Position numbers and translations under genes: made by a program. The notes beneath the pieces were generated by a model. It was not told the origin of the DNA, did no database searches, and worked only from the letters and a program-made list of their open reading frames with translations. 64,000 nt of DNA from Alteriqipengyuania abyssalis (GTDB lineage Bacteria > Pseudomonadota > Alphaproteobacteria > Sphingomonadales > Sphingomonadaceae), in contig NZ_JAHWXP010000004.1 in NCBI RefSeq assembly GCF_019857185.1, positions 62,001 through 126,000 of the forward strand, read 5' to 3'. Below, one piece after another: positions 1 through 64,000 of the stretch (positions are counted from its first letter, which is position 1; each line of letters opens with the position of its first letter).

Positions 1-1280
1 AGCGTGTCGTTGGCGAGGTTCAGTGCCTCGTCATGGTCCTTGAACGTCGTGACCGAGAGGACCGGGCCGAAGATCTCCTCCTGGAAGATGCGCATCCGGT
101 TGTTGCCTCGGAACACGGTCGGCTTGACGTAGTAGCCGCCCGCGATCTCGCCCTCGAACCGCGCAGCCTCGCCGCCGGTCAGCAGTTCGGCGCCTTCCTG
201 CTTGCCGATGGCGATATAGGACAGGATCTTCTCCTGCTGCTCGGACGAGGCCTGCGCCCCGATCATCGTTTCCATGTCGAGCGGGTTGCCCGCCTTGATC
301 GCTTCGACGCGCTGAATCGCACGCTCCATGAAACGGTCGTAGATGCTCTCGTGAACCAGCGCGCGGCTGGGGCAGGTGCAGACCTCGCCCTGGTTGAGCG
401 CGAACATCACGAAGCCCTCGATCGCCTTGTCGAGATAGTCGTCATCCTGGCGGCACACGTCCTCGAAGAAGATGTTCGGACTCTTGCCGCCCAGTTCCAG
501 CGTGACCGGGATCAGGTTTTCTGTCGCATATTGCATGATCAGGCGGCCGGTGCTCGTCTCGCCGGTAAAGGCGATCTTGGCGATCCGGCTGCTGCTGGCG
601 AGCGGCTTGCCCGCTTCCAGGCCGAAGCCGTTGACCACATTGACCACGCCGGCGGGCAGCAGGTCGCCGATGAGTTCCATCAGCACCATGATCGAGGCCG
701 GAGTCTGCTCGGCCGGTTTGAGCACCACGCAGTTGCCCGCCGCCAGCGCCGGGGCGAGCTTCCACACGGCCATCAGGATCGGGAAGTTCCACGGAATGAT
801 CTGGCCGACCACGCCCAGCGGCTCATGAAAATGGTAGGCGACCGTATCGTGGTCGATTTCCGAAATGCCGCCTTCCTGCGCGCGGATGCAGCCCGCGAAA
901 TAGCGAAAGTGGTCGATCGCGAGCGGGATGTCGGCGGCCATCGTCTCGCGCAGCGGTTTGCCGTTGTCCCAGGTCTCGGCGATCGCGATCTTTTCGAGGT
1001 TTTCCTCCATCCGGTCGGCGATGCGATTGAGGATCAGCGCCCGCTCGCCCGCGCTGGTGCGGCCCCAGGCGTCCTTCGCGGCATGGGCGGCGTCGAGCGC
1101 GGCTTCGATGTCCGCCGCCTGGCTGCGCGCGACCTGACCTACCGCTTTGCCGGTGATCGACGAGATATTGTCGAAGTAACGCCCGTCCTTGGGCGCGACC
1201 CACTTGCCGCCGATGAAGTTGTCGTAACGCTCCGCAAACGGGGCGGTCATCGAAGCGGCGGGGCTGGTTTGCATGTCCAT
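1..1280 (-). CDS. NAD-dependent aldehyde dehydrogenase (3' end cut by window edge)
   Basis: Oxidises an aldehyde (probably acetaldehyde or a short aliphatic aldehyde) to the acid with NAD in the cytoplasm. About 426 N-terminal codons are visible out of an expected ~505. The translation shows the cofactor-domain motif [19 protein letters not shown], the general-base segment [11 protein letters not shown] and the nucleophile region [10 protein letters not shown]; the visible part ends in the typical [12 protein letters not shown] segment. The double-Cys active-site loop and the AcoR-like gene just upstream favour the ExaC/AcoD-type acetaldehyde dehydrogenases. The ATG at 1280 has a GAGAGG ribosome-binding site; a second in-frame ATG lies at 1250. 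A perfect palindrome lies about 100 bp upstream. Family is secure; exact substrate is inference. Confidence 0.93.
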
Positions 1281-1380
1281 CAGTTGATCCTCTCGAATTT
1301 GCCGGGTGATCCCGGTCGTGAGGATGATGGTTCCGCGAAAAGCCTGCGGTGAAAAGGGCGGGTGGGCGGATCGTCGGCGC

Positions 1381-1404
1381 AACTGTCTCGCTATCGAGAC
1401 AGTT
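1381..1404. promoter_or_regulatory. Perfect palindrome, likely operator of the aldehyde dehydrogenase gene
   Basis: Arms AACTGTCTCG and CGAGACAGTT (10 bp, no mismatch) flank a 4-bp centre. It sits between the AcoR-like regulator gene and the aldehyde dehydrogenase gene, about 100 bp upstream of the latter. No T-run follows on either strand, so a binding site for a dimeric regulator is more likely than a terminator. The TGT/ACA outer triplets resemble sites described for AcoR-type activators, but the link to this regulator is inference. Confidence 0.5.
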
Positions 1405-1419
1405 CTGGAGCACGCCGTG

Positions 1420-2385
1420 TCAGCCGCGCGCCAACCCCACCTTTTCCATCCGCCGATAGAGCGTCGCGCGCCCGATGCCGAGCGCCTTTGCCGCCCGCGT
1501 GGCGTTGCCGTCGGCCTGCGCCAGCGCGCGCCGCAGCACCGCACGCTCCGAGTCGCGAAACGAGGCCGCATCTTCTCCGCCGAGGATGTCCGCAGCGCTG
1601 CGCGATCCGGTCAGGCAGGCATCGGACAGGTTGAGGCGATGGCGTGCGGCATAGGTTGCGCCGATCACCAAATCGTCCCGGTCGACCGCCAGCAGCGCCG
1701 CATCGCCGCCCGGCAGGTTGGCATCGATGATCCGGTGCCCTTCGAAGAACTTGCGGAACACGCCGCTTTCGATCCTGCGGGCCGCATCCTGCACGATCTT
1801 CTGGACCAGCGCGCCCATCGCCGCGCTGTGATCGTCGCGGCAATTGGAGATGTCGAGCGCGCCGACAAGCCGCCCCGCCGCATCGCGCACGGGCGCGTCC
1901 ATGCAGCTGATCCCGATATTGCGGGAGGCGAAGTGTTCGTCGCGGTGGATCGTGACCGGTCGCCCTTCGACAAGGCAGGTGCCGATCCCGTTGGTCCCTT
2001 CGCGGCTTTCGCTCCACACCCCGCCCGGGGTCAGCCCGACCTGGTCGAACATAGCGCGATCGCCGGTCTGGCTTCGCGATTCGAGGATGACGCCGTCCTT
2101 GTCAGACAGCATGATCGCGCAGCCGGTGGCGGCGACGGTCTGGAACAGCTGGTCGAGCAGCGGCCGCGCCACTTCGAGCATCAGGCCGTGGCGTTCGCGC
2201 CGCTGCGTAAGTTCGCTGCCGGAAACAAGCTCCCGCCCCTGATCGGCCCCCGCATCGAGCCCGTACTTGAGGCCCGAACGACACCAGCTGGCCGCGACAA
2301 AGGATTGCGCGGCGCTGGAAGAAGAGTGCAGGACCTTCTCGACCGAGTCTTCGTGCTCGACTGCCATGGCGCACACGTACCGCAT
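1420..2385 (-). CDS. AcoR-like transcriptional regulator (GAF + Fis-type HTH, no AAA+ domain)
   Basis: A 321-residue regulator. Residues ~60-220 form the GAF sensor module typical of acetoin-catabolism regulators ([16 protein letters not shown] and [16 protein letters not shown]), and residues ~275-318 form a Fis-type helix-turn-helix ([20 protein letters not shown]). AcoR-type sigma-54 activators carry an AAA+ ATPase with a GAFTGA loop between these modules (about 650 residues in all); here it is absent and the GAF region runs through a short linker into the HTH. It therefore probably acts without sigma-54 remodelling. It lies upstream of, and on the same strand as, the aldehyde dehydrogenase gene, which it probably controls (inference). 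An alternative ATG is at 2367. Confidence 0.85.
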
Positions 2386-2488
2386 TTCGATCGCCTTGGC
2401 GACTTATGACGTTGTCAGGAGCCTCGGATAGGGCGGAGGAATGGGGTTCGAGTGCGTCCCCATATCTTCATGGCGCCGCTGCCCTTAC

Positions 2489-5400
2489 CTAGAACCGCAC
2501 TTCGACATGCACGTCCACCGTATGGCTACGCTGCGATTGCGACCCGATGCTGGTGCGATAGCCCGTGCCGATTTTCCAGCCGCCAGCCATTTGCAGATCG
2601 AGCAGCAGGCTGACTTCGAGATTGTGCCGCGTGGTGCGTCCGACGAGGGTCGAATAGGTCCGCGACCCGAAGTCGGCATAGCTCAGCATCATGCTCGAAC
2701 GACCAGCGAAGTCGTAGCCGTATTCTCCGCGCAGTTCGGGCCGCAGCAGGCCGATCGGCAATTCAATCGTGTCGTACGCCCGCAGCCCCAGATTGGCGGA
2801 GAGACTGTCCACCCGCTGGTCGCCATAGGCGAGGCTGTAGGCACCGGCGTCGAATTCCCTGAACCCCTCGATCCGCGAACGGGAGAATTCGACCCGCCCG
2901 TAAGGCGACACCATCCAGCCATCGTCGCGCAGTTCGTATGCGAAGGTGAGCGAGCCGAACAGCTGGGTGCCGCCGACGTCTGCGGTCGCGATCCCCCCTG
3001 TCGGCGTCACGAAGCGGACCGACTGGAAGTCGAGAATGCTGCCGCCGAGCAGACCATCGACGAACAGGTTCGGCGCCGGCGTGTAGCTGCCGTAGAGCGC
3101 CATGCTGTAGGCAGTGCCACGGCTCAGACTGCCGTTCGCCCCGATCTCCGTGCGATCGCGACCATACCCGGCACCCACGCCGCCGACGAAACTGTCCGAG
3201 AAGCGATAATCGATCCCCGTGCTCACCCCGATCATGGTCGAGTCCAGATCGAGCATCCCACCGCTATCCTCCGCGAAATTGACAAACCCGTTCGACCACA
3301 CGGCAAAGGGCATGTCCTGCGCGCTCTCGCCAGCCGATCGACCCGATCCCGGGGCATGGGTCTCCGGCACCGCAGACTGCCTCCCCTCAAGCGCGAAGCG
3401 CGTCGGAAGCAGGTCCGCAAAATCGGTCTGACTGGCCAGGTTGTCGCTGCTGTTCAGACCAAAAATATCCCCCTGTCGCGTGCGCGGCGCGGCACGCTGA
3501 TAGGCCATCCTCACATCCATGCTCGACGCGCGCCGCTCGCCCTCGGTGTGAAGCTGTTCGAGACGGCGCCCGAAATTGCGCTGCTGATTGTGGGCGAACC
3601 GCCGGGCAGCCCCTGCCCGGGCATCGATCAGGCCGGTGACCTCGCCATCGGTGGAGGGATCGGGCCGGTCGAATGCGGCACGCGTCACCGCAACAATGTA
3701 GCTCCGCGTGGTGCTATCGGCAGCGGTCACTACGACCGCGATCGAGGTGGTTCCGACCGGCAGCGCCACCGGAGCGCTCGCGCTACCCGTCGCGACGGTT
3801 TTTCCTGCAACCGTCACGCTCGCTCCGGCATCGGATGTGACGGGCGTCAATGCGACCGCCTCGACCTCGTTGGGCACGAGCACCGTATAGTCGGTCCGAT
3901 CCGGATCGAACGCCGGGCTCAATGTTCCCTGGCTGACCGACAGAGCGGATAGCCGGGCGTCGCTGGAGGCGGCACGGGTGACCACCACGGTGTAGGTCTG
4001 GCTGGTGCCGTCTGCAGCGGTCACCACCACCGCGATAGGCGTCGTCCCGACAGGGATCGCGACAGGTGCGCTCTCGCTGCCAGAGGTCACTGCATTGCCC
4101 GCCACGGTGACTGTCGCGCCAGCGTCGGAAACAGTCGGGGTGAACGTGATCGTCTCGACATCACTGCCGAGGGCCACCGTGTAGCCTAGCTGCGCCGGAT
4201 CGAATGCCGGGCTCAATGCCCCGTCGCTTACCGACAAAGCCGACAGGCGAGCATCGCTGGAGGCGGCCCGCGTGACCACCACGGTGTAGGTCTGGGTGGT
4301 GCCGTTGGCAGCAGTCACGACCGCCGCGATCGAAGTCGTACCCACTGGCAACGCCACGGGCGCGCTGGCGCTGCCCGAGGCCACCGCATTGCCCGCGATG
4401 GTCACCGTCGCGCCGGCGTCGTAGACAGTCGGCGTCAGCACAATCGTGGCGACATCATTGCCGACGGCCACCGTATAGCTGGTTTGCGCCGGATCGAACG
4501 CCGGACTCAGCGCGCCCGCGCTTACCGCCAGCGCGGACAGGCGGGCATCGCTGGAAGCGGCGCGGGTGACCGCAATCGAATATTCCTGCCGAGTGCCATC
4601 GGCCGCCAGGACGACAATCGACACGGATGTCGTCCCCACGCCCAGCTCGACCGGTGCACTCGCGCCGCCCGATACTGTTGCGGCACCGTTCACGGTGATC
4701 GTGGCCCCGGCATCCGACGCGGTCGGCGTCAGGGTTATCCTCTCGACTGCATGGCCGACGGCAAGAGTGTAGCTCGCCTGCCGAGGATCGAACGCAGGAC
4801 TCAGCGCTCCCTCGCTCACCGACAGCGCGGAGAGTCGCGCATCGCCCGATTCAGCGCGCGTCACCGCGACGGTGTAGCTCTGGGTGGTGCCGTCGGCGGC
4901 GGTCACGACGACCGGGATCGAGGTCGTCCCCACCGCCAGCGCTACCGGCGCGCTGGCAGTGCCAGAGTCGACCGCATTGCCCGCAACCATGATTGTCGCG
5001 TCGGCAGCGGCTGTCGGGGTCAGCGTGATCATGGTGACATCATTGCCTACCGCAACCGTGTAGCTCCCCTGCCCCGGATCGAACGCCGGGCTCAGCGCTC
5101 CTTCACTTACCGCCAGCGCAGACAGTCGCGCATCGCCCGATTCAGCGCGCGTCACCGCAACAGTGTAGCTCTGGGTGGTGCCGTCGGCGGCGGTCACGAC
5201 GACCGGGATCGACGTGGTTCCGACCGGCAGCGTCACCGGAGCGCTGGCGGTGCCAGAGGCGACCGCATTGCCCGCAACCGTGATTGTCGCGTCGGCAGCG
5301 GCGGCGGTCGGGGTCAGTGTGATCGTGGTGACATCATTGACTACCGCAACCGTGTAGCTCCCCTGCCCCGGATCGAACGCCGGGCTCAACGTCCCCGCGC

Positions 5401-8400
5401 TCACCGCCAGGGCAGACAGCCGGGCATCGCTGGAAATGTAGGTGTAGCCATTGGCAAGCGTTGCCGCGCCGCCGGGTGTCGTGACAACGACGTCGACGCT
5501 GCCTGCCGCATGGGCTGGCGTCAGCACGTCGATCCGCGTGCTGCTGGCAACAGTAAACGCGTTTGCGTCCGCACCTCCGAAGGTCACACGGCTCACCTCC
5601 AGAAAACCCGTGCCGGTGATCGTAACCGCCTTGTTACCGGGAGTCGGGCCTTCATCCGGCGCGACCCCGGTGATCGTGGGCTCGGGCATCACGCCGGTAG
5701 CGTAAATGCTGTAGCTGAAGGAGGGCGTTGCGGGATCGTCGCTCTCAATCGTGATCGTCGTGGTCACGCGGCCGCCGGTCTCCGGGGTAAAACCGATCTC
5801 GAACTCGTAGGAACCACGCGGAGCGATCGTCCTTGAGGATGCGCTCTGCATCGTGAACCCGGCGGCGGGCGTCACCGTAATGGCCGAGACGGTGAGATCG
5901 GCATCTCCCTCGTTGAAGATCAGGAAGCGACGCGATGCCGACGACCCGACGATCACCTGCCCGAAATCGGTCCCCGCTGTCGCCGATGTCGCACCATTGG
6001 CGATCGGCTGGACACCATCGCTGGTCGAATAGACACCGATCGTCGGCGGCCCCGCGCGGGTTACTGCCACGGTATATTGCCGCGTACTGCCATCGGCGGC
6101 AGTCACCACCACAGCAATCGACGTCATCCCGAGCGACAGGGCTACCGGCGCACTCGCAGTGCCCGAGGCGACCGGATTGCCAGCAACGGTGATCGTCGAG
6201 GCTGTGTCCGACGCGGTCGGGCTGAGCGTGATCGAAGCGATCGCGTTGCCCACCGTCACTGCGTAGTCCGTCTGTGCGGGGTCGAAGGCCGGCGTCAGCG
6301 TGCCGTCGCTTACCGTGAGGCCCGACAGTGCCGCATCAGCCGAAAGGTAACGATAGGCGTCGGTAGCGGTGGCCGTGCCGCCCGGCGAGGTGACGACGAC
6401 ATCGGCAGCGCCCACTGCATGCGCCGGGGTCGTCGCGTCGATCCGCGTGTCGCTGACCACGGTAAACGCGTCTGCGTCCACCCCTGCGAAGGTGACGCTG
6501 CTTACGGTGAGGAAGCCCGTGCCGGTGATCGCGACACTCGTTCCGCCGGAGGTCGGGCCCTGGTCGGGCGTGACATCCGTGATCGTGGGAAGCGGCGCTG
6601 CGGCGCTAGCGTACAGCATGTAGCTGAAGGAAGGCGTGGCAGGATCATTGCTCGAAACGGCGATCGTCGCGGTGAAACTTCCCGCAGTCTCCGGCGCGAA
6701 ACGGATGTCGAATTCGTAGGTGCCGCCCGGCGCGATCATCCGCGACGACGCGGCCTGCACGACAAATCCCGCCCCCGGGGTCGCGGTGACACCCGAGATC
6801 ACCAGATCGGCATTTCCCCCATTGCTGATCAGGAACCTGCGCGAGGCAGAGGAGCCGACCATCACCTGCCCGTAATCGGTCCCCGACGTCGCCGAGGTCG
6901 AGCCGTCGGTGAGCGGCTGGACACCACCGACGGTCGAATAGACGCCGATCGTCGGCGGCGCGGCGCGCGTCACCGCCACGGTGTAGCTGCGGGTGGCGCC
7001 GTTCCCCGCCCTCACCACCACCGCGATCGAGTTCGTGCCCATATTCAATGCGACCGGTGCGCTGGCACTGCCCGAGGCGACCGGATTGCCCGCCACGGTC
7101 ACCGTCGCCCCGGCATCGGAGACGGTGGGGGTTATGCGGATGGAATCGACCGCAGTGCCGACCGCTACCGAGTAGCTGGTCTGGGCTGCATCGAAAGCTG
7201 GCGACAGAGTTCCCTCGCTCACCGCCAGACCCGATAGCGTCGCATCGCTCGATGCTGCGCGGGTCACGGTGATGGTGTATTGCAGCGTAGTGCCATCCGC
7301 CGCGGTGACGACAACCGGGATCGGGTTGCTGCCGGCGGACAGCGGTACCGGCGCGCTCGCACTGCCAGAGGCGACCGCATTGCCAGCCACGCTGATCGTG
7401 GCCCCGGCATCCGCAGCGGTCGGAGTCACTGTGATCGAAGCGACCGAACTGCCGACGTCCGCAAGATAATTCGTGTTGAACGGACTGAAAGCGGGCTGAA
7501 GCGTTCCCTCGCTCAGCGTCAGGGCAGAGAGTGTGGCATCGCTCGACGCCACTCGCGTCACTGCCACGCTGTATTGCCGTGTCGTGCCATTGGCAGCGGT
7601 TACCACCACCGCGATCGGGGTGGTGCCGACCGGCAGAGCGACAGGCGCGCTCGCGCTGCCCGAAGCGACCGCATTGCCCGCGACCGTCACGCTCGCTCCG
7701 GCATCGGAAACCCTCGGCGTCAGCGTGATCGTGTCGACCCCGTTGCCGACCGAAACCGCATAGCTCAGCTGCGCCGGGTCGAATGCCGGGGACAAAGCGC
7801 CAGCGCTCGGCACGAGGCTGGCAAGCGTCGCATCGCTCGACGGGGCGCGTGTTACCGCCACGGTATATTCGCGCGTGCTGCCGTCGGCCGCCGTAACGAG
7901 CACCGCGATCGCAGTCGTCCCCGCGCCCAATGCCACCGGCGCGCTGGCGCTGCCGGATGCAGTTATGGAGCCGGCAACCCTGATCGTCGCGCCCGCGTCC
8001 GAAGCGGTCGGCGTCAGGATGATCGAGGTGACCGAATTGGCCACCGCAACCGAATAGCCAAGCTCGGCCGCATCGAATGCGGGCGACAGCGCACCCTCGC
8101 TCACCGTGAGCCCCGCGAGCCTGGCATCGTTCGAGGGCGCGCGCGTCACTGCCAGCGAATAGAGGCGGCTTGAACCGTCCGCAGCAGTCACCCGGACCGT
8201 GATCGACGTTACGCCGACCGGCAGCGCGACCGACGCGCTCGCGCTGCCCGAAGCGACAGGATTGCCATTGACGGTGATCGTTGCACCCGCATCGCTCGCC
8301 GTCGGGGTCAGCGTGAAGGTGTCGACCGAATGTGCGACCTGCACACTATAGTTCTGCCCGGCTGGGTCGAACGCGGGCGACAGCGCCCCATCGCTCGGCA

Positions 8401-11400
8401 CAAGGCTCGCCAGAGACGCGTCGCCGGAAAGGAAGGTGTAAGCACCGCTGGCGGTCGCAGTTCCGCCCGGCGAGGTGACCGCCACATCCACCACGCCCGC
8501 CGCATGCGCGGGTGTCGTCGCCTGGATCGTGGTATCGCTGGCGATGGTGAAAGCGCTCGCATTGGTGCCGCCGAACGTCACGCTCTGCGCGGTCAGGAAC
8601 CCTGTGCCGTTGATGGTGACGCTGGCCCCGCCACCGGCCACGCCCTTGACCGGCGAGAGCGAGCCGATCGTGGGCACCGGCGCGGCTGCGGTGGCGTGGA
8701 TCGCGAAGCTGAAGGTCGGTGTGTTCGGATCGTCGCTGGCGATCGAGACGACCGGGTCGACGACGCCAGTGGTGGTAGGCCTGAAGGGTATCGTCAGCTG
8801 ATAGATTCCGCCGGGCTGAATCGTTTGCGAGGTAATCGCTGGAACCGTGAAGCCGTCGGAGGGCGTGACGGAGAGCCCGGTCAGCGTCAGCGGTGCCCCG
8901 CCGGCATTATTGACCACGAAGATGCGCGTGCCCTGCCCGCCGACATTGACCTGACCGTAATCGGTACCGGGGGTTGCAGCAGTGCTGCCATTGGCGACGA
9001 CCGCCTGGCCGCCGGTCATGGAAAAGACCTTGATCGTTGGCGGCGCGGCGCGCGTGACCGGAACGCTGTAGACGCGCGAGGCACCATTGGCGGCAGTCAC
9101 CCGGATCGTGACCGGGGTGGTGCCGACCACGAGGGAAATCGGCGCGCTGGCGCTGCCGGATGCTGTCGCGATGCCGTTCACCGTGATCGTCGCGCCCACA
9201 CCCGCCGCGGTCGGCGTCACGGTAATGGTGTCGACGTCGTTCGCGACCCTCACCGTATAATTGCCCTGCGCGGGATCGAAGGCTGGCGTCAGCGTGCCCG
9301 CGCTGACCGAGAGCCCCGCAAGCGTGGCATCGCTGGACGGCGCGCGGGTGACGGTGACCGTATATTGCCGGGTCGTGCCATCGGGGGCGGTCACTTCGAC
9401 CACGATCGCGTTCTGACCCGCCGACAGTGCGACCGGGCCGCTCGCCTGCCCCGACGTCACGGCAGTGCCTGCCACCGTGATCGTGGCCCCGGCGTCCGCA
9501 GCGGTCGGCGTCAGCGCGATCGTCGCGACAGCCTCGCCAACCGCCACCGTATAGCCCGTTTGGGCAGGGTCGAATGCAGGGCTCAGCGTCCCCTCGCTGA
9601 CCGACAGCGACGACAGCGTTGCATCGCTCGAGCCGAGGTAGGCGTAGCCGCCGGTGGCGGTCGCCGCTCCGCCGGCGGTGGTCACCACCACATCGACGGC
9701 ACCCGCCGCGTGGGGCGGAGAGACCGCATCGATCCTGGTGTCGCTCGCCACGGTAAAGCTCGCCGCGTCGATCCCGTCGAACGTGACGCCTTGCGTCGTC
9801 AGAAACCCGGTGCCGGTGATCGCCACACTCGTGCCACCGGCCTGGTCGCCCTCGTCCGGGGCAATCGTGCCGATCGTTGGCACCGGCACGGTCGCCGACC
9901 CTGTCATGCCGAAAGTAAACAACGGCGTGTTCGGATCATTGCTCGCGATCGAAACCGTGGTCGGGAAACTGCCTTCGGCCTTGGGTTCGAAGAACACCTC
10001 GAAGCCTTTGAATGCCCCGGCCCGAACCGTACCCGATGATCCCGACGACAACCGGTACCCATCGCCGGGCGAGATGGAAGTGGCGAAGGTCAGGTCGACA
10101 TTGCCCGAATTGTACACGATGAACTGCAGGTTGTCCGAGGCGCCGACATCGATCGTGCCGAAACTGGTCCTCGCCTCGGCTGCGGCACCATTTGAAAGCG
10201 GTAGACCGGAGCGGAAGATATAGATCTCGGGTGCGGGCTCTGCGACGATCCCGCTCACGGTAAAGCTGTACGTCGCGGTGGCCGGATCGTTGCTAGCGAT
10301 CCTCACCACCGCCTTGAATGAACCCGCGACGGCAGGATCCAGACGCACGGTGATCGACGCATTCCCATTCGGAGCGATCGAGCCCGGCGTGGTCCCGACC
10401 AGGCTGAAAGCACTGCCGCTGGTATTGTCGACGGTAATCGAGGAAACCGTCAATGCAGCCGCCCCGTCGTTATGCAGCACAAACGTGCCGTCGACCGCGC
10501 TGCCCCCGACAACGGCTTCGCCAAAGACGGTCCCATCGCCGCTGCTGGGCGAGGTGTCCCCGCTCGCAATGGTTTTGCCACTGCCGGTTACGCGCAGGAC
10601 GGGCCCCGAGGGCGGGTTGAAGGTCGCGGTGCGGATCTCGGACGGGCGATTGTACCTTCCCGATCCGTCGACCGCGATGTTGGCCGGCACCTGCACGCTG
10701 AACTGCCCGGATGCAGACGGGCTCACCGTGACAACGTAATTGGTCCCCGAACCGCTCAGGGTGGCGCTGGCATTCGTGGTGACCAGATCGCCGGCGGTGA
10801 ACCCGGTGACGGGCGCCGAAAAGGTCACGGTCGCGGTGAAACTATTGCTGCCGGCATCCCTCAGCACGCCCAGCGTTACGGTCGGCCCCGCGGTCGCAAT
10901 GCCGTCGCCGAACACCTGAAAGCTATAGCTGGGAACGTTCGGATCGTCGCTCGCCACGCTGACCGTCTCCGAGAACGGCCCGCCTCCGTCCGGATCGAAC
11001 GCGACCGAGATCGTCCTGCTGCCGCCCGCCCCGATCACCCCGGTATTGTCCTGGGGAATCCGGAATACACTGCCCGGAGACACCGACACGTCGGTGATGG
11101 TCAGCGGAGCGTCACCGGGATTGTAGAGCAGGAAATATCGCAGGACCTGACCGCCCGACTCCTCGACAGCCCCGAAATCGGTCGCCGCGGTTCGCGTCGA
11201 GGAGCCGTTGGGAACGGCGACGGACGAGCCCTCGACCATGCCGTAAACCTGCAGCGCGGGCTGCGCCGCGGCGGCGGCAGGCAGAAACAGCGCAAGCGCC
11301 GCGATGATGACGGTGAGGATCGAGCCTCGGCGCACCGGAGCGTTCGGCGTGAAGGCGCTCGGAATCGATCGGCGAACTCTCCTCAGTCTCGCCCAGACAT

Positions 11401-11458
11401 GCCACCCGGCGCGACCCCAGCCGTGCCTTGCGCGTGTTCCCGATCTCACTTTTGCCAC
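2489..11458 (-). CDS. Giant autotransporter adhesin with cadherin-like, ASH and IPT/TIG repeats
   Basis: A 2989-codon surface protein. Order read from the translation: signal peptide ending in an Ala run (~45-66); ASH/choice-of-anchor-D module (~67-178); Ig-like stretch (~180-265); two more ASH modules (to ~523); TIG (~525-607); two cadherin-like beta-sandwich units; ASH; TIG; five cadherin-like units (~1010-1497); ASH; TIG; one unit; ASH; TIG; six units (~2008-2592); linker; and a C-terminal ~270-residue autotransporter beta-barrel ending in VEVRF. The cadherin-like signature is DARLSALSVSEGALSPAFDP with variants, 14 copies in all. The ending on an aromatic residue is standard for outer-membrane barrels. 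The start is uncertain: GTG at 11458 gives a long N-terminal extension, while GTG at 11335 gives a compact signal peptide; neither has a good ribosome-binding site. Adhesion or biofilm role is inferred from the architecture. Confidence 0.88.
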   Translation of the reverse strand: MAKVRSGTRARHGWGRAGWHVWARLRRVRRSIPSAFTPNAPVRRGSILTVIIAALALFLPAAAAAQPALQVYGMVEGSSVAVPNGSSTRTAATDFGAVEESGGQVLRYFLLYNPGDAPLTITDVSVSPGSVFRIPQDNTGVIGAGGSRTISVAFDPDGGGPFSETVSVASDDPNVPSYSFQVFGDGIATAGPTVTLGVLRDAGSNSFTATVTFSAPVTGFTAGDLVTTNASATLSGSGTNYVVTVSPSASGQFSVQVPANIAVDGSGRYNRPSEIRTATFNPPSGPVLRVTGSGKTIASGDTSPSSGDGTVFGEAVVGGSAVDGTFVLHNDGAAALTVSSITVDNTSGSAFSLVGTTPGSIAPNGNASITVRLDPAVAGSFKAVVRIASNDPATATYSFTVSGIVAEPAPEIYIFRSGLPLSNGAAAEARTSFGTIDVGASDNLQFIVYNSGNVDLTFATSISPGDGYRLSSGSSGTVRAGAFKGFEVFFEPKAEGSFPTTVSIASNDPNTPLFTFGMTGSATVPVPTIGTIAPDEGDQAGGTSVAITGTGFLTTQGVTFDGIDAASFTVASDTRIDAVSPPHAAGAVDVVVTTAGGAATATGGYAYLGSSDATLSSLSVSEGTLSPAFDPAQTGYTVAVGEAVATIALTPTAADAGATITVAGTAVTSGQASGPVALSAGQNAIVVEVTAPDGTTRQYTVTVTRAPSSDATLAGLSVSAGTLTPAFDPAQGNYTVRVANDVDTITVTPTAAGVGATITVNGIATASGSASAPISLVVGTTPVTIRVTAANGASRVYSVPVTRAAPPTIKVFSMTGGQAVVANGSTAATPGTDYGQVNVGGQGTRIFVVNNAGGAPLTLTGLSVTPSDGFTVPAITSQTIQPGGIYQLTIPFRPTTTGVVDPVVSIASDDPNTPTFSFAIHATAAAPVPTIGSLSPVKGVAGGGASVTINGTGFLTAQSVTFGGTNASAFTIASDTTIQATTPAHAAGVVDVAVTSPGGTATASGAYTFLSGDASLASLVPSDGALSPAFDPAGQNYSVQVAHSVDTFTLTPTASDAGATITVNGNPVASGSASASVALPVGVTSITVRVTAADGSSRLYSLAVTRAPSNDARLAGLTVSEGALSPAFDAAELGYSVAVANSVTSIILTPTASDAGATIRVAGSITASGSASAPVALGAGTTAIAVLVTAADGSTREYTVAVTRAPSSDATLASLVPSAGALSPAFDPAQLSYAVSVGNGVDTITLTPRVSDAGASVTVAGNAVASGSASAPVALPVGTTPIAVVVTAANGTTRQYSVAVTRVASSDATLSALTLSEGTLQPAFSPFNTNYLADVGSSVASITVTPTAADAGATISVAGNAVASGSASAPVPLSAGSNPIPVVVTAADGTTLQYTITVTRAASSDATLSGLAVSEGTLSPAFDAAQTSYSVAVGTAVDSIRITPTVSDAGATVTVAGNPVASGSASAPVALNMGTNSIAVVVRAGNGATRSYTVAVTRAAPPTIGVYSTVGGVQPLTDGSTSATSGTDYGQVMVGSSASRRFLISNGGNADLVISGVTATPGAGFVVQAASSRMIAPGGTYEFDIRFAPETAGSFTATIAVSSNDPATPSFSYMLYASAAAPLPTITDVTPDQGPTSGGTSVAITGTGFLTVSSVTFAGVDADAFTVVSDTRIDATTPAHAVGAADVVVTSPGGTATATDAYRYLSADAALSGLTVSDGTLTPAFDPAQTDYAVTVGNAIASITLSPTASDTASTITVAGNPVASGTASAPVALSLGMTSIAVVVTAADGSTRQYTVAVTRAGPPTIGVYSTSDGVQPIANGATSATAGTDFGQVIVGSSASRRFLIFNEGDADLTVSAITVTPAAGFTMQSASSRTIAPRGSYEFEIGFTPETGGRVTTTITIESDDPATPSFSYSIYATGVMPEPTITGVAPDEGPTPGNKAVTITGTGFLEVSRVTFGGADANAFTVASSTRIDVLTPAHAAGSVDVVVTTPGGAATLANGYTYISSDARLSALAVSAGTLSPAFDPGQGSYTVAVVNDVTTITLTPTAAAADATITVAGNAVASGTASAPVTLPVGTTSIPVVVTAADGTTQSYTVAVTRAESGDARLSALAVSEGALSPAFDPGQGSYTVAVGNDVTMITLTPTAAADATIMVAGNAVDSGTASAPVALAVGTTSIPVVVTAADGTTQSYTVAVTRAESGDARLSALSVSEGALSPAFDPRQASYTLAVGHAVERITLTPTASDAGATITVNGAATVSGGASAPVELGVGTTSVSIVVLAADGTRQEYSIAVTRAASSDARLSALAVSAGALSPAFDPAQTSYTVAVGNDVATIVLTPTVYDAGATVTIAGNAVASGSASAPVALPVGTTSIAAVVTAANGTTQTYTVVVTRAASSDARLSALSVSDGALSPAFDPAQLGYTVALGSDVETITFTPTVSDAGATVTVAGNAVTSGSESAPVAIPVGTTPIAVVVTAADGTSQTYTVVVTRAASSDARLSALSVSQGTLSPAFDPDRTDYTVLVPNEVEAVALTPVTSDAGASVTVAGKTVATGSASAPVALPVGTTSIAVVVTAADSTTRSYIVAVTRAAFDRPDPSTDGEVTGLIDARAGAARRFAHNQQRNFGRRLEQLHTEGERRASSMDVRMAYQRAAPRTRQGDIFGLNSSDNLASQTDFADLLPTRFALEGRQSAVPETHAPGSGRSAGESAQDMPFAVWSNGFVNFAEDSGGMLDLDSTMIGVSTGIDYRFSDSFVGGVGAGYGRDRTEIGANGSLSRGTAYSMALYGSYTPAPNLFVDGLLGGSILDFQSVRFVTPTGGIATADVGGTQLFGSLTFAYELRDDGWMVSPYGRVEFSRSRIEGFREFDAGAYSLAYGDQRVDSLSANLGLRAYDTIELPIGLLRPELRGEYGYDFAGRSSMMLSYADFGSRTYSTLVGRTTRHNLEVSLLLDLQMAGGWKIGTGYRTSIGSQSQRSHTVDVHVEVRF
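3684..5435 (-). repeat. Tandem array of six ~292-bp coding repeats in the adhesin gene
   Basis: Six consecutive cadherin-like units, each about 97-98 codons, encode the membrane-proximal end of the passenger. Neighbouring units share long near-identical stretches at the DNA level: the block starting at 4841 reappears at 5132, 291 bp away, while other units are 294 bp. The 291-bp unit lacks one codon (AADAT where others have AAADAT or DAGAT). The match suggests recent duplication or gene conversion. Further copies of the same unit lie at about 6966-8428 (five) and 9050-9637 (two). Confidence 0.85.
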
Positions 11459-11762
11459 CCCTACAACGCGATCAATGCCGGGGCTCGATCGGCGTCACGT
11501 CCCCTGACGACCGATCCGCGTCTCTCCGGATTGAACCAGTTGGCTGGCGGTTTAAGATTTCGGTAAGGGCCGAACCATCTACGGATCCATTGATATTCGG
11601 TCGATTTGGCCTCTGCTATGGTCCTGTTCGGAACCCGGACTGTTCCCTTTTGGAACGATCCTGCACGCCCCCGCCCGTCCCAAGCGACCGCGCGGCCGAT
11701 CGGGGATAAGGAAACCAGACGGTGAAGCAGCAATCGAATCCTCCAATGTCGGCAGAGGCTGC
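11459..11762. other. Divergent intergenic region between the adhesin and the two-component system
   Basis: A 304-bp stretch with no convincing gene. It must hold the promoters for the adhesin (leftward) and the response regulator/kinase pair (rightward). It contains the candidate promoter and inverted repeats listed separately. Nothing else could be supported. Confidence 0.6.
11590..11656 (+). promoter_or_regulatory. Candidate promoter and inverted repeats upstream of the response regulator
   Basis: A TTGATA hexamer (11590-11595) is followed 18 bp later by TGCTAT (11614-11619), a weak sigma-70-like pair. Immediately downstream lie two inverted repeats with the same start: GTTCGGAAC (11626-11634) and GTTCC-N5-GGAAC (11642-11656), 16 bp apart. 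Their position at and after the presumed transcription start would suit an operator, possibly for autoregulation. This is pattern reading only. Confidence 0.3.
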
Positions 11763-12434
11763 GTGACGGATAGGCCGGTCGAGATCGTGTCGGCGCCGGT
11801 CGACGTCGTTATCGTCGAGGATCGACGGGAAACCGCCGACCGCTTGGCGCGGGCAGTGTTGCAGCTTGCTCAGGTGCGGACGTGTTCGATCGCGCGATCG
11901 GTGCGCGAAGGGCTGTTCGAACTCTCCCAGATAAAACCGCGTGCAATTCTCGTCGATCTCGGCCTGCCGGACGGCTCCGGCGTGGAGATCATCCGCGCCG
12001 CTCAGGCAGCCGACTGGCCGTGCGACAGTCTGGTCGTAACCGTATTCGCCGATGAGGATCGCGTGATCGAAGCGATTGCGGCGGGCGCGACCGGCTATAT
12101 CCTCAAGAACGACCGGCCCGAGGAGGTCGGGCGCAATCTGCTGACCGTTCTGGAAGGCGGCAGCCCGATCAGCCCCCAGATCGCGCGCTATCTGCTCAAT
12201 CTCGTCCCGCAGCCGGAGGAGCCGAAGGACGATGGGCTGGAAATCAGGCTGACCGCGCGCGAGAAGGATATTCTCCGGCTGATCGCCCATGGCTTCAAAC
12301 GGCAGGAAGTCGCCGACAAGCTCAACATCACGGTCGGCACCGTCGGCACCCACATCAACAACGTCTACCGCAAGCTTGAAGTCGGCTCGAACACTCAGGC
12401 CGTGGCCACCGCAAACCGCCTCGGCCTGTTTTGA
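11763..12434 (+). CDS. NarL/FixJ-type response regulator
   Basis: A 223-residue two-component response regulator. The receiver domain shows the acidic pocket VEDRR (D20), the phospho-acceptor D65 in AILVDLGLPDGSG and the conserved K in GYILKND. The C-terminal LuxR-type helix-turn-helix is LTAREKDILRLIAHGFKRQE followed by VADKLNITVGTVGTHINNVYRKL. It starts at GTG (11763); no upstream ATG fits. Its stop codon overlaps the start of the histidine kinase gene, so the pair is translationally coupled. Signal and targets are unknown; the divergent adhesin gene is the nearest candidate target. Confidence 0.92.
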   Translation: MTDRPVEIVSAPVDVVIVEDRRETADRLARAVLQLAQVRTCSIARSVREGLFELSQIKPRAILVDLGLPDGSGVEIIRAAQAADWPCDSLVVTVFADEDRVIEAIAAGATGYILKNDRPEEVGRNLLTVLEGGSPISPQIARYLLNLVPQPEEPKDDGLEIRLTAREKDILRLIAHGFKRQEVADKLNITVGTVGTHINNVYRKLEVGSNTQAVATANRLGLF

Positions 12435-14314
12435 AAGAGCTGCTGAGCGAAAGGGGCGAGGTCGAAACTGCGCCACGCGGGGCGTTGCACACGTTCGCCC
12501 TCCTCCTCGCGATCCCGCTTTTCATCGGCGCGCTGACCACGCTGATCCAGCTGCTGGCGATCAATCCCTATCCCGAAATGACGCGGGGCGAGCGCCTCGA
12601 CAGCGCCGAAATGTGCCTTCAGCACGCGGACGCGCAGGAGCCCGACTGTCAGGATTTCACGCCCGTCACGCTCCCCCATGTCACCACGCTGGAGCGCGAT
12701 ACGACGGTGGTGGGTGCCCACTATCGGCTCACCTTCGACAGGCCTGCCAGCGACGACCTGCAGGCCTTCGTCGCCCCGCGGGTGACCGATCATGCGCGGA
12801 TCGAAGTCAACGGAATCAGGATGTCGCCCAACTCCGAGCCGGATGGCCCGCTGTGGCACGACTGGAACAGGCCGATTTACGGTGCCCTGCCAGAGCCGGT
12901 GCTGCGCCCGGGGGGCAACCGGATCGACATTACCCTGACGCAATCGGATATCGGCCGACTGGCGCTCTACCCCGTCTATGTCGGGGAAGCGGACGCGATC
13001 CGGCTGACCTGGCTGAGCCGCTTCGCCTTCCGGACCGGCATGGTCCGGATGAACATCGGTCTGGCCGCCATTCTCGGGGGCGCGTTCTTCGCACTCTGGC
13101 GAATGAACCGCCGGGGACAGGGGCTGGGCTGGCTCCCCCTGGCAATGGCGGGCGCGACGATCTTCGGCTGGCAGCTGGCCTACCCCAACATGACCCCGCC
13201 CGGGTCCTGGTGGAGATTTGCCTCGATCCTGTCGATGCACGGGACCGCCTATTGCCTCTACATGTTCCTGCGCGACTTCTTTCAGGAACGCTCGAGGCTG
13301 GCGTTCATAGCGGTTCACGCGACCATGGCCGTCGGTCTGGCGATCCTGCTTGCAGGGCAGCCGGTTGCCGGGATCAGCGCCACCGGCGCGAGTTTCATCG
13401 GCGTCGCGATCGCGATAATCTGCATTCTCTGGATCCTGATAACGACGCCGCTCATCGCGCGCGCAGACCGGATCGCGCTGGTCCTGCTGTTCGGCCTCTC
13501 GGCAAGTTGCGCGGTGACCGCCTGGCTCGACTCCTTCCTGGTCCGTCAGGTCGTCCGGCTGCCGCTGGGTCAGGTCGCAGTGACGCTCCTGTTCGCCGGG
13601 ATCAGCTGGACGCTGGTGCAATGGCTGGTCGAGATCAAACGCCAGCGCGACCGGCTCAGCGAGTCGCTGAGGGATCAGGTGCGCGCCAAGTCGGCCGAGC
13701 TGGACGAGATGTATCGTGCGCTTGGCCGGCAGAAGGAAAAGCAGGTCGTTGCCCAGGAACGCCAGCGGATCATGCTCGATCTGCATGACGGGATCGGCGG
13801 GCAACTGGTCAACACGCTCGCCTATCTCGAGAATTCCGGAAGGGACGATCCCGTGCTGCGCAACGCGCTGGAGGATGCGCTGGGCGACATGGCGCTGATG
13901 ATCGACAGCCTCCACTCAGACTTGGAGATATCCGCCGCGCTGGGGATGATCCGCAACCGGCTGGAACCGCTGCTCGATCGGCACCATGCCCGCTTCGAAT
14001 GGAAGGTCGAAGGCGATCCCCGGTTCGACGTTCCGACCCGCTCCAACGTCCTCGGGATGATGCGTATCGTGCAGGAAGCGATCACCAATGCGGTCAAGCA
14101 CTCGGGGGCCGACGTCATCACGGTGCAGACCGGCGAGCGGGATATCTGGATCACGGACAATGGCCAGGGCTTCGATCAGGATGTCGAGGCCGATCGCCAC
14201 CCCTCCGAAAGCGGGCTGGGTCTGAAAGGCATGCGGCAGCGGTCCTCAGACATCGGTATTTCGCTGGAAATCGACACCTCGGACAAGGGCACATCGGTCC
14301 ACCTGTTCTGGTGA
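12431..14314 (+). CDS. Membrane sensor histidine kinase (HisKA_3 type) with 7TM-like sensor
   Basis: A 627-residue kinase partnering the response regulator just upstream. Residues ~20-42 are a membrane segment; ~45-190 form a periplasmic domain with a beta-rich segment resembling 7TMR-DISM extracellular domains; several membrane helices follow (~200-400); then a coiled segment, the HisKA_3 phospho-acceptor ERQRIMLDLHDGIGGQLV (H452), and a GHKL ATPase with NAVKHSGA, DNGQGFD and GLGLKGM motifs. The TTG start at 12431 overlaps the regulator's TGA by four bases. The 7TM assignment rests on hydrophobicity read by eye. Confidence 0.9.
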   Translation: MKELLSERGEVETAPRGALHTFALLLAIPLFIGALTTLIQLLAINPYPEMTRGERLDSAEMCLQHADAQEPDCQDFTPVTLPHVTTLERDTTVVGAHYRLTFDRPASDDLQAFVAPRVTDHARIEVNGIRMSPNSEPDGPLWHDWNRPIYGALPEPVLRPGGNRIDITLTQSDIGRLALYPVYVGEADAIRLTWLSRFAFRTGMVRMNIGLAAILGGAFFALWRMNRRGQGLGWLPLAMAGATIFGWQLAYPNMTPPGSWWRFASILSMHGTAYCLYMFLRDFFQERSRLAFIAVHATMAVGLAILLAGQPVAGISATGASFIGVAIAIICILWILITTPLIARADRIALVLLFGLSASCAVTAWLDSFLVRQVVRLPLGQVAVTLLFAGISWTLVQWLVEIKRQRDRLSESLRDQVRAKSAELDEMYRALGRQKEKQVVAQERQRIMLDLHDGIGGQLVNTLAYLENSGRDDPVLRNALEDALGDMALMIDSLHSDLEISAALGMIRNRLEPLLDRHHARFEWKVEGDPRFDVPTRSNVLGMMRIVQEAITNAVKHSGADVITVQTGERDIWITDNGQGFDQDVEADRHPSESGLGLKGMRQRSSDIGISLEIDTSDKGTSVHLFW

Positions 14315-14408
14315 TCGCCGGTTATCTACGACCCCCGGCGACACCGCGCATCGGCGCGATACCCATCGGCGGAGTGCAGTCAGCAAACAGGACTGTTGCG
14401 AGGCTGAG

Positions 14409-14498
<90 letters not shown>

Positions 14499-14679
14499 GC
14501 AAAAAAGGGGTGCACGGCAGCGCAGGCAATGCGCGTGCCGGAGGGCCGGGAGGGCGCAGCTAGCCTAATGCGCGGGCGCTGCCAAGCCCCTCTTGCTGCG
14601 CACCCGTATGAAGGCCGATTCTCGCCCGGCGCACCGCTGCCCATTGTGCCGCGCCCCCCGGGCATCTATCTTGTCACGA

Positions 14680-15060
14680 ATGCCACTTTCGCAGTTCTTT
14701 TCCCACCAGGCCGGTCGCCAGATCGAAGTGCCGTTCAAACGCCAGGCGCGCTTTGGCGTCGGCGACGTGGTGCGCCACAAAATGTTCGATTTCCGGGGCG
14801 TGGTGTTCGACATCGACCCCACCTTCGCCAACAGCGAGGAATGGTACGAGGCGATTCCCGAACAGATTCGCCCCGAACGCGATCAGCCGTACTACCACCT
14901 CTTCGCCGAAAGCGACGATGCGTATTACGTGGCCTATGTCAGCCAGCAGAACCTTGTCGGCGATGGAACGGGCGGCCCGGTCGACCATCCCAATATCGAC
15001 GAAATGTTCGATGAATTCGCCGATGGCCGCTACCAGATGCGCCGGGGCATGACCCACTGA
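14680..15060 (+). CDS. hspQ: Heat shock protein HspQ / YccV-like hemimethylated-DNA-binding protein
   Basis: A 126-residue small protein of the HspQ/YccV family, which in E. coli affects DnaA stability, binds hemimethylated DNA and acts as a Lon specificity enhancer. Family features seen: FGVGDVVRHKMFDFRGVVFD, the WYEAIPEQIRPERDQPYYH segment and YVSQQNLV near the end. An ATG at 14680 gives MPLSQFF, close to the family's usual length (~105-120). The reading frame stays open upstream to 14593, but that part encodes an unlikely Cys/Arg-rich leader over the tRNA-proximal region. No strong ribosome-binding site is visible. Confidence 0.88.
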   Translation: MPLSQFFSHQAGRQIEVPFKRQARFGVGDVVRHKMFDFRGVVFDIDPTFANSEEWYEAIPEQIRPERDQPYYHLFAESDDAYYVAYVSQQNLVGDGTGGPVDHPNIDEMFDEFADGRYQMRRGMTH

Positions 15061-15122
15061 GGCTGGAGCGCCGGAGGGTCAGCCCTCCGGCCCGACTTCG
15101 TTCAGCGGGATCGCGCGACCGG

Positions 15123-16004
15123 CTACTGCCGAATCTTCCACCCGGACTTGAGCAGCGCGAAGGTCGCCAGCGCGAGCACCGCGTTGAGCGCGAGCAGACC
15201 GCCCGCCGCCATCCACACATCGCCAGCCGTACCGCCGCCAATGTCGGTCTGCCCGATAAAGCCATAGCGGAAGCCCGAGATCACGTAGAAGAACGGGTTG
15301 AAGTGGCTGATCGTGTAGAACGGCTCACGCAGCCGATCGAGCGTGTAGAACGTACCCGACAGAAGGCTGAGCGGGGCGACCACGAAATTGGTCACCGCCG
15401 CATTGTGATCGAACTTCTCCGCCCAGATCGACGCCATCAGGCCGAAGAACCCGAGCATGAGTGCTCCCATCAGCCCGAACCAGACGATCGCCCAGGCGTG
15501 CGACAGTATCAGCTTCGCACCGGGATAGATGAACACCGCCAGCGCCACCGCGCAGCCGACCAGCACTGCGCGGGTCACCGCCGCACCGACGATGCCTGCC
15601 AGCAGCTCGCCATGCGAAAGCGGCGGCATCAGCAGGTCGATGATGGTCCCCTGGATCTTGCCCGACAGGAAGCTGAAGCTGGAATTGGCGAAGCTGTTCT
15701 GCATCATCGCCATCACGATCAGACCCGGCGCAAGAAAGCTTTCGAACGGCACGCCGAGGATCTCGCGACCGCCCCGCCCCAGCGCGACCGAGAAGATCAC
15801 CAGGAACAGCAGCGTGGTGAAGGCCGGTGCCCACACCGTCTGCGTCTGCACCTTGAAGAAGCGCCGCACCTCCTTGAGATACAGGCTCCACAGGCCGATG
15901 GTGTTGATCCCGTGGATCTTCGGCTCGCCCCATCCGGGCAAATTGTCGGGCGCCGCGCGGGCTGCGGCGAGGCTCTGTTGTGCGGGCGGTGCTTGATCGC
16001 TCAT
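15123..16004 (-). CDS. ABC-2 type transporter permease
   Basis: A 293-residue inner-membrane permease with six predicted membrane spans in the ABC-2/NodJ-like pattern: a cytoplasmic N-terminus, then GLWSLYLKEVRRFFKVQTQT, an extended loop with FESFLAPGLIVMAMMQ and SGKIQGTIIDLLMPPL, and the ending SGTFYTLDRLREPFYTIS plus a final helix. Such permeases export polysaccharide, lipid or drug substrates with a separate ATPase. No ATPase gene lies beside it, so the partner must be elsewhere. The ATG at 16004 gives MSDQAPPAQ; the frame is open further upstream, but that overlaps gcrA on the other strand. Confidence 0.88.
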   Translation of the reverse strand: MSDQAPPAQQSLAAARAAPDNLPGWGEPKIHGINTIGLWSLYLKEVRRFFKVQTQTVWAPAFTTLLFLVIFSVALGRGGREILGVPFESFLAPGLIVMAMMQNSFANSSFSFLSGKIQGTIIDLLMPPLSHGELLAGIVGAAVTRAVLVGCAVALAVFIYPGAKLILSHAWAIVWFGLMGALMLGFFGLMASIWAEKFDHNAAVTNFVVAPLSLLSGTFYTLDRLREPFYTISHFNPFFYVISGFRYGFIGQTDIGGGTAGDVWMAAGGLLALNAVLALATFALLKSGWKIRQ

Positions 16005-16095
16005 GCTGCGCGGCCTAAGCGCTGGCGAAACGGGTGGCAACCCACGGCCCGGATACCTAAGTTGCCTGTCTGGGCACAAAGCAGATGGATTTTCG

Positions 16096-16818
16096 ATGAG
16101 TTGGACTGAAGAGCGCACCGCGACCCTCAAGCGCATGTGGGAAGGCGGCTCTACCGCGACCGAGATCGCCAAGGAACTGGGCGAGGTGTCGCGCAATGCG
16201 GTGATCGGCAAGGCGCACCGCCTGGGGCTGAAATCGCGCCCGTCCCCGGTCAAATCCGCGGAAAAAAAGGCCCCTGCCAGCAAGACCAAGCCTGCGCCCA
16301 AGAAAAAAGCTGCTCCCGCGCCCGCACCTGCTGCTGCGCCCAAGCCTGCCGCGCCCAAGCCCGCCCCCGCGGTGGCGAAGGCCCCCGCGCCCTCGCCAGC
16401 ACCGGCCCCTGCCCCCGCACCGGCGCAAGGCCCCGCGGCACCCGCCGCTTCGGCAGAGCAGGCCGCGCCGCGCTCCAACATGCCGCGAGTCGTTTCGGTC
16501 GGCCCCGGCGGTTTCCTGCGTCAGGGCCCCGGCGACCAGCAGCCGCCGATCCCGCCGGCACCGCCGCGTCGGCTGGTTCCGGCCAAGCCCGATCCCTCGA
16601 TCGCGGACAAGACCAGCCTGCTCGATCTGAGCGACAAGGTGTGCCGCTGGCCGATGGGCCACCCGGGCGAACCCGATTTCCACTTCTGCGGCGAAGCGGT
16701 GAACCCCGGCTTCCCCTATTGCGTCGAGCATTGCGGTCGGGCCTATCAGGCGCAGCTGCCGCGCGGCAGCCGCCGCCCCCCGCCGCCGCTGCCCTATGGC
16801 GGCCCGCGGGTTCGCTAA
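16096..16818 (+). CDS. gcrA: GcrA cell-cycle transcriptional regulator
   Basis: A 240-residue alphaproteobacterial cell-cycle regulator that binds sigma-70 RNA polymerase and methylated GANTC promoters. The N-terminal DNA-binding helix-turn-helix is WTEERTATLKRMWEGGSTAT followed by EIAKELGEVSRNAVIGKAHRLGL. The C-terminal RNA-polymerase-binding part has the Cys/His pattern CRWPMGHPGEPDFHFCGEA and GFPYCVEHC. Between them lies a ~120-residue Lys/Pro/Ala-rich linker, longer than in the Caulobacter protein. The ATG at 16096 fits the family N-terminus (MSWTEER). The ABC-2 permease gene is divergent. Confidence 0.95.
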   Translation: MSWTEERTATLKRMWEGGSTATEIAKELGEVSRNAVIGKAHRLGLKSRPSPVKSAEKKAPASKTKPAPKKKAAPAPAPAAAPKPAAPKPAPAVAKAPAPSPAPAPAPAPAQGPAAPAASAEQAAPRSNMPRVVSVGPGGFLRQGPGDQQPPIPPAPPRRLVPAKPDPSIADKTSLLDLSDKVCRWPMGHPGEPDFHFCGEAVNPGFPYCVEHCGRAYQAQLPRGSRRPPPPLPYGGPRVR

Positions 16819-16847
16819 TGAGGGCCGCGCACTAGTATCAGATTTCG

Positions 16848-16886
16848 ACAGCCCGGCTCTCCACCAGCGAAAGCCGGGCTGTTTCG
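16848..16886 (+). terminator. Hairpin between gcrA and the DUF1993 gene
   Basis: Perfect 11-bp stem: ACAGCCCGGCT (16848-16858) and AGCCGGGCTGT (16872-16882), with TTCG after it. The T-run is short, so termination may be partial. It ends 22 bp before the next start codon and would separate gcrA from the downstream gene. Confidence 0.6.
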
Positions 16887-16908
16887 CGTTGAACAGGAGG
16901 AAACACAC

Positions 16909-17439
16909 ATGGCCCTATCGCTTCATCAGGCGATCATTCCCAACTGGCTGCAGGTGCTCGGCGCGGTCGACGGCCTGCTCGACAAGGCCGAGGGCTACGT
17001 CGCGGACGGCAAGGCAGGCGAGAAAGATCTGCTGGAGACGCGCCTGATCGACGACATGCTGCCGCTGGCCTACCAGTTCAAAAGCTGCTGGACGCATACG
17101 CACCTCGCGCTCACGGCGGTGCACGAAGGGCACTTCTCGCCCGACATGAACCCCTACCCGGAGGATTTCGCGTCCCTGCGCGAGATGATCGCGACGGCGC
17201 GCAAAACCTGCGAGCAGGCAAGCGAGGATGCGCTTGAGCAGATCGCCGGGAACGACATGGTGTTCACCATCGGCGACAAGTTCCGGCTGGACTTCACTGT
17301 GCAGGACTTCCTGCTCAGCTTCTCCAACCCGAACGTCTATTTCCATTCGGCGACCGCCTACGACATCCTGCGGATGGCGGGCGTGGAGATCGGCAAGCGC
17401 GACTATCTCGGCGCGCTGCGCCTGAAACCGGCGGGCTGA
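16909..17439 (+). CDS. DUF1993 family protein
   Basis: A 176-residue cytoplasmic protein of the DUF1993 family, a DinB-like helical-bundle group of unknown function. Typical segments are SLHQAIIPNWLQVLGAVDGL, the central LIDDMLPLAYQFKSC and the ending FHSATAYDILRMAGVEIGKRDY. An excellent AGGAGG ribosome-binding site precedes the ATG. It follows gcrA after a hairpin and converges with the gene at 17449-18129. I cannot assign a function. Confidence 0.85.
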   Translation: MALSLHQAIIPNWLQVLGAVDGLLDKAEGYVADGKAGEKDLLETRLIDDMLPLAYQFKSCWTHTHLALTAVHEGHFSPDMNPYPEDFASLREMIATARKTCEQASEDALEQIAGNDMVFTIGDKFRLDFTVQDFLLSFSNPNVYFHSATAYDILRMAGVEIGKRDYLGALRLKPAG

Positions 17440-17448
17440 CGCTTCGCC

Positions 17449-18129
17449 TCAGCGCTTGCGCGCAAACCAGATCGTGTGGCGCGGCCCCTTGTTGTTGGGC
17501 CGCGCGCGCACTTCGCGCACCTCGACCTCGAACCCGCCATCCTTCAGCCGCGTGGTGAACTTGTGGTCGGGCGCGGCGGACCACACCGCCATGATCCCGC
17601 CGGGATTGAGCGCGTCCTTCGCCTTGGCGATGCCGGTGCGGGTGTAGAGACGGAAATTGCTGTCGACCACGATCCCGTCCGGACCATTGTCGACGTCGAG
17701 CAAGATCGCGTCGTACTTGGGCGAAGTGCCGTCATTGGCATCGTCGATCAGCGCCTCGACATTGCACAGGATCACCTCCCCGCGCGGATCGTCGAGGCTC
17801 TCTGCACTCAGGTGCGCGAGCGGCCCGCGCGCCCATTTGAGAATTTCGGGCACCAGTTCGGCCACGGTCACGCTGCCGCCGGAGGGCAGATGCGAGAGCG
17901 CAGCGCGATAGGTGAAGCCCATCCCAAAGCCGCCGATCAGGATGCGCGGTTTGCTTGCCTCCAGCTCGGCCAGGGTAAGCACCGCGAGCTGTTCTTCGGA
18001 AAACTGCATCCGGGTGCCCATCAGCTCGTCCCGGCCGAGCATGATGATGAAGTCGCGCCCGTGGCTGACGAGGGTCAGCTCCTTCCCGTCGGGGATCTGG
18101 GCGGTGGCTATTGTTTCACGTGGCAGCAT
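17449..18129 (-). CDS. Spermidine-synthase-like (Rossmann methyltransferase fold) protein
   Basis: A 226-residue protein related to polyamine aminopropyltransferases. Seen: LIGGFGMGFTYRAALSHLPS in place of the usual glycine-rich nucleotide loop, VTVAELVPEILKWARG, and YDAILLDVDNGPDGIV. Spermidine synthases have a GGGDG loop and are ~280 residues; this one is shorter and has GGFGMG, so it may use another substrate. An ATG at 18129 (MLPRETIATAQ) is chosen; the frame is open to 18231 but that stretch is not conserved-looking and overlaps the next gene's leader. Confidence 0.75.
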   Translation of the reverse strand: MLPRETIATAQIPDGKELTLVSHGRDFIIMLGRDELMGTRMQFSEEQLAVLTLAELEASKPRILIGGFGMGFTYRAALSHLPSGGSVTVAELVPEILKWARGPLAHLSAESLDDPRGEVILCNVEALIDDANDGTSPKYDAILLDVDNGPDGIVVDSNFRLYTRTGIAKAKDALNPGGIMAVWSAAPDHKFTTRLKDGGFEVEVREVRARPNNKGPRHTIWFARKR

Positions 18130-18224
18130 GGACGTTGCGATAAACGCTACCGCGCGCGGGCGATAGGCCGGAACACGGACCCGTCGGGAAAAGTTATCGA
18201 GACAACCCCCGAAGGAGAATCCCC

Positions 18225-19328
18225 ATGACAACCACCGCCCGCATCGCCGTCGTCTCCGAAGCCGGAGCCGATTTCGCCATCGAGGAGCGCGAGATCGCCG
18301 ATCCCGGCCCGCACGAGGTGCTGATCGAGCTGGTCGCGACCGGCGTGTGCCATACCGATCTCGCGGTGCAGGCGGGCGACCTGCCGACCAACTTCCCCGT
18401 CGTGCTCGGTCATGAAGGCGCGGGCAAGGTCGTCGCGACAGGATCGCACGTGACCGACATCGCGAAGGGCGACCATGTCGTCCTCTCCTACGGATCGTGC
18501 GGGCATTGCCGCCCCTGCCAGGAAGGCGATCCCGCCTATTGCGCCGACTTCAACCCGCTCAACTTCATGAACAAGCGCCAGGGCGACGATGCGCCGGTGT
18601 TCGACGACGGCCCCAACGCCGCCTTCTTCCAGCAATCGAGCTTCGCGACTTACTCGATCGCGCACGAGCGTAACGTGGTGAAGATCGACGCTGACGTGGA
18701 CATCTCGCTGCTCGGTCCGCTGGGTTGCGGCATCCAGACCGGTGCGGGCGCGGTGATGCGCACCGCGCAGCCACCGGCGGGATCGAGCCTGCTGGTATCG
18801 GGCGTCGGCAGCGTCGGCATGGCCGCGATCATGGGCGCGAAGGTGGCCGGGTGCTCGCCGATCATCGCGGTCGACACCAACGAGGACCGCCTGACGCTGG
18901 CGAAGGAACTGGGCGCGACCGATACCGTGCACGTCACCAAGGACACCGACGTGGCCGAAGAGGTACGCAAGATCAGCGGCGAAGGTGCCGACTACGCGAT
19001 CGAGTGCAGCGGCAACGCCACGGCAGCACGCGGCGCGTGGGAATCGCTGGCGCAGCGCGGCACGATGGTGGTCGTCGGTGCGCCGCCTGCCGGAACCGAA
19101 TATTCCTTCGACGCCAACGAACAGATCCTCTCGGGCCGCAAGATCGTGGGCTGCGTGGAGGGCGATTCCAAGGTGAAGCAGTTCATTCCAACGCTGGTCG
19201 ATCTCTACCAGAAGGGGCAATTCCCGTTCGACAAGCTCGTGAAGCGCTACCCCTTCGACAAAATCAACGAAGCGGTCGCCGACCTGCATGACGGCAAGGT
19301 GTTCAAGCCGATCCTCGAAATGGGCTGA
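18225..19328 (+). CDS. Zinc-dependent alcohol dehydrogenase (MDR family)
   Basis: A 367-residue medium-chain dehydrogenase that interconverts alcohols and aldehydes with NAD(P). Catalytic zinc ligands are C42 (GVCHTD), H63/E64 (GHEGAG) and C168 (PLGCGIQTGAG); the structural zinc site is C92, C95, C98 and C106 (SCGHCRPCQEGDPAYC). The nucleotide-binding loop is VSGVGSVGMAAIMGA, followed by D at the end of beta-2, which favours NAD. The overall pattern resembles aryl/benzyl-alcohol dehydrogenases. The ATG has an AAGGAG ribosome-binding site. It is convergent with the sensor kinase gene. Confidence 0.93.
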   Translation: MTTTARIAVVSEAGADFAIEEREIADPGPHEVLIELVATGVCHTDLAVQAGDLPTNFPVVLGHEGAGKVVATGSHVTDIAKGDHVVLSYGSCGHCRPCQEGDPAYCADFNPLNFMNKRQGDDAPVFDDGPNAAFFQQSSFATYSIAHERNVVKIDADVDISLLGPLGCGIQTGAGAVMRTAQPPAGSSLLVSGVGSVGMAAIMGAKVAGCSPIIAVDTNEDRLTLAKELGATDTVHVTKDTDVAEEVRKISGEGADYAIECSGNATAARGAWESLAQRGTMVVVGAPPAGTEYSFDANEQILSGRKIVGCVEGDSKVKQFIPTLVDLYQKGQFPFDKLVKRYPFDKINEAVADLHDGKVFKPILEMG

Positions 19329-19403
19329 TCCGGCGACGGACACGCATTGGCAATTGTCAGGGGCCGCGAGGGCAAAGCCTTCGCGGCCCTGCGCATATCT
19401 GCG

Positions 19404-20456
19404 TCAGTCGATCGCGGCGGGACCCACGAGCGGCGCGTCGATCTCCAGCCGCGCGACCGTGCCGGGGCCCACAGGCGCCGCGGCCATCGTAAAACGCCCG
19501 CCAAGCGACTGCGCCAGCGTGCGGGCGATCTTCAGTCCCAGACTTTCGGCACGCGCCAGATCGAAGCCTTCGGGCAGCCCCACCCCGTCATCCGCGACGA
19601 TCACCTCGGTGCCGCCTTCGAAGGGCGCGACCGTCACGACGATCAGCCCGCCCTCGCGCGAGCCGAAACCGTGCTCGATCGCATTGTTGAGCGCTTCGGC
19701 CACGACCAGCGCGGTGGGGATCGCCTTGTCGGGCGGCAACACCGTGTCCGCGTTGGCGATGAATTCATATCCCAGCCCGGTGCGGCCGGACGCCGCGATC
19801 ACATCGCGGCAGATCTGGTCGATATAGGCCGCGAGGCTCACCTGTGCGCCCGCAGGATCGTAAAGCTGGCGCTGGATGCGCCCGACGAGGCCCAGCCGCC
19901 GCGATGCCTCGTCCAGCGCGGCGCGCGCGCCCTCGTCGGTCATGCGGTTCTTCTGCAGCGAGATCAGCGAACCGACCATCTGCAGGTTGTTGCCGACGCG
20001 GTGCTGCAGCTCCTTGAACAGCACCTCGGTATTGTCCTTCAGCGCGATGCTGCGACGGCGCTCCGCATCGAGATCGCGATTGGCGACCTGCATCCAGTGG
20101 ATCAGCGTGATGTCGACCGAGACGATAAAAGCATAGAAGCCCAGCGCCAGCGCCGAACTGAAATGCAGTTCGAAACTGCCGAAAGGCGCGATGAAGAAGA
20201 ACCACGACAGCATCCCGCACAGCACGGCGCACACCGTCCCCGGCCCTACGCCGAAGAAGAAGGCGGTGACGATGACGGCAGGGAAAAATGTAAGATAGGG
20301 GAAGCCGGGCGGCAGCCCGTCGCCGATCGTGTACCGGATCGCCCACGCGACGAAGGTCAGCAGCAAGGCGACACTGTAGCCGATCCACGGGCGATTGCGC
20401 GCGAGCGGAAGGCGAGAGACGAAACGACGCGCCGCGCCGGGTGATTTCGGGTTCAT
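19404..20456 (-). CDS. HisKA_2-type sensor histidine kinase with DUF4118-like membrane sensor
   Basis: A 350-residue membrane kinase. Residues ~22-115 contain about four membrane helices of the DUF4118/KdpD type (YSVALLLTFVAWAIRY, FFPAVIVTAFFFGVGPG). The phospho-acceptor region is FKELQHRVGNNLQMVGSLIS (H152), characteristic of HisKA_2/HWE-related kinases that in this group serve the general stress response. The ATPase part shows EALNNAIEHGF, DDGVGLPEGF and SLGLKIARTLAQSLGG. The start chosen is ATG 20456; an upstream in-frame ATG at 20540 lies inside the pnp terminator hairpin and is unlikely. No response regulator is adjacent. Confidence 0.87.
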   Translation of the reverse strand: MNPKSPGAARRFVSRLPLARNRPWIGYSVALLLTFVAWAIRYTIGDGLPPGFPYLTFFPAVIVTAFFFGVGPGTVCAVLCGMLSWFFFIAPFGSFELHFSSALALGFYAFIVSVDITLIHWMQVANRDLDAERRRSIALKDNTEVLFKELQHRVGNNLQMVGSLISLQKNRMTDEGARAALDEASRRLGLVGRIQRQLYDPAGAQVSLAAYIDQICRDVIAASGRTGLGYEFIANADTVLPPDKAIPTALVVAEALNNAIEHGFGSREGGLIVVTVAPFEGGTEVIVADDGVGLPEGFDLARAESLGLKIARTLAQSLGGRFTMAAAPVGPGTVARLEIDAPLVGPAAID

Positions 20457-20520
20457 CGGTTCTTCTGGGATGACGTGCGACACCTCCGGCAAATGCCAGC
20501 GCTTCAAGTCGGGCGCAAAG

Positions 20521-20557
20521 AAAAAAGGCTGCGGAAGCAATGCTCCCGCAGCCTTTT
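20521..20557 (-). terminator. Rho-independent terminator of pnp
   Basis: Reading leftward: AAAAGGCTGCGG, a 10-base loop, CCGCAGCCT and then a run of six T. The stem is at least nine G+C-rich pairs, and the A-run on the other side makes it potentially bidirectional. It lies 22 bp after the pnp stop codon. Confidence 0.88.
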
Positions 20558-20578
20558 CTATATTCTCTGGCGAGAGAC

Positions 20579-22888
20579 TTAGTCGTCGTCGCGCAGGAAG
20601 GCAGGCATGTGCGCGGGGCCGTCGCCACCGCCGTTATCGCCGCCCTTGTCGCCGCCACGACCGCGACCACCGCCGCCGCCACGGCCGCCACGGCCACCGC
20701 GACGATCACCGCCACGGTCACCACGAGGGCCACGATCACCGCCGCCTTCGCGCTTTTCGCGCGGCGGACGGGTGTCTTCCAGCTCTTCGCCGGTTTCCTG
20801 GTCGACGACGCGCATCGACAGACGGACCTTGCCGCGGTTGTCGATCTCGAGGACCTTGACCTTAACTTCCTGGCCTTCGGAGACGACGTCGGTCGGCTTC
20901 TCGACCCGCTCGTTCTTCATTTCGGAGACGTGGACGAGGCCGTCCTTGCCACCCATGAAGTTCACGAACGCACCGAAGTCGACGATGTTGACGACCTTGC
21001 CGGTGTAGATCTTGCCGACTTCGGCTTCCTCGACGATGCCTTCGATCCACTTGCGCGCGGCTTCGATTTCGTCGGCATTGCTCGACGAGATCTTGATCAC
21101 GCCTTCGTCGTCGATGTCGACCTTGGCACCGGTTTCGGCGACGATCTCGCGGATCACCTTGCCGCCCGTGCCGATCACGTCGCGGATCTTCGACTTGTCG
21201 ATCTGCATCGTCTCGATGCGCGGAGCGTGCTTGGACACGCCCGTACGCGCCGAGCCCAGCGCCTTGGTCATCTCACCAAGGATGTGCGCACGACCGGCCT
21301 TCGCCTGCTCGAGCGCCTTGGCCATGATTTCCTGCGTGATGCCGGCAACCTTGATGTCCATCTGCAGCGAGGTGATGCCGCTTTCCGAACCCGCGACCTT
21401 GAAGTCCATGTCGCCCAGGTGATCTTCGTCACCCAGGATGTCCGACAGGACGGCGAAGTCGTCGCCTTCGAGGATCAGGCCCATCGCGATGCCCGAGACC
21501 GGACGCTCGATCGGAACGCCCGCATCCATCATCGAAAGACAGCCACCGCACACCGTCGCCATCGAGGACGAACCGTTGGACTCGGTGATGTCGGACAGGA
21601 CGCGGATCGTGTACGGGAAGTCTTCATGGCTCGGCAGCACGGGGTGCAGCGCCCGCCATGCGAGCTTGCCGTGGCCGATCTCGCGACGGCCGGTGAAGCC
21701 GAAGCGACCCACTTCGCCGACCGAATAGGGCGGGAAGTTGTAGTGCAGCATGAAGTGATTGTACGAAAGGCCTTCCAGCCCGTCGATCATCTGCTCGGCA
21801 TCCTTGGTGCCCAGCGTGGTGGTGCAGATCGCCTGCGTCTCACCGCGCGTGAACAGCGAGGAACCGTGCGTGCGGGGCAGCAGGCCCACGATCGCTTCGA
21901 TCGGGCGAACCTCGTCGAGCTTGCGCCCGTCGATCCGCTGGCCGTCCTTGAGGATGGCGCCGCGAACGATCTCGCTTTCCAGCTTCTTGACCAGCTTGAT
22001 CGCGGTCATCTTCTGCTGGCCGTCGAACTCTTCGCTCGAATAGTGCGCCTTCACCTTCTCGCGCGCTTCGTTGAGCGCGTCCGAACGGGCGGACTTGTCG
22101 GTCAGCTTGTAAGCCTTGGCGATGTCGTCGCCGATCATCTGCTTGATCGCGGACTTCATGTCGGCGTGGTCGTCGCCCGAGGCGAGTTCCCACGGATCCT
22201 TGGCGGCTTGCTCGGCCAGCTCGATGATCGCACCGATGACCTTGCGGCATTCGTCATGCGCAAACATGACCGCGCCGAGCATTTCTTCCTCGGTCAGTTC
22301 CTTGGCTTCGGATTCGACCATCATCACCGCGTCGTTGGTCGCGGCGACGACCAGGTCGAGGCGACCTTCGTCGTCCAGAGCGGCGCTCTGGGTCGGGTTC
22401 AGTTCGTATTCGCCATTGCGGAAGCCGACGCGTGCCGAGGCGATCGGGCCCATGAAGGGCACGCCGCTGATGGTCAGCGCAGCCGAGGCCGCGATCATCG
22501 CAACGATATCCGGCTCGGTCTCGCCATCGAAGCTGAGAACCTGCGCGATCACGTTGATTTCGTTATAGAAACCTTCGGGGAACAGCGGCCGCACGGGGCG
22601 GTCGATCAGGCGCGAAACCAGCGTTTCCTTTTCGGTCGGACGCGCTTCACGCTTGAAGAAGCCACCCGGGATGCGCCCGGCGGCCGAGAACTTTTCCTGA
22701 TAGTTGACGGTAAGGGGGAAGAAATCCTGCCCTTCCTTCACCTTCTTGGCGGCGGTCACGGCGCACAGCACCACGGTTTCGCCATAGGTGGCCAGCACGG
22801 CGCCGTCGGCCTGACGGGCAATGCGACCGGTTTCCAGAGTGAGGGTCTTTCCGCCCCACTCCAGACTGACTGTTTTCGTATCGAACAT
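20579..22888 (-). CDS. pnp: Polynucleotide phosphorylase
   Basis: A 769-residue 3'-5' exoribonuclease using phosphate, a core part of RNA turnover. Domains read in order: first RNase PH domain (~12-145), alpha-helical domain (~240-320), second RNase PH domain with [20 protein letters not shown] and the active-site [14 protein letters not shown] region (~325-460), KH domain ([20 protein letters not shown], ~555-615) and S1 domain ([18 protein letters not shown], ~622-692). The last ~65 residues are an Arg-Gly-rich tail ending in AFLRDDD. It lies downstream of rpsO and upstream of a strong terminator. An AGAAGGA ribosome-binding site precedes the ATG. Confidence 0.98.
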
Positions 22889-23022
22889 TGATTATCCTTC
22901 TGACCCGCCAGCCTTATTGCACGGCGGGGCCTACTGCCGGGGATACCGTCCCGGTCCGGTGCGGGGCTATTCTACGCCCCATTTCCCGCGTCGTGCCGGA
23001 TTGCACGTGCGCGGATAGACGA

Positions 23023-23049
23023 AGGGGCGGCCCTTACCGAGCCGCCCCT
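23023..23049 (-). terminator. Hairpin between rpsO and pnp
   Basis: Perfect 9-bp stem AGGGGCGGC / GCCGCCCCT with a 9-base loop, located 12 bp after the rpsO stop. Only a weak T-rich tail follows, so it may act as an attenuator or an RNase III-type processing site, as is known for the rpsO-pnp junction in E. coli, rather than a full terminator. Confidence 0.6.
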
Positions 23050-23060
23050 CCGGAAAACTC

Positions 23061-23330
23061 TTATTTGCGAAGACCCAGCTTCTGGATCAGCGCGTTGTAC
23101 CGCTCGACATCCTTCTTCTTGAGGTATGCGAGCAGGTTGCGGCGCTTGTTGACCATCATCAGGAGACCACGACGCGAGTGGTTGTCTTTGTGGTTGTCCT
23201 TGAAGTGCTCGGTCAGGTTGCGGATCCGTTCGGTCAGGATCGCGACCTGCACTTCGGGACTGCCCGTGTCGTTGTTGCCCTGGGCGTTGTCCTTGATGAT
23301 TTCCTGCTTGCGCTCGGCGGTAACCGACAT
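23061..23330 (-). CDS. rpsO: 30S ribosomal protein S15
   Basis: An 89-residue primary-binding protein of the 30S subunit. It contains the family signature [20 protein letters not shown], followed by [20 protein letters not shown] and the ending [12 protein letters not shown]. The length is standard. Its start lies five bases downstream of the truB stop, so truB and rpsO are likely co-transcribed. Confidence 0.98.
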
Positions 23331-23335
23331 TCATT

Positions 23336-24478
23336 TTACTCCGCGACATCTGGAAAATTGAAACCCCGCACGATTTTCATCGTGCCGCCTTCGATCTCCA
23401 CCAGCGCCACCGGGACGCTGCCCGATTTCGCGAAATAGAGCCCGTCGGCGTGGGGCAATCCGGAAAGGACCCGGCCCTGGCGGGCCGCCTGCGCTTGCTC
23501 CGGATCGAGGGAAAGGGCCGGGATGTCGTCCAGCCCCGCCTCTATCGGCAGGAGTAGGTCTTGAAGCTGCGCGCCGTTACCGATTTCATTGAGTTTGTCC
23601 AGCGAAATCGCCTGCTCCTCGGCGAACGGGCCTGCGCGCGTTCTTCTCAGGTAGGTAACGTGCCCCCGCGTGCCAAGGGCCAGCGCGATATCCCGTGCAA
23701 GGGACCGGATATAGGTACCCTTGCTGACCGTCGCCTCCAGCGTCACGCTCTCGGCAACTTCGAGCGGGGCGGACGGATCGAACGGGTCCGGGCGGCCGGT
23801 GGTGGTCTGGAAGGTGGATTCCAGCGCGCCATCACTCCTCTCCCCTTGCGGGAGAGGATACCAAGGCTCGTGAGCTTGCTCGCTAGCCGGAGTTAGTGAG
23901 GGGGACGTCGCGCTATCACCCTCACCTGGCTGCGCTAGGTCGTTTTGCGACCAAGCTTCGCCGTCCTCTCCCGTCAGGGGAGAGGAAAGGCGTAGCGCGT
24001 GAATCGTCACCTTGCGCGCCTTCAGCTCGACGTCTTCCCCTGCCCTCGCCAGGTCGTAGGCCCGCTTGCCGTCGACCTTCAGCGCCGAAAAAGCAGGCGG
24101 CACCTGCTCGATCGGGCCGGTGAAGCGGTCGAGCACTCCCGCAACCGCAGCCAGCGGCGGGAAGCGGTTCGAGCGCGCCACAACCTCGCCCTCCGTATCG
24201 AGCGTGTCGGTCTCCTCCCCGAACTGGATCGTGAAGATATAAGTCTTGGTCGCATCGAGCATCCGGCCCGCCAGCTTGGTCGCCTCGCCCAGCGCGATCG
24301 GCAGCACGCCTTCGGCCAGCGGGTCGAGCGTGCCGCCATGGCCGATCTTGGTCTTGGCATAGCCACCTTCGCGCAAGGTTCGCTTCACCGCGCTGACGCC
24401 CTGGGTCGAACCCATTCCGCGCGGCTTGTCGAGCACGATCCAGCCCGAGGGCGGCATCTTCTTGTCTTTGTCGTTCAC
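23336..24478 (-). CDS. truB: tRNA pseudouridine-55 synthase TruB with an in-frame insertion
   Basis: Makes pseudouridine 55 in the T-loop of tRNAs. The catalytic loop is GHGGTLDPLAEG (D52), preceded by WIVLDKPRGMGSTQGV and followed by YIFTIQFGEETDTLDTEG; the conserved VSKGTYIRSLARDI and a C-terminal domain are present. At 380 residues it is longer than the usual ~310: residues ~165-214 (SPLTGED... to ...PLPQGERSD) are encoded by a palindromic repeat element inserted in frame between the catalytic core strands. A GTG start (24478) is chosen; ATG 24457 (MPPSGW) is possible. rpsO follows after five bases. Confidence 0.95.
   Translation of the reverse strand: MNDKDKKMPPSGWIVLDKPRGMGSTQGVSAVKRTLREGGYAKTKIGHGGTLDPLAEGVLPIALGEATKLAGRMLDATKTYIFTIQFGEETDTLDTEGEVVARSNRFPPLAAVAGVLDRFTGPIEQVPPAFSALKVDGKRAYDLARAGEDVELKARKVTIHALRLSSPLTGEDGEAWSQNDLAQPGEGDSATSPSLTPASEQAHEPWYPLPQGERSDGALESTFQTTTGRPDPFDPSAPLEVAESVTLEATVSKGTYIRSLARDIALALGTRGHVTYLRRTRAGPFAEEQAISLDKLNEIGNGAQLQDLLLPIEAGLDDIPALSLDPEQAQAARQGRVLSGLPHADGLYFAKSGSVPVALVEIEGGTMKIVRGFNFPDVAE
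23837..23985. repeat. Palindromic repeat element inserted inside truB
   Basis: A ~149-bp element bounded on each side by a hairpin of the same type: CCTCTCCC-N5-GGGAGAGG (23837-23857) and CCTCTCCC-N5-GGGAGAGG (23965-23985). Internal stems are GTGAGGG/CCCTCAC (23896-23902 with 23919-23925) and GGTCG/CGACC (23938-23942 with 23948-23952). The structure matches the dispersed intergenic palindromes common in alphaproteobacterial and other GC-rich genomes, whose translated ends often read PLPQGER. Here it keeps the truB frame open. Confidence 0.85.
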
Positions 24479-24527
24479 GAAACCCCGCCTAGCCAAACCG
24501 CGCCGGATAGGCCAATTGCTTAGGTGT

Positions 24528-26003
24528 ATGAGTGAGCCTTTCGACCTTCTCGTGATCGGTGGCGGCATCAACGGCGCCGGCATCGCCCGCGATGCTGCGG
24601 GCCGCGGCCTCTCGGTGCTGCTGGTGGAGAAAGACGATCTTGCCGCGCACACCTCCAGCGCCAGCACCAAGCTGGTCCACGGCGGCCTGCGCTATCTCGA
24701 ATATTACGAATTCCGGCTGGTGCGCGAGAGCCTGCAGGAACGCGAGGTGCTGCTGCGCAACGCGCCGCATATCATCTGGCCGATGCGCTTCGTGCTGCCA
24801 CACCATTCCGGCCTGCGCCCCGCCTGGCTGCTGCGGTTGGGCCTGTTCCTCTACGACCATATCGGCGGGCGAAAGCTGCTGCCGCCGACGAAGAGCGTTA
24901 ACCTGCGAGAGCCGCCGCACGCCTCGATCCTCAAGCCCTTCCTCCAGCGCGGGTTCGAATATTCGGACTGCTGGGTCGAGGATGCGCGGCTGGTCGTGCT
25001 CAACGCGCTCGATGCGAAGGAGCGCGGCGCGGATATCCGCACGCGCACCGAATGTACCGGGCTGGCGCGCGAGGGCGACCTGTGGCGCGCAACCCTGAAC
25101 GACGGCGCTGGCGAGACTCAGGTCAGCGCGCGGATGGTCGCCAATGCCGCCGGGCCGTGGGTCGATCAGCTGCTGCAGCGCGCGCTCCACCGCAACACCC
25201 CTGCCCACCTGCGACTGGTCAAGGGCAGCCACCTGATCGTGCCCAAGCTGTGGGACGGCGCGCATTGCTACATCTTCCAGAACGGCGACGGGCGGATCTG
25301 CTTTGCGATCCCCTACGAGCGGGACTTCACCCTGCTGGGCACCACCGACGAAGCGTTCCAAGGCGACCCCAACGAGGTCACGATCAGCGAGGACGAGGCC
25401 GCCTATATCTGCGCGTCGGTGAACGAGTATCTCGCCACGCAGGTGCACCCGGAGGACGCGGTGTCGAGCTATTCGGGCGTGCGCCCGCTGTACGAGGATG
25501 CAGCGGCCAGCGCCTCCGAAGTCACCCGCGACTACGTGTTCGAGGTCGATGACGAAGGCGGCGCGCCGATCCTCTCGGTCTTCGGCGGCAAGATCACCAC
25601 CTTCCGCAAGCTCGCCGAGCATGCGCTGGAAAAGCTCGCTGTCGGGGGCAAGCCGTGGACGAGCAACGCCCCCCTGCCGGGCGGCGACTTTCCCGACGAT
25701 ATCGATGATGGGGATGAACTCGCACCGGATTACGCATGGGCCTACGAGACTTGGGGCATGGCTACCATCTACCGCTTTAGCCGCGCTTACGGAACGCGTC
25801 TCACCCAAATAATCGGAACCTTTGGAAACGAAGCCGATACAGGCCCTCAGATCGCACCCGGCGTCTTCGAGACAGAGTTGCGATACCTGCGTGATGTCGA
25901 GTTCGCCCGTACCGGCGAGGACGTGCTGTGGCGGCGGAGCAAGCTGGGCCTGCATCTCGATGAAGCGGGCCGCGATGCCATCGCCCGCTGGTTCGACGCC
26001 TAG
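24528..26003 (+). CDS. glpD: Glycerol-3-phosphate dehydrogenase, FAD-dependent (aerobic type)
   Basis: A 491-residue flavoprotein that oxidises sn-glycerol 3-phosphate to dihydroxyacetone phosphate and feeds electrons to quinone at the inner membrane. The FAD-binding loop is VIGGGINGAGIARDAAGRGL near the N-terminus. Other family segments are SSASTKLVHGGLRYLEYYEF, GPWVDQLL, LVKGSHLIVPKL, SYSGVRPLYED and FGGKITTFRKLAEHAL. The ATG at 24528 is preceded by TTAGGTGT. It is divergent from truB (49 bp gap) and converges on the M50 protease gene, the two stop codons overlapping in CTAG. Confidence 0.95.
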   Translation: MSEPFDLLVIGGGINGAGIARDAAGRGLSVLLVEKDDLAAHTSSASTKLVHGGLRYLEYYEFRLVRESLQEREVLLRNAPHIIWPMRFVLPHHSGLRPAWLLRLGLFLYDHIGGRKLLPPTKSVNLREPPHASILKPFLQRGFEYSDCWVEDARLVVLNALDAKERGADIRTRTECTGLAREGDLWRATLNDGAGETQVSARMVANAAGPWVDQLLQRALHRNTPAHLRLVKGSHLIVPKLWDGAHCYIFQNGDGRICFAIPYERDFTLLGTTDEAFQGDPNEVTISEDEAAYICASVNEYLATQVHPEDAVSSYSGVRPLYEDAAASASEVTRDYVFEVDDEGGAPILSVFGGKITTFRKLAEHALEKLAVGGKPWTSNAPLPGGDFPDDIDDGDELAPDYAWAYETWGMATIYRFSRAYGTRLTQIIGTFGNEADTGPQIAPGVFETELRYLRDVEFARTGEDVLWRRSKLGLHLDEAGRDAIARWFDA

Positions 26004-26728
26004 GCGGGGGTCTGCCCCGCAACCCAATCGGCAAGGCGCATGAATTGCTCCAGCATCCATTCGACCGGCGGGCCGATGGTGTTGGAAATGATGCCGGTAT
26101 CGGAAAACACCCAGACCACCGCGATCAGCACGACGAACAGGATCATCCCGACCTGCTGCAGCTTGTTCCAGTACACCGCCCAGCTGCGCGGCAGCAGGCC
26201 TTCCACAATGTGCGACCCGTCGAACGGCGGGATCGGCAGCAGGTTGAAGAAGGCGAGGAACACGTTGATCAGGATGAAGAAGAACAGCGCGCTGGGGATC
26301 AGCGCGATTGCCCCGTCTTGCGTGGAGATCTGTGGCAGGCCCGTATCGCTCGCCATAAGCATCGCCCCGTCGGGCATGGTCAGGCCGAACAGCACCGCGC
26401 CGATCAGCGCGAGCAGCAGGTTGGTCAGCGGCCCTGCGGCGGCGACCAGCATCATGCCATAGCGTGGATTGTTCAGCCGACCGCGCACCACCGGCACCGG
26501 CTTGGCCCAACCGAAGATCGGCCCGCCGACCAGCGCGAGGAAGCCCGGCACCAGCAGCGTGCCGACAGGGTCGACATGCCTGATCGGGTTGAGCGTCAGC
26601 CGCCCGCGATCATACGCGGTGGTATCGCCCAGCAGCATCGCAACCCAGCCATGCGCCACCTCGTGGCAGACGATCGCGACGATCAGCGCGGGGATCAGCA
26701 GCGCGGCAAAAGTGAGGGTGTCGGTCAT
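26000..26728 (-). CDS. Site-2-protease family (M50) membrane metalloprotease
   Basis: A 242-residue integral-membrane protease. The zinc motif HEVAH (H22-E23-H26) lies in the first helix, followed by the second metal-site segment NLLPIPPFDGSHIVE and the family feature FGWAKPVPVV. About five membrane segments are seen. These proteins cleave substrates inside the membrane; no substrate can be read here. It starts six bases after the tdk stop on the same strand. Confidence 0.9.
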   Translation of the reverse strand: MTDTLTFAALLIPALIVAIVCHEVAHGWVAMLLGDTTAYDRGRLTLNPIRHVDPVGTLLVPGFLALVGGPIFGWAKPVPVVRGRLNNPRYGMMLVAAAGPLTNLLLALIGAVLFGLTMPDGAMLMASDTGLPQISTQDGAIALIPSALFFFILINVFLAFFNLLPIPPFDGSHIVEGLLPRSWAVYWNKLQQVGMILFVVLIAVVWVFSDTGIISNTIGPPVEWMLEQFMRLADWVAGQTPA

Positions 26729-26734
26729 GCCCGC

Positions 26735-27334
26735 CTATGTGGGGTCGGCGGGGTCGGAAACGAAGTGCGTCCGGCATACCGCAACGTAGCGCTCGTTCCC
26801 GCCGATCTCGGTCTGCGCGCCGTGCGTCACCGGCTCGCCCGCATCATCCACCCGCTGGTTCATGGTCGCCTTGCGGCCGCAGTGGCACACCGCCTTCATC
26901 TCGACGAGCTTGTCGGCAATGCCCAGCAGCGCTGCCGAACCGGACCATAGCTGCCCCTGGAAATCTGTCCGCAAGCCGTAGCAGATCACCGGGATATCGT
27001 GCCGGTCGGTCAGGCGGGCGAGCTGCCACACCTGATCGCGGGTCAGAAACTGCGCCTCGTCCACCAGCACGCAGGCGAGCTTGGGATCGGCAGGACCGCG
27101 CCCCGCAGCCTCGTCCCGCAAACGCGCGGCGACATCGGTTTCGGGGGTGAAGCGGTGCGCATCGCTGGTCAGGCCGATCCGGCTGTTGATCGCGCCGAAC
27201 GCCGGGCGATTATCGACCGCGGCGGTCCACAGCGAGACGTCCATGCCCCGCTCGCGATAGTTGAACGCGGTCTGCAGCAGCAGCGCGCTCTTCCCCGCAT
27301 TCATGCTGGCGTAGTAGAAATAGAGCTTGGCCAT
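26735..27334 (-). CDS. tdk: Thymidine kinase
   Basis: A 199-residue type II thymidine kinase that phosphorylates thymidine with ATP in the salvage pathway. The P-loop is ASMNAGKSALLL; the catalytic Glu lies in LVDEAQFL; the substrate-facing DIPVICYGLRTDFQG and the zinc-binding CHCGRKATMNQR with a later Cys (VAVCRTHF) are present. It lies 23 bp after rbfA and six before the M50 protease gene, so it is probably transcribed with them. Confidence 0.96.
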   Translation of the reverse strand: MAKLYFYYASMNAGKSALLLQTAFNYRERGMDVSLWTAAVDNRPAFGAINSRIGLTSDAHRFTPETDVAARLRDEAAGRGPADPKLACVLVDEAQFLTRDQVWQLARLTDRHDIPVICYGLRTDFQGQLWSGSAALLGIADKLVEMKAVCHCGRKATMNQRVDDAGEPVTHGAQTEIGGNERYVAVCRTHFVSDPADPT

Positions 27335-27357
27335 CGGCGGTGTCGCAGCGGTGCCGC

Positions 27358-27759
27358 CTACTCCTCCTCATCATCCAGATCGCGGGCAACCTTGGGATCG
27401 TTCAGCAGCCGCTCGATCCGGTCGGCCTCCTCGAAACTCTCGTCGGGGCGGAACTGCAGCTTGGGCGCGAATTTCAGGCCCAGCCGCTTGGCCACTTCGC
27501 GCTGGAAGAACGCGGTATTGGTGCGCAGCGCCTTGACCACGACATCCTCGTCCTCGCCAAGCAGCGGCTTCACATAGACGCTGGCGTGCTTGAGATCGGG
27601 CGTCATCTTCACTTCGGTCACGCTGACCGAGTGCGCGCTCAGCGTCTCGTCGTGCACCTCGCCCCGGGTGAGCAGTTCGGACAGGATATGCCGCACCCGC
27701 TCGCCCACCTTGAGGACGCGGACCGATTGCTGTTCTGCTGAAAATTGCTGGCGGGCCAT
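27358..27759 (-). CDS. rbfA: Ribosome-binding factor A
   Basis: A 133-residue 30S maturation factor with a single KH-like domain. Family segments are [40 protein letters not shown] and [20 protein letters not shown] followed by [17 protein letters not shown] short acidic tail ends the protein. Its first base overlaps the last base of the thioesterase gene, indicating coupling within the infB operon. Confidence 0.96.
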
Positions 27760-28175
27760 CAGGTATCTCCTGTCGGTCTCGGGGTGGGAATTGCAGTGCT
27801 GGTTGCACGGGCGAGAAGCGCGCCGGAAAGGTCGAACAACTCGGCCTCGAGGAAGATGACCTTGCGCCCCCGTCGTACCACGCGCCCCTTCCCGACCAGC
27901 GGGCCGGCCGGGACGGGCTTGAGCAAACTCATTGAGATTTCCAGGCTCAGCGGGGCTTCCACATGATCGGTCGCCCAGACATGGGCCCAGCCCATCACCT
28001 CGTCGAGAAAGCCCGCCACAAGGCCACCCTGGACGCTCCCTCGCTGCGTCACGAAACTTTCGGGCGCGTCGAAGCGCAAGGTGATCTCCTCGCGCTCCCT
28101 ATCGAAACTGTCGAACTGCGTGCCCATCAGATCGGCATGCGGTGAGCCGAAGGCGTGCTTGCTATGCTCGGTCAC
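27759..28175 (-). CDS. PaaI-family hotdog thioesterase
   Basis: A 138-residue hotdog-fold protein of the PaaI acyl-CoA thioesterase family. The characteristic [20 protein letters not shown] helix contains the catalytic Gly/Asp-Glu region, followed by [19 protein letters not shown]. The substrate cannot be read. The GTG start at 28175 overlaps the stop of the small membrane peptide gene upstream (GTGA), and the gene overlaps rbfA by one base, so it is embedded in the infB-rbfA operon. Confidence 0.88.
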
Positions 28176-28300
28176 TTCTCGTTAGTTTCTCGCCGTTCGA
28201 GTGCCTTCGCGATCCGGTGCAGTGCATCGGAGCCTCGCCGGGTCTCGTAATAGATCCCGGCGAGGATGATGGCAGCGAAGACACCGATGACCAGGTCCAT
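28172..28300 (-). CDS. Predicted 42-residue membrane peptide in the infB operon
   Basis: Starts with [20 protein letters not shown] and ends [10 protein letters not shown]. Residues 3-18 form one hydrophobic segment, followed by a basic, helical tail (RRGSDALHRIAKALERR). Its ATG overlaps the last base of the infB stop (TGATG), and its TGA overlaps the GTG of the thioesterase gene. Exact coupling on both sides argues that it is translated. No family is recognised and function is unknown. Confidence 0.7.
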   Translation of the reverse strand: MDLVIGVFAAIILAGIYYETRRGSDALHRIAKALERRETNEK

Positions 28301-30873
28301 CACAGCGTCCGTTCACGCTCCTCGACTTCGAAGACTTCGAGCTGGTCACCCGGCTTGATGTCGTTCGTGTCTTCCAGCACCACGCCGCATTCGAGGCCTG
28401 CGCGGACTTCGTCGACGTCGTCCTTGAAGCGCCGCAGCGAGGCGATGGTGGTCGACGACACGATGACGTCGTCGCGGGTGAGGCGGGCGTGGAGACCCTT
28501 GCGGATCGCGCCTTCCTCCACCAGCAGACCGGCCGCCTTGTCCTTCTTGCCGGACTTGAAGACTTCCTTGACCGCGGCACGACCGACGACGTGCTCGATC
28601 CGCTCCGGACCCAGCTCGCCCGCCATCTCCTTCGCGATCTCTTCGGTCAGATGGTAGATGACGTCGTAATACATCATCCGCACGCCTTCGCGTTCGATCT
28701 GCTGGCGCGCCTTGGCGTTGGGGCGCACGTTGAAGCCGATGATCGGTGCGTTGCCGGCAGCGGCCAGCGTTACGTCGTTCTCGGTAATCGCGCCCACGCC
28801 CGAGTGCAGGATGCGCACCTTGATGTCGTCGTTCGACAGGTTGGTGAGCGCGGTCTTGATCGCCTCGACCGAGCCCTGCACGTCCGCACGGACCAGCAGC
28901 GGGAACTCGATTGCCTTGTTGGCGAGCCCGGCGAACATCGCGTCGAAATTGGTCGGAGCGAGCGCGGTGCGCTGCTCGTTCGCCTTGTCCTGACGATATT
29001 CGGCGACCTCGCGTGCGCGCTGCTCGTTCTCGACCACGGTCAGCTGGTCGCCCGCATTCGGCACCCCGCCGAGGCCGAGGACCTCGACCGGCATCGAAGG
29101 CCCGGCTTCCTTGATCTGCTTGCCCTGGTCATCGATGATCGCACGGACGCGCCCGCTCATCGTACCGGCAACCAGCGCATCGCCCTTCTTGAGCGTACCG
29201 CGGGTGACCAGCACCGAGGCAACCGGGCCACGGCCCTTGTCCAGCTGAGCCTCGATCACTGTGGCTTCCGCCGCGCGATCGGGGTTGGCCTTCAGTTCCA
29301 TCAACTCGGCCTGAAGCGCGATCTTGTCGAGCAGCTCGTCGAGCCCGGTGCCCTTGAGCGCGGAAATCTCCACGTCCTGCACGTCGCCCGACATCGCCTC
29401 GACGATGACTTCCTGTTCCAGCAGGCGCTCACGCACCTTCTGGGGGTTGGCGTCTTCCTTATCCATCTTGTTGATGGCGACGATGATCGGCGTGCCAGCG
29501 GCCTTGGCGTGGCTGATCGCCTCGACCGTCTGCGGCATGATGCCGTCATCGGCTGCAACCACCAGAACGACGATATCGGTGACGTTGGCACCGCGTGCGC
29601 GCATCTCCGTGAAGGCGGCGTGGCCCGGGGTGTCGAGGAAGGTGATCTTGTCGCCGTTCTTCGTCTTCACCTGATAGCTGCCGATGTGCTGGGTGATGCC
29701 GCCCGCTTCGCCGCGGGTCACATTGGTGCCACGCAGCGCATCGAGCAGGCTGGTCTTGCCGTGGTCGACATGGCCCATGATGGTGACGACCGGGGGACGC
29801 GGCTTGAGCGTCTCTTCCGGATCGACATCCTCTTCGGCCTTGATGTCGATATCGGCGTCGGAGACCTTCTGGATATTGTGGCCGAACTGCTCGACCAGCA
29901 GTTCCGCGGTGTCCTGGTCGATCGTCTGGTTGACGGTAACCGCCATACCCAGACTGAACAGTTCCTTCACCAGATCCGCGCCCTTTTCGGCCATGCGGTT
30001 GGCGAGTTCCTGCACGGTGATCGCCTCGGGGACGACCACATCGCGGACCTGCTTCTCGCGCGGCTTGGACGAACCGCCACCCTGAAGGCGACGCTCCTTC
30101 TCGCGCGCCCGCTTGAGCGCGGCGAGGCTGCGAGCGCGGCGGCCCTCGTCCTCGTTCAGCGCCTTGGTGACGGACAGCTTGCCCGAACGACGCTTGTCGG
30201 TCCGTTCTGCGGTGCGGGCAGGCTTATCTTCCTTCTTGGGCTTCTTTTCGGGCTTCTTGGGCTCGGGCCGCTGGACGGGCGTGAACTTGCGTGCAGCGGG
30301 CACCGCCTTGCCGGTGGACGCAGGCTGTGCGCTCGCGTCGGCCTTCTCGGCAGCAGGCTCCTGGGCCTCTGCGGGAGCTTCGGCAGCAGCCTTGGCCTCT
30401 TCCTCGGCACGCTTGGCAGCTTCTTCCTCCGCCTTGCGGTTTTCCTCGGCGCGCTTCTTCTCGTCCTCGGCGGCCTGACGGGCCTTCTGCTCGTCACGCT
30501 TGCGCGCCTCTTCGGCCATCCGCAGGCGATCTTCCTCGGCCTCACGCTGGAGCCGCGCGACGCGTTCCTGCGGCGTTTCGTCGGCAGGGGCTGCCTTCTT
30601 GGGCGCTGGCTTCTTCGCCACGGGCTTGGGCGCAGGTGCAGGAGCCGGAGCGGGCGCGGGTGCAGGCGCGGGCTCGGATGCCTTGGCTTCCTCTGCGGGA
30701 GCCGGCGTCGGAGTGCTCTCACCGGGCTTGAGGATCTTGCGACGACGCTTCACCTCGACCGCGACCTTGTTGGTGCGTCCGTGGCTGAAGGTCTGCTTGA
30801 CCTCGCCCGACTCCACACTCCGCTTGAGGCCAAGCGGTTTGCGGGTCCGGGTGTTGTTTTCGTCGTCGCTCAT
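28300..30873 (-). CDS. infB: Translation initiation factor IF-2
   Basis: An 857-residue GTPase that brings initiator tRNA to the 30S subunit. Residues 1-~285 are a long Lys/Glu/Ala/Pro-rich extension with a short PAPAPAPAP run; an IF2_N domain follows ([20 protein letters not shown]). The GTPase motifs are [15 protein letters not shown] (~368), [11 protein letters not shown] and NKMDKEDA; domains II-IV follow, with the usual [15 protein letters not shown] and a C-terminal beta-barrel. It is the fourth gene of the rimP-nusA-ylxR-infB operon. Confidence 0.98.
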
Positions 30874-30924
30874 AAAACTCGTTTCTTCCTTCGGTCACAT
30901 CGTCGCGAAAAGAGAGGCCGCCGT

Positions 30925-31632
30925 CTAGGTGGCCCCGTCCTCGCTCACGTCTTCGCGGGCACCCGCAGACGCATTCCTATAATGCAGCAGGCGCGTCAGG
31001 GCCTGATCGACCCGCTTCGCCGCCTGTTCGTCGGCGAGCGCCAGATGGACAACATTGTCGCGGCCCAATGCCACAGACAGCGCCGCACGGTCCAGTGGCA
31101 AGCGCGTGCCGCCCTCGCCCGAACCTTCGCGGTCCATTCCTACGCGCCATGCCTGGTCAAGCTTGGCGGTACCGCCATCGCTCGCATCGCTGGCGTGATA
31201 GAGCGCGCTCAGCACTCCGCCGCGCGCATGCTCCGCGATGCGTTCGGACCCCAAGATAAGGTGTCCGCTGCGCATTTCGAGCCCCAGCCGGTCGGTCAGG
31301 GTGCGCAGCAACCCCGCATCGATCTGCGAGGGCAGATCGTCGGGCACGCGCGGGGGCGCGGATTTGAACGCGCGGGCCAGCGCCCCTTTGAGCTTGCCCT
31401 TCTCCATCGCGGTTTCAAGCTCGGCGCGCGAAACGCCCAGCCATGCGCCGCGACCCGGCGCACGCGCGCGCGGGTCGGGCAGCACGTCACCATCGGGCGA
31501 GATCGCGAGACGAATCAGTTCGTCCCGCTCGCCGTGGCGTCCGGTCAGGATGCACTTGCGCTCCGGCGATTTCCCGCCGGGGCGCGTGCGCTCAGTTGTC
31601 GGCGTCAGAGACTCATTGTTCGGAGTCCGCAT
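30925..31632 (-). CDS. YlxR-family RNA-binding protein (DUF448) with L7Ae-like C-terminal domain
   Basis: A 235-residue protein. The N-terminal YlxR domain has the signature ERKCILTGRHGERDELIRLA, PDPRARAPGRGAWLGVSR and the basic KLKGALARAFK. Residues ~115-230 resemble a ribosomal L7Ae fold (LLRTLTDRLGLEMRSGHLIL, GSERIAEHARGGVLSALYHA). It was previously called a nucleic-acid-binding protein of the nusA-infB operon. The ATG at 31632 has a clear AGGAGG site inside the end of nusA, so the two genes overlap by 20 bp. Confidence 0.92.
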   Translation of the reverse strand: MRTPNNESLTPTTERTRPGGKSPERKCILTGRHGERDELIRLAISPDGDVLPDPRARAPGRGAWLGVSRAELETAMEKGKLKGALARAFKSAPPRVPDDLPSQIDAGLLRTLTDRLGLEMRSGHLILGSERIAEHARGGVLSALYHASDASDGGTAKLDQAWRVGMDREGSGEGGTRLPLDRAALSVALGRDNVVHLALADEQAAKRVDQALTRLLHYRNASAGAREDVSEDGAT

Positions 31633-33283
31633 CGGCGGCCTCCTGGTCTGCACCCTCGGATGCGGTTGCGGGCTTGGCCGGTTCTTCATCTTCGAACCAG
31701 TGCGCGCGGGCAGCCATGATGATCTCGTTGCCCTGCTCTTCGGTCAGGCCGTATTCGCCCAGCACGCCGCCCTTGTCCTGCTCGCGCTGCGGACGGTCGC
31801 GCCGCATCGGCGGGCCATCGGGATTGTTGTTGCGGCGACGCGGCGCCTCGCGCTTCTTGGCGATCAGCTCGTCGGTGGCGAGATCGGCCACATCGTCGAG
31901 CGTCTTGAGACCCGCCTTGCCCAGCGTGACGAGCATCGCTTCGGACAGGTGCGGCAGGTCGGCCAGCGCATCCTCGACACCCAGTTCGCGGCGCGCCTCG
32001 CGGTGCGCGGCTTCCTGCCGTTCGAGCGCTTCGGTCGCGCGGCTCTGGAGTTCCTCGGCCAGTTCTTCGTCGAAGCCTTCGATCATCGCCAGCTCGTCCA
32101 GCTGGACGTAAGCGACTTCTTCGAGTTCGGCGAAGCCTTCGGCGACGAGCAGCTGCGAAAGCGTTTCGTCGACGTCCAGCTCTTCCTCGAACATCTTGGA
32201 GCGAGCAGCAAATTCCTTGCTCTGCTTTTCCGAGGCTTCTTCCTCGGTCATGATGTCGATCTGGTTGCCGGTCAGCTGGCTGGCGAGGCGCACGTTCTGG
32301 CCGCGACGACCGATCGCGAGCGACAGCTGGTCATCGGGGACGACCACTTCGATGCGGCTCTCGTCCTCGTCCAGCACCACGCGGCTGACGGTGGCGGGCT
32401 GGAGCGCGTTGACGATGAAGGTCGCCTGATCCTCGCTCCAGGGAATGATGTCGATCTTCTCGCCCTGCAGTTCCTGCACGACGGCCTGAACGCGGCTACC
32501 CTTCATGCCGACGCAGGCGCCGACCGGGTCGATGCTCGAATCGTGGCTGATCACGCCGATCTTGGCGCGGCTGCCCGGATCGCGGGCGGCGGCCTTGATC
32601 TCGATGATGCCGTCGTAGATTTCGGGCACTTCCTGCGCGAACAGCTTCTTCATGAAGTCGGGGTGCGCGCGGGTGAGGAAGATCTGGGGACCGCGGTTGT
32701 TGCGCTCCACCTTGCTGATCAGCGCACGGACACGCTCGCCGACACGCGCGGCTTCGCGCGGGATCTGCTGGTCGCGGCGGATCACGCCCTCGGCGCGGCC
32801 GAGGTTGACGATCACGTGGCCGAATTCGACCGACTTGATCACGCCGGTGATGATTTCGCCCGCACGATCCTTGAACTCGTCGTACTGACGCTCACGCTCG
32901 GCATCGCGGACCTTCTGGAAGATTACCTGCTTGGCGCTCTGCGCGTCGATGCGGCCGAGGTCGACCGGGGGCAGCGGGTCGACGATGAAGTCGCCGACAG
33001 CGGCGCCGTCCTGCAGCTTCTGCGCCTGCTTCAGGTCGACCTGCTTGAAATAGTCTTCGACCTCTTCGACCACTTCCACGACGCGCCACAGGCGCAGGTC
33101 GCCGGTCTGCGGGTCGAGCTTGGCGCGAATGTCGTTTTCCGCACCATAGCGGTTACGGGCCGATTTCTGGATCGCCTCTTCCATCGCTTCGATGACGATC
33201 GACTTGTCGATCATCTTTTCCGAAGCGACCGAGTTGGCGATCGCGAGGAGCTCCGCGCGGTTGGCGGAAATGGCAGTGGCCAT
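31613..33283 (-). CDS. nusA: Transcription termination/antitermination protein NusA
   Basis: A 556-residue RNA-polymerase-binding factor. N-terminal domain (~1-130), S1 domain (GEIITGVIKSVEFGHVIVNL), two KH domains (PVGACVGMKGSRVQAVVQEL and LAIGRRGQNVRLASQLTG), and a C-terminal helical region with helix-hairpin-helix repeats (LLVAEGFAELEEVAYV, LVTLGKAGLKTLDDVADLAT). An acidic tail ends the protein. The start overlaps the rimP stop by one base (TGATG). Confidence 0.98.
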   Translation of the reverse strand: MATAISANRAELLAIANSVASEKMIDKSIVIEAMEEAIQKSARNRYGAENDIRAKLDPQTGDLRLWRVVEVVEEVEDYFKQVDLKQAQKLQDGAAVGDFIVDPLPPVDLGRIDAQSAKQVIFQKVRDAERERQYDEFKDRAGEIITGVIKSVEFGHVIVNLGRAEGVIRRDQQIPREAARVGERVRALISKVERNNRGPQIFLTRAHPDFMKKLFAQEVPEIYDGIIEIKAAARDPGSRAKIGVISHDSSIDPVGACVGMKGSRVQAVVQELQGEKIDIIPWSEDQATFIVNALQPATVSRVVLDEDESRIEVVVPDDQLSLAIGRRGQNVRLASQLTGNQIDIMTEEEASEKQSKEFAARSKMFEEELDVDETLSQLLVAEGFAELEEVAYVQLDELAMIEGFDEELAEELQSRATEALERQEAAHREARRELGVEDALADLPHLSEAMLVTLGKAGLKTLDDVADLATDELIAKKREAPRRRNNNPDGPPMRRDRPQREQDKGGVLGEYGLTEEQGNEIIMAARAHWFEDEEPAKPATASEGADQEAADADSEQ

Positions 33284-33849
33284 CAGTCGTCAGCCTTTTC
33301 TTGTTGGTCTTCTTGTACTTCCTCGGCACCCGTGGTGTCGAGCGGTCTGGTCGCGGCGATCAGTTCGTCGGTGAGGACGAGCTGCGCCGAATGGATCTGA
33401 TCGCGCGGGAGTTCGACGTCGCCCGCCTTGCGGTCGGTGATGGTGACCATGTCACCCTCTATGCCTTTCAGGCTCCCACGATAGTTGCGCTGGCCGTCAT
33501 AGCCCTTGGCCATCGAGATCTTGGCCTCGTGCCCCGCCCAGTCGGAAAAGTCCTTGGTCCGGGTCAGCGGTCGGTCGATCCCGGGGGAGCTGACTTCGAG
33601 GTGGTAGGCCCCTTCGATCAGCACATCGCCCTGCTCTTCCAGCGCGTCGATCCTGGCAGAAACGGCGCGGCTCAGCGCGGCGCATTGTTCGATCACCAGC
33701 TGACCCGTAGCCGGGTCTTCCGCCATGATCTGCAGTGCCTGCGTGCCATCGCCGGCTTCGGACGGCATCATCTTCACGCGCACGAGTTCGAATCCCAGGG
33801 CCTTCGCCTCGGGTTCGATAATCTGTGTCAGTCGCGCGATATCTGCCAT
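33283..33849 (-). CDS. rimP: Ribosome maturation factor RimP
   Basis: A 188-residue 30S maturation factor and first gene of the nusA-infB operon. Family segments are IIEPEAKALGFELVRVKMM, QCAALSRAVSARID and YHLEVSSPGIDRPLTRTKDF, followed by a C-terminal SH3-like domain. The ATG at 33849 has a CGGAGG ribosome-binding site; the frame is open further upstream but that part looks non-coding. The acidic tail EEVQEDQQEKADD overlaps nusA by one base. Confidence 0.96.
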   Translation of the reverse strand: MADIARLTQIIEPEAKALGFELVRVKMMPSEAGDGTQALQIMAEDPATGQLVIEQCAALSRAVSARIDALEEQGDVLIEGAYHLEVSSPGIDRPLTRTKDFSDWAGHEAKISMAKGYDGQRNYRGSLKGIEGDMVTITDRKAGDVELPRDQIHSAQLVLTDELIAATRPLDTTGAEEVQEDQQEKADD

Positions 33850-33948
33850 TCGGCCTCCGTTTCGTTTCCGATCTGCATGGCCATGCGGCTTGGCGCCGGT
33901 GCCTTTCGGCCCGGCCCAACATGGTGCCAGCAATGTCGGGATGAAGGG

Positions 33949-33977
33949 CAGATAGTCCGTGATCGCGAAAATTGCAA
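33949..33977 (-). promoter_or_regulatory. Candidate promoter of the rimP-nusA-infB operon
   Basis: Reading leftward: TTGCAA (33977-33972), a 17-bp spacer and TATCTG (33954-33949), about 100 bp upstream of the rimP ATG. Spacing is ideal, hexamer matches are moderate (4 and 3 of 6). It lies in the only sizeable gap upstream of the operon. Confidence 0.35.
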
Positions 33978-34008
33978 CGCGCTTTGCCGCGTGCGGGCGA
34001 TTTTGTAC

Positions 34009-34623
34009 CTATTTGCCCTTCGGCTTGAACCACGGCTCGGGCGAACGATCGATCGCAAGCGCTCCGATGAAGGGAACGCAAAGGCGAAACGCATCGTGCG
34101 GCGTTCCGGTGAGCCACTGCTCCCAGCTTTCACGCGGAAGAATCACCGGCATGCGATTGTGAACCGGCGCAACCTGCGGATTCGCCTCGGTCATGATCAT
34201 GCTGAACGCGTCGCCCCACTCCTCCGTCTGCCGCCATATCCCGGCGGTGGCGAACAGCGGTTCACCGGACATCGAAAACCAGGTCCGGGTCATCGCGCCC
34301 CTCGCGCCTTCCGCCTCGGCGAAGCTGCTGACGGGGATCAGGCAGCGACGTTCCTCGAACGAGTAGCGCCAGAAAAAGCTCTTGAGCTTGTCGGTGCGTG
34401 TGTTGTTGACCGGTTTGGGCTTTAGCGGCTGGCCCTTCGCGCCTGTCCGCTGCAGCGGGAATCCCCACACCATCGAGCTCACCTCGCGCGGTGCCACCAC
34501 CACGGGAGCGGGATACCCCGGATAGACCTCTTCCGCAGTGTTGGCAGCGAAATCCTGCGTAATCGCGTCGAAGAAATCCGCGACCTCGGTGTGGGAGCTC
34601 TTGATCTTGTAAAGGTTACACAT
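34009..34623 (-). CDS. SOS response-associated peptidase family protein (YedK/HMCES type)
   Basis: A 204-residue SRAP-domain protein that forms a covalent thiazolidine link to abasic sites in single-stranded DNA. The catalytic residues are seen: Cys2 directly after the initiator Met (MCNLYK), Asn in VNNTRTDKL, Glu in SFAEAEG and His in APVHNRMPVILP. The WGFPLQ segment and the C-terminal end match the family. It lies upstream of the rimP operon on the same strand and just downstream of the M28 peptidase gene. Confidence 0.93.
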   Translation of the reverse strand: MCNLYKIKSSHTEVADFFDAITQDFAANTAEEVYPGYPAPVVVAPREVSSMVWGFPLQRTGAKGQPLKPKPVNNTRTDKLKSFFWRYSFEERRCLIPVSSFAEAEGARGAMTRTWFSMSGEPLFATAGIWRQTEEWGDAFSMIMTEANPQVAPVHNRMPVILPRESWEQWLTGTPHDAFRLCVPFIGALAIDRSPEPWFKPKGK

Positions 34624-34635
34624 CGCCCGAACGGG

Positions 34636-36108
34636 TCAGCCGCCGCCACCCGGATAGGTTTGGAGGCTTCCAAAATAGCGGATCAGCCCGGCATGGAGCA
34701 GCGTATCTTCCGCCGCACCGCCCAGTTCGACACCTCTGGCCGGGTCATCGCTCGCACGGTGATAATCGCTGCCCATGAAGCTTTCGAAATCCGCCCGGTC
34801 GGCAAGCGCGCTGGAAACAAGCACGGCGGGTACGCCCTCGACCAGCAGCGCCCAGCCATCCTGCCGGGGCAGGAAGGCATCCTGCAAGTCCGAAGGGACT
34901 ATCTCGCGCCCCCGCACCCGCGCGACCTCCGATATCCCGTAATCGAGCGCGGTCTTGCCAGCGCCGAGCACCACCACCGGCGTCCCGCGCGGTGCGATCG
35001 CCATCGTGTCGAGGTTGAACGCCGCCGCGATCGTGGGCAGCGGAACCGGCGGATCGGCTGCGAAAGCCTTTGCGCCGAGCAGGCCCAGCTCTTCAGAACT
35101 GGTCGCAAGGACGATCACATCGCGATCGAGCGGGCCGCCCTGCAGCGCGATCCGCACCGCCTCGATCATCACCGCAAGGCCGCTGGCATTGTCGACCGCG
35201 CCATTGCACAGCCGGTCGGTCGCGTCGGGCGGCCCGCAATCATCGCCCAGATGATCCCAGTGCGCCAGCAGCACCACCGCGCCCGCGCCCGGAACCCGGC
35301 CCGGCAGGCGGCCGATCACGTTGGCGGTCTCGATCCGGTCGGTCTTCTGCGCGATGCTCGCCTTCAGAATCGTGTCATAGGCGATCAGGCCAAGGCCATC
35401 GGGATGCCGCTTCGCATTCGCGCCGATCGCGTCGCTCAGGCCGGCGCTTGCCTGCGGGGAGAGAAGCAGCACGGCAGGGCCGGACGTATCGCTCCCCAGC
35501 CGCCAGCGCCCACGCGAGATCAGGCCGGCGGTCTTCTCATATTCCTCGGCCGTCTGCGTAGTGACGATAAGCGCCTTGGGCGCTGCAGCCTCGAATTTGG
35601 AGAACAATCGCGGAAGCTCGGCCGCAGGCACCCGCACTGCGCGATTGACCAGCGAGCGCGGCTGCAATTCTTCGAAGTCGGGATCGAGGCCCACGATCGG
35701 CACGTCGGCAAGGTTGGCATCGTCTCTGCCGGGATCGACCGCGATCAGCCCTTGCGAAAGCGACACGCTGCGCGAGCCCCGCGTGGCCGTAGCCGTGCTT
35801 GACCCCGCTTCTTCCGACGGCTGGCGGCGGACGAGGGTGAAATCCTGCGTCCAGTCGCCCTCGCCCGCACCGGGCTGCAAGCCGATTTCGGAATAGCGCT
35901 GGATCAGCCAGCGCTGCGTCTTCGCCTCCCCCTCGCTGCCGGGATAGCGGCCACCGAAATCATCGGCTGCCAGCGCGCCGATATCCTCCGCCAGCCGCGC
36001 CTCGACCATGTCGAGCGAAGGGCCGGTCTGCGGCGCGGGCACGGTTGCGCAGGCGGCGAGCGAAAGCGCCGCCGCACCCACGGCAATGGTGCGCGAAAGG
36101 GCGATCAT
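34636..36108 (-). CDS. M28-family zinc peptidase, lipoprotein
   Basis: A 490-residue exported peptidase. The signal peptide ends in a lipobox (LAACA, Cys20), so it is probably anchored to a membrane facing the periplasm. The metal-binding segments are LLAHWDHLGDD (His/Asp), NGAVDNASGLAVMIEAVR (bridging Asp), TSSEELGLLGAKAF (catalytic Glu/Glu) and FNLDTMA (Asp); a late YHRASDDPA supplies the last His. An inserted PA-like domain lies between residues ~95 and 270. It is an aminopeptidase-type family; substrate unknown. ATG 36108 is chosen because it gives the signal peptide. Confidence 0.9.
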   Translation of the reverse strand: MIALSRTIAVGAAALSLAACATVPAPQTGPSLDMVEARLAEDIGALAADDFGGRYPGSEGEAKTQRWLIQRYSEIGLQPGAGEGDWTQDFTLVRRQPSEEAGSSTATATRGSRSVSLSQGLIAVDPGRDDANLADVPIVGLDPDFEELQPRSLVNRAVRVPAAELPRLFSKFEAAAPKALIVTTQTAEEYEKTAGLISRGRWRLGSDTSGPAVLLLSPQASAGLSDAIGANAKRHPDGLGLIAYDTILKASIAQKTDRIETANVIGRLPGRVPGAGAVVLLAHWDHLGDDCGPPDATDRLCNGAVDNASGLAVMIEAVRIALQGGPLDRDVIVLATSSEELGLLGAKAFAADPPVPLPTIAAAFNLDTMAIAPRGTPVVVLGAGKTALDYGISEVARVRGREIVPSDLQDAFLPRQDGWALLVEGVPAVLVSSALADRADFESFMGSDYHRASDDPARGVELGGAAEDTLLHAGLIRYFGSLQTYPGGGG

Positions 36109-36134
36109 GATCTCGTGGCCCCAAATCTCATGAC

Positions 36135-36893
36135 CTAGTCGGCGGTCCAGCCGCCATCGACGCTCCAGTTCGCGCCGTTCACGTTGGCCATCGAATCGCG
36201 GCACAGGAACACCGCCATCTCGCCGATATCTTCCGGCTGGACGAACTTCTTGGTCGGCTGCTTGGCTAGCAGCACCTGGTCGATCACTTCCTCGCGGCTC
36301 ATCCCGCGGGCCTTCATCGTGTCGGGGATCTGGTTCTCGACCAGCGGGGTCCAGACATAGCCGGGACTGATGCAATTGACCGTGACTCCGCTGGTCGCGA
36401 GCTCCAGCGCGACCGTCTTGGTCAGCCCGGCAATCCCGTGCTTGGCCGCCACGTAAGCCGACTTGTAGGGCGAGGCGACCAGCGAGTGCGCGCTGGCGGT
36501 GTTGATGATCCGCCCCCAGCCGCGTTCCTTCATGTGCGGCACTGCCAGGCGGATGGTGTGGAAGGCGGCGGACAGGTTAAGGGCGATGATCTTGTCCCAC
36601 TTGTCGACCGGGAATTCCTCGACCGGGCTGACATGCTGCATCCCCGCATTATTGACCAGGATGTCGACCCCGCCGGCCTGCTCCATCATCTCCTCGATCG
36701 CGGAGACATCTGTCAGGTCGCTGTCGAAATAGTAGGCCCCGCCCAGTTCCTTGCGCAGCTCCGCGATCTCGCTTTCGTCCCCGAAGCCGTTGAGGATCAT
36801 CGCCGCGCCCTCAGCATGCAATGCGCGCGCGACCGCCAGTCCGATGCCGGAGGTCGATCCGGTAATAAGAGCCTTCTTACCTTCGAGGAACAT
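36135..36893 (-). CDS. 3-hydroxybutyrate dehydrogenase (SDR family)
   Basis: A 252-residue NAD-dependent short-chain dehydrogenase that converts 3-hydroxybutyrate to acetoacetate in polyhydroxybutyrate use. The cofactor loop is TGSTSGIGLAVARAL, then NNAGMQHVSPVEEFP, catalytic S134 in TASAHSLVAS and Y147/K151 in SAYVAAKHG. The QHVSPVEEF and GYVWTPLVENQIPD stretches are characteristic of D-beta-hydroxybutyrate dehydrogenases (BdhA/HbdH). An AAAGG ribosome-binding site precedes ATG 36893. It is divergent from the metallopeptidase gene at 37029. Confidence 0.92.
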   Translation of the reverse strand: MFLEGKKALITGSTSGIGLAVARALHAEGAAMILNGFGDESEIAELRKELGGAYYFDSDLTDVSAIEEMMEQAGGVDILVNNAGMQHVSPVEEFPVDKWDKIIALNLSAAFHTIRLAVPHMKERGWGRIINTASAHSLVASPYKSAYVAAKHGIAGLTKTVALELATSGVTVNCISPGYVWTPLVENQIPDTMKARGMSREEVIDQVLLAKQPTKKFVQPEDIGEMAVFLCRDSMANVNGANWSVDGGWTAD

Positions 36894-37028
36894 CGCTAGC
36901 CTTTCGTGTATTAAGCACTGCGTATGGAGCCAATCGCCGCCTGGGTGCCGTGGTTCCGCTGGCAGGCGCACATTGCAAGGGTTTTTCTTCGTAATGCGCG
37001 CGGGGAGAAGACAGGGGGGACAAGCGCG

Positions 37029-37913
37029 ATGCGGCTCAATCCATTCAACACCGACAATATCGATGTGCGCGGCGGCGGTGGCAGCCGCTTCCCCGGTGGC
37101 GGTGCAGGTCAGCTGGGCTGCGGCACGATCATCATCGCCGGGATCGTCTCGCTGCTGTTCGGTACCGATCTCGGCCAGACAATCGCGGTCTTCGATAGCG
37201 TCGATCAGGCGACCAGCGGCAGCAAGCAGGCGGACGGTACACGCGCGAACATGACCGAAGAGCAGCTGTGCACGGAAAACGCCTATTCGACCGAGGCATG
37301 CAACGCGCTCCAGTCGCTCAATGCCACGTGGGAGCCGGTCTTCGCGCAGGCCAATGTCGAGTTTCGCGAGCCCTTCCTCAAGCTCTTCGTCAATAATGTG
37401 AACACGGAAGGCTGCGGCAGCGCGACCTCGGCAGTCGGCCCGTTCTACTGCCCGCGCGACGGGGGCATCTACCTCGACACGAGCTTCTACGACACGATGA
37501 AGAACCAGCTTGGCGCGGGCGGAGACTTCGCGCGGCTCTATGTCGTCGCGCACGAATATGGCCATCACATCCAGAACCTGACCGGGCTCGCCAGCCAGGT
37601 ACGCAGCCTGCAACAGCGCAATCCGCGCGATGCCAACCAGTTGCAGGTGCGCATGGAGCTGCAGGCCGATTGCTACGCGGGCGTGTGGGCGGGCAAGAAC
37701 CGCAACCTGATCGACCCCGGCGATTTCGAGGAAGGCATGGAAGCCGCCTCCGCCATCGGCGACGATGCCATTTCGGAACGCATGGGCGGCAGGGTCTCGC
37801 CCGAGAACTTTACCCACGGTACCAGCGAACAGCGCATGGAAGCATTGCGACTCGGCATGAGAAGCGGCGATGATACCACTTGCGACCGCTATTTCGCGCC
37901 CGAGTCGTTCTAG
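37029..37913 (+). CDS. YpfJ-like neutral zinc metallopeptidase
   Basis: A 294-residue protein of the YpfJ/putative-neutral-zinc-metallopeptidase family. It begins MRLNPFNTDNIDVRGGGG, has one membrane helix (~30-46, CGTIIIAGIVSLLFG), and the zinc motif HEYGHH (H175, E176, H179) with the downstream ELQADCYAGVWAG supplying the third ligand. Cysteines flank the catalytic domain, which should be periplasmic. Only 38 bp separate it from the ClpP-fold gene downstream; the two are probably co-transcribed. Confidence 0.93.
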   Translation: MRLNPFNTDNIDVRGGGGSRFPGGGAGQLGCGTIIIAGIVSLLFGTDLGQTIAVFDSVDQATSGSKQADGTRANMTEEQLCTENAYSTEACNALQSLNATWEPVFAQANVEFREPFLKLFVNNVNTEGCGSATSAVGPFYCPRDGGIYLDTSFYDTMKNQLGAGGDFARLYVVAHEYGHHIQNLTGLASQVRSLQQRNPRDANQLQVRMELQADCYAGVWAGKNRNLIDPGDFEEGMEAASAIGDDAISERMGGRVSPENFTHGTSEQRMEALRLGMRSGDDTTCDRYFAPESF

Positions 37914-37951
37914 GCGCGATACTGCCAAGAGGGGGGCAGGCCGACAACGCC

Positions 37952-39676
37952 ATGGACTTCATCCGTAACCTGATCACGCTGATCCAGCGTCTGCAGACGA
38001 TCGTGCGCGACGGGCAGAAGCGCGGCGACCTTCCCGGCATGGCGATGGCCCTGGTGCGCGAGGTGACCGGCAATGGCGGCGAAGAGGATGGCGAGGCGAG
38101 CGGGCCTGCGATCTATCAGGGCAAGCGCGCACAGGCCGATCAGGGCACGCCCGAAAGGGCCTCTCGCGCGACTGCCCGCAACCGCGCGGCGCGCGATACC
38201 GACCTGCCCGAACCGGCGGTCTATCGCAGGCCCGAAGGCAGCAGCGACGCGCCCGATTTCGAGCCTGCCCGGGCGCCAGCGCGCAATGCCGGAGATGCTG
38301 AAGAGCAGTTCCCCCAACCTGCCGCAGCGCCGCTGCAAAAGGAGGACTACGACTACCAGCCCGCCTCCGCCCCGCCCGAAGACCCTGCGATCGAGCCGAA
38401 ATACGAACCCGCCCGCGCCTCCGCCCCAGAGCCTGAACCCGAGCCTGAGCCCGAGCCCGAAGAGGCAATGGAACTGAGCGCCGCGGCGGTCACGTGGGAC
38501 GATGACCCTCAGCCCGAGCCACCGCCCCCCGCGCCCAGCCCGGAGCGGGCGGAGACCGTGCCAGCTGAAGCGGTGGAGGCCTCTGCCACGCCCATGCCGG
38601 CAGACGCGAAAGAGGACGACGACGACGAGTGGTTCGACCTCGACGATTGGCAGGGCACCGCACTGAAGGTCGCGGGTGTCGGCGCCGCCGCCGCCGCGAC
38701 CGCAGCGGGCGCGATGGCGGTCAAGGACCGTTTCTTCGACCGCGATGACGAGGAAGGCGGTGATAAGGACGGCGGTAACGAAGACCGTCCCGAGCCCGCC
38801 GAGAACCGCTCCGCCATCCCGCTCCCATTAAGCGAAGAGCCGCTGGTGCAGGACGCGCCCGATGCCGAGGCAGAGCAGCGGTCCGAAGATGAGAACGACG
38901 GCGACGAAAATGGCGGTCGCAAATGGGCGTCCGCTGCCGCCGTTGCCGCGCCTGCCGTCGCCGCCGTGCTTCCCAAGGCGTCCAGCGAGGAGGAACCGCA
39001 GGAGGAAGGCCCCTCCACAGCCGAAAGCGACCAGCCCTCCCCCCCTCCCCCCGAGCCACAGCCGGAGCATCGCCAGCAGGTCGAGATCATTCCTGCCGAC
39101 CCGCGCAATCCGGCAACCCAACCCGCCTCGCAGTCGCTCGCCAGCCCCGGGATCCGCCTTTACGGCACGATGGATGCCGCGATGTATGCCGAGTTCAGCG
39201 AGATGCTGTCCGAACAGGCACCGGGCGGGCCGATCGTGATCGCGCTGACCACGATGGACGGCGATCCCGAAATCGCCCGCAGCATGGCCGAGGATATCCG
39301 CCTGTTGCGCGATCGCGGGCGGCGCGAGATCATCTTCCTGGGCAAGACCGCGGTCTATTCCGCAGGCGTGCTGTTCATGGCCGCCTTTCCCGTCGGCCAG
39401 CGCTACCTCACCCGCGCGACCAAGCTGCTGATTACCGAGAACAAGCGCGCGCAGCCGATCCACCTGGCGGGCGGATCGCTGCGCAGCGTGGCGAGCCAGC
39501 TGGAACATGCCCGGCGCGAGATCCAGCGCGAGATCGATCAGGAAGACGACGATTTCCGCGCGATCTCCGAAGGGTCCAATGTCAGCGTGCAGGAACTGCG
39601 CGAAAAGGCGCCGGGCGACTGGTATATCACCGCCAGCGAGGCCAAGGCCATGGGCCTGATCGCCGAGGTCGTCTGA
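37952..39676 (+). CDS. ClpP/crotonase-fold protease-like protein with a ~400-residue disordered acidic N-terminus
   Basis: A 574-residue protein. Residues ~1-400 are low-complexity: acidic, Pro/Ala-rich with Glu-Pro runs ([12 protein letters not shown]), and two Ala-rich hydrophobic segments at ~236-256 ([18 protein letters not shown]) and ~323-341 ([17 protein letters not shown]), possibly membrane-associated. Residues ~400-574 have the ClpP/SppA fold: [35 protein letters not shown], a Ser at the nucleophile position (S470 in [14 protein letters not shown]) and [16 protein letters not shown] at the end. The usual ClpP His is not clear: the matching region reads [15 protein letters not shown]. 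It may be a protease or an inactive relative. Follows the YpfJ-like gene. Confidence 0.7.
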
Positions 39677-39755
39677 GCATCGGCTGTCCCGGCGCAAAGC
39701 AAATCTACGCAGGCACAAGTTTGCTTTTCGGCGCCCCGGCGCCATCTTGGGCTGC

Positions 39756-40754
39756 ATGACAAAACTCTCCCTGCTCGACCTCCTCCACGTCACCGAAGGT
39801 GGCGATGTCCGCCGCTCGCTCGCCAATGCCGTCGACATGGCCCGCCATGCCGAAGCGCTTGGGTTCGAGCGATACTGGTGCGCGGAGCATCACGGGATGG
39901 AAGGGATCGCCAGTGCGGCGACATCCGTGGTGATCGGCCATGTCGCTGCGGGGACCGAAAAAATCCGCGTCGGCGCGGGCGGGATCATGCTGCCCAACCA
40001 TTCTCCGCTGGTGATCGCAGAGCAGTTCGGCACGCTCGACGCGCTGTATCCGGGCCGGATCGATCTGGGGCTCGGCCGCGCGCCGGGCAGCGACCAGCGG
40101 GTTGCCGCTGCGCTGCGCCGCAATCTCGACAGCAATCCCGATGCCTTCCCGCGCGACGTGGTCGAGCTGCAGAGCTATTTCGCCGATGACGGGCGCACCG
40201 GCATCAGGGCGACGCCAGGTGCCGGTGCCGATGTGCAGCTCTATATCCTCGGCTCCAGCCTGTTCGGCGCGCAGGTCGCCGCGATGCTGGGCCTGCCCTA
40301 CGCCTTTGCCAGCCACTTCGCGCCGCAGGCGCTGGATGACGCGCTGAAGATCTACCGCGACCGGTTCGAACCGTCCGCCGTGCTGAGCGAGCCCTATGCG
40401 ATCTGCGGCTACAACGTCTTCGCCGCCGATACCGAGGAGGAGGCGCAGCTGCTCGCCAGTTCGATGCAGCAGAGCTTCGTTCGGCTGCGGACCGGCCAGC
40501 CGGGCAAGCTGCCGCCCCCCGTCGAAGGCTATCGCGAAAGCCTGCCGCCGCAGCTTTCGAACATGCTCGATGGCGTGCTCTCGGCCATTGCGATCGGCAC
40601 GCGCGATCAGGTGCGCGAACAGATGAATGCCTTCGTGGAGCGCACCCAGGCGGACGAACTTATCATCGCCGGGTCGATCTACGACCACGAGGCGCGCAAG
40701 CGCAGCCTGGCACTGGCAGCAGAGGCCTTTGCGGGCGAACCCGCCGCCGCCTGA
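39756..40754 (+). CDS. Luciferase-like flavin-dependent monooxygenase (LLM class)
   Basis: A 332-residue protein of the bacterial luciferase-like, FMN-dependent oxidoreductase family. Typical segments are [60 protein letters not shown] and [20 protein letters not shown]. The substrate cannot be read. The start chosen is ATG 39756 (MTKLSLLDL). It converges on the M56 peptidase gene across a hairpin. Confidence 0.92.
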
Positions 40755-40765
40755 CCCTAGAAAAA

Positions 40766-40806
40766 CAAGCGGGCGGCGCACGTCCGGGGGAAAACGTGCA
40801 CCGCCC
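40766..40806. terminator. Bidirectional hairpin between convergent genes
   Basis: Stem GGGCGG-c-GCACGT (40771-40783) pairs with ACGTGC-a-CCGCCC (40794-40806), one mismatch, loop of 10 bases. On the minus strand it is followed by GCTTGTTTTT, a reasonable terminator tail for the M56/BlaI operon; on the plus strand only CTCACT follows. Confidence 0.7.
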
Positions 40807-40827
40807 TCACTGATGCTGCTCCCAGCG

Positions 40828-42519
40828 TCAGTTTGTCCTGCCCACTTCGCGCATCGCCTCGTCGAGCGCGCGCAGCGCCTCGGTACGCTCTCGCCGCGAC
40901 AGATCGCGATCGCTCTCGATCTCGCGGCGGGCGCTGGCGATCGCGTCTTTCGCGCTCGCCATCATGGCGGTGCGACAGAACACCATCACCTTCTTGCCAT
41001 CGGGCCCGACGCGCTCGCTCACGCTCTGGCCACTCCCGTCGCAGGCGAAGGTGAATTCGGGCATCTCGGCAGCGGCCTGGGCGAGCGCGAGGCGGGTCTC
41101 GCGCTCGATCATGCCGCTCTCGCCAAGGCTCCGGCGCATCTCATCCAGCTGCTTGCGCAGATCGCCATTTTCGCCGAGCCGCTTGCGCAGAAGCTCCATC
41201 TCGCTCCGCAGCTCGCGCTGCATGCGGTCGGTATCGACCCTTGCATCGCGCAGGCTGTCGAGCCCGGCTTCGATCCTGGCCCGCTCCTCTGGCGTCGCGG
41301 GTCGACCATTGACGGTGTAGGTGGTCCGCTTGGTGCGCTTGCCAGAGTCGTCGGTCGTCACCTTGCGTTCGACCCGGACCACACGCTCTGCGTCATCGCC
41401 ATCGTCTCCGTCAGAGAGCACGAAGACAGCGGGCGCTTCCGGTGCGGCGGGTGCCTCCGGCGCGGCAGGCGCATCTGGCGCAGCCGGAGCCACGGGGGCG
41501 AGCGGTGCCACCGGCGCTACCGGGGCGAGCGGTGCCGCAGGAGCCTCGGGCACGCCCAGCGCCTCTGCATAGGAGATCGATGCGGTCAGCGGCACGGCGG
41601 CAAGCGCGCCGATCATCAGCGTGCGTGCGGCAATCCGCCGACGCGGGGAAATATCGGACATGGTCAGGCTCCTCAGACGGTGGATAATCGATTTGTCCCC
41701 CAGCACCGGGCACGCCATCGGCGCGGCGAGCGCCAGGCTGGCGCGCCTGTCGCTGCGGGTCGCGAAGGACGCGATGGTGGTTGCGTAGGCTTCGCGCCGG
41801 CGCGCATCGCAGCGGGCGACGACACGGGCATCGCATGCCGCTTCCTGATCGCGCCGCATCGCACGCCAGCCGACCCAGCCGAGCGGGTTGAACCAGTGCA
41901 GCGCGAACAGCGGCTGAACCAGTGCGTTGACCAGCAGGTCATGCGCGCGGTGGTGCGCCAGCTCGTGCTCCAGCGCGAGATCGCGGCGGGTCTGCTCGGT
42001 ATCGGCCATGAAGCCTTCGGGCAGCGCGATCACCTTGTCGAACACCCCGAACGCGACCGGCGATGCGGTGGCAGGCGATTCGATCAGCCGCACGCTGCCG
42101 CGCGTGCCGACGCCGATGCTCGCCCGCAGAAGCTGGCGGCGCATGGCGAAATAGAGCGTGTAGCGGCGGATCAGGAAGACCAGCACTCCGGTCAGCCACA
42201 CCACCATTCCGATCAGCGCCCAGTCGGTGGTCGGCTCGCTCGCCACCATGGGTTGCAGCAGCAGCCCACGACCGCCGACTTCAGCCGGCACGTCGAGCCC
42301 CACGACCGGCAGCGCGGCAGGCGCGGATGACGGAGCAAGCCAAGACGGCAGAACGATAGGTGGCAGCAGGAGCCTGAAGAAAGGCAGCGCCCACAGCGCA
42401 TAGGCCGCATGGGCCCCGAAATGGCGCGACACCGGACGGCGCAGCACGAGCACTGCGGCGACGAGCGCGCCGGTCCACAGCAGCGTGTCGAAGGCGAAAT
42501 CCTGCAGATCGATGCTCAT
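40828..42519 (-). CDS. M56 (BlaR1-type) membrane metallopeptidase without a penicillin-sensor domain
   Basis: A 563-residue membrane protein. Residues ~10-120 hold three membrane helices; the zinc site is HELAHH (H185, E186, H189) after VAFGVFDKVIALPEGF, as in BlaR1/MecR1, and a fourth helix lies near 315-330. Instead of BlaR1's extracellular penicillin-binding domain, the C-terminal ~230 residues comprise an Ala-Pro-rich stretch (APVAPLAPVAPAAP) and a charged, helical, probably coiled-coil region ending REVGRTN. The signal sensed is therefore unclear. The ATG overlaps the BlaI stop by four bases (ATGA). Confidence 0.88.
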   Translation of the reverse strand: MSIDLQDFAFDTLLWTGALVAAVLVLRRPVSRHFGAHAAYALWALPFFRLLLPPIVLPSWLAPSSAPAALPVVGLDVPAEVGGRGLLLQPMVASEPTTDWALIGMVVWLTGVLVFLIRRYTLYFAMRRQLLRASIGVGTRGSVRLIESPATASPVAFGVFDKVIALPEGFMADTEQTRRDLALEHELAHHRAHDLLVNALVQPLFALHWFNPLGWVGWRAMRRDQEAACDARVVARCDARRREAYATTIASFATRSDRRASLALAAPMACPVLGDKSIIHRLRSLTMSDISPRRRIAARTLMIGALAAVPLTASISYAEALGVPEAPAAPLAPVAPVAPLAPVAPAAPDAPAAPEAPAAPEAPAVFVLSDGDDGDDAERVVRVERKVTTDDSGKRTKRTTYTVNGRPATPEERARIEAGLDSLRDARVDTDRMQRELRSEMELLRKRLGENGDLRKQLDEMRRSLGESGMIERETRLALAQAAAEMPEFTFACDGSGQSVSERVGPDGKKVMVFCRTAMMASAKDAIASARREIESDRDLSRRERTEALRALDEAMREVGRTN

Positions 42520-42905
42520 TTGCGCATCTCCTTCAACAGGCGTTCGATCTCGCCGAGATCCTCGTCGGTCAGCGCCTCGCTCTCGGCCAGGTGGGCAAAC
42601 AGGGACGCCGCGCGCCCGCCGAACAGCCGGTCGACCAGCCGCCGCGATTCGCCGCCGACATAATCCGCGCGCTCGATCAGCGGGGTGTAGAGGAACCGGC
42701 GACCATCGGGCTCGGTCGCCAGAGCGCCCTTGCTCACCAGCCGCGAGAGCAGCGTTTTGACCGTCGGCATGGACCAGCCGCGCGCTTCGCAGACCTGATT
42801 GCACACATCCGTCGCGCTGACCGGGTGGCGATCCCAGATCACCTCCATGATCGCGTGCTCAGCCTCGCTGATGCGTTCGCCCTTGTCGTCTTTCGAATCG
42901 GACAT
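42516..42905 (-). CDS. BlaI/MecI/CopY-family repressor
   Basis: A 129-residue winged-helix repressor. Signature segments are ISEAEHAIMEVIWDRHPVSA, DVCNQVCEARGWSMPTVKTL and LSRLVSKGALATEPDGRRFLYTPL. In this family the adjacent membrane peptidase inactivates the repressor on signal. The stop overlaps the start of the M56 gene, and a double BlaI-type operator lies directly upstream. Confidence 0.94.
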   Translation of the reverse strand: MSDSKDDKGERISEAEHAIMEVIWDRHPVSATDVCNQVCEARGWSMPTVKTLLSRLVSKGALATEPDGRRFLYTPLIERADYVGGESRRLVDRLFGGRAASLFAHLAESEALTDEDLGEIERLLKEMRK

Positions 42906-42926
42906 CGACCGTCTCCCTCCTCATCC

Positions 42927-42963
42927 GTTTACATCTGTAGCCGTAACGACTACGGATGTAAAC
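42927..42963. promoter_or_regulatory. BlaI-type double operator
   Basis: Two BlaI-like boxes, TACATCTGTA (42930-42939) and TACGGATGTA (42951-42960), are 21 bp apart, about two helical turns. They sit inside a larger inverted repeat, GTTTACATCTGTAG and CTACGGATGTAAAC (14-bp arms, one mismatch, 9-bp centre). The site lies 22-58 bp upstream of the repressor ATG and would give autorepression. TACA/TGTA dyads are the known binding pattern of BlaI/MecI proteins. Confidence 0.8.
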
Positions 42964-43017
42964 ATGAGCGGTGGATGAACGGTTCGTGAGGCGCTTTGCC
43001 CTCGCCCGGACAAGCGA

Positions 43018-43887
43018 TCAGCAGACTTCTGCGGTGTTCTCCGGAATCGGGCCCGGCGGCACGCGCGCATCGCTCATCCAGAAAGGATCGGCCGCCAGCC
43101 GGTGCCGGTCGCCATAGGCGGCGCGCAAGGCGGCGGCGAGCTGCGGATCATAGGCTTCCAGATCCCGATGCCCCAGAATCCGGCGCCCGTCGAAGACCTG
43201 CAGCCGGTTCGAATCGAACCAGAACTGCGTCCCTTCGGCCCAATATTCCTGAACCGTGGTCATGTTGTATTCTTCGAACCACAGTTTGTTGGCCTGCGCA
43301 TTGGCATACGCCGCCTCGACCTGGTCGTAGAGATCGGGGTCCGTGCCCTGGATGGCGAACAGGATGTTGTGCGCGAATTCGTGAACCAGAATGGTCTCAC
43401 CGTAATAGCGGCTGGTCGGCAGGCCGAGGACATCCTCTTCGGAGCCGACTGTATGCTGCCCGCCGATCCCGCGTGCGCGCGCATCCCAATAGGCGCGGTC
43501 GGTCAGCCGCCCGATCCGCTCGTCATAATGCTTCTTCTCGCACCGAGTCAGGCGCGGATCGTCGGGAGCCGGCTTTGTCCAGTGCGCATTCTCGGGCAGG
43601 TCGAGCAGCGCCTCGGTCTCGGCGATGATCGCGACGCGATAGCCGTTGTCGTGCAGCCATTTGGCCAGGTCGGGCCGGAAGGCGAGCATATCCTCGATCA
43701 TCGCCTCGGCAGCGACCATCGCATCTTCGGACACGACGCCGGAGGAGACCACGGGGATGCCGTCCGCATCGCGGTACTGCGTGTAGAAATCGGGAATGCC
43801 CAGCGCGGAAGGCGGGGGTGAGGCGGCCACGCTCGCGCATGCGGTCAAGGTCGCGACGCTGGCGATTGCGAGGAAGCGGAGGCTCAT
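43018..43887 (-). CDS. Putative zinc metallopeptidase lipoprotein
   Basis: A 289-residue exported lipoprotein: the signal peptide ends in LTACA (Cys17). It carries an HExxH motif in ETILVHEFAHNILFAIQG (H169, E170, H173) and, ~45 residues later, TVQEYWAEGTQFWFDSN, whose Glu (E214 or E218) is placed as the third zinc ligand of a gluzincin. The first part has IPVVSSGVVSEDAMVAAEAM, recalling proteins related to anthrax lethal factor catalytic folds, but I am not certain of any named family. It lies directly downstream of sdhA, where sdhB would be expected. Confidence 0.7.
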   Translation of the reverse strand: MSLRFLAIASVATLTACASVAASPPPSALGIPDFYTQYRDADGIPVVSSGVVSEDAMVAAEAMIEDMLAFRPDLAKWLHDNGYRVAIIAETEALLDLPENAHWTKPAPDDPRLTRCEKKHYDERIGRLTDRAYWDARARGIGGQHTVGSEEDVLGLPTSRYYGETILVHEFAHNILFAIQGTDPDLYDQVEAAYANAQANKLWFEEYNMTTVQEYWAEGTQFWFDSNRLQVFDGRRILGHRDLEAYDPQLAAALRAAYGDRHRLAADPFWMSDARVPPGPIPENTAEVC

Positions 43888-43943
43888 TCTGCCAGGCTAC
43901 ATCCGCAAAAATGAACGGCGGGCGAAACCGCCCGCCGTCTCAA

Positions 43944-45824
43944 TTAGTACACCCGCTTCTTCGGCTTGATGTACTCGATATCGTCGGTCAGCGTATATTC
44001 GTGCACCGGGCGGTAATCGATCTTCATATCGCCCTTGCCCGAACCCTTGGCACCGCCGCCCCAGCCGTCGAACCAGGTCACCGTGTGCTTCATCCACTCG
44101 GCATCGTTGCGGTCGGGGAAGTCCTCGTGCGCGTGGGCGCCGCGGCTTTCCTTGCGGTTGTCGGCGCTGGTCATGGTGACGCTGGCCTGAGCCATCAGGT
44201 TGTCGAGCTCCAGCGTCTCAACAAGATCGCTGTTCCAGATCAGCGAGCGGTCGGAGACGTGGATGTCCTGCATCGAGGCGTTGACCTCGGCAAGGTGCTT
44301 CTTGCCCGCCGCGAGCGTTTCGGTGTCGCGGAACACGGCAGCATGCTTCTGCATGGTCTTCTGCATGTCTTCGCGAATCCGCGCGGTCGGCAGGCTGCCC
44401 TTGGCATTGCGGAAGTGGTCGAGCCGGGTCAGCGCCAGATCGGCACTGTCGGCGGGAAGCGCATCATGGCTCGCGCCCGGCTTCATCGTTTCGGCCAGAC
44501 GATGGCCGATCGCGCGGCCGAACACCACAAGGTCGATCAGCGAGTTGGAGCCGAGGCGGTTTGCGCCATGGACCGAGACGCAGCCCGCCTCGCCCGCAGC
44601 GTAGAGCCCGGGCACCACGTGGTCGGGATTGCCGTCCGGCCCCAGCGTCACGACTTCGCCGTGATAGTTCGTCGGGATGCCGCCCATGTTGTAGTGGACG
44701 GTCGGCGTCACGGGGAGCGGTTCGCGCGTCAGGTCGACACCGGCGAAGATCTTGCCGCTTTCGGTAATGCCCGGCAGGCGCTCTGCCAGCACCTTGGGAT
44801 CGATGTGATCGAGGTGCAGGTAGATGTGGTCGCCATCCTTGCCCACGCCCCGGCCTTCACGCATTTCCAGCGCCATCGAGCGGGACACGACATCGCGCGA
44901 CGCCAAGTCCTTGGCCGAGGGGGCATAGCGTTCCATGAACCGCTCGCCTTCGGAGTTGGTCAGGTAGCCACCCTCGCCGCGCGCGCCTTCGGTGATCAGC
45001 ACGCCCGCGCCGTAGATGCCGGTCGGGTGGAACTGGACGAATTCCATGTCCTGCAGCGGCAGGCCTGCGCGCAGCACCATGCCGCCACCGTCGCCGGTGC
45101 AGGTATGGGCCGAGGTCGCGGTGTAGTAGCAGCGGCCATAGCCGCCGGTCGCCAGCACCACGGCATGCGCGCGGAAGCGGTGGATCGTGCCGTCATCCAG
45201 GCACATCGCGATCACGCCGACGCAGCGACGGTTGGCACCCTCGCCCGTCATGATCAGGTCGATCGCGAAATATTCGATGAAGAAGTCCGCGTCGTACTTC
45301 AGGCTCTGCTGGTAGAGCGCGTGGAGCATCGCATGGCCCGTACGGTCCGCCGCGGCGCAGGTGCGCTGCACCGGCGGGCCTTCGCCCATGTTCTGCATGT
45401 GGCCGCCGAACGGACGCTGATAGATCGTACCGTCCTTGTTGCGCGAAAACGGCACGCCTGCGTGCTCGAGCTCGTACACCGCCTGCGGGGCTTCGCGCGC
45501 GAGATATTCGATCGCGTCCTGGTCGCCCAGCCAGTCAGACCCCTTCACGGTGTCGTACATGTGCCAGGTCCAGTGGTCGGGCGTGTTGTTGCCCAGCGAG
45601 GCGGCGATGCCGCCCTGCGCCGCCACGGTGTGCGAACGCGTGGGGAAGACCTTGGAGATGTTCGCGGTCTTGAAGCCGGCCTCTGCCGCGCCCATCGTCG
45701 CGCGCAGGCCCGAACCGCCAGCGCCGACGACGACCACGTCGAAATCATGGTCGATGATCGGATAGGCTTCGCTCACGTTTTTCGGGCGGTCGGTGCCAGT
45801 GTCGTTGGGGTTCTGGCTGGCCAT
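43944..45824 (-). CDS. sdhA: Succinate dehydrogenase flavoprotein subunit
   Basis: A 626-residue FAD subunit of complex II, oxidising succinate to fumarate at the cytoplasmic face of the inner membrane. The FAD loop is [20 protein letters not shown]; the covalent-FAD His is H65 in [11 protein letters not shown]; the active-site stretch [20 protein letters not shown] and [15 protein letters not shown] are present, with the usual ending [11 protein letters not shown]. It overlaps sdhD by one base. No sdhB lies downstream in the window. Confidence 0.98.
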
Positions 45825-46210
45825 CAGGCGGCTCCTGCAAATGCGATGCTGGCGATGCAGAAGATGCCGAACACGGCCCCTGCCACCGCCACGAGATTGA
45901 GAAGGGCGATCAGCGCGAAGCGGCTGCCACCTTCGTGGATGTAATCCTCGATCAGGACCTGCAGGCCCAGCCGCGCGTGCCAGAACGTGCTGACGATCAG
46001 CAGGATCAGCGCCGCCGCCGCGATCGGCGAGGAGAGCCAGCCGGTGACCGTGCCGTAGTCGTAGGCGGGCAGCAGCAGGAAGCTGACCAGCAGGAACAGC
46101 ACCAGCACCAGATTGCCGATCGCGGTGAACCGCTGGAGCAGCCAGTGATGCGCGCCCTCGTGGGCCGAGCCGAGGCCGCGTACGCGGCCGATGGAGGTTC
46201 CGTTACCCAT
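45824..46210 (-). CDS. sdhD: Succinate dehydrogenase hydrophobic membrane anchor subunit
   Basis: A 128-residue anchor with three membrane helices (~27-47, ~55-75, ~98-122). The family segment is [17 protein letters not shown] at the N-terminus and [20 protein letters not shown], containing the haem and quinone-site region. It lies 10 bp after sdhC and overlaps sdhA by one base. Confidence 0.95.
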
Positions 46211-46220
46211 GGGAAATGCC

Positions 46221-46601
46221 TTACTTGAGGAGGATGATCGCCCAGAAGGCGATGGTCAGAAGGACGCCGAGGATCGGGGCCAGCGTCGACCAGGTCTTGT
46301 TGATCGTCAGCTCGTACCCCGCGCCGATATCGAGCACGAAGTGGCGCAGCCCGCTCATCATGTGGCTGAAGAAGGCCCAGGTCAGGCCGACCAGCACGAT
46401 ATAGCCGGGGATCGATGTCGCAACGGCGGAGAAGGTTGCATACGCCTCCGGCCCGCTGGCCATTGCGCCCAGCCACCACAGCAGCACGGCGAGGCCGACC
46501 AGCGCCATTCCGTCACCGGTGACGCGGTGCAGGATCGAGGTGAACATGTGCGGGCCCCACTTCCAGATCTGGAGATGGGGAGAGAGTGGTCTGTTCGACA
46601 T
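46221..46601 (-). CDS. sdhC: Succinate dehydrogenase cytochrome b556 subunit
   Basis: A 126-residue membrane subunit. It starts RPLSPHLQIWKWGPHMFTSI with the SILHRVTG quinone-site motif; the haem-ligand region is SHMMSGLRHFVLDIGAGYEL. Three membrane helices are seen. It is the first gene of the sdhCDA operon. ATG 46601 fits the family N-terminus (MSNRPLSP). An SDR gene is divergent. Confidence 0.95.
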   Translation of the reverse strand: MSNRPLSPHLQIWKWGPHMFTSILHRVTGDGMALVGLAVLLWWLGAMASGPEAYATFSAVATSIPGYIVLVGLTWAFFSHMMSGLRHFVLDIGAGYELTINKTWSTLAPILGVLLTIAFWAIILLK

Positions 46602-46771
46602 GGTGGCTTGCGGGTCCAATCTGGCCGGTGCGGTAGGTCTTGCGCCTCCACTTAGCGGATGCGCGGTCAGGTTCAAGCGAGTCAAAAGCATGGGTGCAAA
46701 AGCACGGACCATGGGGTGAGCGCAAGCGCGGGGCTTGGTCGCGCGCATCAATCGGCCTAACAGGTGGCTCC

Positions 46772-47482
46772 ATGACAGGCATTCTCGTCACAGGATCGAG
46801 CCGCGGGATCGGCGCCGCCATTCGCGAACAGCTGGAGGCGCGCTGCGTGCGCGTGGTCGGCCATTCCACGCAAGGGATGGAAGAAGGCGAGATCGCCGCC
46901 GACTTTACAGAGCCTTCCGCACCGTCGACGCTGTGGGAAGAGGCGCTGCGGCAGACCGACGGCGCAATCGACGTGCTGATCAACAATGCCGGGCTGTTCG
47001 ATGGAGTCCCGCTCGACACCTCGGACATCGAATGGCTCGATGCGTGGGAGGAAACGCTGCGGATCAACCTGACCGCCGCCGCGCAGCTCAGCCGTTTCGC
47101 GGTGCGCCACTGGCAGGAACGCGGCTGCGAAGGGCGGATCGTCCATGTCGCCAGCCGCGCCGGGCACCGCGGCGATTCGCCCGCGCACTGGCACTATGCG
47201 GCGGCCAAGGGCGGGATGCTGGCGCTGCACAAGACCATCGCGCGCGCCTACGCCAGCGAAGGCATCTACAGCTTCGCGGTGACACCGGGCTTTACCGACA
47301 CCTCGATGGCGGGGGACTATCTTGAGAGCCGGGGCGGACCGGGCCTGCTTGCCGACATCCCACTGGGCCGCGTGGCCGAGCCGGAGGAAATCGCCAGCAT
47401 CGCCACCTGGTGCGCGCTCGAAGCGCCTCCTTCGATGACCGGCGCGACGATCGACGCCAACGGGGCCAGCTATGTCCGCTAG
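46772..47482 (+). CDS. SDR-family NAD(P)-dependent oxidoreductase
   Basis: A 236-residue short-chain dehydrogenase. The cofactor loop is VTGSSRGIGAAIREQL, then INNAGLFDGVPLDTSD, catalytic Ser in VASRAGHRGDS and the Tyr/Lys pair in HYAAAKGGMLALHK. The end TIDANGASYVR is usual. Substrate is unknown. Its last 11 bases overlap the start of the metallo-beta-lactamase gene, opening a five-gene overlapping series. Confidence 0.92.
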   Translation: MTGILVTGSSRGIGAAIREQLEARCVRVVGHSTQGMEEGEIAADFTEPSAPSTLWEEALRQTDGAIDVLINNAGLFDGVPLDTSDIEWLDAWEETLRINLTAAAQLSRFAVRHWQERGCEGRIVHVASRAGHRGDSPAHWHYAAAKGGMLALHKTIARAYASEGIYSFAVTPGFTDTSMAGDYLESRGGPGLLADIPLGRVAEPEEIASIATWCALEAPPSMTGATIDANGASYVR

Positions 47483-48419
47483 GCTTGCCGCGCTGGCGGC
47501 GCTGGCACTTGTCGCTGGCGGCTGCGCGCCTGCGCCCGAGTCGCCCGCCACCGCCGATCCTGTGGCGCACGACGTCGTCTCCTCACCGGACATGGCCACC
47601 AGCTTCCCGCAGTCCGCGTTTCTCGAAAAATGCGAAGACTGGGACGAGTGGGACAAACCCGCCCCGCCCTTCGAGCTGCTCGGCGACACATGGTATGTCG
47701 GCACCTGCGGCATTTCCGCGATCCTCGTGATCGGCGATGGCGAGCACATCCTGATCGACAGCGGCGTGGAGGATGCTGCACCGCTGATCCTCGCCAATAT
47801 CCGCGCGCTCGGCATCGACCCGCGCGATGTGGGCTATCTGCTGATGAGCCATGAGCATTTCGACCATGTGGGCGCGCACGCAGCCCTCGTCGAAGCGACC
47901 GGGGCCAAGGTGATCGCCTCGCCCATAGCGGCACGGGTTCTGTCCAGTGGCGAGGCAAGCGCGGAGGATCCGCAGGCCGCGATCCACCCTGCGATGACGC
48001 CGGTGAACGTCGACCGGATCGTGAACGATGGCGAGGTGCTGACACTGGGTGGCAAGGAATTCACCGCGCACCTCACCCCCGGCCACACGCCGGGCGCGAT
48101 GAGCTGGACGTGGAATGCCTGCTCCCTCCCGTGGCAACCGCCCGTGTGCCGCCGCGTCGCCTATGTCGACAGCCTCTCCCCCGTCTCGGCAGACGACTAC
48201 CGCTTCACCGATCACCCGGCGGTCGTCGCCGATTTCCGGCGCAGCATCGCCAGGGTCGCCAAGCTGCCGTGCGACCTGCTCGCGACGCCGCATCCCTCGG
48301 CAAGCGGAATGCTCGACCGGATGACAGATGGCGGATTGCTGGATGGGGCCGCTTGCGCCGAGTACGCGAAGGCGATCGAGAAACGGCTGAACGAGCGGCT
48401 GGCGAAAGAAGGCGAATGA
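47472..48419 (+). CDS. Subclass B3 metallo-beta-lactamase, lipoprotein
   Basis: A 315-residue exported zinc hydrolase. The signal peptide ends in a lipobox (AGGCA, Cys18), suggesting membrane anchoring. The zinc ligands fit subclass B3: H127, H129, D131 and H132 (SHEHFDHVG), H205 (LTPGHTPGAMSW) and H274 (ATPHPS). The W-x-x-G-x-C-G lead-in (WYVGTCGISAILV) also fits. Erythrobacter species are known to carry chromosomal B3 enzymes of this kind. Its stop overlaps the next gene by ATGA. Activity against beta-lactams is inferred from family and motifs. Confidence 0.9.
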   Translation: MSARLAALAALALVAGGCAPAPESPATADPVAHDVVSSPDMATSFPQSAFLEKCEDWDEWDKPAPPFELLGDTWYVGTCGISAILVIGDGEHILIDSGVEDAAPLILANIRALGIDPRDVGYLLMSHEHFDHVGAHAALVEATGAKVIASPIAARVLSSGEASAEDPQAAIHPAMTPVNVDRIVNDGEVLTLGGKEFTAHLTPGHTPGAMSWTWNACSLPWQPPVCRRVAYVDSLSPVSADDYRFTDHPAVVADFRRSIARVAKLPCDLLATPHPSASGMLDRMTDGGLLDGAACAEYAKAIEKRLNERLAKEGE

Positions 48420-49033
48420 CCGGCGGCGCTGGCTCGGGTTCCGATCTGCCCTTCTCCTGCCGCTGCGGCGCGGTGAAAGGGGTGATCGAGAGGGCGGGCC
48501 CGCTCGAAGGCGATTTCGTCGTCTGTCACTGCACCGATTGCCAGACCTTCGCCAATCGCTTCGATGCGGGCGACAGGGTGATGGACGAGCAGGACGCTGG
48601 CACACCGCTCTACCAGAGCCGTTGCGCACGGATGCGGATAGAGAGTGGGCGCGACCGGCTACGGTGCATCCACCTGACCGAAGAGGCGACCCTGCGCTGG
48701 TACGCAGGCTGTTGCGACACGCCGCTGTTCAACTCGTACAAGAATGGCAAAATTCCCTATGTCACCACGCTGGTCGGCAATTGCGACGCCGGGGCGCGAA
48801 CGCGGCTGCTGGGGGAACCGATCGGACACCTCTTTGTCGATGACGATCCGGCGTGTACCGGGGCGGGCCGCCGCCTTTCGATGAACACGCTGATGCGGCG
48901 GTTCTTCGTCAGGATGGTCAAGGACATCGTCTCTGGCGACCGCCGCCGGAGCGCGCTGTTCGATCCCGAAACGCTGGAGCCTGTCTCCACCCCGACGCGC
49001 CTTACGAAGGAAACGACCGCCCATGTCGGCTGA
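48416..49033 (+). CDS. DUF6151 / GFA-like zinc protein
   Basis: A 205-residue cytoplasmic protein with the Cys pattern of glutathione-dependent formaldehyde-activating-like (GFA/CENP-V) proteins: FSCRCGAVKG, VCHCTDCQTFA and YAGCCDTPLFNS. The family (DUF6151) has no assigned function. The start overlaps the beta-lactamase stop (ATGA) and its end overlaps prmA by 11 bp, so all are read from one transcript. Confidence 0.82.
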   Translation: MTGGAGSGSDLPFSCRCGAVKGVIERAGPLEGDFVVCHCTDCQTFANRFDAGDRVMDEQDAGTPLYQSRCARMRIESGRDRLRCIHLTEEATLRWYAGCCDTPLFNSYKNGKIPYVTTLVGNCDAGARTRLLGEPIGHLFVDDDPACTGAGRRLSMNTLMRRFFVRMVKDIVSGDRRRSALFDPETLEPVSTPTRLTKETTAHVG

Positions 49034-49964
49034 CATCACCGCCGAAGAAGCCGGAATCAGCTGGAAGCTGACCGCACTGGTCGACCGCACCGCCGCCGAG
49101 GCCGCACTCGCGGCGAGTGTGGAGGACGCGTGGGACAGCGATCTCGTGATGAGCGCGCACGAGGTCGAAGCCGACCGCTACGATCCCATCAATGCCGGCC
49201 TGTGGCGGATCGAGGCGTGGTATCCGCGCAAGCCCGACGCCGCGCTGCGTGCCACGCTCGACACGATGTTCGACGGCAACCCGCCGGACTTCGCGCTGGA
49301 GAAGGTCGAGCCCGAGGACTGGGTCACGATCAGCCAGCAGGCGGTCGAGCCGGTCCGCGCGGGGCCGTTCCACATCCGCACGCCCGACCACGCGGCTGCG
49401 CCCGAGGGAATCGACCTCGTCATCCCCGCCAGCCGCGCCTTCGGCACCGGCCAGCACGAGACCACTGCGGGATGCCTCGCAATGCTCGGCTGGCTGCGCG
49501 CGCGCGGCGTTCACCCGCGTGACATCGCCGATATCGGCACCGGCACCGGCCTGCTCGCGATCGGTGCGCTCAAGCTGTTCCCCACCGCCAATGTGATCGC
49601 CAGCGACATCGACCCGGTGTGCGACGAGATCGTTCGCGAGAATGCCCGCGGCAACGCAGTCCCGCTCGGCCAGCGGCCCGGCGCGCTGCATTACGTGACC
49701 GCGCCGGGGATGGACGATCCCGCGCTCAGGGCCCGCGCGCCCTACGATCTGCTGATCGCCAATATCCTCGCCGGCCCGCTGATCACGCTCGCGCCCGATT
49801 TCGCACGCGCCGTACAGCCGGGTGCCCATGTCGTTCTCGCCGGTCTGCTGACCACGCAGGAGGCGCGTGTGACGCGCGCCTACCTGCAACAGGGGCTGCG
49901 CCGCGAGCATCGAATCGTCGATGGCGACTGGTCGATCCTGTGCCTGCGGATGCCCGCCAGATGA
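49023..49964 (+). CDS. prmA: Ribosomal protein L11 methyltransferase
   Basis: A 313-residue SAM-dependent methyltransferase that trimethylates ribosomal protein L11. The N-terminal recognition domain is degenerate as usual; the catalytic domain shows PSRAFGTGQHETTAGCLAML (AdoMet-entry loop; the first residue is read as Ala-Ser), IADIGTGTGLLAIGALKLFP, VIASDIDPVCDEI and YDLLIANILAGPLITLAPDF. Its stop overlaps the DUF2459 start by ATGA. Confidence 0.95.
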   Translation: MSADITAEEAGISWKLTALVDRTAAEAALAASVEDAWDSDLVMSAHEVEADRYDPINAGLWRIEAWYPRKPDAALRATLDTMFDGNPPDFALEKVEPEDWVTISQQAVEPVRAGPFHIRTPDHAAAPEGIDLVIPASRAFGTGQHETTAGCLAMLGWLRARGVHPRDIADIGTGTGLLAIGALKLFPTANVIASDIDPVCDEIVRENARGNAVPLGQRPGALHYVTAPGMDDPALRARAPYDLLIANILAGPLITLAPDFARAVQPGAHVVLAGLLTTQEARVTRAYLQQGLRREHRIVDGDWSILCLRMPAR

Positions 49965-50662
49965 GAGCGATCAGGCTGCTCGGCTGGACGCTCGGCAGCC
50001 TGATCGGCGCGGTCGCGCTGCTGATCGCAGGCTTCTTCCTCGCTGCATGGGCGGGTTCCTCGATCCCGCGCAATGGCGGGTGGAGCGAGACCGAGACCGG
50101 CATCCCGATCATGGTCGAAAGCAACGGCGTCCACACCGGGATCGTGATGCCGATCGCGACCCCGGTGAAGGACTGGCGGGAGACCTTCCCCTCCACGGCC
50201 CAGCCGATGAGAAGCGGGATGCGGCCGACCCACATCTCGGTCGGCTGGGGCGACCGCGAAGTGTACCGCACGGTGGCGACCTGGGGCGATCTCAAGCCGG
50301 CCACCGCTCTGCGGATCGCGACCCGAGGCGGCCCGGCGGTGATGCGGGTGGCGACCTATTATCGCCCCTCCGAGGATACGAACCACCGCTGGCTGATCCT
50401 GCGCGAGCAGGAATATGCGCGGCTGGTCGCCCGGATAGAGGCGGGCCTCCCGCCGATCGCGAACCCCGAAGACCGGATCAGCCTGACCAGTTTCGATCCT
50501 CGGGCGCGCATCTATGACGCGGCCGGACGCTACACCCCCTTCTACACCTGCAACCAGTGGGTGGCAGACGCGCTGGCGGCAGCGGGGGTGGAGATGGGCC
50601 AATGGACTCCGCTCGCCGGTGGCGTGATGAAGTGGATCCCGCAGGGCGAGGCGCAGCCCTGA
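49961..50662 (+). CDS. DUF2459 family (TIGR02117-type) membrane-anchored protein
   Basis: A 233-residue protein with one N-terminal membrane helix (~8-32) and a periplasmic domain. Typical segments are MVESNGVHTGIVMPI, HISVGWGDREVYRTVATWGD and the ending YTPFYTCNQWVADALAAAGV, where the Cys may be catalytic in an NlpC-like way. Function is unknown; members are noted in poly-3-hydroxybutyrate-related contexts. Last gene of the SDR-MBL-DUF6151-prmA series. Confidence 0.87.
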   Translation: MRAIRLLGWTLGSLIGAVALLIAGFFLAAWAGSSIPRNGGWSETETGIPIMVESNGVHTGIVMPIATPVKDWRETFPSTAQPMRSGMRPTHISVGWGDREVYRTVATWGDLKPATALRIATRGGPAVMRVATYYRPSEDTNHRWLILREQEYARLVARIEAGLPPIANPEDRISLTSFDPRARIYDAAGRYTPFYTCNQWVADALAAAGVEMGQWTPLAGGVMKWIPQGEAQP

Positions 50663-50716
50663 TGCGATCAGAAAGCAGATGACGCTGCGGCTTGCTTGCA
50701 TTAGTGTCAGTAAGCC

Positions 50717-51538
50717 ATGATCGACCTGCCGACCGCTTTCGATGTCTTTGCCGATCGCATGATCCGCGTCGTCGTGTTCGACGTGCAGCGCTATCTCGTC
50801 GCGGCGGGCTTTTTCACGATCGCGCTGCTGGTGTTCCGCAGCTGGGCGACCCGCAAGCGTATCCAGACCCGCCGCGCGACGCGCAAGGATTACACGCGCG
50901 AGATCGCGTCTTCGCTGCGCACGTCCTTCGTGTTCGCGCTTACCACCTTTCTGACGCTTGGCCTTCGTGAGATCGGGCTGGTGAAGATCAAGCTGGAAAC
51001 CTTCACCCTGCTCACCGTCGCGTGGCAGTTCGTGCTGATGGTGATCGCGCACGATGCCTATTTTTACTGGATGCACCGCGCGCTGCATCACAAGCGCCTG
51101 TTCCGCGCGACGCACCTGCATCATCACAAGTCGCGCACGCCCACGCCGTGGACGGCTTACTCCTTCTCGAGCTGGGAGGCGGTGACCGAGGCGCTGTTCA
51201 TCCCGATCTTCATGCTCGCGACCAGCACGATGGGCTTCGCGATGACCGGTCTCGCGGTGTTCCTGTTCCTGTGGCACATGATTTTCCGCAACGTGATCGG
51301 CCACTTGGGCGTGGAGCTGTATCCGGCGGGCTGGGTCGATAACCGCTGGACCGGCTGGTGGAACACGACCACGCACCACGACCTCCACCACAGTTCGGGC
51401 AACACCAATTTCGGGCTTTATTTCACCTGGTGGGACCGGTGGATGGGAACCGAGCATCCGCGCTATCGCGAGGAATTTCGCAAGGTAACCGCCCGCACCC
51501 GCAGGGCGGCACGCGAGGCCGGGGCCGCACCGGCCTAA
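50717..51538 (+). CDS. Sterol desaturase / fatty acid hydroxylase family protein
   Basis: A 273-residue membrane di-iron enzyme. Histidine clusters are HDAYFYWMHRALHHKRLF, ATHLHHHKSRTPTPWTAYS, and THHDLHHSSGNTNFG with WWDRWMGTEH at the end, the usual eight-His pattern of this superfamily. Several membrane helices precede and separate them. It may hydroxylate a lipid or carotenoid; substrate is not readable. It converges on the sigma factor gene with overlapping stops. Confidence 0.92.
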   Translation: MIDLPTAFDVFADRMIRVVVFDVQRYLVAAGFFTIALLVFRSWATRKRIQTRRATRKDYTREIASSLRTSFVFALTTFLTLGLREIGLVKIKLETFTLLTVAWQFVLMVIAHDAYFYWMHRALHHKRLFRATHLHHHKSRTPTPWTAYSFSSWEAVTEALFIPIFMLATSTMGFAMTGLAVFLFLWHMIFRNVIGHLGVELYPAGWVDNRWTGWWNTTTHHDLHHSSGNTNFGLYFTWWDRWMGTEHPRYREEFRKVTARTRRAAREAGAAPA

Positions 51539-52740
51539 GATCCCAGCGCGTCGCGGCGTGCCGCCAGCAGGCGCGCTTCGGCCGGTTCGGGATCGAGCGC
51601 CAGCGCCGCGTCGTACTCTGCCCGCGCCTCTCCCACTTTTCCCAAGCTCGCCAGCAGGTCCGCCCGCACCGCGTGGAACGGCAGGAACTGTGTCAGCCGT
51701 CCGGTCTCGATCGCATCGAGCGCCGCCAGCCCCTCTTCGGCCGAGGTCGCGCGCGCCAGTGCCAGTGCGCGGTTGACCGCGACCACCGGCGTCGGACGCA
51801 TCAAGGTAAGCACATCGTAGAGGCGGAGGATCGCAGCCCAATCGGTTTGCCCCGTCTCCCTCCGCAGGCAGTGGACCAGGTGAATCGCCGCCTGCACCTG
51901 AAGCGGACCGGGCTTGCCGATCGCGGTCGCCCGGTCGAGCGCAGTGCGCCCCGCCTCGATCCGCGCGATATCCCATTGCGCAACGTCCTGTCCGGACAGC
52001 GGAACCATGGTGCCTTCGCGATCCACCCGCGCCGCCTCGCGAGAGCGCACGAGGCAGACCAGCGCGAGCAAGCCGTGCGCCTCCGCCTCCTGCGGCATCA
52101 GCTCGGCCAGCAGCACCGCCAGCCGCTCGACCTCGGGTGCGAGCCCGCCTGTCTCCCCGGTACCCGCAGCATTGCGATAGGCGATCGCCAGCGCGGTCTC
52201 CAGCGTTTCCAGTACGGTGCCGACCCGGAATTGCCATTCGCGGGACGGTGGCGTCTCGAAAGGAATATTGGCCGCCTTGATCTTGGCCTTGGCGCGGGTC
52301 AGCCGCTGGTACATCGCGGGCTCTGCGACGAGAAAGGCGCGCGCTATCCGCGCGACCGACACACCGCAGATGACCCGCAGCGCCAGTGCGATCCGCGCCT
52401 CGCGCGCGAGCGCCGGGTGGCAGCAGGTGAACAGCAGCCGCAGCCGGTCGTCGGGGATCGGCTCTGGAAACGGGACGACGTCGCCCACCGGGTCCGGCTC
52501 CGGCTGGTCCGCCAGCACGCGCGCCTCTCGATCAGCCCTGCGCAGTGCATCGAGCGCGCGCCGCCGCGCGGCGACGTAGAGCCACGCGGCGGGGTCGCGG
52601 ATCGGCGCAGGCTCGCGCAGCGCCGCCTCGCACGCGGCGGAGAACGCGTCCTCCGCCAGGTCGAGATCGCGGAACCGCGCGGCGAGGGCCGCGACGACCC
52701 TCGGCCGCGCAGCCGCGAGCAGGTCTGCCAGCGGGTCCAG
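51535..52740 (-). CDS. ECF-type sigma factor (DUF6596/SigJ-like), start codon CTG proposed
   Basis: A 401-residue RNA polymerase sigma factor. Sigma region 2 (~10-75: FRDLDLAEDAFSAACEAAL, DPAAWLYVAARRRALDALRR) and region 4 (~98-155: LRLLFTCCHPALAREARIAL, YQRLTRAKAKIKAANIPFE) are followed by a long helical, TPR-like C-terminus. No ATG, GTG or TTG exists between the in-frame TAG of the upstream YCII gene (52744-52746) and GTG 52518, which would delete region 2. A CTG at 52740 lies seven bases after an AGGA motif and gives a full-length protein (LDPLADLLAAARPR). A conventional call would begin at 52518. See findings. Confidence 0.75.
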   Translation of the reverse strand: MDPLADLLAAARPRVVAALAARFRDLDLAEDAFSAACEAALREPAPIRDPAAWLYVAARRRALDALRRADREARVLADQPEPDPVGDVVPFPEPIPDDRLRLLFTCCHPALAREARIALALRVICGVSVARIARAFLVAEPAMYQRLTRAKAKIKAANIPFETPPSREWQFRVGTVLETLETALAIAYRNAAGTGETGGLAPEVERLAVLLAELMPQEAEAHGLLALVCLVRSREAARVDREGTMVPLSGQDVAQWDIARIEAGRTALDRATAIGKPGPLQVQAAIHLVHCLRRETGQTDWAAILRLYDVLTLMRPTPVVAVNRALALARATSAEEGLAALDAIETGRLTQFLPFHAVRADLLASLGKVGEARAEYDAALALDPEPAEARLLAARRDALGS

Positions 52741-52743
52741 CGA

Positions 52744-53097
52744 CTAGTCCTGCCAGACCGGGCGCACCTCGACCGAACCCTTACCCGGGATCGGGATTTT
52801 CCGCGCCCAGCGAACCGCCTCGTCGAGATCGGCGGCCTCGACAATGTAGTAACCGCCAAGTTCCTCGTGGCTTTCGGCGAAGGGGCCGTCGTGCAGCGTG
52901 CCTTCGCCCCCGTTTTCGTAGCGGATGGTGGTTGCGGTGTCCGCGCCCTTCAGGCGATTGCCGCTGAACGCGACCCCGGCGGCGTGCCATTCCTCGGCCA
53001 GCTTCATGTGCCCCGCCAGCGTGGCCTCCATCACCGCCGCGCCGTTTTCGCCCATATAGGCGCTCTCGTCCTCATGAATCAGCAACATGTATTGCAT
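52744..53097 (-). CDS. YCII-domain protein, partner of the sigma factor
   Basis: A 117-residue YCII-domain protein (MQYMLLIHEDES, HDGPFAESHEELGGYYIVEA, AVRWARKIPIP). Such proteins often lie beside, or are fused to, sigma factors of this type, and have been called DGPF proteins. ATG 53097 is chosen. The TAG stop is immediately followed, in the same frame, by the open sigma-factor frame. Confidence 0.92.
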   Translation of the reverse strand: MQYMLLIHEDESAYMGENGAAVMEATLAGHMKLAEEWHAAGVAFSGNRLKGADTATTIRYENGGEGTLHDGPFAESHEELGGYYIVEAADLDEAVRWARKIPIPGKGSVEVRPVWQD

Positions 53098-53190
53098 CGC
53101 ATGTCTCCGCCCCGGCATCGCCACTGCGGCGACACTCTACACCCGAGACGACGCTGCCGCCCGCTTTTCGACATGCTCCGAAAATTTTTT

Positions 53191-54351
53191 CTACGAGGTG
53201 CCAGCCGGATCGTCCTGCGGCGTCGCCCCCGCCCCCGTGACCATCTCGTGATAGCCCGCGACCGCGCGCACGACGCCGTGCATCATCTCCATGCGCACCG
53301 GGATCGGCACTTGCGTGCGCCCGATCATCACCGCGACGGTGTAGACACTGCCATCGGGCGCGGTGAGGATGCCGACGTCGTTATAGCCCGCCTGATCGGC
53401 AGGCTGGCCCGGCTCCACGATGTCGAGCACCTGGCCCGTGCCGGTCTTGTGCGCGATGCTCCACCCTTCGGGCAGCCCGCCCTTGAGCCGGTTCGGCCCG
53501 CTCTTCACCTCGCCCAGCCAGCCGAGGAAGCGCGCGGTGCTGGTGTCGGAGAGCAGCTCGCCCGCCTCCAGCCGGGCAAGCGCGCTGGCGATCGCGACCG
53601 GGCTCGCTCCGTCGACCGGATCGTCGACATAGGCATCGAAGGCTGCTTCGCGCACGTCGTGCGGCACCGTCTTGCGCACTTCGAAGAAGGTATCGCCCAG
53701 CGCATAGGCCTGACGCCACTCCAGCCCCGCGATCGCCGATTGCATCGGGCGTTCGCCGGGCCCGAAGCGGATATCGGCAAAGCCCTTGCGCGCCAGAACC
53801 CGGCGCACCGCATCCGAGCCGCCCACCCGGCGCAGGACCATGTCGTTTGCGGTGTTGTCGCTCTGCGTCAGCGCGCGGGAGATGAAGTCGGCATAGCTGG
53901 TGGTGAAGCTGCCCTGCGCGGCGACGCTCTGGCGGATCGGGCTGTGAAACACCGCCAGATCGCCATTCCGAACCGTCGCCGTCTCGGAAAGGTCGAGCCT
54001 GCCTGCATCGGCCATGTCGAGCGCGCTCAGCGCGACCCACAGCTTGCTGACGCTTTGCTGCGGATACAGCTGCGTTCCTTTGAAATGCATCATCCGCCCG
54101 CGCGCCGGATCATACACCGCGATGCCGACCTTACCCTTGAGACCGGTGCCCAGCGCGAACAGCTGATCGTCGAGCCATTCCTCTTGTGCCGACCGCTCGA
54201 CCGTCAGGTCTTCCGCCGCCTGCTCGATCCGCTCGCCGAAGCTGGGCACCCCTGAGGTGTCGGCAGCCTCGTCGCTCGGGCGACAGGTCGCCAATGCGCC
54301 GAACGCGAGGAGACAGAACAGGGCGGAAAGGAGGGTTCGCATCGCCGCCAT
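53191..54351 (-). CDS. Class A beta-lactamase-like serine hydrolase, lipoprotein
   Basis: A 386-residue exported protein. The signal peptide ends LATC (Cys23), a lipobox-like site. The serine penicillin-recognising motifs are SVSK (S100, K103), SDN (164-166) and KTG (302-304). The omega-loop general base may be E200 in GPGERPMQS; class A enzymes have ExxxN there, and here it is ExxxQ, with a ~40-residue insertion following. Mature length exceeds a normal class A enzyme (~265). It may be a beta-lactamase or a related carboxypeptidase/esterase. Between ligA and the YCII gene. ATG 54342 is an alternative start. Confidence 0.82.
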   Translation of the reverse strand: MAAMRTLLSALFCLLAFGALATCRPSDEAADTSGVPSFGERIEQAAEDLTVERSAQEEWLDDQLFALGTGLKGKVGIAVYDPARGRMMHFKGTQLYPQQSVSKLWVALSALDMADAGRLDLSETATVRNGDLAVFHSPIRQSVAAQGSFTTSYADFISRALTQSDNTANDMVLRRVGGSDAVRRVLARKGFADIRFGPGERPMQSAIAGLEWRQAYALGDTFFEVRKTVPHDVREAAFDAYVDDPVDGASPVAIASALARLEAGELLSDTSTARFLGWLGEVKSGPNRLKGGLPEGWSIAHKTGTGQVLDIVEPGQPADQAGYNDVGILTAPDGSVYTVAVMIGRTQVPIPVRMEMMHGVVRAVAGYHEMVTGAGATPQDDPAGTS

Positions 54352-54381
54352 ATAGCCTCAACCCGTTGAAAATGAATGCCC

Positions 54382-56613
<2,232 letters not shown>

Positions 56614-56649
56614 TTACGGAAGCGGTTTTCTGCCCGCTGCAACTGCCCG

Positions 56650-57366
56650 CTACATCTTCTCCTTGAGGCCCTTGCGGATCAGCCACCAGTTGGTGGGAAA
56701 GGCAGTCGCGAAGCCGGCCAGCATGGCAATCTGCATCGCGAACCAGAACTCGGGCGTCGCGACCTCGGCCAGCCCGCCATAACTGGGCCTGAACCACACA
56801 AACTGGATCAGCGCCATCAGCCCGTACATGCCGACCTGCCACGATGTGATGGAGAGGAAATCGGCCTTCACCGCCGCCCATATGCCTTCGCCGGCCGAGA
56901 CATCGCGCATCGGCTTGATGGTGAAATACTGGAACGCGATGCCCAGCGCGAAGGCGACGATATAATCGACAATCCACACGGCGAAGATCTTCTCGCCGAA
57001 CAGCGAATGCCAGCCGAACCACACCGCGATCTGGGGCATCGCGAAGGCGGACCATTCGGCGATGATGTCGCCCAGCGTACACCCGGCCCCGCAATGCGAT
57101 GCGCCCTTGGCGACCGAGGCCCAGAAGGGCAGCTCTTCCCCGGGCGCGTCGATCCCGCGCCCCTTGCGCCGTCCGAAAGCGTAATAGAGCGCCACCCACA
57201 CGACGCTGCCGAACAGCGCGGTCAGCGGCCAGACGAAGTTCATCACCGCCATCTTCTGCGGATGCCGCGCGACGTCGATAGCGATCCACAGCGCGCAGGC
57301 TGCCGCAATCAGTAAAGAGATCGTCGAGAGTGCGTGGAGCCAGTCGGGAAAGCTCGGGGCGTGCAT
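56650..57366 (-). CDS. DUF4396 family membrane protein
   Basis: A 238-residue protein with about six membrane helices. A characteristic Cys-containing segment is WASVAKGASHCGAGCTLGDI, and the ending is AFPTNWWLIRKGLKEKM. DUF4396 members are often found beside metal or copper handling genes in other bacteria, and the CxxxC here might bind a metal (inference). It lies between recN and ligA on the same strand. Confidence 0.85.
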   Translation of the reverse strand: MHAPSFPDWLHALSTISLLIAAACALWIAIDVARHPQKMAVMNFVWPLTALFGSVVWVALYYAFGRRKGRGIDAPGEELPFWASVAKGASHCGAGCTLGDIIAEWSAFAMPQIAVWFGWHSLFGEKIFAVWIVDYIVAFALGIAFQYFTIKPMRDVSAGEGIWAAVKADFLSITSWQVGMYGLMALIQFVWFRPSYGGLAEVATPEFWFAMQIAMLAGFATAFPTNWWLIRKGLKEKM

Positions 57367-57407
57367 GCAGGTCTAAGGCCGGATGGAGGCCCCAGGTTCC
57401 GCCAGCC

Positions 57408-59072
57408 TCACACCCCCTCCAGCAACCGGTCCGCCTGCGCGCGCGCTTCGGGGGTGATTTCCGCGCCCGAGAGCATGCGCGCAATCTCTTCCTGCCGCTG
57501 CGCGGCATCGAGCAGCACAACGGACGTCTTGGTCACCGTACCGCTGCTCGCCTTGGCGATCTGGTAATGGACGCGGCCGCGCGCGGCGACCTGCGGCGAG
57601 TGCGTCACCACCAGCACCTGCCCGTCACTGGCGAGGCGCGCCAGCCGTTCGCCGATGGCCGAGGCGACCGCCCCGCCCACGCCGCGGTCGATCTCGTCGA
57701 AGATCATCGTCGCCGCGCCGCCCTGCTCCGCCAGCGCGACCTTCAGCGCGAGGATGAAGCGCGACAATTCGCCGCCGCTGGCGATCTTGTTGAGCGGAGC
57801 GAAGTCCGCGCCCGGATTGGTCGCGATCAGGAATTCGACCGCGTCCATGCCCGTGGGGCCCCACTTTTCCTGCGGCAGCGGCTGAACGTCCGTCTGGAAA
57901 CGCGCGGCGTCCAGCTTCAGCGGCGCAAGCTCGGCGGCAACCGCCTTGTCGAGCGTCTTGGCGGCGGCCTTGCGCGCCTTGCGCAGCCGCACAGCGGCGC
58001 CCTCGTAGGCGTCAAACGCCTCGCGCTCGGCGATCCGCAGCGCATCGAGCTGTGCCTCGCCGCCTTCGATCGCGTCGAGCTGGCTACGCATCTCGCGCAT
58101 CTTGTCCGGCAGTTCGTCGACCTCGCAGCGATGCTTGCGGGCGAGCGCGCGCAGGTCGAACAGGCGCGTTTCGGCGGCGTCCAGCGCGGCGGGATCGTGG
58201 ACCAGCGCCTCGGCTGCCTCTTCCAGCTTCTCCTCCGCCTCGGTCCCTTCGAGGATCGCCCGGTCGAGCGCCGCCAGCGCCTCCGCCAGAAGCTTGTGCT
58301 CTCCGGCAATCCGGTCGAGCCGGCGCGCGGCGGTGCGCAGTTCGCTGAGCGGCGATTCGGAGCCTTCCCAGATGTGGCGCAGCTCTTCCAGATCGCCCGC
58401 CAGCCGCTCCCCCTTCTGCATCGAGGCGCGCTGTTCGGCGAGGCGTGCTTCCTCGCCCGCCTGCGGGGCAATCTCGGTCAGCTCGGCCAGATGCGCGAGC
58501 AGAAGGTCCTGTTCCGCACTGGCGGCATCGATCGCGGCGCGCGCCTCTTCCAGCGCTTCCGACGCCTTCTGCCATTCGCGCCAGTTGCGCGCGACCTTGG
58601 CGGTATCAGCCCCGGCGAACCGGTCGAGCAGCTGGCGGTGGCCGCGCGGGTTCACCAGCCCCCGATCATCGTGCTGACCGTGCAGCTCGACCAGAATCGG
58701 CGCGAGATTGCGGAGCAGTCCGACGCTGGCCGACTGGTCGTTGACGAAGGCCTTGGAGCCCCCGTCCGCCTTGATCTGGCGGCGGATGATCAGCGGTTCG
58801 CCCGGCTCGATCTCGACCCCCGCATCCTCCAGCGCCTCTGCCAGCGCGGGCGGGAGAGTGGCGAATTCGAAACTGGCGGTGACGCTGGCCTGATCGGCGC
58901 CGCTGCGCACCAGCGCGGTTTCCGCGCGGTTGCCCAGCACCAGCCCCAACGCGTCGAGCAAAATCGACTTGCCCGCCCCCGTCTCACCCGTGAGCACGCC
59001 GAGACCGCGCCCGAAATCGAGATCGAGCGCTTCGATAAGAACGACATTGCGGACGGCGAGTTGAGTCAGCAT
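57408..59072 (-). CDS. recN: DNA repair protein RecN
   Basis: A 554-residue SMC-like ATPase for double-strand-break repair. The Walker A motif is GETGAGKSILLDALGLVLG (~29-36), followed by long coiled-coil arms (~150-350) and the C-terminal ABC signature ASGGELSRFILALKVAL, Walker B MIFDEIDRGVGG and VLVVTHSPQVAARG. ATG 59072 gives the usual MLTQLAVRNVVLIE start; the frame opens further upstream in a non-conserved stretch. It lies 115 bp after bamD. Confidence 0.97.
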   Translation of the reverse strand: MLTQLAVRNVVLIEALDLDFGRGLGVLTGETGAGKSILLDALGLVLGNRAETALVRSGADQASVTASFEFATLPPALAEALEDAGVEIEPGEPLIIRRQIKADGGSKAFVNDQSASVGLLRNLAPILVELHGQHDDRGLVNPRGHRQLLDRFAGADTAKVARNWREWQKASEALEEARAAIDAASAEQDLLLAHLAELTEIAPQAGEEARLAEQRASMQKGERLAGDLEELRHIWEGSESPLSELRTAARRLDRIAGEHKLLAEALAALDRAILEGTEAEEKLEEAAEALVHDPAALDAAETRLFDLRALARKHRCEVDELPDKMREMRSQLDAIEGGEAQLDALRIAEREAFDAYEGAAVRLRKARKAAAKTLDKAVAAELAPLKLDAARFQTDVQPLPQEKWGPTGMDAVEFLIATNPGADFAPLNKIASGGELSRFILALKVALAEQGGAATMIFDEIDRGVGGAVASAIGERLARLASDGQVLVVTHSPQVAARGRVHYQIAKASSGTVTKTSVVLLDAAQRQEEIARMLSGAEITPEARAQADRLLEGV

Positions 59073-59187
59073 CGCGGGCGCAGAATAGCGTGCGCATGCG
59101 CGCGCGTCACCGGCCCGCACGCATGCTTACGGTTCATGGATGTGCATAAGCGGCCCGATCGCGGGCCGCCCGGGGACAGAAGCGCGA

Positions 59188-59991
59188 TCAGTTGGCCAGC
59201 GCGACCTGCGTGTCGGCCGCATGATCCTCGACCAGTGCGTAGGCCTTGTCGTACCATTCGCTGCCGGGATAATTCGCGCCGAGCACGGCGGCGTACTTCT
59301 TCGCTTCCTGCGGAATGCCGAGCGCGAGGCTGGTTTCGGTCAGGCGATAGAGCGCTTCGGCAGCATGGCTGGTGGTCTGATAGTTCTCGACCACGTTCTG
59401 GAACCGGATCTGCGCGGCGGTCCACTTGCCCGACTTTTCGTAGAAGCGGCCAATGTCCATTTCCTTGCCCGCGAGGTGATCGCGCACGAGGTCGATCTTG
59501 AGGCGCGCGTCGGCGGCATATTCCGACTGCGGGAAGCGGCGCTCCACCTCGCGCAGCGCGACCAGCGCCTGCTCGGTCACCTTCTGGTCACGCTGAACGT
59601 CGCTGATCTGCTCGTAATAGCTGAGTGCGATCAGGTAATAGGCGTAAGGCGCATCCTTGTTGCCCGGATGGATCGACAGGAAGCGCTGCGCGCTCTGGAT
59701 CGCCTTCGAATAGTCGCGCGAGACGTAATAGCTGAAAGCGCTCATCAGCTGCGCGCGGCGTGCCCAGGGCGAATAGGGATGCTGGCGCTCAACCTCGTCG
59801 AACAGCGCAGCGGCGAGCTGCGGATTGCCACGGTCGAGCCGCTGCTTGGCAGTCGCGTAAAGCGTTTCGACGTCGCGCGCGACATAGGCGGTATCGGCCG
59901 GGCCGCCGCCGCTACCGGCACAGCCGGACACGAGAGTGGCAATGGTGCCGAGGGCGAGCGCGGCGGCGATGGTCTTGGCGTTGGCTGTCAT
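59188..59991 (-). CDS. bamD: Outer membrane protein assembly factor BamD
   Basis: A 267-residue lipoprotein of the BAM complex. The signal peptide ends VSGCAG (Cys24). Tetratricopeptide-like repeats follow (TLYATAKQRLDRGNPQLAAA, LFDEVERQHPYSPWARRAQL, YYLIALSYYEQI), as in BamD/YfiO, and the length is standard. The context bamD-recN-ligA is common in Alphaproteobacteria. Confidence 0.95.
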   Translation of the reverse strand: MTANAKTIAAALALGTIATLVSGCAGSGGGPADTAYVARDVETLYATAKQRLDRGNPQLAAALFDEVERQHPYSPWARRAQLMSAFSYYVSRDYSKAIQSAQRFLSIHPGNKDAPYAYYLIALSYYEQISDVQRDQKVTEQALVALREVERRFPQSEYAADARLKIDLVRDHLAGKEMDIGRFYEKSGKWTAAQIRFQNVVENYQTTSHAAEALYRLTETSLALGIPQEAKKYAAVLGANYPGSEWYDKAYALVEDHAADTQVALAN

Positions 59992-60051
59992 GGTCGCGCG
60001 GTATAGCGACCACCGCCATGAACGCCAAGTGAAAGGCTGGGCCGGTCTTGC

Positions 60052-61224
60052 TCAGCTCGCCGGGCGTTCGCCATGGCCGGAAAGCTCGCCACCCTCGGGC
60101 GCGTCCCACAGCAGATGGCGCCCCTCCAGCGCGACGAGATTCTTGTCGCGGATGACTTCGCCCTTGGTCTTGTAGCCAAGCAGCTGTTCGGCATCGAGAT
60201 GCGGATTCACCGCCAACACGCGCAGTTCTTCTGAGGTGAAGTCGGACAGGCCGCGGGCCCGCTCCTGCCCCTGCTGGTCGTAGATGTGGAGCACATCGCC
60301 GCGGCTGAAATCGCCCTCGATCGAGAGGATGTCCTCGCGCCGGATAGCGCGGTTGCCCTCGGCGATCTCGTCCGCCAGCTCGTCCGAAATGCCGATGCTG
60401 CCAGCCATCTGGAGCCGGTTGGCAATCCACCGCTCCCACCCCGTGGTTGGCGTGTCGTGCGCGATGAACTTGGTGGCGCGACGCTCCCCGTCGAGCACGG
60501 AGCTGAGCGGATTATCGTGTTCGCCATGCGCGATATAGGTGGTGACGCCCGCTTCCTGCGCGATGTTGGCTGCCATCAGCTTGGTCGTCATGCCGCCGGT
60601 GCCCAGCGTGCTCTTGCCCTTGGTCGCTTCCATGAACGGCGCGACATCGGTGACTTCGGGAATGAACTCGGCACCTTCTTCGTCCGGGTGGCGATCGAAC
60701 AGGCCGTCGACCTCGGTCAGGATGATGAAGTCCTTCGCATCGACCATCTGCGCCACCTTGGCCGCCAGCCGGTCGTTATCGCCGACGCGGATTTCCTCGG
60801 TGGTGATCGAATCGTTCTCGTTGACGATCGGCATCACCCCGGCTTCCAGCAGGCGGAACACGGTGTTGCGGGTGTTGAGGAAGCGGCGGTGATCCTCGAA
60901 ATCGCCGAGCGTCAGCAGCACCTGCGCAATCTCGAAATCGAATTCGTGCCCGATCTGCTTGTATGCATTGGTCAGGATCGGCATCCCGCACGCAGCGGCG
61001 GCCTGCTTGTCGCTGACCCCGGCGGTCTCGGGCCGCTCACCCACGATCTTGAGCCCCAGCGCCACCGCGCCGGAACTGCACAAAATGACGTTCGTGCCGC
61101 GCTCGCGCAGCCTGGCGACGTCTTCCAGCATCCGCTGGATGAACCCGAAACGCGGCGTCAGGCGTTCGGTGTTCGCAACCAGGGTGGAACCGATCTTGAC
61201 GACAACGGTGTTCGATTGCGGCAT
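60052..61224 (-). CDS. proB: Glutamate 5-kinase
   Basis: A 390-residue first enzyme of proline synthesis (glutamate to glutamyl 5-phosphate). The amino-acid-kinase fold is seen in VVKIGSTLVANTE, NVILCSSGAVALGLKI, FRLLEAGVMPIVNENDSITT, RVGDNDRLAAKVAQM and GKSTLGTGGMTTKLMAA; residues ~290-375 form a C-terminal PUA domain. ATG 61224 fits the family; the frame is open to 61335 but that part is Cys/Phe-rich and not conserved-looking. Divergent from proC-proA. Confidence 0.95.
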   Translation of the reverse strand: MPQSNTVVVKIGSTLVANTERLTPRFGFIQRMLEDVARLRERGTNVILCSSGAVALGLKIVGERPETAGVSDKQAAAACGMPILTNAYKQIGHEFDFEIAQVLLTLGDFEDHRRFLNTRNTVFRLLEAGVMPIVNENDSITTEEIRVGDNDRLAAKVAQMVDAKDFIILTEVDGLFDRHPDEEGAEFIPEVTDVAPFMEATKGKSTLGTGGMTTKLMAANIAQEAGVTTYIAHGEHDNPLSSVLDGERRATKFIAHDTPTTGWERWIANRLQMAGSIGISDELADEIAEGNRAIRREDILSIEGDFSRGDVLHIYDQQGQERARGLSDFTSEELRVLAVNPHLDAEQLLGYKTKGEVIRDKNLVALEGRHLLWDAPEGGELSGHGERPAS

Positions 61225-61382
61225 GTTTGATCCATCTTGGCGGCCAAAAGAGTGGCGCGGACATAGGCAAGGGTGTTGCATCGCACAACCCACTGGAAAA
61301 AATTGCACGACTGTGTTATAAAAGAATAAACACATTGAAAAGGCACGATCGACGGCCCCAAAGCACGCGCGCCAAGATCGCC

Positions 61383-62192
61383 TTGGAAAACAGATGGAGA
61401 GATATTATCTTTCAAGACATACTTTTGATCGGCTGCGGAAAAATGGGCGGAGCGCTGCTCGAATACTGGAAGCGGGGTGACGAAAGCTTCACCATCGTCG
61501 ACCCGTTTCTGGAGAAAGCGCCCGAGGGTGTTACGCTCGTCAAGGAACGCAGCGAACTCGGCGACAAGCGCTTCGACGCGATCATCGTCGCGATCAAGCC
61601 GCAGATGATCGACGACATCCTGCCCGACTATGCGCCCGTCCTGTCGGATAACGGCTACGTGATCTCTATGGCGGCAGGCGCCTCGATCGAGCGCATTTCC
61701 AAGGTCATGGGCCATGCGCCGGTCATCCGGATCATGCCAAACCTGCCGGCGTTCGTGGGCAAGGCGACCAATGGCCTCGTCGCAGGCCCCGGCGTCACGG
61801 ACGACCAGCGCAAGCACGCGCATGCGATGATGGAGCGGACCGGCACCGTGGTCGAAGTCGACGACGAGGACCAGCTCGACCGCGTCACCGCAGTCGCAGG
61901 TTCCGGCCCCGGCTACGTCTTCGAACTTGCCCGCGCCTATGTCGCCGCGGCCGAAGGCATCGGCTTCTCGCACGAACAGGCCCGCGCACTGGTGCTCGGC
62001 ACGCTGGAAGGCACGATCGCGATGGCGATCGACCAGGACGGGCAGACGCTGGAGGAACTGCGCAATTCGGTCACCAGCAAGGGCGGCACGACCGCCGCCG
62101 GGCTCGACGCGCTGAACGGCGACGGTGCCGTGTCGCGCAAGTTCGAACAGACGCTGGAGGCGGCCTACAACCGCGCCGTCGAACTGAGGTAG
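61383..62192 (+). CDS. proC: Pyrroline-5-carboxylate reductase, start codon uncertain
   Basis: A ~269-residue reductase for the last step of proline synthesis. It shows the NAD(P) loop [54 protein letters not shown] and the end [14 protein letters not shown]. No ATG or GTG lies near the expected start: choices are TTG 61383 (used here), an ATT at 61404 and an ATC at 61407; a GGAG motif at 61396-61399 sits seven bases before the ATC, and the ATC start would give an N-terminus (I/M)[10 protein letters not shown] that matches the family. Proline-5-carboxylate activity is secure from motifs; the start is not. Confidence 0.9.
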
Positions 62193-62271
62193 CGGACGTT
62201 CGGAACCCGGGGCACGTCTTGCCCGTCTATCAAGCAGAGCTTCAAAAATAACAGATCCGAAGAGGACCACC

Positions 62272-63537
62272 ATGAACGACCAGACACTCGATCCGGCGAT
62301 CCACATCCACGAACTCGGCAGCAACGCGCGCGCCGCGGCGAAGGGCCTGCTGACCGCGAGTACCGGGGCCAAGAACACCGCCCTCACCGCCGCCGCCAAG
62401 GCGCTGCGCGACCATCAGGACGAGCTGCTCGAAGCCAATGCCAAGGATGTCGCCTCGGTTGAAGGCAAGAAGCCCGACAGCTTCATCGACCGCCTGAAAC
62501 TGACCCCCGACCGCATCGAAGGCATGGCTAGCGCGCTTGAACAGATTGCCGAGCTGCCCGACCCCGTCGGCCGCCAGCTCGCCGAGTTCGACCGGCCCAA
62601 CGGGTTGAAGATCGAACGCGTCGCGGTGCCCATCGGCGTGATCGGCATGATCTACGAATCGCGGCCCAACGTCGGCGCAGACGCATCGGCGCTGTGCCTC
62701 AAGTCGGGCAACGCGGTGATCCTGCGCGGCGGTTCCGAAAGCCGCAATTCGACGCGGGTCATTGTCCGCTGCATGCAGGAAGGCCTCAAGGCTGCGGGCC
62801 TGCCCGAGAATGCCGTGCAGACCGTCGGCACAACCGACCGCGCTGCTGTGGCCGAACTGCTCAAGGCGGACGAGTTCGTCGACCTCGTCATCCCGCGCGG
62901 CGGGCGTGGCCTCGTCGAGCTGGTGCGTGACCAGGCGAGCGTGCCCACGCTCCTCCACCTCGATGGCAACTGCCACACCTATGTCCATGAAAAGGCCGAC
63001 CTCGACAAGGCGGCCGAGGTCATCCGCAACGCCAAGCTGCGCCGCACCGGCGTCTGCGGCGCGACCGAGAGCATCGTGGTCGACAAGGCGGTGGCCGAGC
63101 AGGCGATCCCCAAGATCGCGGCGATCTTCGGCGATGATTGCGAGCTTCGCGGCGACGAAACCGCCGTTTCCATCGCGCCGAGCATCAAGCCCGCGACGGA
63201 CGAAGACTGGGGCACCGAATATCTCGACCCCATCGCGAGCGTGAAGGTGGTCGACGGCCTCGACGAGGCGATCGACTGGGTCGACACCTATTCGAGCCAC
63301 CACACCGACGCGATCATCACCGAGGATGACGATGCGGCGCGCAAGTTCATGACCAGCATCGACAGCGCGATCCTGATGCACAACGCCTCGACACAGTTCG
63401 CCGATGGCGGCGAGTTCGGCATGGGCGCGGAGATCGGCATCGCGACGGGCAAGATGCACGCGCGCGGCCCGGTCGGCCTCGAACAGCTGACCAGCTTCAA
63501 ATACCTCGTCCACGGCAACGGCCAGACGCGGCCGTAA
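62272..63537 (+). CDS. proA: Glutamate-5-semialdehyde dehydrogenase (gamma-glutamyl phosphate reductase)
   Basis: A 421-residue enzyme of proline synthesis, acting after ProB. Family segments are [20 protein letters not shown] (the first residue reads Val-Pro-Ile), [36 protein letters not shown], catalytic Cys in [13 protein letters not shown] and [20 protein letters not shown], followed by [25 protein letters not shown] ribosome-binding site precedes the ATG. It lies 79 bp after proC and ends in a strong terminator. Confidence 0.97.
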
Positions 63538-63560
63538 GCCGCGCGACCCATGCGAAAAGT

Positions 63561-63595
63561 GCCGCCGATGCCTTCCCGGGCGTCGGCGGCTTTTT
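63561..63595 (+). terminator. Rho-independent terminator of proA
   Basis: Stem GCCGCCGA-t-GCC pairs with GGC-g-TCGGCGGC (12 pairs with one wobble), loop of about six bases, followed by TTTTT. It is 23 bp after the proA stop and between convergent genes. Confidence 0.9.
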
Positions 63596-63603
63596 CCTGG
63601 GCG

Positions 63604-64000
63604 TCAGATATTGGTGCTGCACGGAATCAGGCTGGGCAGCAGGAAGGTGTAGGGTCGCATCCGTTCGGAATTGCGCGCGACGATCTGCTCTTCCACGTCC
63701 TGCAGTGCCGCACGGAAGCGCGACAGCGCCCCGCCCTTCCCCGCGATCTGCGGGTCCTGAAACCACTGCGGATAGGGAAAGTCGGGCGAGAGATAGGTGC
63801 CCAGCGGACGGTAGTAGAGCGAGCCGAGCAGGAAGAGCACTTTGAGCTGCTGCAACGCCAGAACCTCGGGCGGCATCATCGCCAGCCAGCCGGTCTTGGT
63901 CCCGCCCTTTTGCGTATCGGGTGCCGGCTGCCAGAACGCGCCCGTCACCGCCGGGGCATATTCCATGATCGCCTTTTGCGGGAAGTTGACCGAGGCGTGC
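63604..64000 (-). CDS. Lipoxygenase, C-terminal part (5' end cut by window edge)
   Basis: The last ~131 residues of a lipoxygenase. The visible part begins HASVNFPQKA, matching the family's HAAVNF segment that supplies the His and Asn iron ligands, and ends LPSLIPCSTNI, with the C-terminal Ile that is the last iron ligand in this family. In between are VLFLLGSLYYRPLGTYL and VEEQIVARNSERMRPYTFLL, usual for the C-terminal domain. Lipoxygenases insert dioxygen into polyunsaturated fatty acids; they are rare in bacteria. Convergent with proA. The rest of the gene lies outside the window. Confidence 0.85.
   Translation of the reverse strand, partial: HASVNFPQKAIMEYAPAVTGAFWQPAPDTQKGGTKTGWLAMMPPEVLALQQLKVLFLLGSLYYRPLGTYLSPDFPYPQWFQDPQIAGKGGALSRFRAALQDVEEQIVARNSERMRPYTFLLPSLIPCSTNI

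Follow-up and report, generated by a model that had tools for sequence, protein, structure and literature searches.

A single loop of the tRNA pseudouridine(55) synthase TruB is repeatedly occupied, in frame, by palindromic DNA repeats that belong to different families, and close relatives carry different inserts at this one position. The case described here lies in the window, i.e., the whole analysed stretch of 64,000 nucleotides (C4:62001-126000 of the 3.10-Mb genome G000), where a 149-bp element (family A; 23837-23985, minus strand) was delimited within truB from its hairpins, reading frame and folding and from the loops of its relatives.

The family A element in the truB gene

The truB gene (23336-24478, minus strand) was recognised by its reading frame, by the Pfam domains TruB_N and TruB_C_2, and by PDB matches in sequence and fold, the best fold match being 1k8w, the E. 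coli TruB with RNA (E 2.9e-29). The combination of TruB_N, the C-terminal domain and the TruB fold placed the product in the TruB family, and the 3.10-Mb genome gave only this one truB match. The encoded protein comprises 380 aa when counted from the GTG at 24478, where the start codon was assumed, and the frame was uninterrupted across the whole gene. Residues 165-214 were encoded by the element, between TruB_N (residues 42-165) and TruB_C_2 (residues 258-316), in agreement with the preliminary description, in which the segment was said to stay open and to add about 50 residues. An intergenic element mistaken for a coding one was rejected in view of the domains on both sides and of the ORFs of 59 other stretches, which align on both flanks.

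The bounding hairpins had been proposed as two copies of CCTCTCCC-N5-GGGAGAGG, and both were found as exact matches, namely CCTCTCCC-CTTGC-GGGAGAGG at 23837-23857 and CCTCTCCC-GTCAG-GGGAGAGG at 23965-23985. The element as a whole is a symmetric pair of inverted units of approximately 66 nt, with a consensus common to other copies. Half unit 1 (23837-23902, 66 nt, minus strand), assigned by alignment with eight other units, has the inner end GTGAGGG (23896-23902). Half unit 2 (23919-23985, 67 nt, plus strand), assigned from the sequence and the unit alignment, has the inner end CCCTCAC (23919-23925) and an inner stem formed by GGTCG (23938-23942) and CGACC (23948-23952). The units are separated by a 16-nt spacer (23903-23918), and the internal stems that had been anticipated were all located inside the element. 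The alignment of nine family A units (seven from the window's genome and two from truB of G276) contained 28 invariant columns out of 69. Folding of 23830-23995 as single-stranded DNA gave a z-score of -5.3, with none of 200 shuffles as good. The Rfam search of 23700-24100 returned nothing above the gathering score (one match, E 0.45, 19.9 bits versus 168), and a known RNA family was rejected on these grounds.

The AlphaFold2 model of TruB, built with 56 sequences, had a mean pLDDT of 81, with 204 of the 380 residues at 90 or more. Residues 179-225 fell below 50 and were located between the strands 155-164 and 244-251. The insert is therefore predicted by the model to be disordered and to sit between two core strands, which is consistent with the loop suggested at the outset. 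If translated, it may be read as a disordered surface loop of about 50 residues.

The TruB loop in the genus and the family

All 10 genomes of the genus contained TruB, and nine of them carried a palindromic insert at the loop, drawn from four families. Element A was present in G000 and G001, element B (GTCATGCTGAAC.. / ..GTTCGGGGTGACGA) in G004, G005, G008 and, half-deleted, in G002, element C (TCCTCCCC..GGTGGAGG / CCTCCACC..GGTCC) in G003 and G006, and element D (CCTGAGCCTGTCGAAGG / CTTCGACAAGCTCAG) in G007. The loop of G009 had no insert. The TruB flanks of G002, which carries element B, and of the window's genome, which carries element A, were 97-98% identical.

TruB was found in 293 of the 298 family genomes drawn. 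We read the loop in 100 of these genes (10 from the genus and 90 others among the best matches of the 293), a sample in which near relatives are over-represented and, since the query itself had an insert, insert-bearing genes as well; palindromic inserts were present in 26 of the 100, in 13 genus codes. They were divided into families A (3), B (6), C (10), D (3) and E (3) and an A-like variant, F (1), with the C inserts alone spread over 7 genus codes. Both flanks shared one open frame in all 100 loops, including 26 of 26 with inserts. In blastn comparisons of 18 of the 26 inserts, the best within-family E values were 3e-10 or better and the best between-family value was 0.056. Judged by sequence similarity, the loop is accordingly host to five families without detectable mutual similarity, plus the A-like variant; families B and E are nonetheless alike in their CGTC-tagged architecture. 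Compared with dinucleotide shuffles, 24 of the 26 inserts folded with a z-score of -2.1 or lower, the two weak ones being L054, half of which is lost (-0.5), and L065 (-1.6). Ten chosen insert-free loops gave values between -0.9 and 0.6, but these loops were shorter (48-60 nt). Three further long TruB loops were counted neither among the 26 nor in the states: L113 (z 0.6) and L133 (z -0.4), which have no hairpins, and L142 (z -3.0), an ambiguous case. Homologs with the same inserted residues in DNA that is not palindromic would have spoken against a repeat origin, and they were absent among the 100 family loops read.

An approximately 25-residue segment around GRPDPYDPxAPLELAD (TruB residues 219-243) adjoins the insert and is shared by most of the 100 proteins. 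It was absent from 11 short loops and from 10 of the 26 loops with inserts (L066, L067, L111, L117, L129, L138, L141, L147, L149 and L151).

Among named loci from another collection, 10 of 58 had an insert, several of them from the same genomes as the census. The carriers included Pontixanthobacter aquaemixtae (C), Erythrobacter sp. HI0063 (C) and Qipengyuania citrea CGMCC 1.8703 (E). Q. citrea H150 had no insert, with flanks 92-93% identical to those of CGMCC 1.8703, and a clean target duplication was not seen in this pair. When the loop was excised from 108 TruB proteins and a tree built from the rest, the 7 states scored over 105 rows could be fitted with no fewer than 23 changes, or 16 if just the presence or absence of an insert was scored; 41 of the 105 inner branches were open, and the change count is a guide rather than a precise figure. 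On this one gene tree, most of the insertions appear to be independent. In the sample of the class, TruB was matched in 229 of 241 genomes, 225 of them outside the family; of the 146 outside rows among the matches listed, none had 20 or more extra residues relative to a short-loop query (the largest excess was 18). No insert was present in any of the 23 loci readable by pattern among 30 class loci, the other 7 being unreadable.

Dispersal of the repeats and a second site in glyS

The repeats found at the TruB loop are dispersed. The 3.10-Mb genome contained the family A hairpin pattern 11 times and the reversed control not once, which supplied the further genomic copies expected of a dispersed repeat and speaks against chance hairpins. 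The truB copy was the only full-length match, with five shorter matches elsewhere. The single motif CCTCTCCC was unremarkable in the window, as its 6 matches were equalled or exceeded in 7 of 100 shuffles. Across the 10 genus genomes, there were 2-20 family A cores per genome (control 0), 1-16 family B cores (control 0-1) and 10-60 family D cores (control 0-2). The window's genome held 30 family E cores versus 6 in the control and, as the sole genome counted for this family, two family C copies versus none. Its other family A copies were mostly between genes by our reading of the ORF context in the sequence, and none of the six other family A places passed the codon-position test for an in-gene location. 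One family A element forms the last codons of an ORF (L009, G000:C1 around 565,850) and may supply its C-terminus; the ORF had no Pfam family, and the gene directly after it is presumably imuB-like.

With strict patterns, which miss variants (two further glyS inserts escaped them), we located 22 complete elements in the window's genome, belonging to families A, B, D and E. Three of the 22 had an identified host gene: the family A element in truB, a family B element in cysS (Pfam tRNA-synt_1e) and a family D element in glyS (Pfam tRNA_synt_2f). A one-core family E element was additionally found inside a nitrite/sulfite reductase (NIR_SIR) gene, and the products of three of the four identified host genes (truB, glyS and cysS) act on tRNA. 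The family B element in cysS, encoding cysteinyl-tRNA ligase (L276, G000:C2 around 888,875-888,975), and the family E hairpin in the reductase gene (L248, G000:C3 around 22,750) are both in frame. A coding-like frame around an element at L285 was without a Pfam domain and was set aside. At a cutoff of E <= 0.001, the Y1/RAYT transposase (PF01797, the only transposase family searched) was absent from all 10 genomes of the genus and detected in 5 of 14 control genomes, which argues against RAYT-driven REPs.

Within stretches of approximately 20 kb from the 10 genus genomes, all seven complete (two-core) elements were in truB. The same was true of 12 of the 20 complete elements in all 60 stretches (1.18 Mb, of which truB makes up 5.2%), divided into 7 of 7 in the genus, 4 of 8 in seven stretches that had been selected for carrying inserts (L062-L068) and 1 of 5 in the remaining 43 stretches (L069-L111). 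The 60 stretches contained 47 element clusters, the family E pattern being weak over them (23 matches versus 10 in the reversed sequence). By a homology test, 33 of the 47 clusters fell within ORFs, among them four complete E elements away from truB (L090, L091 and two in L110); the four ORFs holding these had no Pfam domain and were taken as shadow frames. None of the eight complete elements outside truB passed the codon-position test, which is fairly sensitive at best and missed 3 of the 12 in truB (L055, L062 and L068). One family E element was common to two related genomes (L091, 10810-10877; L110, 10882-10949) and is positioned 327 bp from truB, beyond the coding part of the gene.

The glyS gene, encoding the beta subunit of glycyl-tRNA synthetase, was read in 30 genomes, and its site 1 (residues ~290-325 of the partial protein of the window's genome) is a second recurrent landing site with the same pattern as the TruB loop. 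Among the 10 genus members, site 1 held A/F-like inserts in two, E or E-like hybrids in five, D in two and a short remnant in one, as assigned by eye from DNA and folding. Inserts or single hairpins were present in 3 of the 20 other genomes (L301-L303), and the remaining 17 had no long insert, judged on length only. The hairpin z-scores of 13 site 1 inserts ranged from -1.4 to -8.8. The remaining two glyS sites had recognised inserts in 2 of 30 and 3 of 30 genomes, and the second of them is length-variable elsewhere. In the window's genome, a single glyS gene (L284/L292, G000:C1:657900-660035) bears three palindromic inserts at three sites. Hybrid dimers with unlike left and right halves were observed at site 1 in L294, L297 and L304, with CACCCCGGACTTGATCCGGGGTCC as the left half in both L297 and L304, joined to a family E-like right half. 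From their sequences, these hybrids look as if repeats recombine or land in one another.

Known repeats and the origin of the occupancy

The copy number and taxonomic spread in this group had been regarded in the preliminary description as apparently uncharacterised. Repeats within truB are, however, already on record: the part of PMC3733652 (Di Nocera, De Gregorio and Rocco 2013) available to us, which describes CGTC- and GTAG-tagged REPs, names S. maltophilia, E. 'lithoralis' and S. alaskensis as species with REPs inside this gene and R. conorii as one with RPE-1 there. It also names tRNA synthetases and pseudouridine synthases as REP hosts in other species, and thus shares with our data palindromic repeats within truB and in tRNA synthetases. 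The difference is that its cases are given species by species, whereas here one TruB loop is occupied by five families in 13 genera. In the sections covered, insertion at the same site is named for recB of two Xanthomonas species only, and REPs in other genes of one functional category are at different sites (PMC3733652). Searches of open-licence literature turned up no account of repeated insertion into a single TruB loop, and PMC3733652, as far as covered, gives none either; the new part is the site itself.

The likeness to Rickettsia palindromic elements (RPEs) proposed earlier stood for behaviour and did not extend to membership. RPEs are described, in the part of the source seen, as dispersed elements of ~150 bp in frame within unrelated genes (PMC10969869). 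The window's element is likewise palindromic and multi-copy, with 149 bp, inverted units and 11 hairpin places, although at full length it occurs only in truB, and in-frame copies were found in coding genes, namely truB (A), cysS (B), glyS (D) and the NIR_SIR gene (E). The hosts are different, and family A is likened to RPEs by behaviour rather than by sequence. CGTC-tagged REPs, as far as their description was seen, have an unpaired CGTC (TGTC, CCTC), a stem of 8-9 bp mostly starting with AT, a loop of 4-5 nt and a CCA tail, and the CGTC-1 class includes Neisseria dRS3 and RPE-6 (PMC3733652). In the relatives, families E and B show the CGTC tag, a stem of 8 bp that begins with AT, a loop of 4 or 5 nt, the CCA tail and the inverted pairing, and match the descriptions of CGTC-1 and CGTC-2, respectively (PMC3733652). 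In contrast, family A of the window has, by eye, neither an unpaired CGTC tag nor a CCA tail (stem CCTCTCCC/GGGAGAGG). Short dispersed palindromes in inverted pairs are also typical of REP/REPIN systems with RAYT, from which the present repeats differ in the absence of the Y1 transposase from the 10 genus genomes. The window's element was assigned neither to the RPEs nor to the CGTC/GTAG REPs.

We consider it likely that non-autonomous repeats scatter through these genomes and that in-frame, stop-free copies survive in a permissive TruB loop and turn over there. A dispersed palindromic repeat of two inverted units of ~66 nt would enter the turn between the TruB core strands. Insertion would take place genome-wide, and selection would remove most in-gene copies, leaving those with a stop-free frame, a frame-keeping length and a permissive protein site. 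The TruB loop, which may be neutral to such additions, would then be a recurrent landing place at which five families arrived in frame and were subsequently replaced, trimmed or lost. The half-lost insert of G002, the glyS remnants and the weak hairpins of 2 of the 26 inserts suit this reading. Pure tolerance does not obviously account for the frequency at one loop. Since no insert was found among the 146 listed rows outside the family, tolerance of the fold alone is insufficient. Pure tolerance also fits poorly with how often two tRNA enzymes are hit and with the almost constant presence of inserts in the genus; a limit to this family is at odds with the covered part of PMC3733652, which notes inserts in truB of both R. 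conorii and S. maltophilia. A target preference, by which the repeats or their movers would recognise the TruB site (e.g., an existing hairpin) and new copies would land in or beside old ones, could explain the exchange of A (G000, G001) for B (G002) between flanks 97-98% identical, the hybrid dimers of glyS site 1 with differing halves (L294, L297, L304) and the 7 of 7 complete elements of the genus stretches in truB. We regard it as rather unlikely, however, as families with different ends occupy one site, the 10 insert-bearing loops without the GRPDP segment indicate that no single flank is required, the Q. citrea pair had no clean target duplication and the genus had no Y1 transposase. A broader form of this idea is slightly more plausible, though still doubtful: loops of tRNA-acting enzymes (TruB, the beta subunit of glycyl-tRNA synthetase and perhaps cysteinyl-tRNA synthetase) might be preferred pads beyond surface tolerance, for a target or RNA-level reason, with turnover so fast that close species differ.

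A selected function of the hairpin RNA or the peptide, e.g., autoregulation of truB mRNA by the RNA-binding protein it encodes, or a modulation of activity or stability, might be suspected from the three of four identified hosts that act on tRNA (beside the nitrite/sulfite reductase), from the synthetase and pseudouridine synthase hosts reported in the covered part of PMC3733652, and from retention of the insert in nine of the 10 genus members. It seems improbable to us, given that the peptides are unlike between families, the hairpins decay (L054, L065), and no insert was counted in one member of the genus or in 74 of the family's 100 genes that we read. The T-arm-like motif GTTCRANNC was present in none of 39 loops tested, which speaks against mimicry of the TruB substrate in the mRNA. 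Exchange of loops by interspecies recombination, with far fewer insertions than the tree suggests, would fit the occurrence of one family in several genera (C spans 7 genus codes) and a single-gene tree with 41 of 105 open inner branches. We hold it to be equally improbable, because C inserts occur in loops both with and without the GRPDP segment and five families imply at least five arrivals. Strong hairpins bound the segment, as might be expected if it were absent from the product through ribosome bypass or through excision from RNA or protein; nevertheless, all 26 inserts share an open frame with both flanks, which would be needless in either case and makes this by far the least probable of the alternatives.

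Palindromic repeats in frame within genes have been described in Rickettsia and, as scattered cases, elsewhere, and truB had already been noted, without explanation, as a repeated host. Near relatives with A, B, C, D or no insert at one loop constitute a natural replicate experiment, which makes it possible to test whether such peptides are neutral passengers, whether the repeats have a target preference, and how mobile palindromes supply conserved enzymes with new loops. Filled and empty relatives are on offer for biochemistry, and this part of an ordinary enzyme seems to be a place where repeat DNA settles time and again and is tolerated.
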